Source: a virus
Reading direction: 5' to 3' (one strand)
IMG/VR virus record: IMGVR_UViG_3300043449_002306
Span: 1-39,195 of that record
DNA: 39,195 bases
Within the stretch, counting starts at the first letter, position 1. The number at the start of each line of letters is the position of its first letter. The position numbers and the translations under genes were made by a program. The notes under the pieces are model-generated. The model searched no databases. It saw only the letters and a program-made list of their open reading frames with translations, and had not been told where the DNA came from. Shown here one piece after another: positions 1 to 39,195 of the stretch.

Positions 1-76
1 TACTATATCTCTTTATACCTCCCCCTATTTCTCAAAAAAATAAAACAAAATATAAAAAAATAAAATTAACGAGGCC

Positions 77-104
77 AAAAAAATCCCGGGACCCCTTTTT
101 TCCT
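77..104. other. A7/T6 inverted repeat, possible bidirectional terminator
   Basis: Seven A (77-83) and six T (96-101) flank a GC-rich core, TCCCGGGACCCC, in an otherwise very AT-rich spacer. With AGG before and CCT after, the arms form an imperfect inverted repeat with a two-base bulge. It lies upstream of the first gene and could end transcription arriving from outside the window. The core does not form a clean stem, so the call is weak. The remainder of 1-158 shows no coding sequence. Confidence 0.25.
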
Positions 105-120
105 AGACTATTTTCTTGCA

Positions 121-137
121 AAGTGTAAAATAATATA
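121..137 (+). promoter_or_regulatory. Putative late promoter motif (GTGTA class), phoH
   Basis: AAGTGTAAAATAATATA matches the motif repeated ahead of ten other genes in this window. GTGTA begins at 123, 36 nt before the PhoH start codon, so this is a long-leader member. Its role as a promoter is inferred from recurrence and position. Confidence 0.5.
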
Positions 138-158
138 GGCACAGGTTAACAAATCTTA

Positions 159-905
159 ATGAAAAAAAATAAAAAAAACAAAAATATCGACAAATCACCT
201 TATGTTCATCAAGACGAAAAGTTAAAAGGCAAGCTCCAATTTAAAAATAAAATCCAATGGACAGAAAAACAAAGAAAATTTTTAGAACTGGCCTCTAATA
301 AAGATGTTAAAGTAGTTTTTGTTAAAGGGCCTGCTGGCTCCAGCAAGTCTATTCTTATAGTCTATGCAGCTCTTCAAATGCTAGACGATAAAAAAATATC
401 AGAAGTAATGTACATCAGGTCTGCTGTTGAAAGCTCCGAGTCTAAAATAGGTTATCTCCCCGGCACCAATGATGAAAAAATGATGTATTACAACCTGCCT
501 TTTATGGAAAAGTTGGGAGAGCTTCTTTATAGCCCCGACATTGAAATGCTTAAAAAAGAAGAAAGAGTAACATGTTTTTCAACAAATTTTGCTCGCGGCA
601 TGAGCTGGAATGCTAAAGCTATTATAATGGATGAGGCTCAAAATTCGTCTCGCAAAGAGATTATTACTATTTTAACTAGAATAGGGCAATTTTCTAGGTG
701 TTTTGTACTGGCCGACCCTCTTCAAACAGACCTTACTAATGGTAAATGCGGCGGATTTGAAGAATTGTTTCAACTTTTCAACAATCAAGAAGGGCGCGAC
801 AATGGTATTTATACCTTTGAGTTTACTGAAGAAGACATTATGCGCTCTGAACTTGTTAAATATATAGTTAAAAGAGTGGGCCAGCTCCCAATTAAGAAAA
901 TTTAA
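159..905 (+). CDS. phoH: PhoH-like P-loop ATPase
   Basis: This 248-residue protein matches the core of the PhoH family. The visible motifs are a Walker A loop GPAGSSKS (57-64), a conserved block around IRSAVESSESKIGYLPG (86-102), FARGMSWNAK followed by Walker B IIMDEAQ (155-161), and the sensor-like segment ADPLQTDL (185-192). The end, with DIMRSELVKYIV, also fits. PhoH proteins are cytoplasmic ATPases thought to act on RNA. They are common in large aquatic phages, but their phage role is unsettled. The first 30 residues are lysine- and asparagine-rich and probably flexible. Its 3' end overlaps the convergent minus-strand gene by 14 nt. Family membership is clear; the function in infection is not. 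Confidence 0.9.
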   Translation: MKKNKKNKNIDKSPYVHQDEKLKGKLQFKNKIQWTEKQRKFLELASNKDVKVVFVKGPAGSSKSILIVYAALQMLDDKKISEVMYIRSAVESSESKIGYLPGTNDEKMMYYNLPFMEKLGELLYSPDIEMLKKEERVTCFSTNFARGMSWNAKAIIMDEAQNSSRKEIITILTRIGQFSRCFVLADPLQTDLTNGKCGGFEELFQLFNNQEGRDNGIYTFEFTEEDIMRSELVKYIVKRVGQLPIKKI

Positions 906-1341
906 TTTTATTTATTAATTCTTCTTTGTTATATATTTTAGGATTACCATTTTTGACTAATAAAATATATTTAATTTTATCTTCATTTACTTTTTTGATA
1001 AAATTAAAAGTATCGCCCCAATTTCTGCAAGCCACAAAATCAAGACTAATTGCATTATAGTCAGGATTTGGTTCTTTATAAGCGTTTTTAATTAATTCAT
1101 TAACAATGTTTTGTGGATCTTCTATATAAATTTGATTCCACAAAATGTAAACATAATCATCATTATAAAAATATCCTTTATATTTTTCAATCTGATCTGA
1201 AAAGGTTTCTAAAGCTTGATTTAAATTATTTTCTCTAATTAAAAAATCACTGTTGGGGTGATATTTAATTAATAATTTTTGGCAGTCAACAAAAAAATCG
1301 ACTTTTTCTTCAATTGATAAAAAATTTAAAGATTTATTCAT
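892..1341 (-). CDS. Hypothetical protein, only minus-strand gene
   Basis: This 149-residue product is not recognised. It fills a gap that has no + strand gene, and an open frame this long is unlikely by chance in sequence this AT-rich. The protein looks soluble and mixed alpha/beta, with no membrane segment or signal peptide. The C-terminal half carries an aromatic, charged stretch (DFVACRNWGDTFNFIKKV) and then a beta-strand-like KIKYILLVKNG. It converges on phoH with a 14-nt tail-to-tail overlap. Its start lies 3 nt from the + strand promoter motif at 1343, so it diverges from the zinc-ribbon/sigma operon. No Shine-Dalgarno sequence is visible. It is probably expressed on a different schedule from the late genes. 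Confidence 0.6.
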   Translation of the reverse strand: MNKSLNFLSIEEKVDFFVDCQKLLIKYHPNSDFLIRENNLNQALETFSDQIEKYKGYFYNDDYVYILWNQIYIEDPQNIVNELIKNAYKEPNPDYNAISLDFVACRNWGDTFNFIKKVNEDKIKYILLVKNGNPKIYNKEELINKIKFS

Positions 1342-1342
1342 A

Positions 1343-1363
1343 AAGTGTAAATTATTTAATATA
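1343..1363 (+). promoter_or_regulatory. Putative late promoter motif, regulatory/terminase operon
   Basis: The site reads AAGTGTAAATTATTTAATAT, with GTGTA at 1345, 51 nt before the start at 1396. It lies in the divergent spacer next to the minus-strand gene. It would drive the zinc-ribbon, sigma, small terminase, nuclease and large terminase genes. Confidence 0.5.
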
Positions 1364-1395
1364 CTAAGGTCTTTTTATTATAAAATAATTTAAAT

Positions 1396-1830
1396 ATGAA
1401 TATCAAAAATAAATATTGTCATAATTGTGGAATTAAATTAGTTCCAACAGCAAAATTTTGTACTGATTGCGGAACTTCACAAGCTTCACTTTCTGCAAAG
1501 CCACCGCCGCCAGAAGAATCAGCGCCGAAATCCTTACAAAAAAATTTACAAAGACCTCAAAATACTTTTACACCAGTTTCCAATATTGATGATGATGATG
1601 AAGATAGTTATATAGATCACATTGATCATTTAGAAGTCTCTATTTCTTCTCTTGAAGTTGATTTTGGTAGACCAAGCTCTAAAAAAGAAACAGTTGGTCA
1701 ATTAATGAATGAAGGTTCAGCTTTACCCCAAAACGCAGAAAATTTTACAAGGGCTACTCCTGGACCAGTAGATAACAAAGCATTTTTAGAACAATTTAGA
1801 AACGAAGCTGGCACATTAAGAAATAAATAA
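1396..1830 (+). CDS. Zinc-ribbon protein
   Basis: The N-terminus of this 144-residue protein is a compact four-cysteine zinc ribbon, CHNCG then CTDCG (C8, C11, C22, C25), of the short type found in many regulatory or nucleic-acid-binding proteins. The rest is low-complexity and acidic: a proline-rich stretch (about 36-60), then DDDDED (about 65-70) and a hydrophilic tail. It looks like a small zinc knuckle on a disordered acidic arm. It is the first gene of the unit and ends one base before the sigma-like gene starts, so it could be a transcription accessory protein. That role rests on context only. Confidence 0.6.
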   Translation: MNIKNKYCHNCGIKLVPTAKFCTDCGTSQASLSAKPPPPEESAPKSLQKNLQRPQNTFTPVSNIDDDDEDSYIDHIDHLEVSISSLEVDFGRPSSKKETVGQLMNEGSALPQNAENFTRATPGPVDNKAFLEQFRNEAGTLRNK

Positions 1831-1831
1831 A

Positions 1832-2512
1832 ATGCCAAAAATTAAACGCCCAAAATTTGAAGACTGTTTAGATTTAATAAACATAGAAATAAACAAAAGA
1901 AAATCAAAATGGAATTTATCTTCCATTGCTTGGATGGACTTTGATGATGTTTCTCAAATTATTAGATTTCATATACATCAAAAGTGGAAACAATATAATC
2001 CCGAAAAACCACTACAACCATGGATTAGTATAATAATTACCAATCAATTAAGAAATTTAATAAGAAATCATTACACAAATTATGCTAGGCCATGTTTAAG
2101 GTGTGATGCAGCGATAGATAATGATGGTTGCAAAATTTATAAGGAACAATGTGAATCATGCCCCCTTTATGCACATTGGAAAAAAAATAAACAGCCCGCC
2201 ACTTTTGTAAAGCTCCCAGTTTCTATAGAAAATCATAATTACGAAGTTCATGGTATTGAAGACAATTATTCATATAGAACAGAAGACATTCAAAAACTGC
2301 ACGATATAATGAAAAAAATATTAAAACCAATAGAATATCAAGTCTATAAAGGTTTATATATTGATCATTTAGATGAAGCAGCTGTAGCAAAAAAATTAGG
2401 TTTTATTTCAAACGAAAAAGGAAGATCTCCCGGCTATAGACAAATTAAAAATATAACTAAATCAATAATTATAAAAGCAAAAATTTACATAGAAAAAGAA
2501 GGTCTAGATTAA
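1832..2512 (+). CDS. Phage sigma-70-like factor with inserted cysteine cluster
   Basis: The first part of this 226-residue protein resembles sigma region 2: DFDDVSQIIRFHIHQKW (36-52), then PWISIIITNQLRNLIRNHY (63-81), the typical helix pattern of small sigma factors. The C-terminal part (about 160-222) resembles region 4, with a helix-turn-helix around LDEAAVAKKLGF and basic helices after it. Between them lies a cysteine cluster (C88, C91, C100, C107, C110) that looks like a metal-binding insertion. T4 gp55 and its relatives are similarly minimal late sigma factors. I infer that this protein directs late transcription, and it is the natural candidate to read the GTGTA motif. It is coupled to its neighbours, ending one base before the next start. 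Confidence 0.7.
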   Translation: MPKIKRPKFEDCLDLINIEINKRKSKWNLSSIAWMDFDDVSQIIRFHIHQKWKQYNPEKPLQPWISIIITNQLRNLIRNHYTNYARPCLRCDAAIDNDGCKIYKEQCESCPLYAHWKKNKQPATFVKLPVSIENHNYEVHGIEDNYSYRTEDIQKLHDIMKKILKPIEYQVYKGLYIDHLDEAAVAKKLGFISNEKGRSPGYRQIKNITKSIIIKAKIYIEKEGLD

Positions 2513-2513
2513 T

Positions 2514-3620
2514 ATGGAAACTCCAAAAGAATTAGAGCTAACTTCTGAGCAAGAGAAACAAATGTTGGATCTTTGGAACAAAAATCCAAGCTCTCCTCCT
2601 GGTTTAAAAGAAATTACAAAAGAAATTTTCGGCGGCGATTTTGATGGTAGAAGCGCGCAGGGGAGAGCAGTTAAAAAGTCATTATTAAAATTTAATCTTC
2701 GCGCAAAAGCAACAAGCGACTATACTCCTAAAACAGCGGAAGTTCAATTAACGGAAGAGCAAAAACAATTTATTATTAATAATGTCGCCACAATGAATTC
2801 TTTAGAAATTTCAAAGATTCTTTTTCAAAACCCAACTCTTACCAATTTAAACGCCGAAACTCGCGCAGTTAATGATTTCGTAAAAACTTTAGATACAAAA
2901 GTTGTTTATAATCAAAATCAAAATGATGATATTCCCACGGAAGATTATCAGCCCCCGGCTACTTTAGAAAAAGTATTAAGAAGAGTTAATAAGTATGTAA
3001 ATTGCAATCTTGATAAAGAAAAACTTAATAATAATCAAAGAAAAGGATTAGAAGCCTTAATTAATTATCTTCACACATTTAGGTTTATTAGACAAATGAA
3101 TACTTATGATAGTCAAGACGACAGAACTCTTTGTGAAGATGCCTTTATTCGTTATACTTACGATAAACCAGATTTAAATCAAGAAGAGGTTGACCAATAT
3201 ATTGAACTTTCTAATCAAGTGGTTCAAGGATTTAAAGTTCTTAGAAGAAGTGAAAGAATGCAATTTGCGCTTGAACAAATTACCGGTAATGATCCAGAAA
3301 CAATGAAAGTTTCTATGGGTCTTGTAGAAGCAATTGGAAAAGCTAGCACTGAGTATGATCAATGCATTAAACGTCAACAAAAATTATTAGATGATCTTAA
3401 AGAAAAAAGAAGCACAAGACTTTCAAAACAGATAAAAGAAACTGCTTCTATTTTAAATCTTGTTCAACTTTGGCGAGACGAAGAAGAGCGTATAAAAATG
3501 ATAAAATATGCCGAAATTGAACAACAAGCAGTTGCCCAAGAAGTTGAAAAATTAACAAGTATGGAAGATATAAAAGCCAGAATATTTGGATTAGATAAAA
3601 ATGAAATATTAAATGGTTAA
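2514..3620 (+). CDS. Putative small terminase subunit (DNA-binding, coiled coil)
   Basis: This 368-residue protein is read as a candidate TerS because of its position and architecture. The N-terminal 130 residues contain two helical segments of helix-turn-helix type, around LKEITKEIFGG..GRAVKKSL (32-56) and SLEISKILF..ETRAVNDFVKTL (96-125). The centre is helical, and the last 120 residues (about 250-365) form charged heptad-like helices suited to a coiled coil or oligomer. TerS proteins recognise the packaging site and form rings that load the large subunit. The length is large for TerS. No sequence-level family signature is recognised, so another DNA-binding role is possible. It starts in the context TAATATG right after the sigma gene. 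Confidence 0.5.
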   Translation: METPKELELTSEQEKQMLDLWNKNPSSPPGLKEITKEIFGGDFDGRSAQGRAVKKSLLKFNLRAKATSDYTPKTAEVQLTEEQKQFIINNVATMNSLEISKILFQNPTLTNLNAETRAVNDFVKTLDTKVVYNQNQNDDIPTEDYQPPATLEKVLRRVNKYVNCNLDKEKLNNNQRKGLEALINYLHTFRFIRQMNTYDSQDDRTLCEDAFIRYTYDKPDLNQEEVDQYIELSNQVVQGFKVLRRSERMQFALEQITGNDPETMKVSMGLVEAIGKASTEYDQCIKRQQKLLDDLKEKRSTRLSKQIKETASILNLVQLWRDEEERIKMIKYAEIEQQAVAQEVEKLTSMEDIKARIFGLDKNEILNG

Positions 3621-3621
3621 T

Positions 3622-4542
3622 ATGGAAGTTTTTTGTAAAATTTGTCAATTAAAATTTGATGGTGATTCTTCTTTTCATAGCCATTTAAAATCTCATAAAA
3701 TTAGACAAGCTGAATATTATCAAACTCATTATCCTAGATACGATAAGTTTGATAAAACAATTATAAAATTTAAAAACAAAGAACAATATTTTAATACTGA
3801 ATTTAACTCCAAAATTTCTTTTAAAAGTTGGATTTTATCCGTTTCTTCAATTATTGCAGAATCCTATACAAAAGAAATTCTTTCGAAAAGAAAAGAAAAA
3901 GGCAAAATAAAATTTGCTCCCACCCAAGTTGAATTAAAAACAATGATGATGCCGGGAATTAAATTCATTAACGAAAAAATAAAAAATTATAATAATTTTT
4001 GTAAAGAATTAGGTCTTGAAATTAAATTTTTAAAAGAATCTTTAAATGAAAACGAATTTAAAAATATAACTAATAAATATATTTTTACAGATTCAAGAGA
4101 GCAAAAAGCTTTAGAATTTGATAACCGTACCAAAGTTAAAGGAATGTCTTTTGGTGATTATAGAATGAAAGATTCTTCTATTTATATAGAAAGAAAATCA
4201 ATAAATGACGCTTGGGGCACTTTAACTGGAGGATACGAAAGATTTGAAAGAGAAATTCTTAGAGCAAAAGAAGCCGAAGGTTATTTGGTTATTTTGGTAG
4301 AAGGCCCTTTTAATGAATTAGAAAAATTTCCAACTCAAAGACAGGTTTATGGAAAAATCAAAATTCCTGTAGAATTTTTATATCATAATATTAGAGAACT
4401 TTGTCAAAAATACAATCATATTCAATTTTTATTTGTTAAAAATAGAGAAGAAGCAAGTAGAGTTATACAAAAAATTTTTGCAGCAGACGAGCAAGTTAAA
4501 GATGTTGATCTTCAATATCTTTATGACATAGGAAAATTATAA
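3622..4542 (+). CDS. C2H2 zinc-finger ERCC4-type nuclease
   Basis: The N-terminus carries a classical C2H2 finger, C5-x2-C8-x12-H21-x3-H25. The C-terminal half carries the XPF/ERCC4 nuclease signature: TDSRE (156-160), GD (178-179), then ERKSIND (190-196), the ERKxxxD metal-binding core. Such enzymes cut branched or structured DNA. I chose the ATG at 3622 because TTAATATGGAA repeats exactly the junction used by the gene before; an ATG at 3613 would add three residues and overlap the previous gene by 8 nt. It sits between the putative small and the large terminase, and its stop overlaps the TerL start. It may resolve branched DNA ahead of packaging, as endonuclease VII does in T4. The domain call is firm; the role is inferred. 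Confidence 0.8.
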   Translation: MEVFCKICQLKFDGDSSFHSHLKSHKIRQAEYYQTHYPRYDKFDKTIIKFKNKEQYFNTEFNSKISFKSWILSVSSIIAESYTKEILSKRKEKGKIKFAPTQVELKTMMMPGIKFINEKIKNYNNFCKELGLEIKFLKESLNENEFKNITNKYIFTDSREQKALEFDNRTKVKGMSFGDYRMKDSSIYIERKSINDAWGTLTGGYERFEREILRAKEAEGYLVILVEGPFNELEKFPTQRQVYGKIKIPVEFLYHNIRELCQKYNHIQFLFVKNREEASRVIQKIFAADEQVKDVDLQYLYDIGKL

Positions 4543-6386
4543 TGTGGTATAGTCCTTTAAAATACGAAAAAAACATAATAGATGTAAACAAAGAATTCTT
4601 GAACCTTAAAGGCGAACTTGACGAAAGACAAGCAAGAGTTACTTTGGCAAAATTTCTTTATCGTAATCTTGGCTTTACCACAGAACTTCTGACTGGAATA
4701 AGACTTTATCCAGATCAAATTATTAATATTAAAGGAATGCTTAATAGTAATTATACAATGTGTGTTTGGGGACGTGGTTTAGGTAAAACATTTTCAGCGG
4801 CAATATTTTGCATTTTACAAAGTATATTTTTTCCAAAATCAAAAATTCTAATAGCTGGACCTACATTTAGAACTGCGCGTTTTATTTTTAATTATATTGA
4901 AAAAACATGCGACAGCCCTGGGGCTCAAATGTTATTTCAAGCAATGGGCGTTAAATCAAAAAGAAATGATGAGTTTAGGTGGAATATTAATGGTGGAGAA
5001 ATTGTGGCCATTCCCCTTAATGGAGAAAAGATTCGTGGTTTTCGTGCGAATGTGCTTGTTATTGACGAGTTTCTTTTGATGAGTGAAGATATTGTTGAAA
5101 AAGTTTTAATGCCATTTCTTTTAGCTCCACAAGACATTGATGAAAGACAAAGAATTCGCAGAAAAGAAGATGAATTGATTAGAAGAGGTCTTTTAAAAGA
5201 AGAAGATAGAATGAAATTTCCTAATAAGGCAAAATTTATTGGACTTTCTTCCGCCAGCTATACTTGTGAATTTTTATATAAAAAATATGACGAATTCATA
5301 AAAAAAATATATGATCCAAGTATGCCAGAAACTGGAGAAAAATATTTTATTAGTCAATTAGCTTGGAATGCTATCCCGGAAGATCGTATAGATAAATCAA
5401 TTATTGAGTTAGCAAGCAGTAATGAATCTAATCAAGCAACTTTTAAGCGTGAATACGGTGCTCAATTTATTGATGGTTCTGACAGCTATTTTTCGATGAA
5501 AAAAATGTTAGAATGCACAGTTCCAGATGGTGAACCTTCTTCTATACAAATAAAAGGAGAAAAAGATAAAAAATATATTTTGTCAATTGACCCCAACTTT
5601 TCTAATTCTCCTACCGCCGACCATTTTGCAATGTGTTTGATAGAAATAGACGAAGATCCAAATAAAATTTCTGGAACCGTTGTTCATAATTATGCCAAGG
5701 CAGGAAAAGACTTAAAAGATCATATAAAATATTTTTATTTTTTAATAAAGAATTTTAATATAGAAATGATTATTATTGATTATGCTGGTTATCAATTTAT
5801 CGAATCAGCGAATGAAAGTGAGTGGTTTAAAAAAGATAAAATAGAAATCAAAATTTTTGAATTTTATGCAGAAAAAGATGGAGCAGAATTAGAAGATCAA
5901 TTAAAGAATGCTAGAAGGTCTTATAATAAAGAAATAAATAGGATTGCTTTTACTCAATATTTTACGACTGATTTTATTAGGAAAGGGAATGAATGGTTGC
6001 AGGGATGCATTGATTATAAAAAAATATGGTTTGGTTCTAATATAAAAGCCGATGCTTCAACTTTTGATAAAGCAATATCAACAGAAATAGGAGAAGATTT
6101 AAATTTAGTTGATGAAGATTCTTTGGGTGATTTAATTGATGAACAGGAAGTGTTAATGAGGCAGACGAAATATCAATGCGCTTCTATAGAAGTTAAATCT
6201 ACTGCGAAAGGAACTCAAAGCTTTGATCTTCCGCAAATAATGAAAAGAGACCATTCTTCCAGCAGGATGAGGAGAGACAGTTATACTGCTTTAATGTTAG
6301 GATGTTGGGGAATAAAATGCTATAAAGATATTACTAAAGTTACAGAAAATGATTCTCAATCGACATTTGAGCCTATTTTCCTTTAA
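4542..6386 (+). CDS. terL: Large terminase subunit (TerL)
   Basis: This 614-residue packaging motor has both TerL domains. The ATPase has Walker A WGRGLGKT (76-83) and Walker B VLVIDEF (171-177), with the coupling segment near IGLSSASY (233-240). The RNase H-fold nuclease begins at YILSIDPNF (D350), continues with MIIIDYAG (D413), and ends with a conserved RRDSYTALMLG segment near residue 590. Its length matches the T4 gp17 class. It translocates DNA into the prohead at the portal and cuts the concatemer. The start overlaps the preceding stop in TAATG, suggesting translational coupling. The next gene is a fibre, with the portal after it. Confidence 0.93.
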   Translation: MWYSPLKYEKNIIDVNKEFLNLKGELDERQARVTLAKFLYRNLGFTTELLTGIRLYPDQIINIKGMLNSNYTMCVWGRGLGKTFSAAIFCILQSIFFPKSKILIAGPTFRTARFIFNYIEKTCDSPGAQMLFQAMGVKSKRNDEFRWNINGGEIVAIPLNGEKIRGFRANVLVIDEFLLMSEDIVEKVLMPFLLAPQDIDERQRIRRKEDELIRRGLLKEEDRMKFPNKAKFIGLSSASYTCEFLYKKYDEFIKKIYDPSMPETGEKYFISQLAWNAIPEDRIDKSIIELASSNESNQATFKREYGAQFIDGSDSYFSMKKMLECTVPDGEPSSIQIKGEKDKKYILSIDPNFSNSPTADHFAMCLIEIDEDPNKISGTVVHNYAKAGKDLKDHIKYFYFLIKNFNIEMIIIDYAGYQFIESANESEWFKKDKIEIKIFEFYAEKDGAELEDQLKNARRSYNKEINRIAFTQYFTTDFIRKGNEWLQGCIDYKKIWFGSNIKADASTFDKAISTEIGEDLNLVDEDSLGDLIDEQEVLMRQTKYQCASIEVKSTAKGTQSFDLPQIMKRDHSSSRMRRDSYTALMLGCWGIKCYKDITKVTENDSQSTFEPIFL

Positions 6387-6387
6387 A

Positions 6388-6400
6388 AAGTGTATTTACA
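6388..6400 (+). promoter_or_regulatory. Putative late promoter motif, fibre/portal unit
   Basis: AAGTGTATTTACA has GTGTA at 6390, and GTGTATTTACAC forms a small 5-2-5 inverted repeat. The leader is 47 nt and includes TATAATAAAT (6411-6420) and a Shine-Dalgarno-like TAAGGA before the ATG at 6437. It could hold two promoter elements. Confidence 0.5.
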
Positions 6401-6436
6401 CATAAATTAATATAATAAATTGGACTAAGGAATCAA

Positions 6437-8881
6437 ATGGATAGTTTAATTAGATTAAATCAAATTTATCAACCAGAATTATCTGGTTATATTGCCAATA
6501 TAGTAAGTTCTTTCTTGACTTTTAATACTTCTGGCGATATAATTCCTTCTGGATCTGGGCTAAAAAACCTTGGTTCTCAAACAAATTATTATAAAAATCT
6601 TTATGTTAATGGAATTTCCGTCCCTTCTGGTAGTGGAATTACAATTGGAAATACTTTCTTTACTGCTTATTCTTCTGGTGGAGCGGGAATTGTTCAAGTA
6701 GGTCAATATAAAATAACTTCTTCTGGAAATTTTATCTCTATTCAAGGACCACAAGGAATTCAAGGTCTAACTGGTCCAACTGGTCAAACAGGACCAACTG
6801 GAGCTGGAATAACTGGCGTTTCTTATGATCAAGAAAATTTTGTATTAACATTAAAACTTTCAAATGGAGTTGAAACAGGAGTAGAGGTGCCCGCATTAAT
6901 TGGGCCAAGTGGAGTTAGTGTTACTGGATTTTTAAAAAGCGGAAATTTTATATTTCCAAAATTTGAATATCCTAATGGTTTTGGAGAAGCAATTGAGTTG
7001 CCAGCGGGGCCCCAAGGAATTCAAGGAGAACCAGGTACAGTAAAATTATATTTTATTTCTGGCGAAGATCAAGGATCTTTTTCAAAAGTAAATTTTCCAA
7101 ATAATGTTTTATTAACAGATTATTACAACGAAAATTCTTTTCCTACTATTTCTTTGATGAAAGGAATGTCTTATACATTCAATTTATCTGGATTACAAAC
7201 TCATGAAATAACTGAACTTGAATATTTATTTTTAACTGGAGCTTTAAATAATCCTAATATACCAAGCTCAATTATTGGAAGCAAAATTAATTATTATTTA
7301 GATCCACAAAATGGTACTGGATATTGGAGAATTGCATTTTTCGATTCTCAGGCTTCAACTGGAATATATAGCGGTTTATATAATAGCGAAACAGATTTTT
7401 ACAACGCATACTCTGGCAAAAATTTAGAAGTTTATGGAGACTCTTTTTATACTGACGTAAATAAAACTTATTTCACTTTTAATACTAAATTTTCAGCAAA
7501 AGATCAATATAAATATGGATTTGTAGTTTATTCTTTAGGGGAATTAGGAGATGAAGTTTTAAATAATGGTTCAATACCTAATTCAAATTCAATAGCTATT
7601 ATTGCTGGTGATTTAGATATATCTTCTGGAGTAGGTCCCAGAGGTTTAATTGGGCCTCAAGGTCCAGATGGTCCGCCTGGAACAGGAGTAGGCCCTAAAG
7701 GAGATGATGGAGCAGGAATTTCTGCGGTAGAACAAGGATCTTATCAAATAAGATTTATTTTTGAAAACAATACTGTTTCTGATTGGATTAACTTACCTTC
7801 TGGAGGACCATCTGGATTGCAAGGGCCACCAGGCTCTTTAATCAACTATTTTCTTGGAGAATATTCTGAAAGCACTTTTTATAAACTTAATGATACGGTA
7901 TCTAGGTTTGGTTCTACATATATATATACTGGATCTTCGTCTGGACAAGGTTATAATCCAGAAAATGGAATTTATTGGCAACTTTTAGCAAAAAGTGGAC
8001 AAAAGGGGGAAACTGGAGCTGTCGGAGCGCAGGGAATAGCGGATAAATATAGTTCAAATTTTTATACCATTTCTGGATTTCCTACGGGCGCATTAAATTA
8101 TGCTAAAGATATAACTGGAATTACTGTAACTGGAATAAATTTAAGTGGAATAAATTCTAAATTTAAAGTCGGAGATAGGGTTTCTTTTATAAATTCTGGA
8201 ATAATTGGATATTCTTACACTCCTTATCAAAATATAATCGTATCTTCAAATTCAGTTAATGATTCTTATTTTTATGGATCAATAAATAGTTATAATTCAA
8301 ATAGTGGAATTATAAGTTTTACAGTCTTGTCTGGGGGCACAGGAGTAGTCGGCACAACAATTTTAAATGGAGATTTTCTGTGGTATAATTATGGAAATGT
8401 CACGATAAATTTGGGAGCTAACTTAATGAGTGGGGCAGTCGGTCCTCAAGGACCAATTGGCCCCCAAGGTCCATCTGGAAATCCATCTTTATTAAGAAAT
8501 TCAGGAATTTTATATTTAAATTACAAAGCTGGAGGAAATTTTATTTTAAATCCTGCGGAAATGGATGTATTTAATATTACAATAACTGGAGATAATACAG
8601 CCGGAAATACTCCAATAGGAATTGGTTTTGATTGGGATTATTTTCAAACTGGAAAATGTGTTTTAGTTAGAATAAAAAATAGTGGTGTTCCTAACGGGAA
8701 TCTTGAACCTCCTTTGTTTTATTTTACAGGAGAAAATAATGATAGTAGTTTTATAAAATGGCCTGGAGGAATTTACACTAGACCAAATAGTGGAGAATTT
8801 TATATTTATTCAATATTAAGGTTTATGGATGAAGACGACGAAACTTTATGTTTTGGAACGTATTCTAATCCATATAGATAA
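6437..8881 (+). CDS. Collagen-like tail/virion fibre protein
   Basis: This 814-residue protein alternates Gly-X-Y collagen-like stretches with beta-rich modules. The Gly-X-Y blocks lie near 104-124, 191-200, 400-427, 457-466, 521-533 and 669-683. The N-terminus, IRLNQIYQPELSGYI, closely resembles that of the 1254-residue fibre at 20275, pointing to a shared particle-attachment module. Residues about 472-518 have the spacing of a chitin-binding (CBM5/12-like) module, with a patterned run of tyrosines and a final W. Collagen-like triple helices act as trimeric shafts in phage fibres. It sits between terL and portal, an unusual place for a fibre. An AAGGA before the ATG supports the start. Confidence 0.8.
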   Translation: MDSLIRLNQIYQPELSGYIANIVSSFLTFNTSGDIIPSGSGLKNLGSQTNYYKNLYVNGISVPSGSGITIGNTFFTAYSSGGAGIVQVGQYKITSSGNFISIQGPQGIQGLTGPTGQTGPTGAGITGVSYDQENFVLTLKLSNGVETGVEVPALIGPSGVSVTGFLKSGNFIFPKFEYPNGFGEAIELPAGPQGIQGEPGTVKLYFISGEDQGSFSKVNFPNNVLLTDYYNENSFPTISLMKGMSYTFNLSGLQTHEITELEYLFLTGALNNPNIPSSIIGSKINYYLDPQNGTGYWRIAFFDSQASTGIYSGLYNSETDFYNAYSGKNLEVYGDSFYTDVNKTYFTFNTKFSAKDQYKYGFVVYSLGELGDEVLNNGSIPNSNSIAIIAGDLDISSGVGPRGLIGPQGPDGPPGTGVGPKGDDGAGISAVEQGSYQIRFIFENNTVSDWINLPSGGPSGLQGPPGSLINYFLGEYSESTFYKLNDTVSRFGSTYIYTGSSSGQGYNPENGIYWQLLAKSGQKGETGAVGAQGIADKYSSNFYTISGFPTGALNYAKDITGITVTGINLSGINSKFKVGDRVSFINSGIIGYSYTPYQNIIVSSNSVNDSYFYGSINSYNSNSGIISFTVLSGGTGVVGTTILNGDFLWYNYGNVTINLGANLMSGAVGPQGPIGPQGPSGNPSLLRNSGILYLNYKAGGNFILNPAEMDVFNITITGDNTAGNTPIGIGFDWDYFQTGKCVLVRIKNSGVPNGNLEPPLFYFTGENNDSSFIKWPGGIYTRPNSGEFYIYSILRFMDEDDETLCFGTYSNPYR

Positions 8882-8889
8882 AAAAATTT

Positions 8890-11004
8890 ATGAAAAAGAA
8901 AAAATCTTTAAAAAAGATAGAAACAAACGCTGCTGAATCTAACGAATCTTTGTTAGAGAATAAATCTCCAACGAAGAGGAATAAAAAAAGTAAAAATTTT
9001 AATCCAGAAATGATTTCTGAAGCATCAACTGTCACTGATATGCGTAGAAACGCAGCCTCTACTATAGAAAGAACGGAAAGGTTTAAAAATATTGACGATG
9101 GATTAGTTCCTTTTCGTAACTCAAATGCAATCTACGGACCAGATAAGTCTGCGGTTGATATTCGTGATGCAGTAATTTTATGTCAAAAATGTTATTATAA
9201 CTTCGCTCTTTTTAGAAACATTATCGATTTAATGACTGAGTTTTCTATAGATAATATTTATTTTAAAGGAGGAAACAAACAATCCAGAGCGTTTTTTGAA
9301 GCATTATTTAAAAAAATAAATATTTGGGATTTACAAGATAAATTTTATCGTGAATATTATAGGAGTGGTAATGTTTTTATTTATCGTTTTGATGCAGAAG
9401 TTAAACCAAACGATATTAGAAAATTAATTCAAAGTGTTGCAGCAAAAAAAGATCCATATGCTGACAAACGTGTTAGCCCAATTGGAGATCCAGTTTTAGA
9501 TCAAAACAAAATAATGGGAGATCCTGGATTAGACAGAAATAATCAAATGGGTTATCCAACGGGTTACCCCACTAATAAAAAAACTCCAGAAAATCCTCTT
9601 CTTCAACAAGGAGACGTTGAATTAGAAATTGAACCAATGAAAATGCCAGCAAGATATATAATTTTAAATCCAGCTGACATAAACATGCTTGGAACTGCAA
9701 ACTTTTCTTATGGTATTTATTATAAGATTTTAACTGAATATGAAGTTTCAAGACTTCGCAATCTTCAAACGGAAGAAGATATTGAGGTTTTTAATTCTTT
9801 ACCTACGTTTACTAAAGATCAGATTCGTGCCGGTGTTCGTAGCGTCTATATACCATTAGACACCAAAAAAGTAAAAATTGTTTTTTATAAAAAACAAGAT
9901 TACGAACCTTTCGCTGTGCCAATGGGATATCCAGTTCTCGAAGACATTAATGCAAAAATTGAAATGCGCCGCATAGACATGGCTATTTCAAGAACGATGC
10001 AGCAAATTATACTTTTAGTAACCGCCGGAACAGAACCCGAAAAAGGCGGCATTAATCAAAAAAATCTTGAAACACTAAAAACTCTTTTTAACAATCAATC
10101 AGTTGGTAGAGTATTAATTGCTGATTATACAACTAAAGCAGAATTTATTGTTCCAAAAATCGCAGAACTTTTAGATCCTAAAAAATATGAAATTATTGAT
10201 AAAGATATTAACGTTGGCCTCAATAATATTTTCTTGGGTGGAGAAAAATTTGCCAACCAACAAAAGAAAATAGAAATTTTTGTTAAAAGACTCGAACAGG
10301 CAAAAGAAGCATTTCTAAATAATTTTTTAATTCCTGAAATGAAAAGAATATCAAAATCTTTAAATTTTAAAAATTGTCCAATGCCTTATTACGATGACAC
10401 TCTTCAGAAAGATGACCCAGCATATACTAAAATCTATTCTCATCTTTTAGATGTCGGCATATTAACTCCAGAGCAAGGAATAGAAGCTATACAAACTAAT
10501 CGTTTGCCAGAAATTGATGATTTAGAAGAGGGACAAAAGAAATATAAAATGCAAAGAGATGCTGGTCTCTATGTTCCTTTAATTGGTGGACAAAAAATAG
10601 CAGAAGCTGGACGCCCAGCAGGTTCATCTGCTCCGCAAACCACTAAAAAAGTTTCTCCAATTGGAGCCAAAGCAAATGAAGAAAAACAAGAAATTCAATT
10701 TAGTCTTTCTAAACTAAAAGACAATATGATTCTTTCTCAAGAAATTGAAAAAGATATAATTTCTCAATTAAAAAAGAAACATAAAATTAAAAAATTAACC
10801 GATGTTCAATTATCGGTCGCTTCTGAAATATTGAATACTATAATTGCTAATGAAGAAATTGACAATTGGAAAAGTTCAGTGGAAAATTATTGCAATAATC
10901 CAATTGACAAAAATCAAGAAAGAGTAAACAAAGTTCTTTCCATAGCTACTGAACATCAAGTAGATACTTATATGGCTGCGCTTTTATATGCAAGCAAAAA
11001 ATAA
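8890..11004 (+). CDS. Portal protein
   Basis: This 704-residue protein shows the portal pattern. An N-terminal lysine-rich tail (1-40) is followed by a helical region with FYREYYRSGNVFIYRF (152-167), typical of the portal wing, then a beta-rich part around YIILNPADINML. The stem/crown region follows, with LGGEKFANQQKKIEIFVKRL and LLDVGILTPEQGIEAI. Residues about 188-225 are a proline/glycine-rich insertion with a short internal repeat (GDPVLDQN, GDPGLDRN). The last 100 residues form an extra helical domain after a linker. Portals form dodecamers at the head vertex, where TerL docks. It starts 8 nt after the fibre gene and ends flush with the next ATG. Confidence 0.82.
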   Translation: MKKKKSLKKIETNAAESNESLLENKSPTKRNKKSKNFNPEMISEASTVTDMRRNAASTIERTERFKNIDDGLVPFRNSNAIYGPDKSAVDIRDAVILCQKCYYNFALFRNIIDLMTEFSIDNIYFKGGNKQSRAFFEALFKKINIWDLQDKFYREYYRSGNVFIYRFDAEVKPNDIRKLIQSVAAKKDPYADKRVSPIGDPVLDQNKIMGDPGLDRNNQMGYPTGYPTNKKTPENPLLQQGDVELEIEPMKMPARYIILNPADINMLGTANFSYGIYYKILTEYEVSRLRNLQTEEDIEVFNSLPTFTKDQIRAGVRSVYIPLDTKKVKIVFYKKQDYEPFAVPMGYPVLEDINAKIEMRRIDMAISRTMQQIILLVTAGTEPEKGGINQKNLETLKTLFNNQSVGRVLIADYTTKAEFIVPKIAELLDPKKYEIIDKDINVGLNNIFLGGEKFANQQKKIEIFVKRLEQAKEAFLNNFLIPEMKRISKSLNFKNCPMPYYDDTLQKDDPAYTKIYSHLLDVGILTPEQGIEAIQTNRLPEIDDLEEGQKKYKMQRDAGLYVPLIGGQKIAEAGRPAGSSAPQTTKKVSPIGAKANEEKQEIQFSLSKLKDNMILSQEIEKDIISQLKKKHKIKKLTDVQLSVASEILNTIIANEEIDNWKSSVENYCNNPIDKNQERVNKVLSIATEHQVDTYMAALLYASKK

Positions 11005-11766
11005 ATGTCATTTCAAACATTTAATTTATTTAACTTTTTCCAACAGCCAAATACTGGCGAAATACCAAAGCCAGATTCTTTTGGAATAATTCCTTTAAAT
11101 ATTGATTCATTATCAAGCGGAAAAGTAGCTGATTATAATTGGTCTTTTCCTTACATAGATAGATCAATACCTTCTGAGATTTTTGAATCAAATCAAGGAG
11201 GAGTATTTCCAATTAATTTATTTTCTGACACTTTATTTCAGAATATTATTGGAATAAGAAGACCTTCATTTTTTAATAATGTATCTGGTGAATTTTATAA
11301 AGACACAAATAAACAGTTTACTAACTTAAGTGTTTCCGGAAATTTTTTTTCACATAAAAAAGATTTTTCTAATTTACAGATTACTTTATCCGGCGAAATA
11401 AAACAAAATTTATATGAATTTTATTTATTTAAAAATTATATAAGCGGAGAAATTTTAAGTGGAAATTCTAATTTTAATGTTTTAGATCAAAAAATATCTG
11501 GCAAAATAAATGATTTAAAGACAAACTTTAATCAATTGAAAATTAATGTTTCAGGAGAGGCAAAAGATTTTTCTTCATTACAAAATTATTTTAATTTAAA
11601 AATAAGTGGAAATTTTTTCCCATTAAAAAAAGATTTAGCGAACATTGAATATAAAATTACAGGTTATTCAGCCCAAAAAAATATAGAAAGATATTTTATT
11701 GAAAAATCTGACGAAATTACTTCTTTAAATTATTATATAAATGAATACAATGTGGGGGGGATATAA
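11005..11766 (+). CDS. Hypothetical SG-rich fibre-like protein
   Basis: The product has 253 residues. After an N-terminal hydrophobic and proline-containing region (1-85), the rest consists of helical segments separated by recurring SGE, SGN or SGK turns (VSGEFY, VSGNFF, LSGEIK, ISGEIL, ISGKIN, VSGEAK, ISGNFF). This pattern suits a trimeric coiled-coil/beta shaft. The segment FSHKKDFSNLQITLSGE is echoed by FPLKKDLANIEYKITG. It starts directly at the stop of the portal gene (TAAATG), so it is probably translated with it. The gene ends with an unusual run of seven G. No specific function is recognised. Confidence 0.6.
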   Translation: MSFQTFNLFNFFQQPNTGEIPKPDSFGIIPLNIDSLSSGKVADYNWSFPYIDRSIPSEIFESNQGGVFPINLFSDTLFQNIIGIRRPSFFNNVSGEFYKDTNKQFTNLSVSGNFFSHKKDFSNLQITLSGEIKQNLYEFYLFKNYISGEILSGNSNFNVLDQKISGKINDLKTNFNQLKINVSGEAKDFSSLQNYFNLKISGNFFPLKKDLANIEYKITGYSAQKNIERYFIEKSDEITSLNYYINEYNVGGI

Positions 11767-11778
11767 TTTTATATTAAT

Positions 11779-11795
11779 TAGTGTATTTATAAAAA
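11779..11795 (+). promoter_or_regulatory. Putative late promoter motif, short-leader type
   Basis: TAGTGTATTTATAAAAA abuts the ATG at 11796, with GTGTA at 11781, 15 nt upstream. There is no room for a ribosome binding site, so the mRNA would be leaderless if transcription starts about 12-15 nt downstream of GTGTA. Confidence 0.55.
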
Positions 11796-14567
11796 ATGAA
11801 TTACAATTTAAATCTTGGACTAAAGGGAGAATACAAAGTAGATATTTATAGCGGAAAAAGGTTAATGGAAACTACTGATTGGTTTTCTAATGATATAACT
11901 AATTGGGGCTTAACTTATCCTTTTAATTATTCTTTTGCAAGATGTTTTATGTTTCTTTCTTTAGGAAGTGAAGCGGGACTTAGTGATTATAATCAAACTG
12001 GAACGGGTTTGTTAAATGCTATAAAAGAATTTACTGTCGTTTCAGACAATGGAGAGGGAGAAATAAAAAAACAGTCTGGTCAATATATAGGTTGGGAAGG
12101 CTACGAAATAGGCGAAGATAAAAATACAAGTTTAGAAACAGTTGGAGCTACGACTTGTGGAACTTCAATCACTCAAAAAGGCATAAGAATGTATAGAGGT
12201 TGGACAATTCCAACTGGAAATTCAGATGAAAAAAATGTAATTGGAGGAACTGGATTAACTATAAATCAATTTATGGTTTCTCCTTCGAGTGGTTCTGATC
12301 AAAAAGGAAACAAAGCTTTTAGTTTAGTTAATAGAACTATTATAATTCCTTCTGGATATTATGCAACTATCACTTACCAATTAAGTATTGATTTTTTAAA
12401 TTATTCTTCTCCATACACATTCTTTTCTGGAAAAAATGTTTTGGGAAGCAATGGGTTTTTTGATATCAGTAATGCTGCAACTGGAGTTAATGGATCAGAC
12501 GAAAGAGAGCTTTTAAGTGGTTGGAGTAATTTAAGCGGAATTTTTCGTCAAGTTTCTCCAGGGTTTGAAATTGTAAATGGAGTTGGAGCATGTGTTTCTC
12601 CAACTAAAATGGGCAACAATTTAGAGCCTTATAAAATAGACTGTTACAATACATTTTTCTATTTATCTCCAAACATTTCTCAATTTTGTTTAAACGGAAC
12701 AGGAGGATATTCAACACAATCAAAAGCTTATAATTCAATTGGCTTAATGAACAATTACTATGAATTTGCAGCTGAACTTTTTTATACTTTGAATATAAAA
12801 TCTGAGGATGAAGACGCAGTTGCTTATACTAATCCAAATGAATGGTTTTATTCTGGAGAATCACTTAATTCTCAAACAGACGAACTTGAAATGCCAATAA
12901 ATTCACGTTTAAACGAGTTTATTAATATAAGTAATTATTTAACAGGTAAATTTGAAGAAAATTTTTTAAATTATAAAACTAAAAATTATACTGGATCAAA
13001 AAATTTTCCAGTAGCTTTTGCTACACCAGGAAAAATTGGATTTAATTCTTCTTTTCCTGATTTTGGACAAAGATTTGTGCGTTCTACTTATCTAAAAAGA
13101 ATGCCAATAGATATAAATATAAAAGGAACGGGCACAAGATTTAAATATGTTACTAAAAAAGCAATTATACCTCCGCTTTATTCTTATGGAACAAATAGCA
13201 GATATGGAAGCTTGACTCTTGGTTATAATAATGCCGGAACAAATGATATTGATGAGCTTTCTATTTATCCTTATATAGACTTTGTATTTTTTGATAATGA
13301 AGGACGCGCATCAAACATGTCTCATTATAGATATATTCCAACTATCTATTTAAAAGATAGAGGGTCTGGCATATCAAAAATAAGATTTGATATAATTGAA
13401 GAAAATGGAGGTAAACCCAATTCAATAAACAGATTCTGGTCTGCTTATGGTTTTATGGGAAGCGGAGTTAGTACATCAATTAATTCAACTGGTTTAAGTG
13501 GTTTGCATCCATATTTAGTTGGAATAATAGAAGATGATTTGTATAATCCAAAATTTATTCCGAATGGAAATAAACCTTCTGGATTTTTGCTTCCAGGACA
13601 AATATTAAATGAAAATGTTCCTGGAGATTTGCTTGCAAATAATGGCACTGGTTATGGATCAGTTTACGGAATAATTGCAAGTAGCGGATTTTATTCTTCT
13701 CCATATGATCTTTGTCTTTTAGATATTCCTAATTGGAGTGGATTAGGAGGAGATCCTAGTGAAACATTAGTCTATAATTTTACAGGTTCAACAGGATATA
13801 CTGGAAATTTATCTTGGCCACATTTTTCTAAAAAAATTAAATTAAGATTAAGTGAATTAGAATATTATTCTCCTACGATAGGAAACTTTTCTGATACATT
13901 AGATTATTTTAAAAATTATCAAATTATAAAAGATATTCAGATACCAAAGAGTGGAATTTCAAATACTTATGAAAGTATAATAACTGGAGGAACTAATTCA
14001 AAAATTTATATTTGTGATATTAATGGCAATAGAATAAAATCTGGCCTAGTTTCATCTAACACACAAAACTTTTTTGTTGTAAAAGATAATAATAATAATA
14101 ATATTCATAAAATTTATTTTAGTCCACTTTTTGTAACAGAAGATTTTCAGTACGGCACATTTACTGGATTTTTAAGCGGATTTTCTTTGATACAAAAAGG
14201 TTATGGATCAAATCTTAATTTTCCAATAACACTATCTGGAATAAGTGGATTATATAGACCATTAGCCGAAATTCCTTATGCTTTATCTGGTTTTACTTTG
14301 AAAAATGATTTAACTAGTTCCAGTATACCAAATACAGGTTATTCTTTTATTCCAGAAGATTTCAAGAAGCCAGAGGCTTACATTTATCATGTAGAAACAA
14401 CTGGAAATAATATAGGATATAGACTGTTGCCAAATTATGCTACAGCTAACACTGGGATAAAATATTCAGATAACATTTATAATCCAGTGACAGGAGGAAC
14501 TTTTCCGGGTTTAAGTATGGAAAATGGAATGGAATTATATATAACTTTATCTTGGACTGGAATATAA
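11796..14567 (+). CDS. Large structural protein, paralogue of the next gene
   Basis: This 923-residue product is not assigned to a named family. Its N-terminal region, with GLKGEYKVDIY, a W-F-NDITNWGLTYP segment and FARCFMFLSLGS, is clearly homologous to that of the following gene. Later common landmarks are RGWTIP and INQFMVSP against RGWTLP and LKEFMVTP. The body is glycine-, serine- and asparagine-rich and beta-like, with frequent SG turns and no membrane segments, as expected of a fibre or baseplate-associated virion protein. A short AAT repeat near 14086 encodes an asparagine run. It starts just after a promoter motif. A baseplate, tail-tip or head-fibre role cannot be decided. Confidence 0.6.
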   Translation: MNYNLNLGLKGEYKVDIYSGKRLMETTDWFSNDITNWGLTYPFNYSFARCFMFLSLGSEAGLSDYNQTGTGLLNAIKEFTVVSDNGEGEIKKQSGQYIGWEGYEIGEDKNTSLETVGATTCGTSITQKGIRMYRGWTIPTGNSDEKNVIGGTGLTINQFMVSPSSGSDQKGNKAFSLVNRTIIIPSGYYATITYQLSIDFLNYSSPYTFFSGKNVLGSNGFFDISNAATGVNGSDERELLSGWSNLSGIFRQVSPGFEIVNGVGACVSPTKMGNNLEPYKIDCYNTFFYLSPNISQFCLNGTGGYSTQSKAYNSIGLMNNYYEFAAELFYTLNIKSEDEDAVAYTNPNEWFYSGESLNSQTDELEMPINSRLNEFINISNYLTGKFEENFLNYKTKNYTGSKNFPVAFATPGKIGFNSSFPDFGQRFVRSTYLKRMPIDINIKGTGTRFKYVTKKAIIPPLYSYGTNSRYGSLTLGYNNAGTNDIDELSIYPYIDFVFFDNEGRASNMSHYRYIPTIYLKDRGSGISKIRFDIIEENGGKPNSINRFWSAYGFMGSGVSTSINSTGLSGLHPYLVGIIEDDLYNPKFIPNGNKPSGFLLPGQILNENVPGDLLANNGTGYGSVYGIIASSGFYSSPYDLCLLDIPNWSGLGGDPSETLVYNFTGSTGYTGNLSWPHFSKKIKLRLSELEYYSPTIGNFSDTLDYFKNYQIIKDIQIPKSGISNTYESIITGGTNSKIYICDINGNRIKSGLVSSNTQNFFVVKDNNNNNIHKIYFSPLFVTEDFQYGTFTGFLSGFSLIQKGYGSNLNFPITLSGISGLYRPLAEIPYALSGFTLKNDLTSSSIPNTGYSFIPEDFKKPEAYIYHVETTGNNIGYRLLPNYATANTGIKYSDNIYNPVTGGTFPGLSMENGMELYITLSWTGI

Positions 14568-14571
14568 AAAT

Positions 14572-16410
14572 ATGTCTGCTGGTTTAAAATTACAAGGTCA
14601 ATTTAAATTTGACTTATATGATAGAGACAATAATTTATTAAAAAGCTCTAATTATATAAATAATTTTATTACAAACTCGGGATTAATGTATCCTCTTCAT
14701 TTTGCTTTCGCAGATTGTTTTCGTTTTTTAAGCGTGGGCTCGGGAAATCTTCAAAATTCAATTTCCACTGAAACTACTGGATTAGAAATTGTAATTCCAG
14801 AACTTTCTTATATTGGAAGTCGGAATGATTTCGAAAAAGAAGATTCTACAAACTATGCACAAGCCCCTTCTTGTGGTTATAGATTTCCAAATCCAAATAT
14901 TGTCGAGCTTTATAGAGGATGGACTTTGCCAAATAATTCTGGAGAAGAGAATGGTTTTTTTAAAAACGAAGGAATTTTGAAAGAGTTTATGGTTACTCCA
15001 GGGAGACCATATGTCACTGGAGAAGGCGGAATAAAATACTGTTCCTGCAAAGAGTCTTTAACCCCAATAGGGAAAGATTGTTCTTCTGTTGCTGATTATT
15101 ATAATTTTATAAATACGATTGATTCTGAAAGATTAAAAATTTGTGATGCAACCGCAGCATTTGCAAGAGTGGTTCTTGAAGACCCAATAAATTATATATC
15201 TGGCAGTATTTTAAATGTAACTTATAAATTAACTATATCAATTGACAGCGGAATAAATTATAAAGAATTATATTATGATAATATCAGTTCAATTGATGGA
15301 AATTTTGATGGAAAATGGTCTTTAATTCAAGGGGTAACTCAACCCGGGATAAAACTAATAAATGACGGATTTATAATTTCAAAAATACCAAATGCTCCTA
15401 ATTACAGTAGAAGATTACAGCATTTTAATTACTCCGATGTTTTAACTAGTTATGATTTTAAAAAAGAATACGGTGAGTCTTTTATTCCTCCGCATGGAAT
15501 TCCTTTAGAACCCTCTGTTCATAATTTTCGTAATCAATTTGAAAATGGAAATAATTCTATATTAAATATAATTTATTATTTTACAGAAGACAACACTCAA
15601 TTTTTAGTTTCTGAAACTGGAGGAAAGTTTTCTAAAATAGAAGAGTTTGCTCCATGGAATTTATATCTTACTGGAAAAATTTATTTTTCAGGAGATTATG
15701 CATATAGTGGAAACACAACATATAAATACATAAATAGTCAATCAAATTCTGGAATTTCTTTGAATAATACTTTGTATTGGGAGAATTTGGGTTATCTTAA
15801 AGTTATTTCTGAATTAAATAGCGGTGTTAAAAAATTTAAAAATGATGTAGAAAAATCCTTGTCTCAACCTTATATTTATTGGTACGAAAATCCAAACGAA
15901 TTTAATATTAGAACAAAAGATAAAACAATTCCTTTTTCTGGAAATATTTTAAACGAAGAGAATTTAACGAAAATAAATAGAAGAAATTTTAGTAGATCTA
16001 ATCCAATTATTGCTTTTAATTTTTCAAACCAAAGAAAAGTATATTTATCAACAAATATTAGCTTTAGTAATTATCCTTTTGCTCAAAAGTTTTATATAAA
16101 AAATTTTGTTGCTTCTTATAGAGATTCTCCTTATGGAGTTTTTTATGGAAATTATGGAGGAGATAGTGGTAATTTAGTACCGTTTTTAGATTGTATATTT
16201 TCTGGAAGTGGGAAAGACTTCTTTTTTCCAAAAATTATTACTGGAATAAAAAATTATGGTTTTCCATATTATAACACGGGCGCCTTTATTTCTGGAAAAG
16301 ATAATAATGAATATTTTTATTTAAGTAATGATCAAGCTCAATATCCAATATTAAAGTCTGTATTAGAATGGAGTTCTAATTGTCCTTCGAGTGTAGAAGG
16401 ATGTCCGTAA
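14572..16410 (+). CDS. Structural protein, paralogue of the preceding gene
   Basis: This 612-residue protein shares the first roughly 130 residues of layout with its upstream neighbour: LQGQFKFDLYD, FITNSGLMYP, FADCFRFLSVGSG, RGWTLP and FMVTP. After that it diverges and is shorter. It contains a CxC segment (YCSCKESLTPIGKDC, near 160) and ends with a cysteine-containing CPSSVEGCP, so small disulphide or metal sites are possible. The ATG follows the previous stop by 4 nt (TAAAAATATG) with no Shine-Dalgarno sequence, suggesting coupled translation. Gene duplication followed by divergence is the best explanation. The virion role is inferred from location and composition. Confidence 0.6.
   Translation: MSAGLKLQGQFKFDLYDRDNNLLKSSNYINNFITNSGLMYPLHFAFADCFRFLSVGSGNLQNSISTETTGLEIVIPELSYIGSRNDFEKEDSTNYAQAPSCGYRFPNPNIVELYRGWTLPNNSGEENGFFKNEGILKEFMVTPGRPYVTGEGGIKYCSCKESLTPIGKDCSSVADYYNFINTIDSERLKICDATAAFARVVLEDPINYISGSILNVTYKLTISIDSGINYKELYYDNISSIDGNFDGKWSLIQGVTQPGIKLINDGFIISKIPNAPNYSRRLQHFNYSDVLTSYDFKKEYGESFIPPHGIPLEPSVHNFRNQFENGNNSILNIIYYFTEDNTQFLVSETGGKFSKIEEFAPWNLYLTGKIYFSGDYAYSGNTTYKYINSQSNSGISLNNTLYWENLGYLKVISELNSGVKKFKNDVEKSLSQPYIYWYENPNEFNIRTKDKTIPFSGNILNEENLTKINRRNFSRSNPIIAFNFSNQRKVYLSTNISFSNYPFAQKFYIKNFVASYRDSPYGVFYGNYGGDSGNLVPFLDCIFSGSGKDFFFPKIITGIKNYGFPYYNTGAFISGKDNNEYFYLSNDQAQYPILKSVLEWSSNCPSSVEGCP
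16383..16401 (+). repeat. Small perfect hairpin at gene end
   Basis: TCCTTC (16383-16388) and GAAGGA (16396-16401) are perfect 6-bp arms around GAGTGTA, inside the last codons of the paralogue gene. No T-run follows directly, so it is not a normal terminator. It may slow transcript decay or be incidental. Confidence 0.3.
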
Positions 16411-16423
16411 TAATTTAAATTTT

Positions 16424-16440
16424 ATGTGTAATTATATAAA
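16424..16440 (+). promoter_or_regulatory. Putative late promoter motif, capsid unit
   Basis: ATGTGTAATTATATAAA has GTGTA at 16426, 18 nt before the start at 16444. It would drive the protease/scaffold, cement and major capsid genes up to the terminator at 19814. Confidence 0.55.
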
Positions 16441-16443
16441 GTT

Positions 16444-17979
16444 ATGAATTTAAAAAATTTACCATTTAAACAATCGTTTTCTTCAATCATAAAACCGGTT
16501 GTTTCAAAAGAAAAAGACGAATTGCTTGCGATTGCTTCTTTAAATGAGCTTTCTCATTTTATTCCGAATATAGATGCGACGCAACACATTGATCTTCTTC
16601 CAATTGCTTTTAATGCTTGCGTTGTTAATAGAGTAAATAAAAATGGAGATGTTATAAATACAGATACAGCTTTAGCTATTTATAAAAATTTTATTAATAA
16701 ATTCATAGATACAGAACATAATAGACAAAAGGTAATTGGAGTTATATTAACTTCTTCCTTAAGTGAATTTGGAACAGATAAACTATTAACAGAAAGCGAA
16801 GTAATTGGAACAGATAGACCATTTAATATTACATTGGGTGGAGTTGTTTGGAAAGCTGTTAATGAAAACCTTTGTGATTTAATTGAAGAATCTAATGACC
16901 CAACTTCAGAACATTATTTAAATATATCGGCAAGTTGGGAATTAGGATTTTCTGGATATAAAATTATTGAACTTGACGCTGGAGAAAAGAATTTAATAAA
17001 TCCAGTAGAAATAACTGATCCAGAACACAAAGAAACTATTAAAAAATATTTAAAATGCTTTGGTGGAGTTGGTGTCAAAGACGGAAAAAATTATTATCGT
17101 ATGCCTCATGAAGATGTTATACCTATGGGAGTTGCTCTTACTGAAAAGCCAGCGGCAGATGTTGTCGGCGTTGCAATAGACAAAACTGAAACAAATGCCA
17201 GCATTTCCGAAGTTAATGCCAGTTCATCAGAAGAAAATATTTCACATTTAAATAAAAATAATGTAAATCAAGAAAGAATAACTATTATGAAAATTACGTC
17301 CATTCAAGATATAACCGACGAGAATTTGAAGCAATGCACTGCTTCAGCAGTTACAGAATTTATTGCTTCTGAAATTAAAAAGGCTAGCGAGGTTTATGCA
17401 ACCGAAAAAGCTGAAAAAGAAGATATGCACAAGAAGTTACAATCTCAACATGAAGAACTCTCTAAAAGTGTTGCACAAATGCAAGATGTAATTGCAGCTC
17501 TTCATAAAGAAAAAGAAGAACGCATTGCAATGGATATGTTCAATGCTCGCATGGGAGAAGTTTGCGGCAAATATGACCTTCCTCATGATGTAGCCAAAGT
17601 TGTTGCTGAGGATGTTAAGTCTTGCGCAAATGAAGATATGTATGCCACTTGGCAATCTAAGGCTGAAGCTCTTCTTAGACCTTATTTGAAAAAAGCTAAA
17701 GCCCAAGATATGGAAATGGAAGCTTCTGTTGCAGTTGAAAATAAGCCAGAAACTAAAGTAGAAAATACTGAGGAATCCAAGGCTTCTGTTGAACAACCAA
17801 AAGAAGAGGCTAAAGAAGAAAAGAAAGAAGAAGCTGTAGCCAATGTCGTTGAAGAAGTTTTAGATAATGCAAAAGAAGAAAAGGCTGGTATTCCAAATAC
17901 TTCCAGCGCGAGTGCGCCAGGATTAAAAGAGAGATATCAAGCCGCTTTTGCCGCAGAAAATTTTGTTATTAAATTATAA
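16444..17979 (+). CDS. Prohead protease fused to scaffold protein
   Basis: Residues 1-245 form an assemblin-like prohead protease: a beta-strand NACVVNRVNKNGDV, a candidate catalytic His in TEHNR (H92), a candidate Ser in NISASWEL (S162 or S164), and the typical GVALTEKPA segment (229-237). A serine/asparagine-rich linker (about 248-280) leads to a charged helical scaffold (282-511) with coiled-coil stretches and a Glu/Lys-rich end. The in-frame ATG at 17287 (M282, MKITSIQ) is a likely internal start giving free scaffold, as lambda Nu3 is made from within gene C. The scaffold half uses more GC-rich codons than the protease half. It precedes the cement and capsid genes, the classical order. 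Confidence 0.8.
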   Translation: MNLKNLPFKQSFSSIIKPVVSKEKDELLAIASLNELSHFIPNIDATQHIDLLPIAFNACVVNRVNKNGDVINTDTALAIYKNFINKFIDTEHNRQKVIGVILTSSLSEFGTDKLLTESEVIGTDRPFNITLGGVVWKAVNENLCDLIEESNDPTSEHYLNISASWELGFSGYKIIELDAGEKNLINPVEITDPEHKETIKKYLKCFGGVGVKDGKNYYRMPHEDVIPMGVALTEKPAADVVGVAIDKTETNASISEVNASSSEENISHLNKNNVNQERITIMKITSIQDITDENLKQCTASAVTEFIASEIKKASEVYATEKAEKEDMHKKLQSQHEELSKSVAQMQDVIAALHKEKEERIAMDMFNARMGEVCGKYDLPHDVAKVVAEDVKSCANEDMYATWQSKAEALLRPYLKKAKAQDMEMEASVAVENKPETKVENTEESKASVEQPKEEAKEEKKEEAVANVVEEVLDNAKEEKAGIPNTSSASAPGLKERYQAAFAAENFVIKL

Positions 17980-18006
17980 AACAAATAAAAAAACAAGGAG
18001 ATAATT

Positions 18007-18558
18007 ATGCCATTATTAAGACCATTTAGAGATTACAATGAGAAAGATGTAATCAATCTTTTCACTTTCTCTGGACAAACCACCAAAGAACAAATCGTTA
18101 ACAGAGGTACACTCGTTAAAGTTGTTGGAGATGGATGGAGACCAGACGTTGAACCAACTGAGTTGCTCGGCAGCTATGGTGATTTCAGCGTAAACAATGT
18201 TCAAGCTCAACGCTACGGAACACCAGCCAAAGTTGGTTTGTGTGGAACTGGAGCTAGTGAATATCCACTTGGATTAACACTTTTTGATGTTCGTGAGCTT
18301 GATGAAAATGGTATTCCACTCAAGTATAACCCACGTAAGGCTGCCGAATTAGAAGCCTGCATTTCTGGTCAAACAGTTCCAGTTGTTACTAAAGGCATTT
18401 TCCTTTACCAAGGTTTAACCGGAACAGTAACCCCAGGAGGCCCAATTTACGCTGGACCAACTGGAAGTATTACTACAACAAACGCTGGAAAACAAGTAGG
18501 TATTGCTCTTGGCGTTACTGGAGTTGATGGTTCATGCTTAATTAGACTTAGCATATAA
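18007..18558 (+). CDS. Capsid cement/decoration protein
   Basis: The second half of this 183-residue protein has the layout of phage head-stabilising proteins: a beta-strand VPVVTKGIFLYQG, a glycine turn with GGPIYAGPTGS, then GKQVGIALGVT and a final LIRLSI, a small beta-barrel. Cement proteins bind the mature capsid lattice. It lies directly upstream of the major capsid gene and is preceded by AAGGAGATAATT, one of only two strong Shine-Dalgarno sequences in the window, which implies high copy number. Codon use is richer in GC than in the fibre genes. Family placement is from pattern and context. Confidence 0.7.
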   Translation: MPLLRPFRDYNEKDVINLFTFSGQTTKEQIVNRGTLVKVVGDGWRPDVEPTELLGSYGDFSVNNVQAQRYGTPAKVGLCGTGASEYPLGLTLFDVRELDENGIPLKYNPRKAAELEACISGQTVPVVTKGIFLYQGLTGTVTPGGPIYAGPTGSITTTNAGKQVGIALGVTGVDGSCLIRLSI

Positions 18559-18589
18559 TATTTAAAATTAAAAACAAAGGAGACAATTT

Positions 18590-19780
18590 ATGGAAATCAA
18601 ATTAAAAAATACACCAGAGCAAGTAGAGCTTATCAAGGCAATGGGTTCAAAGAACTCTGCCGTTGCCCGTGAAGCCACTGAAGCAATTGCCGCTTTCTTA
18701 GCGCCAGTTATCAAGAAAGTTCTTTTAACTGCTGGAACAGCTTCCACAGTTTATCGCGACGTTGAATTTGATGAGGACTCTGATCCTTCAATTCCACTCG
18801 ACCTCTTCTATAATGAAGGCGCTGGATATGTTACCGTTTGGAGCCAAACCCAAGCTGGTGGACTTCCAACCTCCCAAGTAGAAGGCATGAAAGAAGTTAA
18901 GTTCGGTACCTACCGCCTTGACTCCGCCGTTTCTTTCAATAAAAAGTATGCTCGTAAGAGTCGTCTTGATGTTGTAAGCAAGGCTATTGAACGCATGGTT
19001 AACGAAGTTCTTGTTAAGCAAGAGCGTAATGCTTGGGCAGTTATCCTCAAAGCCCTTGCCGAAGCTTATACTCCAGTTTATGCTGGTGCCGCCGGAACTG
19101 CTTCAGCCACCTATTATCACACGATAAATTCTGTTGCATACAAAAATTTCCTTTTGCAAGACTTAAACAACTTGATTGTTCGTATTAAAAGAATAAACGA
19201 GTCCTATTCTGGAAATACTCCAGTTCAACCATATTCTCATGGTATAACTGACTTGTATGTTTCTCCAGAAGTTAAGGCTCAAATTCGTGCTTTTGCTTAT
19301 AATCCAATTCGTACAGATTCTGCTTCAATTTCAGATGGAGATAATCAATTTTTAAGTGACAATCTTCGTGATGAAATTTTTAAGAATGCTGGCATGCAAA
19401 GCATTTTTGGAGTAAATATTGTCGAATTAGTTGAATTTGGTCTTGGCCAAAAATATAATACATTGTTCAACTCATTTGCTGCCGGTGGTCAACTTACTAC
19501 TGGATCAGGAGCAGAATATTCCGCAAATTCAAAAGCAAATTGGAAGGGTGCTAACGATGCACAAGTTTGCATCGGTATCGATAATACTCGCGGAGCCTAT
19601 GTGCGTCCAGTAGCTGTTCAAGCTGAATCAGGCGGAACTTTCTCAGTTCTTCCAGATGGTCAATTTGATATGTACGGCTCTCGCGTACAAAAGGTTGGTT
19701 TTTATGGATTCCTTGAAGAAGGTCGCGTTTGTTTAGACGCACGTTCGACAGTTGGTATCATAATTAATGAAGCAGCTTAA
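18590..19780 (+). CDS. Major capsid protein, HK97 fold
   Basis: This 396-residue protein has the size and features of an HK97-type capsid protein. There is a short helical N-terminal arm (1-45), then VYRDVEFDEDSDPSIPLDLFYN. A long spine helix around SRLDVVSKAIERMVNEVLVKQERNAWAVILKALAEA (about 124-159) follows, and a P- and A-domain part ends with GRVCLDARSTVGIIIN. It follows the protease/scaffold and cement genes and has a strong AAAGGAGACAATTT ribosome site. GC content and codon bias are higher than around it, consistent with very high expression. An intrinsic terminator follows 34 nt after the stop. Confidence 0.85.
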   Translation: MEIKLKNTPEQVELIKAMGSKNSAVAREATEAIAAFLAPVIKKVLLTAGTASTVYRDVEFDEDSDPSIPLDLFYNEGAGYVTVWSQTQAGGLPTSQVEGMKEVKFGTYRLDSAVSFNKKYARKSRLDVVSKAIERMVNEVLVKQERNAWAVILKALAEAYTPVYAGAAGTASATYYHTINSVAYKNFLLQDLNNLIVRIKRINESYSGNTPVQPYSHGITDLYVSPEVKAQIRAFAYNPIRTDSASISDGDNQFLSDNLRDEIFKNAGMQSIFGVNIVELVEFGLGQKYNTLFNSFAAGGQLTTGSGAEYSANSKANWKGANDAQVCIGIDNTRGAYVRPVAVQAESGGTFSVLPDGQFDMYGSRVQKVGFYGFLEEGRVCLDARSTVGIIINEAA

Positions 19781-19813
19781 TAAATTTTAATTATAAAAAT
19801 TAAAATAAACAAT

Positions 19814-19848
19814 AACGGGGAGCCTAAAAACTCCCCGTTTTTTATTTT
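19814..19848 (+). terminator. Intrinsic terminator after the capsid gene
   Basis: A perfect 8-bp stem, ACGGGGAG (19815-19822) with CTCCCCGT (19831-19838), has an 8-nt loop and is followed by TTTTTTATTTT. It is the clearest rho-independent terminator in the window and closes the capsid unit. Confidence 0.92.
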
Positions 19849-19867
19849 CATTTTGAACAAAAAAAAC

Positions 19868-19878
19868 TATAATAAATA
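19868..19878 (+). promoter_or_regulatory. Possible -10 element for the post-terminator gene
   Basis: TATAATAAATA lies between the terminator and the ATG at 19890. A TATAAT box is consistent with a promoter, which this gene needs because it sits just past a terminator. The upstream TTGAAC (19853) is only 9 nt away, too close for a normal -35. Similar TATAATAAAT strings occur at 6411 and 35457. Confidence 0.3.
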
Positions 19879-19889
19879 AAGGAAAAAAT

Positions 19890-20243
19890 ATGCCCAAAAA
19901 GAAAAATGAAAAATTAAACTCTCTCTCTCAAACTCATGCGAAAACTGAAACTAAAGAATTAACTTCTCTTGATCAAGTATGGGGTTTTAATGAACTTTCA
20001 AGATATGGAACTCTTGATGAAAATGAATATCAACAACGTCTTATAAATATGACCCGTTCGGATTTAGAAAATCATGCTCGAAGCATGGGCGCTCTTGTTG
20101 TAGAAAGTTCTGAAAGATTAAGAGAGCTTCTTTTGAAACAATTTCGTGCTTATGTTCTTTCTTTAAATAAACCAGCTTCTCAAAATCCAAAAGAAACTAA
20201 ACTTTCCAAAGATGCTGAAAAAGTTTTGAGAGAAGGTCGCTAA
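19890..20243 (+). CDS. Small conserved-type hypothetical, SAP-like helices
   Basis: The first 30 residues of this 117-residue, mainly helical protein are charged and flexible. Residues 42-86, from DENEYQQRLINMTRSDLENHARSMG to the RLRELLLKQFRAYV helix, resemble the helix-extended-helix of SAP/Rho-N type nucleic-acid-binding modules: a helix, a short turn, then a basic helix. It follows the major capsid gene but is separated from it by the terminator, and it has its own purine-rich TAAAGGA upstream. In many phages a small head-completion or connector gene sits here. Function is not assigned. Confidence 0.55.
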   Translation: MPKKKNEKLNSLSQTHAKTETKELTSLDQVWGFNELSRYGTLDENEYQQRLINMTRSDLENHARSMGALVVESSERLRELLLKQFRAYVLSLNKPASQNPKETKLSKDAEKVLREGR

Positions 20244-20257
20244 TGTTTACGCTATTT

Positions 20258-20272
20258 TAGTGTAAATATAAA
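20258..20272 (+). promoter_or_regulatory. Putative late promoter motif, main fibre unit
   Basis: TAGTGTAAATATAAA has GTGTA at 20260, 15 nt before the ATG at 20275. TTTAC at 20247-20251 partly mirrors GTGTAAA. It would drive the large fibre and the three paralogues after it. Confidence 0.55.
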
Positions 20273-20274
20273 AT

Positions 20275-23200
20275 ATGGCGACTTATGATAGTAAAGTAAG
20301 GTTAAGGCAATTAAATCAACCAGAACTTTCAGGATATATTATAGAAGTAATAGGAGAGATTCCTAATACTGGTGATTTAAATAATGTATTTTATCCCTTA
20401 AATTCTAATCCAAATAATTTTGTTACAACTGGTCAAACTGGCGATTTTATAACACAAATTCAATTAGATAATAATTATTATCAAACACTAATTTATCTAT
20501 CTCAAAATTATTATCCATTAAATAATCCTAGTGGGTATGTTTTTAGTTCTAGTCCAATAGTTTATGCAACTGGAAATCAAAACATCTCAGGTGTTAAAAA
20601 TTTTTCAAATCGCCCTCTCGTAAGTGGAATTCCAATCTCTTTGTCTGGAGAAACTTATAATTCGGTTCTCATCACAGGAAATCAAATAGTTAGTGGAACA
20701 AAGACTTTTCAAAGAATAGATGTTAAAGAAACTGCCTTTTTTTACGATCCATTTTACAGTATAAACGCACTTGCTTTTGAATATGGAAATAATTTTATTT
20801 TATCAGGAACTGGTGGACAAAAAATCGAAATTTACAAAGGAATAATAACCGGTTTTGATAATATTTCAGCAATAAATATTTTAAAAAGTGGTTATCAAGT
20901 TATAGCTTCAAATCAATTAAGCGGCGGTAGCGGAATAAAAATTGAACAAATTAATAATTCTATAAAAATTTCTGTAACTGGAATCCAAGGAGGAGAAGTT
21001 GTTTATCCCGAAAATCCAAATACAGTTTATACAACAGGAAATCAATCAATTAGTGGAAACAAAAATTTTGATTCAACAGTTCAATTTAATTCAATAGTTT
21101 ATGCTGCTAACGAAGCATTAACAATAGACACAGGAAGTTTATCAATTTACGACAGTTCAAGTGGTCAAATATTTTTTGATTGGCAAAATGGCCAAAAATT
21201 TAATTTGACTTCTCTTGACGGAAATGCTCAGATTAAATATTTTCAAAAAATAATTACTGGATTTGAAAATATACATTCAAAAAATATTACAGTTTCTAAT
21301 TTGACTGTCACCGGAAATCCAATTGGTGGCCAAAATTTGGGTGACGCTTTTGGAGTTTATAAAAACTCTTCGAATAACACTTTAAATTTTAGAACAATAA
21401 GGGCCGGGACAGGAATGGAAATAAAAATTTCCTCAGATGAATTAATTTTAGATTTTACAGGATCAATAAATCAACAAACTATACAAAACGTAATTTATAC
21501 CACTGGCTCGCAAACAATAAGTGGTTATAAAACTTTTGAAAGTGGAGCCAATTTTAAAGATAAACTTTTATTTAGTGGAAATTCAATAATTACTGGGGTA
21601 GAAAATTTAGGAACTGGATTTAATTTATTCACTGGTATAAACAATAAAAACGAATTAAAATTTAGAAGCTTGAGGGCTGGTAGTGGAATAAAAATTTCTG
21701 GAGATAATCAATATATAAATATAGAATTTACCGGAGGAACATTTTCTACTACAGCAGACACAAAAGATGTCGTTTTCACAACTGGTAACCAAACAATAAG
21801 TGGTTATAAAACTTTTGAAAGTGGATCAGAGTTTAAAACTAAATTGCTTTTTAGTGGGAATCAGGTTGCAACCGGAGGACAAAATTTAGGAAATGGAAAT
21901 AAGGTATATTTAAATACTGGCTCAACTACTTCTTTAAAATTTAGAACATTAACAGAAGGAAGTGGTATAAAAATTATTGAAGATAATGACGTTTTAAGAA
22001 TTTCTGTAACTGGAATACAGGGTGGAGAAATAATTTATCCTGATAATCCAAATATCGTTTACATAACTGGAAATCAAAATATATCTGGAGAAAAATTATT
22101 TTTTAATAAAGTTGGAATTGGCTCCGGATCATTAAGAGGAATTTTGGATGTAAATGGAAAAATAGACTACTCTCTTCCATATGTAACCGCTTCTGATCCT
22201 TCGTTATATATTGTCTATGGAGATGGAGGATATTATGTATCAGATGGATATTATTTTAGTTTTTACGTATATGGATATAAAGATGTAGAAGGTGAGAGAA
22301 TTTATTCATTACCTATTCAGTTTTATGGAACAGACAATAGTCTTTCAGATTTTTATTATCTACAAGCTTATTGGGACATGAATAGTGATTATGATGGATA
22401 CTATGTTTTAATAGACCAAGATTCTCCAATGGGAATTACTAATGGATATAGTAGCCCTTCATATGGAATATTATTAGAAGGTTACACAAACAACTCTTTT
22501 GAAATTGGAAAATATAATTCTCAAGGTTATGTAACTGAAACAAGTAGTCTTTATCAAGACGTGGGCACTATAGGATACCCAAATCTTTTTTCAAAGATAA
22601 TTGAATCTGAATTTTATTTAACGACAGGATTAAATAATAAATTAATAATTAACACCAAATCTGTAGAAATTAATAAAAATTTATTATTAAGTGGATATTT
22701 AATTAATGGAGAAGGAAATCCAACGGAAAGCATTATAATTGGTTCTGGGGCAGCCAAAAACGCTTTAAATCAAGTAAGTGAATCCAATATAATTGGTAAA
22801 AAAGCTGGTTATCATACTGCATATTCAAGTTCTAATATCAATTACTCTAATTTAATTGGATCAAGCGCTGGAATAAATGCTGAGGGAATTAATTTTGCAA
22901 ATATAATTGGATATGAAGCAGAAAAAGAATCTACAACTTTTGAATATTCAAATTCGATTGGTTTTCAAGCTGGAAGATTTTCAAAAAATACTTTAAATAG
23001 CAATTTTATAGGTTCAGCTGCCGGAGGATCTTCTTCTGGTAATCAATATTCTAATGCAATTGGATATTTGGCGGATGAAAACTCAATTAATTCTCAATTT
23101 AATAATTCTATAGGATATTATGCCGGGGGATTGGCGAAAAACATTAGTAAATCTAATTTTATTGGATACGAGGCTGGATATAATTCTAGTGGAGCTAACA

Positions 23201-24039
23201 ATAGTATATTTATAGGATATCAAGCTGGAAAAAATAATACAGTTGATAATTCAAGTAATAAATCATCAATTTTAATTGGTAATTATACATCAACAAGTGG
23301 ATTTTCTAACAGTATAGCTATAGGACAAGCAGTTTCAAACAGTTACGAAAGACAATTAAATATAGGAAACATTATATATGCCAGCGGTATAAAAACTGGA
23401 ATTTCTTCATCCTCTAATCCAGTATTAGGTAAAGTTGGTATATTAATGGAAAGGCCAGAGTATACATTGGATGTTAGTGGAGATTGCAGAATCAGTGGTA
23501 ATTTATATATTAGTGGAAGCATTTTCAAGAATGGAGCTGAATATGGTGGCGGTGGCAATAGTAATTTACAAGACGTAGTTTATACAACTGGTAATCAAAC
23601 AATATCTGGAATTAAAACGTTTGCAAATAAAATTGTTTTAAATGAAACTTTATCTGGAAAAAATATTTTAAGTGAAAAAGAAGGATATGGAGCTGGAATC
23701 TATACCTTTAAAAAAGGATTAAATACAAACGCAAGCGGAAATATTTTTGGAATTTTCGATACAGGTTTTGCAGCTCAAATTTTTGATGTAATGATTAATT
23801 CTTCTTATTCAGTAGCTAAAAAATATTCAATTGTTCATCAAAGTGGTTCAAATCCAATAAGTTACTTGAATGTAAATAGCGGTCCACTTCAAGGTAATGA
23901 TTATGAAACTTCGTTTTTTCAAAGTGGAAATAGTGGAGTAGCAATGGCTGTCAAAAATATTGGAGTTAGCTCTGGAACATTTTTAGTAACATTATTTTTG
24001 GGAGCTTCGCCAAATAAAGTTAGTGTTATAGAATATTAA
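20275..24039 (+). CDS. Long modular tail fibre with YadA-like repeats
   Basis: At 1254 residues this is the longest product in the window. The N-terminus (VRLRQLNQPELSGYI) matches that of the collagen-like fibre. About seven copies of a TGNQ-I-SG-KTF motif occur, including ATGNQNISGVKNF, TTGSQTISGYKTF and TTGNQTISGIKTF, each opening a beta-rich module with a GSGI(K/E)I segment. Residues about 820-1025 are a run of IG-x-x-AG repeats (SNLIGSSAG, SNFIGYEAG, FIGYQAG) like the left-handed beta-roll of trimeric adhesins. A VGILMERPEYTLDVSG segment follows. The whole suggests a trimeric shaft with a distal binding region at the C-terminus. Two modules share a 35-bp DNA repeat (21511, 21790). Confidence 0.85.
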   Translation: MATYDSKVRLRQLNQPELSGYIIEVIGEIPNTGDLNNVFYPLNSNPNNFVTTGQTGDFITQIQLDNNYYQTLIYLSQNYYPLNNPSGYVFSSSPIVYATGNQNISGVKNFSNRPLVSGIPISLSGETYNSVLITGNQIVSGTKTFQRIDVKETAFFYDPFYSINALAFEYGNNFILSGTGGQKIEIYKGIITGFDNISAINILKSGYQVIASNQLSGGSGIKIEQINNSIKISVTGIQGGEVVYPENPNTVYTTGNQSISGNKNFDSTVQFNSIVYAANEALTIDTGSLSIYDSSSGQIFFDWQNGQKFNLTSLDGNAQIKYFQKIITGFENIHSKNITVSNLTVTGNPIGGQNLGDAFGVYKNSSNNTLNFRTIRAGTGMEIKISSDELILDFTGSINQQTIQNVIYTTGSQTISGYKTFESGANFKDKLLFSGNSIITGVENLGTGFNLFTGINNKNELKFRSLRAGSGIKISGDNQYINIEFTGGTFSTTADTKDVVFTTGNQTISGYKTFESGSEFKTKLLFSGNQVATGGQNLGNGNKVYLNTGSTTSLKFRTLTEGSGIKIIEDNDVLRISVTGIQGGEIIYPDNPNIVYITGNQNISGEKLFFNKVGIGSGSLRGILDVNGKIDYSLPYVTASDPSLYIVYGDGGYYVSDGYYFSFYVYGYKDVEGERIYSLPIQFYGTDNSLSDFYYLQAYWDMNSDYDGYYVLIDQDSPMGITNGYSSPSYGILLEGYTNNSFEIGKYNSQGYVTETSSLYQDVGTIGYPNLFSKIIESEFYLTTGLNNKLIINTKSVEINKNLLLSGYLINGEGNPTESIIIGSGAAKNALNQVSESNIIGKKAGYHTAYSSSNINYSNLIGSSAGINAEGINFANIIGYEAEKESTTFEYSNSIGFQAGRFSKNTLNSNFIGSAAGGSSSGNQYSNAIGYLADENSINSQFNNSIGYYAGGLAKNISKSNFIGYEAGYNSSGANNSIFIGYQAGKNNTVDNSSNKSSILIGNYTSTSGFSNSIAIGQAVSNSYERQLNIGNIIYASGIKTGISSSSNPVLGKVGILMERPEYTLDVSGDCRISGNLYISGSIFKNGAEYGGGGNSNLQDVVYTTGNQTISGIKTFANKIVLNETLSGKNILSEKEGYGAGIYTFKKGLNTNASGNIFGIFDTGFAAQIFDVMINSSYSVAKKYSIVHQSGSNPISYLNVNSGPLQGNDYETSFFQSGNSGVAMAVKNIGVSSGTFLVTLFLGASPNKVSVIEY
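21511..21824 (+). repeat. 35-bp direct repeat inside the fibre gene
   Basis: Positions 21511-21545 and 21790-21824 are identical: CAAACAATAAGTGG through GAAAGTGGA, encoding QTISGYKTFESG. The copies are 279 bp apart, a multiple of three, so recombination between them would delete or add one 93-residue module in frame. Confidence 0.8.
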
Positions 24040-24041
24040 TT

Positions 24042-24944
24042 ATGTCATATGATTTATATAACATTAATGAAAAGATAATAATAAAATCTGATCAAAAAGT
24101 TGGATTTTTAACTAAAAATCCTAGATATAATTTAGAAGTTAGCGGTTCCACTTGGGCAAAAAATATAACTGGAAATAATTTTTCTGGAATTAGTGGATAC
24201 TTTAATTATTTATATGTTTTAGAACCACAAAAAATAGAAAAATTAAATGTAGTTAATAATTTCGTAAATACTGTTTATTTCCAAGATGTAGATGTTTTTG
24301 CTAACAATATATATGGAAATCAATTTAATGTCAATAATTTTTCCGGTATAAATTTTACATTTAACACGGCGAGTGGACAAGACGCCAATGTTCAAAATAT
24401 TTATGCTAAAAATTTAAAAGGAGAAGTTATCGAAACTGATGGAATTTATTTTTCTAATGAAAAATGCAAAATTTTAACGAGTAATGAATTTTTTCCATTT
24501 AATTTATATATTACTGGAAATGATATAGGCGGTTTGGGACCGTCTTTTAATTTTAGCGGAGAATTAAATGGCAGCAGTACCAATGGATATTTTGATATCA
24601 AAAAAATAACTGGAGTAAGAAATGCTACAGAAACCGAAGGGTTACTCCAAACCCCATCAAATATAACATATACTCTTTATCTAACATTTGATTATACTGG
24701 TATTTACAGCAGCATACCAAATATTAATTTCGGTGGCGAAAGAAGGCCAACCGTCTTATTGAGTCCAGGAAATAAAAATGCTGCGATTAATTTAAGTTCA
24801 ATAAAATTACAACAGGGTTATGAATATTTTCAAATTTCACAAGAAATTTTGATGAGTGGCGTTGAATTATTTGATAATTTTAATAAAGTTAAAATGGAAA
24901 GTTATAATCAAATTGGTAAGTGGTATTATATGATTATAGGATAA
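24042..24944 (+). CDS. Fibre-associated protein, tandem paralogue 1 of 3
   Basis: This 300-residue product opens with LYNINEKIIIKSDQKVGFLTKNPRYNLEVSG, a form of the fibre segment usually seen as GIGTxxPxxxLdVxG. The next two genes open the same way. The body has recurring NNFSG and NIYGN turns predicted to be beta-rich. It begins 2 nt after the long fibre stop, so it is part of the same unit. It could be a short fibre or fibre-tip accessory that trimerises with its paralogues. No specific ligand or enzymatic motif is visible. Confidence 0.6.
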   Translation: MSYDLYNINEKIIIKSDQKVGFLTKNPRYNLEVSGSTWAKNITGNNFSGISGYFNYLYVLEPQKIEKLNVVNNFVNTVYFQDVDVFANNIYGNQFNVNNFSGINFTFNTASGQDANVQNIYAKNLKGEVIETDGIYFSNEKCKILTSNEFFPFNLYITGNDIGGLGPSFNFSGELNGSSTNGYFDIKKITGVRNATETEGLLQTPSNITYTLYLTFDYTGIYSSIPNINFGGERRPTVLLSPGNKNAAINLSSIKLQQGYEYFQISQEILMSGVELFDNFNKVKMESYNQIGKWYYMIIG

Positions 24945-24953
24945 TCTTGAAAT

Positions 24954-26144
24954 ATGAGTTTTCATTTAAAAAATATTAACGATGTTTTTATTTTAAATTC
25001 TAGTGGAAAATTAGGAATTTTAAATAAAAATCCAGAATATGAATTAGATATTAATGGAAGCTTTTACTCTTCCAAATTGAATGGAAACAATTTTAGTGGA
25101 TATGCTTTTAGCGGAGATTCAATTACTGGAAGATTTTTTTTCTTTAATACAGTTTATGTAAATTCTTTTAAATTTGAAAACTTTTATTCAAGCTCAATAG
25201 TTTCTGGATATAACATTTTGGGAGATAATTTTTCTGGAAACTCTTTTAAAGCAAATCAGAATATAACTGGAAACAATTTTTATATAGATTCTTTAAAATT
25301 AAATAATATTAGTGGAAATTTAACGAAAGCCGAAGATTTAAGTGGGTTGTATATAAGGTTAAACACTACTGGGAATAATGGAATTAGAGGGGTTTCAAAG
25401 CCTTTAACAAATTTAGATACAATAATTAATACAGATACAGGTTATTTTTCGCAAACTGAATTTGAATCTTTCGTTTCTCAATACAATAATTTACCAATAA
25501 GTAAAACATTTGCAAGTGGGGCTGGAACTGGAGATTATTGGTTTGATAAAGATTGGATTACAAAATTTTTAGAATTAGTTGATGGAAATCTTGTAGTAAG
25601 CGGCCATTATTCTGATAGAACTACCACAATAAGTTATCTACCGATTCCGAAAACAATAAAATTTCTAATTTGTAAATGCTCTGGATCAATCGATAAAACT
25701 GGTTGCAGAGAAAACAATGAACCAATTATATGTTGGGACACTTGTATAAAGAGTGGAAATCCGGGAATTAATGTAGGTGACTGCAAATATTTATTGGAAA
25801 CTGGAGTAAATATATTTAATATTCAATCAATGGAAGCGTCTTATGAAAGCGCTGATGGTTCAAGAACAAATTTTATAAACTCTTTTAATACTGGAAGGAC
25901 ATTGATTTTTGAAAAAACTTTCCACCAATTTTATCCGACAAAATCTCCATCAATAATTTTTAGTCCACAAGATTATATAACTTCAAAAATTTTTTACGAA
26001 AATTTAGTTTGGATGGATTCAAATACTGGAAAAGCGCAGTTTTACTGCGAGGGGTCAGGCTGTTTTAATTATGATTTTGAAACCAGTTATGGTTCATTCG
26101 ATAAATATCCATTTTATAGATTTTCATATATAACAATGGCTTAA
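24954..26144 (+). CDS. Fibre-associated protein, tandem paralogue 2 of 3
   Basis: This 396-residue protein starts with LKNINDVFILNSSGKLGILNKNPEYELDING, the closest match to paralogue 1, then repeated GNNFSG turns. The middle and C-terminal parts are different. A cysteine-rich stretch (LICKCSGSID, then CRENNEPIICWDTC and GDCKYLLETG) lies near residues 238-285 and may form a small disulphide or zinc-stabilised domain. The C-terminal region is aromatic-rich and resembles a globular tip. The conserved stalk with a divergent head fits a receptor-binding family that varies by domain exchange. Confidence 0.6.
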   Translation: MSFHLKNINDVFILNSSGKLGILNKNPEYELDINGSFYSSKLNGNNFSGYAFSGDSITGRFFFFNTVYVNSFKFENFYSSSIVSGYNILGDNFSGNSFKANQNITGNNFYIDSLKLNNISGNLTKAEDLSGLYIRLNTTGNNGIRGVSKPLTNLDTIINTDTGYFSQTEFESFVSQYNNLPISKTFASGAGTGDYWFDKDWITKFLELVDGNLVVSGHYSDRTTTISYLPIPKTIKFLICKCSGSIDKTGCRENNEPIICWDTCIKSGNPGINVGDCKYLLETGVNIFNIQSMEASYESADGSRTNFINSFNTGRTLIFEKTFHQFYPTKSPSIIFSPQDYITSKIFYENLVWMDSNTGKAQFYCEGSGCFNYDFETSYGSFDKYPFYRFSYITMA

Positions 26145-26149
26145 TTTTT

Positions 26150-27052
26150 ATGTTATATCATATCAATAATTATTTTAATGTACAAGATTCTGGATCTGGA
26201 ATAGGAATTTTGACTGGATCCTCGTTGTCGTCTTATGATTTAACAGTAAACGGTTATATAAATGCAAATAATATTAACTTCGACTCTGTTTCAGGGATTT
26301 CTGGAGTTTTTTATAAAATTACTGGATTAAAAAATCCAATGTCTGGTACACAAATAAGCGGGCAAAATTTATTTATATATGGTTATCAAGAAGGCTCTTT
26401 GCCGTTAGCATTTATATCTGGAAATACATTTTCTGGAAATATTTTTACCGGAAATAATTTAACTGGACAAAATTTTGATGGCAACGATTTAAGTTTTCAA
26501 AAAAATTTATATGGACAAAATATTTATTCAAATGAAAAAATTGAATTTTTAAAAATTTATTCAAAAAATCTCGAATTGTCTGGAAATTTAAATATTTTAA
26601 ATCCAACTGGAAAAATAGAGATAAATAAAGAAAAACAAATAAATATTGATATAATTTCTAACGCTCCGGTAAACAGTGGCGTTTCTATAAGTGGATATAA
26701 GAATAGTTTCGCTTTCCAAGATCCAGATGAAGGAGCAATTAGAACTTATATTTATGGAAATGACAGTGCTGGAACAATTTTTTTTGAGATTATTTCTTCA
26801 CAGGCTTCTTTAAATTATGATTCTCCAATTTGTAGAGTATTTTTTACTGGAAATTATTCTCCTGAAGATTACAATCCATCCGTAGTTATTAATTTAATAA
26901 ATCAAAATGGAATATTTAAATATCAAAATGGTCCAAATAGTCATTATCTTTATGTAACAGATGTAGATGTTTCAGGATTTACAATTTCTACTAATTCATA
27001 TTCAAATACTGAATTTTTTAAATTTTCCCTTAATTATTTGGTAATTTCTTGA
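26150..27052 (+). CDS. Fibre-associated protein, tandem paralogue 3 of 3
   Basis: This 300-residue protein has a more diverged N-terminus (HINNYFNVQDSGSGIGILTG..YDLTVNG) and strong GNTFSGNIFTGNNLTGQNF turns. The final 110 residues are beta-rich, with the same general layout as the end of paralogue 1, where YTGIYSSIPNINF compares with FTGNYSPEDYNPSVVINL. Its stop is the only TGA in the window. It is the last gene of the unit, before the next promoter motif at 27077. Confidence 0.6.
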   Translation: MLYHINNYFNVQDSGSGIGILTGSSLSSYDLTVNGYINANNINFDSVSGISGVFYKITGLKNPMSGTQISGQNLFIYGYQEGSLPLAFISGNTFSGNIFTGNNLTGQNFDGNDLSFQKNLYGQNIYSNEKIEFLKIYSKNLELSGNLNILNPTGKIEINKEKQINIDIISNAPVNSGVSISGYKNSFAFQDPDEGAIRTYIYGNDSAGTIFFEIISSQASLNYDSPICRVFFTGNYSPEDYNPSVVINLINQNGIFKYQNGPNSHYLYVTDVDVSGFTISTNSYSNTEFFKFSLNYLVIS

Positions 27053-27076
27053 TTTTTTAATAAAATATAGTATGTG

Positions 27077-27092
27077 TAGTGTAATTAAAATA
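27077..27092 (+). promoter_or_regulatory. Putative late promoter motif, short-leader type
   Basis: TAGTGTAATTAAAATA has GTGTA at 27079, 15 nt before the ATG at 27094. A second GTGTA begins at 27074, giving overlapping GTGTAGTGTA. Confidence 0.55.
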
Positions 27093-27093
27093 T

Positions 27094-27348
27094 ATGAATA
27101 TAGAGCCAAAAACAATAACAGATTCAAGAACAATTAGCTCAACTTTTACTTTGAATTCTTTAAGCGATTTTCACATAACTAGCGACGATCCTTTTAGAAA
27201 AATTTTAAGAGTTTCGCTTAGTGAAGCTAATCCTCCACAACAAATAGTTATTTCTGGAGACGATTATGATAATCTTGGTCAATGGACTGATCAATCATTA
27301 AATAACTATTTAATTACCAAGTATGGATTAGTCGTAATTAATCCTTAA
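27094..27348 (+). CDS. Small hypothetical virion-region protein
   Basis: This 84-residue product is not recognised. It has no signal peptide, membrane segment or cysteines. It contains the beta-strand-like KILRVSLSEA and QIVISGDDYDNLG and ends with NYLITKYGLVVINP. It is a single-gene unit with its own promoter motif just before the ATG and another motif after the stop. Because it lies inside the fibre island, it is probably a small structural or fibre-assembly protein, which is inference from position. Confidence 0.55.
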   Translation: MNIEPKTITDSRTISSTFTLNSLSDFHITSDDPFRKILRVSLSEANPPQQIVISGDDYDNLGQWTDQSLNNYLITKYGLVVINP

Positions 27349-27374
27349 TTTTTAATTAAAAAATAAATTAGTAT

Positions 27375-27416
27375 ATATACGTTTGCCGTGTAATTATATA
27401 TATGGCAAACGTATAT
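27375..27416 (+). repeat. Perfect 13-bp inverted repeat around promoter and start codon
   Basis: ATATACGTTTGCC (27375-27387) is the exact reverse complement of GGCAAACGTATAT (27404-27416). The 16-nt loop holds the GTGTA motif and most of the start codon. The right arm encodes the first codons of the following gene. It could act as an operator, or as an RNA hairpin if the left arm is transcribed. Confidence 0.85.
27386..27400 (+). promoter_or_regulatory. Putative late promoter motif within hairpin loop
   Basis: CCGTGTAATTATATA has GTGTA at 27388, 14 nt before the ATG at 27402. It is the only copy embedded in a long inverted repeat, and the only one preceded by CC instead of an A- or T-containing dinucleotide. 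Confidence 0.55.
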
Positions 27417-27740
27417 GATATTTCTATAGAACAAGGATCAAGTTTTAATTTAACTTTAACAGCTAAAGACTCTAATGGAAATCTGCTTAATTTAAATGGA
27501 TATAATGCAAGAGGATCTATAAAATATAGTTATGGTTCAAGTGGATATTTAATAGATTTAAATCCAATAATTTCTAGTCCGATAAGTGGTTTAATAACAA
27601 TTTCCGTTCCAGCTTCAGGAACTTCTTCCTTGCCTGTTACAAAAGCGGTGTATGATATTGAAGTATATAATTCAAATAATTATACATTTAAGGCCGTTCG
27701 TGGATATGTTAACGTTATTCCAGAAGTAACTAATCTTTAA
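27402..27740 (+). CDS. Small Ig-like/beta-sandwich virion protein
   Basis: This 112-residue protein resembles a widespread small phage structural type. It opens with YDISIEQGSSFNLTLTAKDSNGN and continues with a GY-ARGSIK strand, a GLITISVP strand, and a closing YDIEVYNSNNYTFKAVRGYVNVIPEVT. This is the layout of an immunoglobulin-like beta-sandwich, similar to the first domain of receptor-binding baseplate proteins. It lies directly ahead of a modular fibre (6-nt gap) and may join that fibre to the particle. The exact role is unknown. Confidence 0.65.
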   Translation: MANVYDISIEQGSSFNLTLTAKDSNGNLLNLNGYNARGSIKYSYGSSGYLIDLNPIISSPISGLITISVPASGTSSLPVTKAVYDIEVYNSNNYTFKAVRGYVNVIPEVTNL

Positions 27741-27745
27741 AAGAT

Positions 27746-29755
27746 ATGTCGGACATAGAAGTGACAGTAACAACAACTCCTATTGATGTTTATATCAATA
27801 GTGATCCCACTGTTTATGTAGATACTTCAATTCAAGGCATCCAAGGGCCAGCTGGAATAACGGGTTTAAAATTAAAAGAATTAAGCGATGTTTATTCTCC
27901 AAATCCAAATGATAAAGATTTGGTAGTTTGGAATAGTGGAAGTGGATTATGGATAGGAAGACAAATAAATACTGGAGATGTTTCTGGTATTCAGAATTTA
28001 ATTCAAATAATCAGTAGTTCAAATGTCACTTCTTTAAATTCTATAACTGGGGCTATAAATTTATATGGAACAGGGAATATTTTTATTTATTCCTCTGGAC
28101 AAAATTTAATAATAAGCGGTCAAGATGAATCTAATGATTTTGTTAATTATATAGTTTATACCACTGGTAATCAAAATATTAGCGGAGTCAAAACTTTTCA
28201 AACTGGAGTAAATATTAGCGGTAATTTAGGAATTGGAATTCAGAATCCAAGTTCAAAACTTCACATTTATGACAATGTTAGTGGGTCCATTAATCCAATT
28301 ATAAATTTAGAAGAAGTTTGGAATACCACTGGAACTCCAACCGCAATAAAATTAAACGTAACAGATACAGCTTCTTCAAACTCTTCATTGTTAATTGATT
28401 TACAAACCGGAAATCAAAGTAAATTTAGAGTAGACAAAATTGGAAACATAACTTTTAATGGAGCAAGATTAAGCGCGGTAAGTGGAGCGGTTTCTTGGTC
28501 TCAGACGCCTCAAATAGTTTTGCAAACAAATGAATATATAAGCTTAAGACACAATCCTTCTCATGGAGTTTATGTTCAATCAACTATTGGAGCAAGCGGA
28601 GCCGTATTTGGATTTTTGGGAGTTGGAAATATTCCAAGGGTTTTATTAAATTCTTCTGGTAACGGAATTTTAGAACAGTATTACGAAAATAATCCACAAT
28701 CTTTTTATATTTATAATACTCGACTCGGATCAGCTTCTTATGAAAGAGCGGTATTTAAATGGAGTAGTAATTCATTTTCAATTGGAACAGAGCAAGGTTC
28801 TTCGAGTGGTCTAGCTAGAAATTTATCTTTTGTAACCAGTGGTCAATCTAGAATTTTAATTGATTCAAGTGGAAATGTCGGAATTGGAACAAATACTCCT
28901 TCAGAAAAACTTCAGGTTGAGGGAAATGTTTTAGTAAATGGTAATTTATCAGCTGATGAAATAATTACTAAAATTTTAGAAATACCAAATGGTTTAGGTC
29001 CAAATTCAAACATAAGTGGATTTGATTTAATAACTGCAAACTTAACTAATCCAAATAATTTAATTAGTGGTTACAATATAGACGCCCTTTCAGTTTTAAT
29101 AAGTGGAAACAACGTATTGACTGAAGCCGATTCTTCTAATTTTGTAACAAAAACAGAATTTAATTCTTTAAGTGGAGACTTATTAAATTTAGACATAAAA
29201 ATTGACAATGTTTCTGGTTCTTTAGAATTGTTAATTAATAATTTAGCTTTAAGCTTGGGTCAAACTGGCTCTTATTTAGAAAACCAAATAAATTCATTAA
29301 GCGGAACTCTTACAGGGAATTACGCTACTACAGAATATTTAGACATAAAAATTGATAATATTTCTGGATCTTTAGAGTCCTTAATTAGTGGTTTAGCTTT
29401 AGATTTAGGTCTAACTGGATCTTATTTATCAAATCAAATAAATTCTTTAAGCGGAACTCTTACAGGAAGCTATGCTACTACAGAATATGTAGTTAATCAA
29501 ATCAATACAGTTTCTGGCGCATTATCTTTTGTAAATTACAAATATACATTAACTGCTGGATATGATGAATATGAAGTTTTCTTCCCGCAACCATTTAATA
29601 CAGCTCCAAGAACAATAATGGTTCAACCTGAAAATGATGAAGTTAATATTATTTATTCATATGATATTTATGCAATTTCTACAGGAGGATTTAATATTAA
29701 ATTTAGTGATACATTAAATGAAAATACAAATTTAATGGTTCTCGCAAAGGTTTAA
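27746..29755 (+). CDS. Modular tail fibre protein
   Basis: This 669-residue fibre begins with EVTVTTTPIDVYINSDPTVYV and a short collagen-like GIQGPAGITG. A segment LKLKELSDVYSPNPNDKDLVVWNSGSGLWIGRQINTGD follows; its DVY..N..LVWN..SG.W pattern recurs in the fibre at 32198. Next come TTGNQNISGVKTF and two LxVxG segments (GIGIQNPSSKLHIYD, GIGTNTPSEKLQVEG). Near the end is a tandem 50-residue helical repeat (NQINSLSGTLTG.YATTEY, copies about 150 bp apart). The last 85 residues (TLTAGYDEYEVFFPQPFNTAPRTIMVQ) resemble an H-type-lectin-like tip. It is probably a trimeric receptor-binding fibre. Confidence 0.8.
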   Translation: MSDIEVTVTTTPIDVYINSDPTVYVDTSIQGIQGPAGITGLKLKELSDVYSPNPNDKDLVVWNSGSGLWIGRQINTGDVSGIQNLIQIISSSNVTSLNSITGAINLYGTGNIFIYSSGQNLIISGQDESNDFVNYIVYTTGNQNISGVKTFQTGVNISGNLGIGIQNPSSKLHIYDNVSGSINPIINLEEVWNTTGTPTAIKLNVTDTASSNSSLLIDLQTGNQSKFRVDKIGNITFNGARLSAVSGAVSWSQTPQIVLQTNEYISLRHNPSHGVYVQSTIGASGAVFGFLGVGNIPRVLLNSSGNGILEQYYENNPQSFYIYNTRLGSASYERAVFKWSSNSFSIGTEQGSSSGLARNLSFVTSGQSRILIDSSGNVGIGTNTPSEKLQVEGNVLVNGNLSADEIITKILEIPNGLGPNSNISGFDLITANLTNPNNLISGYNIDALSVLISGNNVLTEADSSNFVTKTEFNSLSGDLLNLDIKIDNVSGSLELLINNLALSLGQTGSYLENQINSLSGTLTGNYATTEYLDIKIDNISGSLESLISGLALDLGLTGSYLSNQINSLSGTLTGSYATTEYVVNQINTVSGALSFVNYKYTLTAGYDEYEVFFPQPFNTAPRTIMVQPENDEVNIIYSYDIYAISTGGFNIKFSDTLNENTNLMVLAKV

Positions 29756-29756
29756 T

Positions 29757-29770
29757 AAGTGTATTATTTT
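29757..29770 (+). promoter_or_regulatory. Putative late promoter motif, long-leader type
   Basis: TAAGTGTATTATTT has GTGTA at 29759, 45 nt before the ATG at 29804. The leader carries the purine-rich AAAAAGAGAGAAATTTT, a possible ribosome site, so this start does not look leaderless. Confidence 0.5.
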
Positions 29771-29803
29771 TCGGGAATATTTTTATAAAAAGAGAGAAAT
29801 TTT

Positions 29804-32107
29804 ATGATTAGTGCATTTAAACAAATAAGATTAACTAATTTGGGCGTTAGTGGATCAGCCGGAAGAATAAATGTTAATGGCTCTGGTTTGGCGTATTATT
29901 CTGAACTTACTGGAACAAGTGGGGTTCTTCAGACTAATATAAATAATCTATCTTCAGCTACTGGAAGTTATGTCCAAACTGGAAGAACAGTAAATGCAGG
30001 AAGTGGTTTGGCTGGAGGAGGAACTTTAAATTCTGACATTACTTTAAATGTAGGTCAAGGATATGGTATTTCTGTCTCATCAGATTCTATTGCGGTTAAC
30101 ACTTCAGAAGTAGCTGTTTTAACTGGAACACAAACTATAGGTGGTTCAAAAACATTCTCTAGTCAAATTTTAATACCTCAAGCAAGCGCAACTGGTCATG
30201 CAGTTGCTGCAGCAAGAATAATAAGTGGTGGAAACGGTTTAACTGGTGGCGGTGATTTAACTTCTGACAGAACCTTAAATGTTGGTCAAGGTTACGGTAT
30301 TCTTGTTTCGGCTGACGATGTTGCAGTTAATACAACTGATGTAGTCGTAACTACGGGAACGCAAACTATAGCTGGTTCTAAAACGTTTTCAAATGCCGTT
30401 ATTCTTTCGACGCAGGCAACATCTGGAACTCATGCTGTGGCAGCAAGTAGAAATATAATAGCAGGTAGTGGTTTAGCTGGAGGTGGCGATTTAACTTCTG
30501 ATAAAACTATAAATGTTGGTCAAGGATATGGTCTTATTGTGTCAGCAGATGATGTCGCAGTGAATACTGCTCAAGTGGTTGTTACTACTGGAGTACAAAC
30601 GATAGCTGGAAACAAATTTTTTACAAACTCTGTATATATTCAAGATTTATATGTAACTGGCACCCAAACAATAGTTAATACTCAAGTTACAAATGTTGGT
30701 AGCAATTATTTAAATCTTAACGCTACTGGAGGAGCGAGAGACGGTGGCTTATTTATTAATTTAAGTACGGGAGCTACTCCTAGTGGAAGCGGTGCATATA
30801 TTGGATTTGATATTCCTTCAAATACTTTTAGAATTGGTACTGGAGTTAGTGGATTAAATGAATTGGGCGGTTTAGATATAATTGCTACTCAAGCTTATGT
30901 AACTGCAGGATTTGTTCCTACTTCAAGAAATATAAACGCAGGAAGTGGTTTAGCTGGAACTAGTAGTTTAGCTTCTGACGTAACCTTGAATATCGGCCAA
31001 GGTTATGGTATTTCTGTATCAGCAGATACTGTTGCTGTAAATACTAATGAAGTAGTTGTTTTAACTGGGTCTCAAACTATAGGAGGTTCTAAAACTTTCT
31101 CTAGTCAAGTTACTGTACCTCAAGCAAGTGCGACTGGACATGCTGTAGCAGCAGCCAGAATAATAAGTGGCGGTAGTGGTTTAGCTGGTGGTGGTAATTT
31201 AACTTCTGACGTAACTTTAAACATAGGACAAGGCTATGGTATATCTGTGTCTGCTGACGCAGTTGCAGTTAATACTGCCGAAGTTGTAGTTACGACTGGC
31301 GCACAAACAATTAGTGGAGTCAAAACTTTTGCGTCTCGTCCATTAGTTAATGGAACCCCCGTTTTACTCAGTGGTGAAGCTTCAGCTTTGCCAGACACAA
31401 TTGTTTACACAAGTGGAAATCAAGACATTTCTGGAATAAAAAACTTTTTAAGTGGATTTACTAGTCCTAATTTTAATGTCCTTCCATCAACTTCTTCGGT
31501 TGGAATATTTGATAGCGTTTTAGAAAGATACGCTTTAAATTTCAAATCTGCAACATATTTTAATTTAACTGGTAACAGTGGCGCAGGGATTGAATTATAT
31601 AATAATAGTTTAATAACTGGATTCAATAATATTTATGCAACAAATATTTATGAAAACGGCTATTCTGTATTAACCACAAATGATACTGGAGATTTTGCAA
31701 GTAAAGCAAATTTAATTTCTACTGGTTCTAATCTCCAAAGTCAAATTACTTCAATAAATAATGTAACTGGTACTTTTGTAACTACAGGATTTGCAAATGC
31801 TACATATGCTACATTAGTTGCGTTAAATCAAAAAATTAATTGGGTCAGTGGACAAAGCCAAGCATTTACAAATACTGTAACTACTGGCGTTGACACTCAA
31901 TCGATATCTTTCCCAACTGCGTTTACAGGTGGAACAATACCAACTGTTCAAGTCACTTTAGATATACCTTCCTCAAGTGATTACATGTATAATGTTTCCG
32001 TTAGGAATGTTACAACTTCAGGATTTACTGCTCTTTATTCAGACACAGTATTAGAAACTGGAGTTGTATTAAATGTTTGGGCATCTAAATTATATGGTTC
32101 AATATAA
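29804..32107 (+). CDS. Tail fibre with long tandem repeats
   Basis: This 767-residue fibre is built of near-tandem repeats with a period of about 77 residues, each reading roughly GSGLAGGGxLTSD, TLNVGQGYGISVSAD, VAVNT.EVVVTTG, then TQTI.GSKTF and ASATGHAVAAAR. Copies begin near residues 65, 142, 220, 379 and 456, with a different module between the third and fourth. Shared fibre modules follow (TSGNQDISGIKNF; NIYATNIYENGYSVLTTNDTG). The C-terminus (about 690-767: VDTQSISFPTAFTGGTIPTVQVTL, then TTSGFTALYSD) is an H-type-lectin-like tip also seen in the neighbouring fibres. It is very probably a trimeric shaft with a sugar- or receptor-binding tip. Confidence 0.8.
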   Translation: MISAFKQIRLTNLGVSGSAGRINVNGSGLAYYSELTGTSGVLQTNINNLSSATGSYVQTGRTVNAGSGLAGGGTLNSDITLNVGQGYGISVSSDSIAVNTSEVAVLTGTQTIGGSKTFSSQILIPQASATGHAVAAARIISGGNGLTGGGDLTSDRTLNVGQGYGILVSADDVAVNTTDVVVTTGTQTIAGSKTFSNAVILSTQATSGTHAVAASRNIIAGSGLAGGGDLTSDKTINVGQGYGLIVSADDVAVNTAQVVVTTGVQTIAGNKFFTNSVYIQDLYVTGTQTIVNTQVTNVGSNYLNLNATGGARDGGLFINLSTGATPSGSGAYIGFDIPSNTFRIGTGVSGLNELGGLDIIATQAYVTAGFVPTSRNINAGSGLAGTSSLASDVTLNIGQGYGISVSADTVAVNTNEVVVLTGSQTIGGSKTFSSQVTVPQASATGHAVAAARIISGGSGLAGGGNLTSDVTLNIGQGYGISVSADAVAVNTAEVVVTTGAQTISGVKTFASRPLVNGTPVLLSGEASALPDTIVYTSGNQDISGIKNFLSGFTSPNFNVLPSTSSVGIFDSVLERYALNFKSATYFNLTGNSGAGIELYNNSLITGFNNIYATNIYENGYSVLTTNDTGDFASKANLISTGSNLQSQITSINNVTGTFVTTGFANATYATLVALNQKINWVSGQSQAFTNTVTTGVDTQSISFPTAFTGGTIPTVQVTLDIPSSSDYMYNVSVRNVTTSGFTALYSDTVLETGVVLNVWASKLYGSI
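29987..31400 (+). repeat. Coding tandem repeats, about 231 bp period
   Basis: Five copies of a repeat of 77-78 codons lie here, interrupted by a non-repeat segment of roughly 250 bp at about 30640-30920. All spacings between adjacent copies are multiples of three, so copy-number change by recombination would keep the reading frame. Confidence 0.75.
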
Positions 32108-32147
32108 TTAAAATTTAATATAATAATTAAAATAAATAGTTTTTAGT

Positions 32148-32187
32148 CTTATCTGTGGAAAGATAAGCAGCTTGGCCGAAAAGCCAA
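32148..32187 (+). promoter_or_regulatory. Two-hairpin structured leader
   Basis: Two adjacent hairpins lie 11 nt before the start codon at 32198. The first is CTTATCT, loop GTGGAA, AGATAAG (7 bp, 32148-32167). The second is TTGGC, loop CGAAAA, GCCAA (5 bp, 32172-32187). There is no T-run, so they are not terminators. No GTGTA motif is present in this 90-nt spacer, and the GC content is higher than in the flanks. It may be a translation control or RNA-stability element. Confidence 0.5.
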
Positions 32188-32197
32188 CAATAAAATT

Positions 32198-33961
32198 ATG
32201 GCATTTAAATTTAAAGCCAAGGAGATTCTTGGAGCAACAGGCACATTTTCTGAAAGACTTACTGTTTCTGGAGTAAGCGTTCTCACCGGTATTAATATCA
32301 ATACCGGATCTTTTGTTACCACGGGTCAGACCGGCTCATTTTTAACTACATCTTCTAATGTAGTATATGCCACTGGCAATCAAACAATTAGTGGAATCAA
32401 AACATTTTCAAACCAAACAAATGTTTCAGGAATTAAATTCAATATATTATCTGGATCAGCTATTCCCCCAACTTTCCAAGAAGGTTTTACTTGGTATGAT
32501 GATGATTCAAAATCTTTAAGTTATTATAATGATGATCAAATTCAAGTCAGAGTAGGACAAGAGCAATTAGTAAGAGGGACAAATAGTCTTTCTACCACTT
32601 TAACAAAAGGACAAGTTGTTTATATAACTGGCGCAGGTGGCTTAGATAAATTTCCGGGTTTTCAATTAAGTATTGCTAGCACTGAAATGGGTTCAGCTAG
32701 AACAATTGGTGTTGTTGCTAATGACATTGGAGTTAACGAAAAGGGTTATGTAATTTCATTTGGTAGATTAGAAGGAATTGATACCACCGCTTATAATGTC
32801 GGAGATACTCTTTATCTTTCTTCAGCTGTAAGCGGAGGTTTTACTGGAGTTAAACCTCAAGCTCCAATTCACATGGTTAGAGTTGGTACGGTTTTAAAAC
32901 AAGGAAATTCTGCAAATGGAGTTATCTTTGTAACTGTTCAAAATGGTTTTGAATTAGATGAATTACATGATGTAAGAATTACTAATCCTCAAAATAGCGA
33001 AGCAATATTATGGAATTCAACAAGTGGAGTTTGGACAAATAGACAAATAAATACTGGAGATATAAGTGGAGCATCAAATTTTATAACCACCAGCCAAACG
33101 GGAGTATTCGTAACGACAGGTCAGACTGGAGCCTTTGCATCTGCCGCTAACCTTGCTTCGACTGGCTCTAACCTCCAGACGCAGATTACTTCTTTGAGCG
33201 GAACGTTAACGGATAACTATGTTACCATCAATACAAATCAAACCATTATTGCAAATAAAACTTTTTCTGCTCAAAGTTTTATTGTAAAAGATTCTCCATC
33301 TGAGACTAATGTTTTTGATTTCGTTGCTGATGATTATTTTTATTTAAGAAGCTTTGGCGGTATTGCTGAAATAGGCTTTAATTCTCCCGTTGGTTCTTAT
33401 GTAACTGGTTTTCAAAATATTTATGCTACTAATATTTACGAAAATGGTTATTCAGTAATAACAACTAATGATACTGGAAGATTCAATACTTTAAATGTAA
33501 CAGGATTAGATTTAAGTGGCAAAATTTTTATAAGTGGAATTAATGGAACAACTGTTACAACGAATGGACAAACCATTTTAATAAGCAGCTCTGGAGGAAG
33601 CAGTTCTCCTTCTTCATCTGGAACAACTCTTCCAATTATATTTAAAACAGTTAATTTAACATCTGGATTAGACAATTCTTTTATACAATTTCCTAGTAAT
33701 TTTGGCTCAGTTCCAACTGTTTTAGCTAATATAATTAATGATATTGGAGATCCATTTTTAGGATTTAATATATCTGGAATTTCTATAAGTGGATTTAATT
33801 TATCAACATCAACACAAATACCTAATAATAATTATAAATTAAGTTATTTAGCCACTACTGGAGATGGATTTTTAACTGTTGGAACAACAACTGGTGCCCT
33901 TTATGGTCAAATGTTGGTGCAGGTTCTGGTATATTTAGCGGAACTGATGGTAACTTTTTAA
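32198..33961 (+). CDS. Modular fibre protein, upstream part of a frameshifted gene
   Basis: This 587-residue frame combines modules seen in the other fibres: SGVSVLTG, ATGNQTISGIKTF, a globular part (about 110-255) with VRGTNSLSTTLTKGQVVYITGAGG, a DVRITNPQNSEAILWNSTSGVW segment matching the 27746 fibre, NIYATNIYENGYSVITTNDTG as in 29804, and an H-type-lectin-like region near 490-560. The last residues after TTGALYGQ are out of character. Near 33910 the reading frame changes, and the expected continuation (NVGAGSGIFSG) lies in the -1 frame and joins the next entry. It therefore represents about 80% of one gene spanning 32198-34389. Confidence 0.75.
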   Translation: MAFKFKAKEILGATGTFSERLTVSGVSVLTGININTGSFVTTGQTGSFLTTSSNVVYATGNQTISGIKTFSNQTNVSGIKFNILSGSAIPPTFQEGFTWYDDDSKSLSYYNDDQIQVRVGQEQLVRGTNSLSTTLTKGQVVYITGAGGLDKFPGFQLSIASTEMGSARTIGVVANDIGVNEKGYVISFGRLEGIDTTAYNVGDTLYLSSAVSGGFTGVKPQAPIHMVRVGTVLKQGNSANGVIFVTVQNGFELDELHDVRITNPQNSEAILWNSTSGVWTNRQINTGDISGASNFITTSQTGVFVTTGQTGAFASAANLASTGSNLQTQITSLSGTLTDNYVTINTNQTIIANKTFSAQSFIVKDSPSETNVFDFVADDYFYLRSFGGIAEIGFNSPVGSYVTGFQNIYATNIYENGYSVITTNDTGRFNTLNVTGLDLSGKIFISGINGTTVTTNGQTILISSSGGSSSPSSSGTTLPIIFKTVNLTSGLDNSFIQFPSNFGSVPTVLANIINDIGDPFLGFNISGISISGFNLSTSTQIPNNNYKLSYLATTGDGFLTVGTTTGALYGQMLVQVLVYLAELMVTF

Positions 33962-33972
33962 ATTTTAAAACT

Positions 33973-34389
33973 TTGGTTCCTGGAAATGGCATTACTATTA
34001 GTGGTAATGCAGCCAATAATAGTTTAACTATTTCCTCAACTGGTTCTTCCAGCAGTGCTATTAGCAATTTTAGCAAAGGTGGAGGAATGTATTCTGTAGA
34101 CGGAATTCCGCCGGGTAATTACGTTTTTCCAGTTTGGAGAGCCCATGATAATTGTACAATAACTGGAATTCATGGCTACAGAATTGGAGGAACAAGTGCT
34201 ACAGTAAATGTAACTAAGAATAACGTTAGATTATTTGGCTCTCATTTAAGCTTAAGTTCAACCGGGTCTTGGATATCTAGTTCATTAATTTCAAGTGGTG
34301 TAGTTAAAGGAGATGACATTGAAATTGAAATAGTTACAGTTTCAGGATTTCCAACTGGAATATCTATACAAGTAGATTTTAGTCCATAA
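33973..34389 (+). CDS. Downstream part of the frameshifted fibre (beta-sandwich C-terminus)
   Basis: The real frame opens upstream, near 33910, reading NVGAGSGIFSGTDGNFLNFK before LVPGNGITISG, a continuous typical fibre segment. The TTG at 33973 is only the first formal start, and an ATG at 34087 could serve if the piece is expressed alone. The last 100 residues (GNYVFPVWRAHDNCTITGIHGYRIGG, then DDIEIEIVTVSGFPTGISIQVDF) match a small beta-rich virion domain common in phages, sometimes found as a separate protein. One extra A in CAAATG near 33908-33912 would fuse it to the upstream frame. Confidence 0.65.
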   Translation: MVPGNGITISGNAANNSLTISSTGSSSSAISNFSKGGGMYSVDGIPPGNYVFPVWRAHDNCTITGIHGYRIGGTSATVNVTKNNVRLFGSHLSLSSTGSWISSSLISSGVVKGDDIEIEIVTVSGFPTGISIQVDFSP

Positions 34390-34393
34390 TTTT

Positions 34394-35041
34394 ATGCCAA
34401 CTAGATTTTATTTTTCATCTGATCAAACAATTAATTATCTAACTCCTCCTTTTTCTGGAGCTTGGAGTGGTACTTCTCAAGCAACTAGATATAAAATGTT
34501 TACAGAAAAAAGAAATTCTCCAATAACAACTGGAGCTACAATAGATTTAATTAATACGGCAAATGGAAAATATTTAGACAGACAATATATTAGTCAGCCT
34601 CTTGCAAGAGAGCAAGTGATAAGCGGAGTTTGCACTGGTTATTTAATGGTAAGAGAATTTAATACAACTGATAACGTTGATAGAATATGTTGTGCAATGA
34701 GATTAATAAATAATACCGGCGGTACAAAAGCAATTATTATACCGTTCAATGCATATGGTACAACTGCTGAGTTTGTAAATAGCACAACTCATAGAAATAA
34801 ACAGATTATAAGCAATCAATCTTTAACAACTGCAACTGGATCAGTTGGAGATAGATTAGTTTTAGAGTTGGGATACACAAATACTCAGGGAGCAACAAGT
34901 CCACAAGCTTCTGCAAAATGGGGAGAATCTGGGACGGATTTACCTTTAAATGAAACCCAAACAACTGATGGAGCGGGTTGGTTTGATATAACTCCAAACT
35001 TAGTTTTTAGCAAAGGCATAATACAAAACATTTTTACATAA
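34394..35041 (+). CDS. Beta-rich virion surface protein
   Basis: This 215-residue protein resembles a common small phage structural family. It starts TRFYFSSDQTINYLTPPFSGAWSG, has an RQYISQPL segment with VISGVCTGYLMVREFN, and ends with VGDRLVLELGYTNTQGA and a LPLNETQTTDGAGWFDI stretch. Such proteins look like jelly-roll domains on fibres or the head surface. It follows the broken fibre by 4 nt and has no Shine-Dalgarno sequence, so translation is probably coupled. No catalytic motif is seen; the role as a fibre tip or decoration protein is inferred. Confidence 0.65.
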   Translation: MPTRFYFSSDQTINYLTPPFSGAWSGTSQATRYKMFTEKRNSPITTGATIDLINTANGKYLDRQYISQPLAREQVISGVCTGYLMVREFNTTDNVDRICCAMRLINNTGGTKAIIIPFNAYGTTAEFVNSTTHRNKQIISNQSLTTATGSVGDRLVLELGYTNTQGATSPQASAKWGESGTDLPLNETQTTDGAGWFDITPNLVFSKGIIQNIFT

Positions 35042-35042
35042 T

Positions 35043-35450
35043 ATGTCAATACCAATTAAATCAGATACAATTATTGTACAAAATCTTTCTGGAACAAATA
35101 TTTTCGCAGATTATGTAGATGTTGTTCATACCCCTGGGAGTCCGGGAGTAGATTTTCAAATAACTCCAACTAATTTTCGCGTAACAGATGATACAATTAG
35201 TTATGGAATTACTTTAACAAATTTGTCTCCATCTCCAGGAACTTTAGTTTTTAATATTGCTGGCCCTTTTGCGTCTATTAATTTAGCTAATGGACAAATT
35301 TCTGGACAAAACATATATCAAAGCGGTTCTAGAGTAATTGATGAAAGTCAAACTGGTTTATTTTATCCAGCTTCTAATCCCAGTGGTTTTACTACTGGAG
35401 GAGGCGGTGCCGGAATTGCAAATATATATGAGATAAGGTTTTTTACATAA
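35043..35450 (+). CDS. Small fibre-like protein
   Basis: This 135-residue protein is rich in beta-strand and in S/T-G turns. It contains VQNLSGTNIFADYVDVVHTPG, a central VTDDTISYGITLTNLSPSPGT that may be one beta-sandwich, then SGQNIYQSGSRVIDESQTGLFYPASNPSGF, a phrase close to fibre linker modules elsewhere in this island. It ends in a glycine run and IYEIRFFT. It starts one base after the previous stop. It is probably a short fibre or adaptor; there is no specific assignment. Confidence 0.6.
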   Translation: MSIPIKSDTIIVQNLSGTNIFADYVDVVHTPGSPGVDFQITPTNFRVTDDTISYGITLTNLSPSPGTLVFNIAGPFASINLANGQISGQNIYQSGSRVIDESQTGLFYPASNPSGFTTGGGGAGIANIYEIRFFT

Positions 35451-35468
35451 TTAAAATATAATAAATAT

Positions 35469-35849
35469 ATGGCATACTCATTAATTAATTTAAGCGCGAG
35501 TCCTGACGGCTCGCCAATTCAAATAACTACCACTGGTTTTACAAATTTAACTGGTGGAGCAGCAGTTAATTTACAAACTGGCCAAACTATTCATAGTGGT
35601 GTTGCTGGAACTTCTCAATATGATGAAGTTTTTCTATATGCTACAAATAGAGCAAATTCTGGAGTTTATTTGATGCTTCAATGGGGAGCAGTCATTTCTG
35701 GAGATTCAATACAAACAACTGTTCCGCCTAATGATGGCTTGACATTAGTTTCCCCTGGTTTAGTTATTAATAGCGGCTCAATTTTAAGAGCTTATGCAAG
35801 TGCCGCAAATCATATTTCTATTCAAGGATATGTTCAAAGAGGTCCATAA
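35469..35849 (+). CDS. Small conserved-type virion protein
   Basis: This 126-residue protein matches a recurring small phage protein pattern: a GQTIHSGVAGTSQYDEVFLYATNR strand-rich segment, then VYLMLQWGAVISGD, DGLTLVSPGLVINSGSILRAYASAANHISIQGYV. The layout is an all-beta single domain, found near tail or fibre genes in many phages but without known function. A TATAATAAATA string lies just before the ATG; it may be a weak promoter or a degenerate form of the late motif. Its stop overlaps the next start (TAATG). Confidence 0.65.
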   Translation: MAYSLINLSASPDGSPIQITTTGFTNLTGGAAVNLQTGQTIHSGVAGTSQYDEVFLYATNRANSGVYLMLQWGAVISGDSIQTTVPPNDGLTLVSPGLVINSGSILRAYASAANHISIQGYVQRGP

Positions 35850-36709
35850 TGTTAATAACTGAAAATCAAAGAGGTTTTAATAGAAGAAATTTTCCAAGAT
35901 CTAGATTTGGAAATATAGATCAACAAGTCATAAATTGGAGAAAAAGAGCCATAGGATTTGGTTCTGCGCATATTTCTACAACTACAATGAAAGCAACCGA
36001 TTTCTTGTATAAAGAAATGAAAAAAACGGGGCTTTTATTTAAAATGAAATCTGTTGTTGGATTTTGTCCTTGTAATTTAATTGCTGCGACTACTCCAATT
36101 TATTATACTCATGGAAATGCACCTTGGACAAATACATCTTTTACTGATTCAGATTTGAATATACATGGATTAAAAGGCGATGGAACTACAAAACATTTAA
36201 ATACTGGACTTAATCCAACAACAATGTATACAAGCGATAATAGCGCAGGAATTACTTTGTATGCTACGGAATCAACTGACGGAGAACATAGAGATTTTGG
36301 TTGTGATACAGCGGGTTCTTATAACCCAGCAATGATGGCTTATGTAACTTATCTTGGTACTGCATATTGGGATGCATATAATTTTAATACAGGTAGAGTA
36401 AGTGCTGCAAACTCTGTTTATACTGGATACATATCTTTTAATAGAGCATCAGCAAGTTCTCAAACAATTCATAGATTTAATTCAAGACTCTCTCATTCTT
36501 TACTTGCTAGTGGAACTGGTGCGCCGGGTACAAGACCAAATCTAGTTCTATATTGTTTTGCAGGAAATGAGTCAGGAACAACCACTCTTCGCTCTGCAAA
36601 AAGATTTAGCTTTGCTGCTGTTCACGAAGGCTTGACTGAAGATGAATCTAGAACTTTTTCTTGGATAATTCAAAATTATAGAGTAAAACTTGGCGGCGGC
36701 TTCATTTAA
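35849..36709 (+). CDS. Putative fibre-tip protein, lectin/LamG-like
   Basis: A basic N-terminal region (1-75) of this 286-residue protein is followed by a beta-sandwich. The segment LNIHGLKGDGTTKHLNTGLNP, the strand with AGITLYATES, and the closing LTEDESRTFSWIIQNYRVKLGG are typical of LamG/concanavalin-like domains at phage fibre tips. In such proteins the sandwich binds glycans or displays variable loops. Its start overlaps the stop of the preceding gene, and it ends just before the promoter motif of the connector unit. The family placement is by pattern. Confidence 0.65.
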   Translation: MLITENQRGFNRRNFPRSRFGNIDQQVINWRKRAIGFGSAHISTTTMKATDFLYKEMKKTGLLFKMKSVVGFCPCNLIAATTPIYYTHGNAPWTNTSFTDSDLNIHGLKGDGTTKHLNTGLNPTTMYTSDNSAGITLYATESTDGEHRDFGCDTAGSYNPAMMAYVTYLGTAYWDAYNFNTGRVSAANSVYTGYISFNRASASSQTIHRFNSRLSHSLLASGTGAPGTRPNLVLYCFAGNESGTTTLRSAKRFSFAAVHEGLTEDESRTFSWIIQNYRVKLGGGFI

Positions 36710-36710
36710 T

Positions 36711-36727
36711 AAGTGTAATTATAAATA
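36711..36727 (+). promoter_or_regulatory. Putative late promoter motif, connector unit
   Basis: AAGTGTAATTATAAATA has GTGTA at 36713, 16 nt before the ATG at 36729. It is the copy closest to the consensus and also contains TATAAATA, the T4 late promoter word. Confidence 0.6.
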
Positions 36728-36728
36728 T

Positions 36729-37238
36729 ATGAAAGTTGTTGATATTGCCAACGAGATTTATCTTGAAAATGCCCAGCCATCTGACACAAGCATTCCTGCC
36801 ATTGCTTTTTGGATTAGGTCAAATATTGGCAAATTAAATAATTTAATTTATACAAATTACTCAATTAATCAAACAAATTTAGAAATAGTTGATTCTTCTG
36901 GTAATGAAGTTGATATTTTAGCCGCCGCAATAATAAAAACGATGTATAAAGTCTACAGAGTTGAACTTGATATAAGGGGAATATTGGCGGGCATAGGGGT
37001 TGATTCGGTTCTTGAAGCAAGAGATCAAGATTTTTCAGTTAAAAAAATAAATAAAAGTGAATTATTAAAAACAATGACGGCTTTCAAAAAAGATTCACTC
37101 AAAGAACTTCACGATTTGGTTCATAACTATAGAAGTTACAATGGGTCACCTTCTCAAGTTGCTGGAGATGACACTGTTGTTGGTTATTATGCTGGTATAA
37201 CTTCTCAATATGTAAGATCAAATGTTGGCGGAACTTAA
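36729..37238 (+). CDS. Putative head-tail adaptor protein
   Basis: The start at 36729 (MKVVDIANEIYLEN) is chosen because it directly follows the promoter motif; an upstream ATG at 36690 would overlap the previous gene and read through the motif. The 169-residue protein is mostly helical: IPAIAFWIRSNIGKLNNLIY, then DILAAAIIKTMYKVYRVELDI and SELLKTMTAFKKDSLKELHDLVHNYR, ending with PSQVAGDDTVVGYYAG. This helical-bundle layout is shared by head-tail adaptors that bind the portal bottom. It opens a four-gene connector block. The assignment is moderate. Confidence 0.6.
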   Translation: MKVVDIANEIYLENAQPSDTSIPAIAFWIRSNIGKLNNLIYTNYSINQTNLEIVDSSGNEVDILAAAIIKTMYKVYRVELDIRGILAGIGVDSVLEARDQDFSVKKINKSELLKTMTAFKKDSLKELHDLVHNYRSYNGSPSQVAGDDTVVGYYAGITSQYVRSNVGGT

Positions 37239-37250
37239 TGAAAAATACTT

Positions 37251-37709
37251 ATGCCAAGTTTAGTTTCAAATTCAGAAAAGCAGATCCTTACAGGTTTGTA
37301 TGGAGACACATTTGATACTTTCTCTCGCAACATAGTTATTTTTAAAGAACCAATAAAAGAAGAATTAATAACTGGTCCATCTAACCCAGGACTTTTTGGT
37401 TTTGGAGACGGTCAAGTTCAAAAAGAATATACTTACATTCCTGTAAGCGGTGTTTACCCAGCCATTGTTCGATATATAAACTTCAAAGGCAACATAGCCA
37501 GCAAAGAACTTATTGAAGAAACAAACGCTTTCATGCAATTTGGTGAAGTAACAATAAAAGTAAAACCAGATTGTCATCAATTTATTCAAAATGGAAAAAC
37601 AGAAAAATTTTATTTTGATGATAAAGATTTTTATTTTGATGGAGATGCAAAGGCTATGCCTTTTCTTGGCGCTCTTTACTATATTTACCAATTAAAAACA
37701 AAATCATAA
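37251..37709 (+). CDS. Putative head closure/neck protein
   Basis: This 152-residue, beta-rich protein has YGDTFDTFSRNIVIFKEPIKEELI, a central YTYIPVSGVYPAIVRYINF strand pair, and GEVTIKVKPDCHQFIQNG followed by FYFDDKDFYFDGDA. Size and fold type resemble head-closure (stopper) proteins that follow the adaptor in phage operons. It starts 12 nt after the adaptor stop and ends 1 nt before the next ATG. The functional name rests on order and structure pattern only. Confidence 0.5.
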   Translation: MPSLVSNSEKQILTGLYGDTFDTFSRNIVIFKEPIKEELITGPSNPGLFGFGDGQVQKEYTYIPVSGVYPAIVRYINFKGNIASKELIEETNAFMQFGEVTIKVKPDCHQFIQNGKTEKFYFDDKDFYFDGDAKAMPFLGALYYIYQLKTKS

Positions 37710-37710
37710 A

Positions 37711-38328
37711 ATGTCAAATGTTTCATTTAAAGTTAATTATTTAGAATTAGGAAAAATTTTTGAACAAAAAATGGATTCTGATTCTAGAATTGCAAACATG
37801 GTGGACGACCATATTAAAAGGGCTTTTGAAAAAAATAAAAATTTATTAATTTCAGAGTTTAATAATCATAAAATTACTGTTGAATTAAAAAATGGACCGG
37901 GAGCTTCAAATATAAGTAACACGTTGGGAGGATATGGTAATTTGTTTTCGTTTTTAGGATTTTTTCAATCAAGAAATCCAATAGAAGAATTAGAAAATTT
38001 ATTATCGACAATGTCTATAAGAAAAACTACCAGAAAAGGTAAAACTTTTTATTATAGAATAAATTTGCCAACAAAATCTCAAATATCTGATGCGACAAAA
38101 ATGAATTGGGGATCTGGTTCAAGTTGGGCTTATGCTGTAGAAAATGGAGATTTTAATGGAGACGCAAATTTATCTCATTATATTTATAAAACTTGGATAA
38201 AAGGTAGATCAAAGATGGGTTTACAAGCAAAAGGAAATATTTCAGAAAAAGATTTTTCTCCAACGCCATATCTTACGCCCATGTTTGAAAGTTTTAGAAA
38301 TAGAATGATTGCAAATATAAAAGTGTAA
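37711..38328 (+). CDS. Putative neck/tail-completion protein (gp10-like)
   Basis: This 205-residue protein begins with a helical part (FEQKMDSDSRIANMVDDHIKRAFEKN). A KITVELKNGPGASN segment and a basic beta-rich half follow (IRKTTRKGKTFYYRINLP, then WGSGSSWAYAVENGDF and FSPTPYLTPMFESFRNRMIANIKV). The end, P-LTPMFES-RNRM, recalls neck proteins of the HK97 gp10 type. It lies third in the connector block. Its final GTG TAA codons are also the core of the next promoter motif. Confidence 0.5.
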   Translation: MSNVSFKVNYLELGKIFEQKMDSDSRIANMVDDHIKRAFEKNKNLLISEFNNHKITVELKNGPGASNISNTLGGYGNLFSFLGFFQSRNPIEELENLLSTMSIRKTTRKGKTFYYRINLPTKSQISDATKMNWGSGSSWAYAVENGDFNGDANLSHYIYKTWIKGRSKMGLQAKGNISEKDFSPTPYLTPMFESFRNRMIANIKV

Positions 38329-38336
38329 ATAATTAT
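38321..38336 (+). promoter_or_regulatory. Putative late promoter motif overlapping a stop codon
   Basis: AAGTGTAAATAATTAT has GTGTA at 38323, 15 nt before the ATG at 38338. The motif doubles as the last Val codon and TAA stop of the preceding gene. Confidence 0.5.
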
Positions 38337-38337
38337 A

Positions 38338-39171
38338 ATGCGTCCACAATTAGATAATAAAATAATAAGCAGCTTCCTTTTGTATATCGATAATCGAATT
38401 CAACAAAGGGGAGAAGCCTTCTATAACACAAACGGATTATTTTATCCAACTAATAGCAATATTAATGGTTTATATGCCTATACATGTCCATATAAGCAAT
38501 TATGTAATGATGTTTCAATACCAAACGTCACTGTAATGTCTGGCGTTTATTTAAATAATAATTATGTTTCAGTTGGCGAATCTGGTTTAGTGGCTATAAA
38601 TCATTATGATGGGGCTCTTTATTTTAATTCTGGACTCCCCAAAAACACTATTATAAGTGGTAATTTTGCAATTAAAGATTTTTCTATTTATTTATCTGAT
38701 CAGCCGGATTATAAATTATTATTTGAAACAAAGTATTATACAAATTCAAAATTTGGAAATCCTCCAAGAAGTGGATTACCTTTAGATGTAAAAACAGCCC
38801 CAGCTATATATTTAACAGTTAAAAATCAAGAAAATAAACCTCTTGTTTTCGCTGGGTTAGATGATAATACAATTCAATTAAGAGCAGTTGTTATAGCTGA
38901 AAATGCTTATCAAAAAATAGCTGTTTGCAATATTTTAAAAAATTTATTCATGCGTCCATTTAGACTGGTAGATTCCACTCCTTTTGATTATTTAGGTAAT
39001 ATGACGGGAGTTAATTATAATTATACTGGCTTATCTCATAGCGACATTTATAGACCATTAGTATTAAAAAGTAAAGTTTCTGAAATTAATTTAGAGGGTG
39101 AATTTCTAGATATGAAAAAGCAATTTGCTTTTGTTGACTTTGATATATCAACTTGGAATGGAAATATTTAA
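38338..39171 (+). CDS. Putative tail-completion/virion protein
   Basis: This 277-residue protein is not firmly recognised. It has a helical start (DNKIISSFLLYIDNRIQQRG), a beta-rich middle with SGVYLNNNYVSVGESGLVAIN and NTIISGNFAIKDFSIYLSD, and a last third containing AIYLTVKNQENKPLVFAGLDDNTIQLRAVVIAENAYQKIAVCNIL. That last part looks like an alpha/beta ring protein of the tail-terminator kind. It is last in the connector block, where a tail terminator or completion protein is usual. After its stop, 39172-39195 is AT-rich with no visible gene. Confidence 0.5.
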   Translation: MRPQLDNKIISSFLLYIDNRIQQRGEAFYNTNGLFYPTNSNINGLYAYTCPYKQLCNDVSIPNVTVMSGVYLNNNYVSVGESGLVAINHYDGALYFNSGLPKNTIISGNFAIKDFSIYLSDQPDYKLLFETKYYTNSKFGNPPRSGLPLDVKTAPAIYLTVKNQENKPLVFAGLDDNTIQLRAVVIAENAYQKIAVCNILKNLFMRPFRLVDSTPFDYLGNMTGVNYNYTGLSHSDIYRPLVLKSKVSEINLEGEFLDMKKQFAFVDFDISTWNGNI

Positions 39172-39195
39172 AAAAAGGATATTTTTTCACATAAC

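Follow-up and report, generated by a model that had tools for sequence, protein, structure and literature searches.

In tailed phages, the branches that arise in recombining concatemers must be cleared during packaging; T4 uses endonuclease VII for this, and in many phages HNH nucleases form part of the packaging apparatus. A different group of enzymes, XPF, Mus81 and Hef, reads branched DNA via tandem helix-hairpin-helix, or (HhH)2, domains. At the T4 portal, endonuclease VII (gp49) lets packaging resume where Y or X junctions have halted it (PMC9958956; also PMC3485210), although its gene lies away from the terminase. Nucleases of the HK97 gp74 type also act as phage packaging components (PMC9410871, citing Kala et al. 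2014); gp74 is an HNH protein that stimulates cos cleavage. Viral ERCC4 nucleases are already known: in two haloviruses examined they are short, stand-alone proteins (about 145–160 aa) encoded outside the packaging module, the HRTV-27 gene lying at 44.7 kb and TerL at 2.9–4.6 kb, about 40 kb apart, and the magrovirus ERCC4 protein is listed with replication proteins (PMC10160649). Our literature search found no report of an ERCC4 protein next to a terminase.

The window, meaning the whole 39,195-base virus record analysed here, in which no end repeats were noted, encodes such a protein directly upstream of the large terminase gene (TerL). The features of the locus are as follows.

1345..1350, + strand: GTGTA(A) motif heading the operon, a putative module-specific (late) promoter element
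1396..1830, + strand: zinc-ribbon protein, the first operon gene in this clade (PF13240, E=6.8e-7)
1832..2512, + strand: sigma-70-like protein (PF04542, E=2.5e-5, above cut-off)
2514..3620, + strand: HTH-like/coiled-coil protein, with two HTH-like helical segments and a long coiled coil (predicted)
3613..4542, + strand: C2H2-ERCC4 nuclease, whole gene, 309 aa (ORF, profile, alignment, model and structure matches)
3634..3696, + strand: C2H2 zinc finger, aa 8–28, CX2CX12HX3H (C8, C11, H24, H28)
3700..4077, + strand: helical middle region, aa 30–155 (helices in the AlphaFold model)
4078..4503, + strand: ERCC4/XPF-type nuclease domain, aa 156–297 (Foldseek, structural alignment, PDB profile search)
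4090..4209, + strand: active-site stretch D160-x-RE ... G181-D-Y ... E193-RK-xxx-D199 (alignment of 30 relatives)
4507..4539, + strand: conserved C-terminal tail DLQxxYD, aa 299–309 (alignment)
4542..6386, + strand: TerL, ATPase and nuclease (PF03237, E=3.6e-8; phrog_2, E=4e-27)

By profile, fold and signature the protein is an ERCC4-domain nuclease, with cleavage itself predicted. It matches the PHROG 3490 ‘ERCC4-type nuclease’ profile over aa 156–290 (E=1.6e-11), and Pfam PF02732, although it misses the window’s own copy, recognises 29 of 30 family members (6e-13 at best). The intact ERCC4 signature (GD, ERK) reported in the initial annotation is borne out by the aligned relatives, in all 30 of which D160, R162, E163, D182, E193, R194, K195 and D199 are invariant, with G181 nearly so; the catalytic signature GDXnERKX3D is present in the window protein and across the family, and the active-site motif in 173 of 174 ORFs; the remaining one is truncated at a contig boundary. 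Shuffling the protein 100,000 times produced neither the ERCC4 nor the C2H2 motif. AlphaFold, run with the 30-sequence alignment as input, gave a model with a pLDDT of 93.8, whose residues ~154–294 resemble A. pernix XPF (2bgw; Z 13.5) and the P. furiosus Hef nuclease domain (Z 13.0), the superpositions having an rmsd of 2.3–2.4 over about 125 residues. P. furiosus Hef (1j22) was the top match both in Foldseek (E=1e-6) and in a profile search against the PDB (E=1.8e-6). No HNH nuclease domain was matched in the window protein by Pfam or PHROG, its nuclease being ERCC4, and the Pfam matches listed for it do not include Endonuclease_7 (PF02945).

Fold and catalytic motif are thus the same as in archaeal Hef and XPF (P. 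furiosus Hef 1j22–1j25, A. pernix XPF 2bgw), whereas the remainder of the protein differs: it has no helicase and, since the model extends only about 12 residues past the nuclease domain and closes with a short helix, no C-terminal (HhH)2 domain, and it carries instead a C2H2 finger and a helical N-terminus, encoded in a phage packaging operon. The union of C2H2 finger and ERCC4 domain in one protein, also claimed earlier, is upheld by the PHROG 3490 match, by the Pfam matches of relatives and by motif conservation, with an exact CX2CX12HX3H in 165 of 169 near-full-length relatives. C2H2 models match most of the 30 family members searched with Pfam, PF12874 scoring E=0.0021 on the window copy, below its cut-off, and the finger is absent from shorter natural variants in two relatives (L088 and L095). 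On the evidence of the model, the helical middle region is possibly a DNA- or protein-binding module; a match to the homing-endonuclease-associated HNH_repeat (PF18780; 1.7e-4) in one of the 30 members, not localised within the protein, provides a weak lead for DNA binding. In the C-terminal tail, D299, L300, Q301, Y304 and D305 are invariant, and the DLQxxYD element may serve in docking or packing. The halovirus and magrovirus ERCC4 proteins (PHROG 3490) share a homologous domain, with 25–44% identity over the domain in haloviruses. What appears new, judged by the papers searched, is the fusion to a C2H2 finger and the fixed place before TerL, in a large uncultured lineage.

The gene is embedded tightly between its neighbours. 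The start at position 3622 given in the initial annotation was ruled out as an internal in-frame ATG; 3613 is preferred because homologues begin there and in most of them the gene's brief overlap with its upstream neighbour is conserved. In the window, the start codon lies inside the last codons of 2514–3620. At the other end, the last A of the stop codon TAA (4540–4542) is the first base of the TerL ATG at 4542, so that the overlap with the TerL start noted in the initial annotation is real. That annotation had also placed the gene between small and large terminase genes, of which TerL is confirmed by its PF03237 and phrog_2 matches, while the identity of the small subunit is plausible. The 2514–3620 protein, a candidate small terminase, is all helical in its AlphaFold model (pLDDT 79.7); it is without family or sequence match in Pfam, PHROG and phage records, and a structure search with the model returned unspecific coiled-coil matches.

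The TerL Walker K82 and D175/E176 are present in 77 of 77 readable relatives, and the nuclease residues D350, D413 and D579 in 76 of 76. With its ATPase and nuclease residues intact, TerL does not require a stand-in, and a role for the ERCC4 protein as substitute for an inactive TerL nuclease is ruled out. In some relatives, TerL reaches ~1045 aa (L095:8468–11605, L165:7830–10955) through an insertion within Walker A that resembles a LAGLIDADG-type intein.

In IMG/VR, 96 related stretches were recovered when the protein alone served as query and at least 520 when the alignment did. About 170 loci were examined, their ERCC4 proteins forming 73 clusters at 90% identity. Counting loci with TerL on the contig, TerL lies directly downstream of the nuclease gene in 93 of 97 (first sets) and 71 of 75 (second set), the sets overlapping in some contigs; where not directly adjacent it lies within about 1 kb, save for two loci cut by contig ends. 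As an independent check, 17 loci were fetched by TerL alone, and all 17 carried the nuclease upstream. The linkage to terL, which the initial annotation had named as a check, thus holds in essentially every relative, and no empty sites, that is, operons without the nuclease gene, were seen in the loci surveyed. The nuclease gene is under purifying selection (dN/dS about 0.07), and pairwise ERCC4 and TerL distances correlate with r=0.83, a value reached by none of 2000 permutations. Together, these results favour a vertically inherited, functional gene over a sporadic homing nuclease.

The full-length protein was found in no cultured phage of the phage collection, where only halovirus ERCC4 domains match. 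The phage records likewise yielded no cultured relatives of the putative portal, of the helical protein encoded upstream or of the conserved structural protein L099:4576–5763, and no matches to a hand-made consensus of the C2H2-helical region; the proteins upstream of TerL in Microcystis phage MaeS and Bacillus phage Stills were unsupported as relatives. As to the host, one relative lies on a contig binned with a Flavobacteriales MAG; Bacteroidota-type promoters were not enriched, and TTGACA-type words occur in another relative (G004).

Gene order is kept as PhoH, (zinc ribbon), sigma-like, HTH/coiled-coil protein, ERCC4 and TerL. The zinc-ribbon gene was detected in 30 loci, the sigma-like gene in 75 of 99 (many of the remaining loci being cut short) and the HTH/coiled-coil gene in 96 of 99. 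The sigma-70-like protein, which TIGR02937 matches below cut-off (E=2.7e-7), is a candidate late sigma factor. A second sigma-70 family gene is present in a 124-kb relative, outside the packaging operon (L103:12186–12812, - strand; TIGR02937, E=5e-15). Between PhoH and the operon, on the opposite strand, lies a 149-aa gene of no known family (window 892–1341, - strand); its equivalent in the 124-kb relative is related to genes of G004 and G011 (34–44%).

AGTGTA or GTGTA precedes many structural transcription units on the + strand of the window, at 123, 1345, 6390, 11781 and 16426, with further sites at 20260, 27079, 27388, 29759 and 38323. Among the 15 + strand copies of GTGTA, 12 lie no more than 75 nt upstream of a start codon, where the share of the area would predict 0.95. 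In the 124-kb relative, whose + strand gaps belong mostly to the structural module and whose - strand carries most replication genes, GTGTA is found in 19 of 30 + strand intergenic gaps and 2 of 16 - strand gaps, and GTGTAA-type words are enriched in the + strand gaps of three other large relatives. Several relatives, like the window (1345), have a copy at the head of the operon. The presence there of a motif typical of structural genes suggests that the nuclease operon is expressed late, together with them. The motif may be a late promoter recognised by a phage sigma factor, and the sigma-like gene at 1832..2512 would be the obvious candidate to read it.

Whether these phages encode another resolvase bears directly on the role of the protein. 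Profiles for endonuclease VII, T7 endonuclease I, RuvC, RusA, Hjc and RecU (PF02945, PF05367, PF02075, PF05866, PF01870 and PF03838), which matched the positive controls (control genomes, phages T4 and T7), produced no match above cut-off when run on ten large related viral records, all of them fragments. Weak matches fell below cut-off (G017, PF02945, E=0.01; G004, PF01870, E=0.018), and the one RuvC match was on contig C10 of a bacterial MAG record (G014), outside the viral records. The 124-kb relative, whose nuclease is 94% identical to that of the window, encodes a PolIII-like polymerase, DnaB, a primase, a PD-(D/E)XK exonuclease and a UvsX-like recombinase, so that branched DNA is to be expected. 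Beside UvsX lies a 138-aa protein (L102:16287–16700, - strand), conserved in three relatives (G001, G004 and G011), that by eye resembles a small PD-(D/E)XK nuclease (EVHGKQH), has weak matches to PHROG families annotated as homing and HNH endonuclease, and could be an alternative resolvase. A Whirly-domain protein (L101:17384–17869, - strand; PF08536, E=1.2e-6) is perhaps a phage single-strand DNA-binding protein. The proposal that the ERCC4 protein replaces endonuclease VII is supported in so far as no canonical resolvase rose above cut-off in the ten records, and is weakened by their fragmentary nature and by the nuclease-like gene beside UvsX.

We propose, with a probability we would put at about even, that the protein is a packaging-linked, structure-selective debranching endonuclease of the ERCC4 (XPF/Hef) superfamily. 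Its gene would be expressed late, as part of one operon with TerL and the candidate small terminase. Anchored to the DNA or the packaging complex by its C2H2 finger and helical N-terminal region, the protein would use its ERCC4 domain to nick Y, flap or X branches of the concatemer that recombination produces, and so spare TerL from stalling. The job would be that of T4 endonuclease VII at the portal (PMC9958956), performed by an unrelated fold. Computed support comes from the nuclease fold and active site, strict operon linkage, purifying selection, covariation with TerL and the shared promoter motif. Debranching before packaging, as first suggested, is favoured by the terL linkage, the structural promoter motif and the lack of canonical resolvase matches, whereas cleavage and branch preference, like lateness and recruitment to the motor, are what we infer. 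Against it stand the absence of an (HhH)2 domain, the loss of the C2H2 finger in some relatives, the conserved PD-(D/E)XK-like protein beside UvsX, the fragmentary state of the related records, and the fact that operon position is guilt by association. A stronger form, put forward tentatively and in our view somewhat improbable, would make the nuclease an indispensable third part of the packaging machinery that docks physically on TerL, portal or TerS and provides built-in branch removal.

The alternative that survives best, though we consider it unlikely, is that the protein acts in DNA end formation, the C2H2 finger and helical region binding a pac or cos site at which the enzyme nicks, helping TerL to start or end packaging. 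The terminase-adjacent niche is that of packaging HNH nucleases (PMC9410871), although gp74 has an HNH fold and stimulates cos cleavage, while here an ERCC4 fold lies directly upstream of TerL. The finger and the possible HNH_repeat-like region are candidate DNA readers, and the nuclease is always co-inherited with TerL, but the finger is lost in a subclade. ERCC4 nucleases, moreover, generally select structure rather than sequence. This option, raised in the initial annotation, is retained as the less favoured one because TerL keeps its three nuclease aspartates, an argument that is not decisive, the HK97 TerL also being nuclease-competent.

That the protein is a general recombination or repair nuclease merely located in a late operon appears less probable again. 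Such a function would fit the known viral ERCC4 proteins, which sit outside the packaging module (HRTV-27; magroviruses, PMC10160649), some among replication genes, but the present gene is tightly fixed beside TerL across a very diverse set, and its strand and motif class are those of structural rather than replication genes. That the gene encodes a selfish, homing-type nuclease, free-standing beside terL, or a domesticated form of one, is very improbable: the PF18780 match in one member and the intein-like TerL insertions hint at it, but mobile endonucleases are sporadic in distribution, whereas this gene accompanied every TerL-fetched relative with no empty sites, tracks TerL in its distances and is under strong constraint.

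The debranching proposal offers a clear test target in the nuclease gene, and late control can likewise be tested, the operon combining a sigma-like gene with the promoter motif of the structural genes. If the proposal is true, this large and so far uncultured phage lineage would have an independent solution to branch clearing at packaging, and the XPF/Hef superfamily would be extended from DNA repair to virus assembly.
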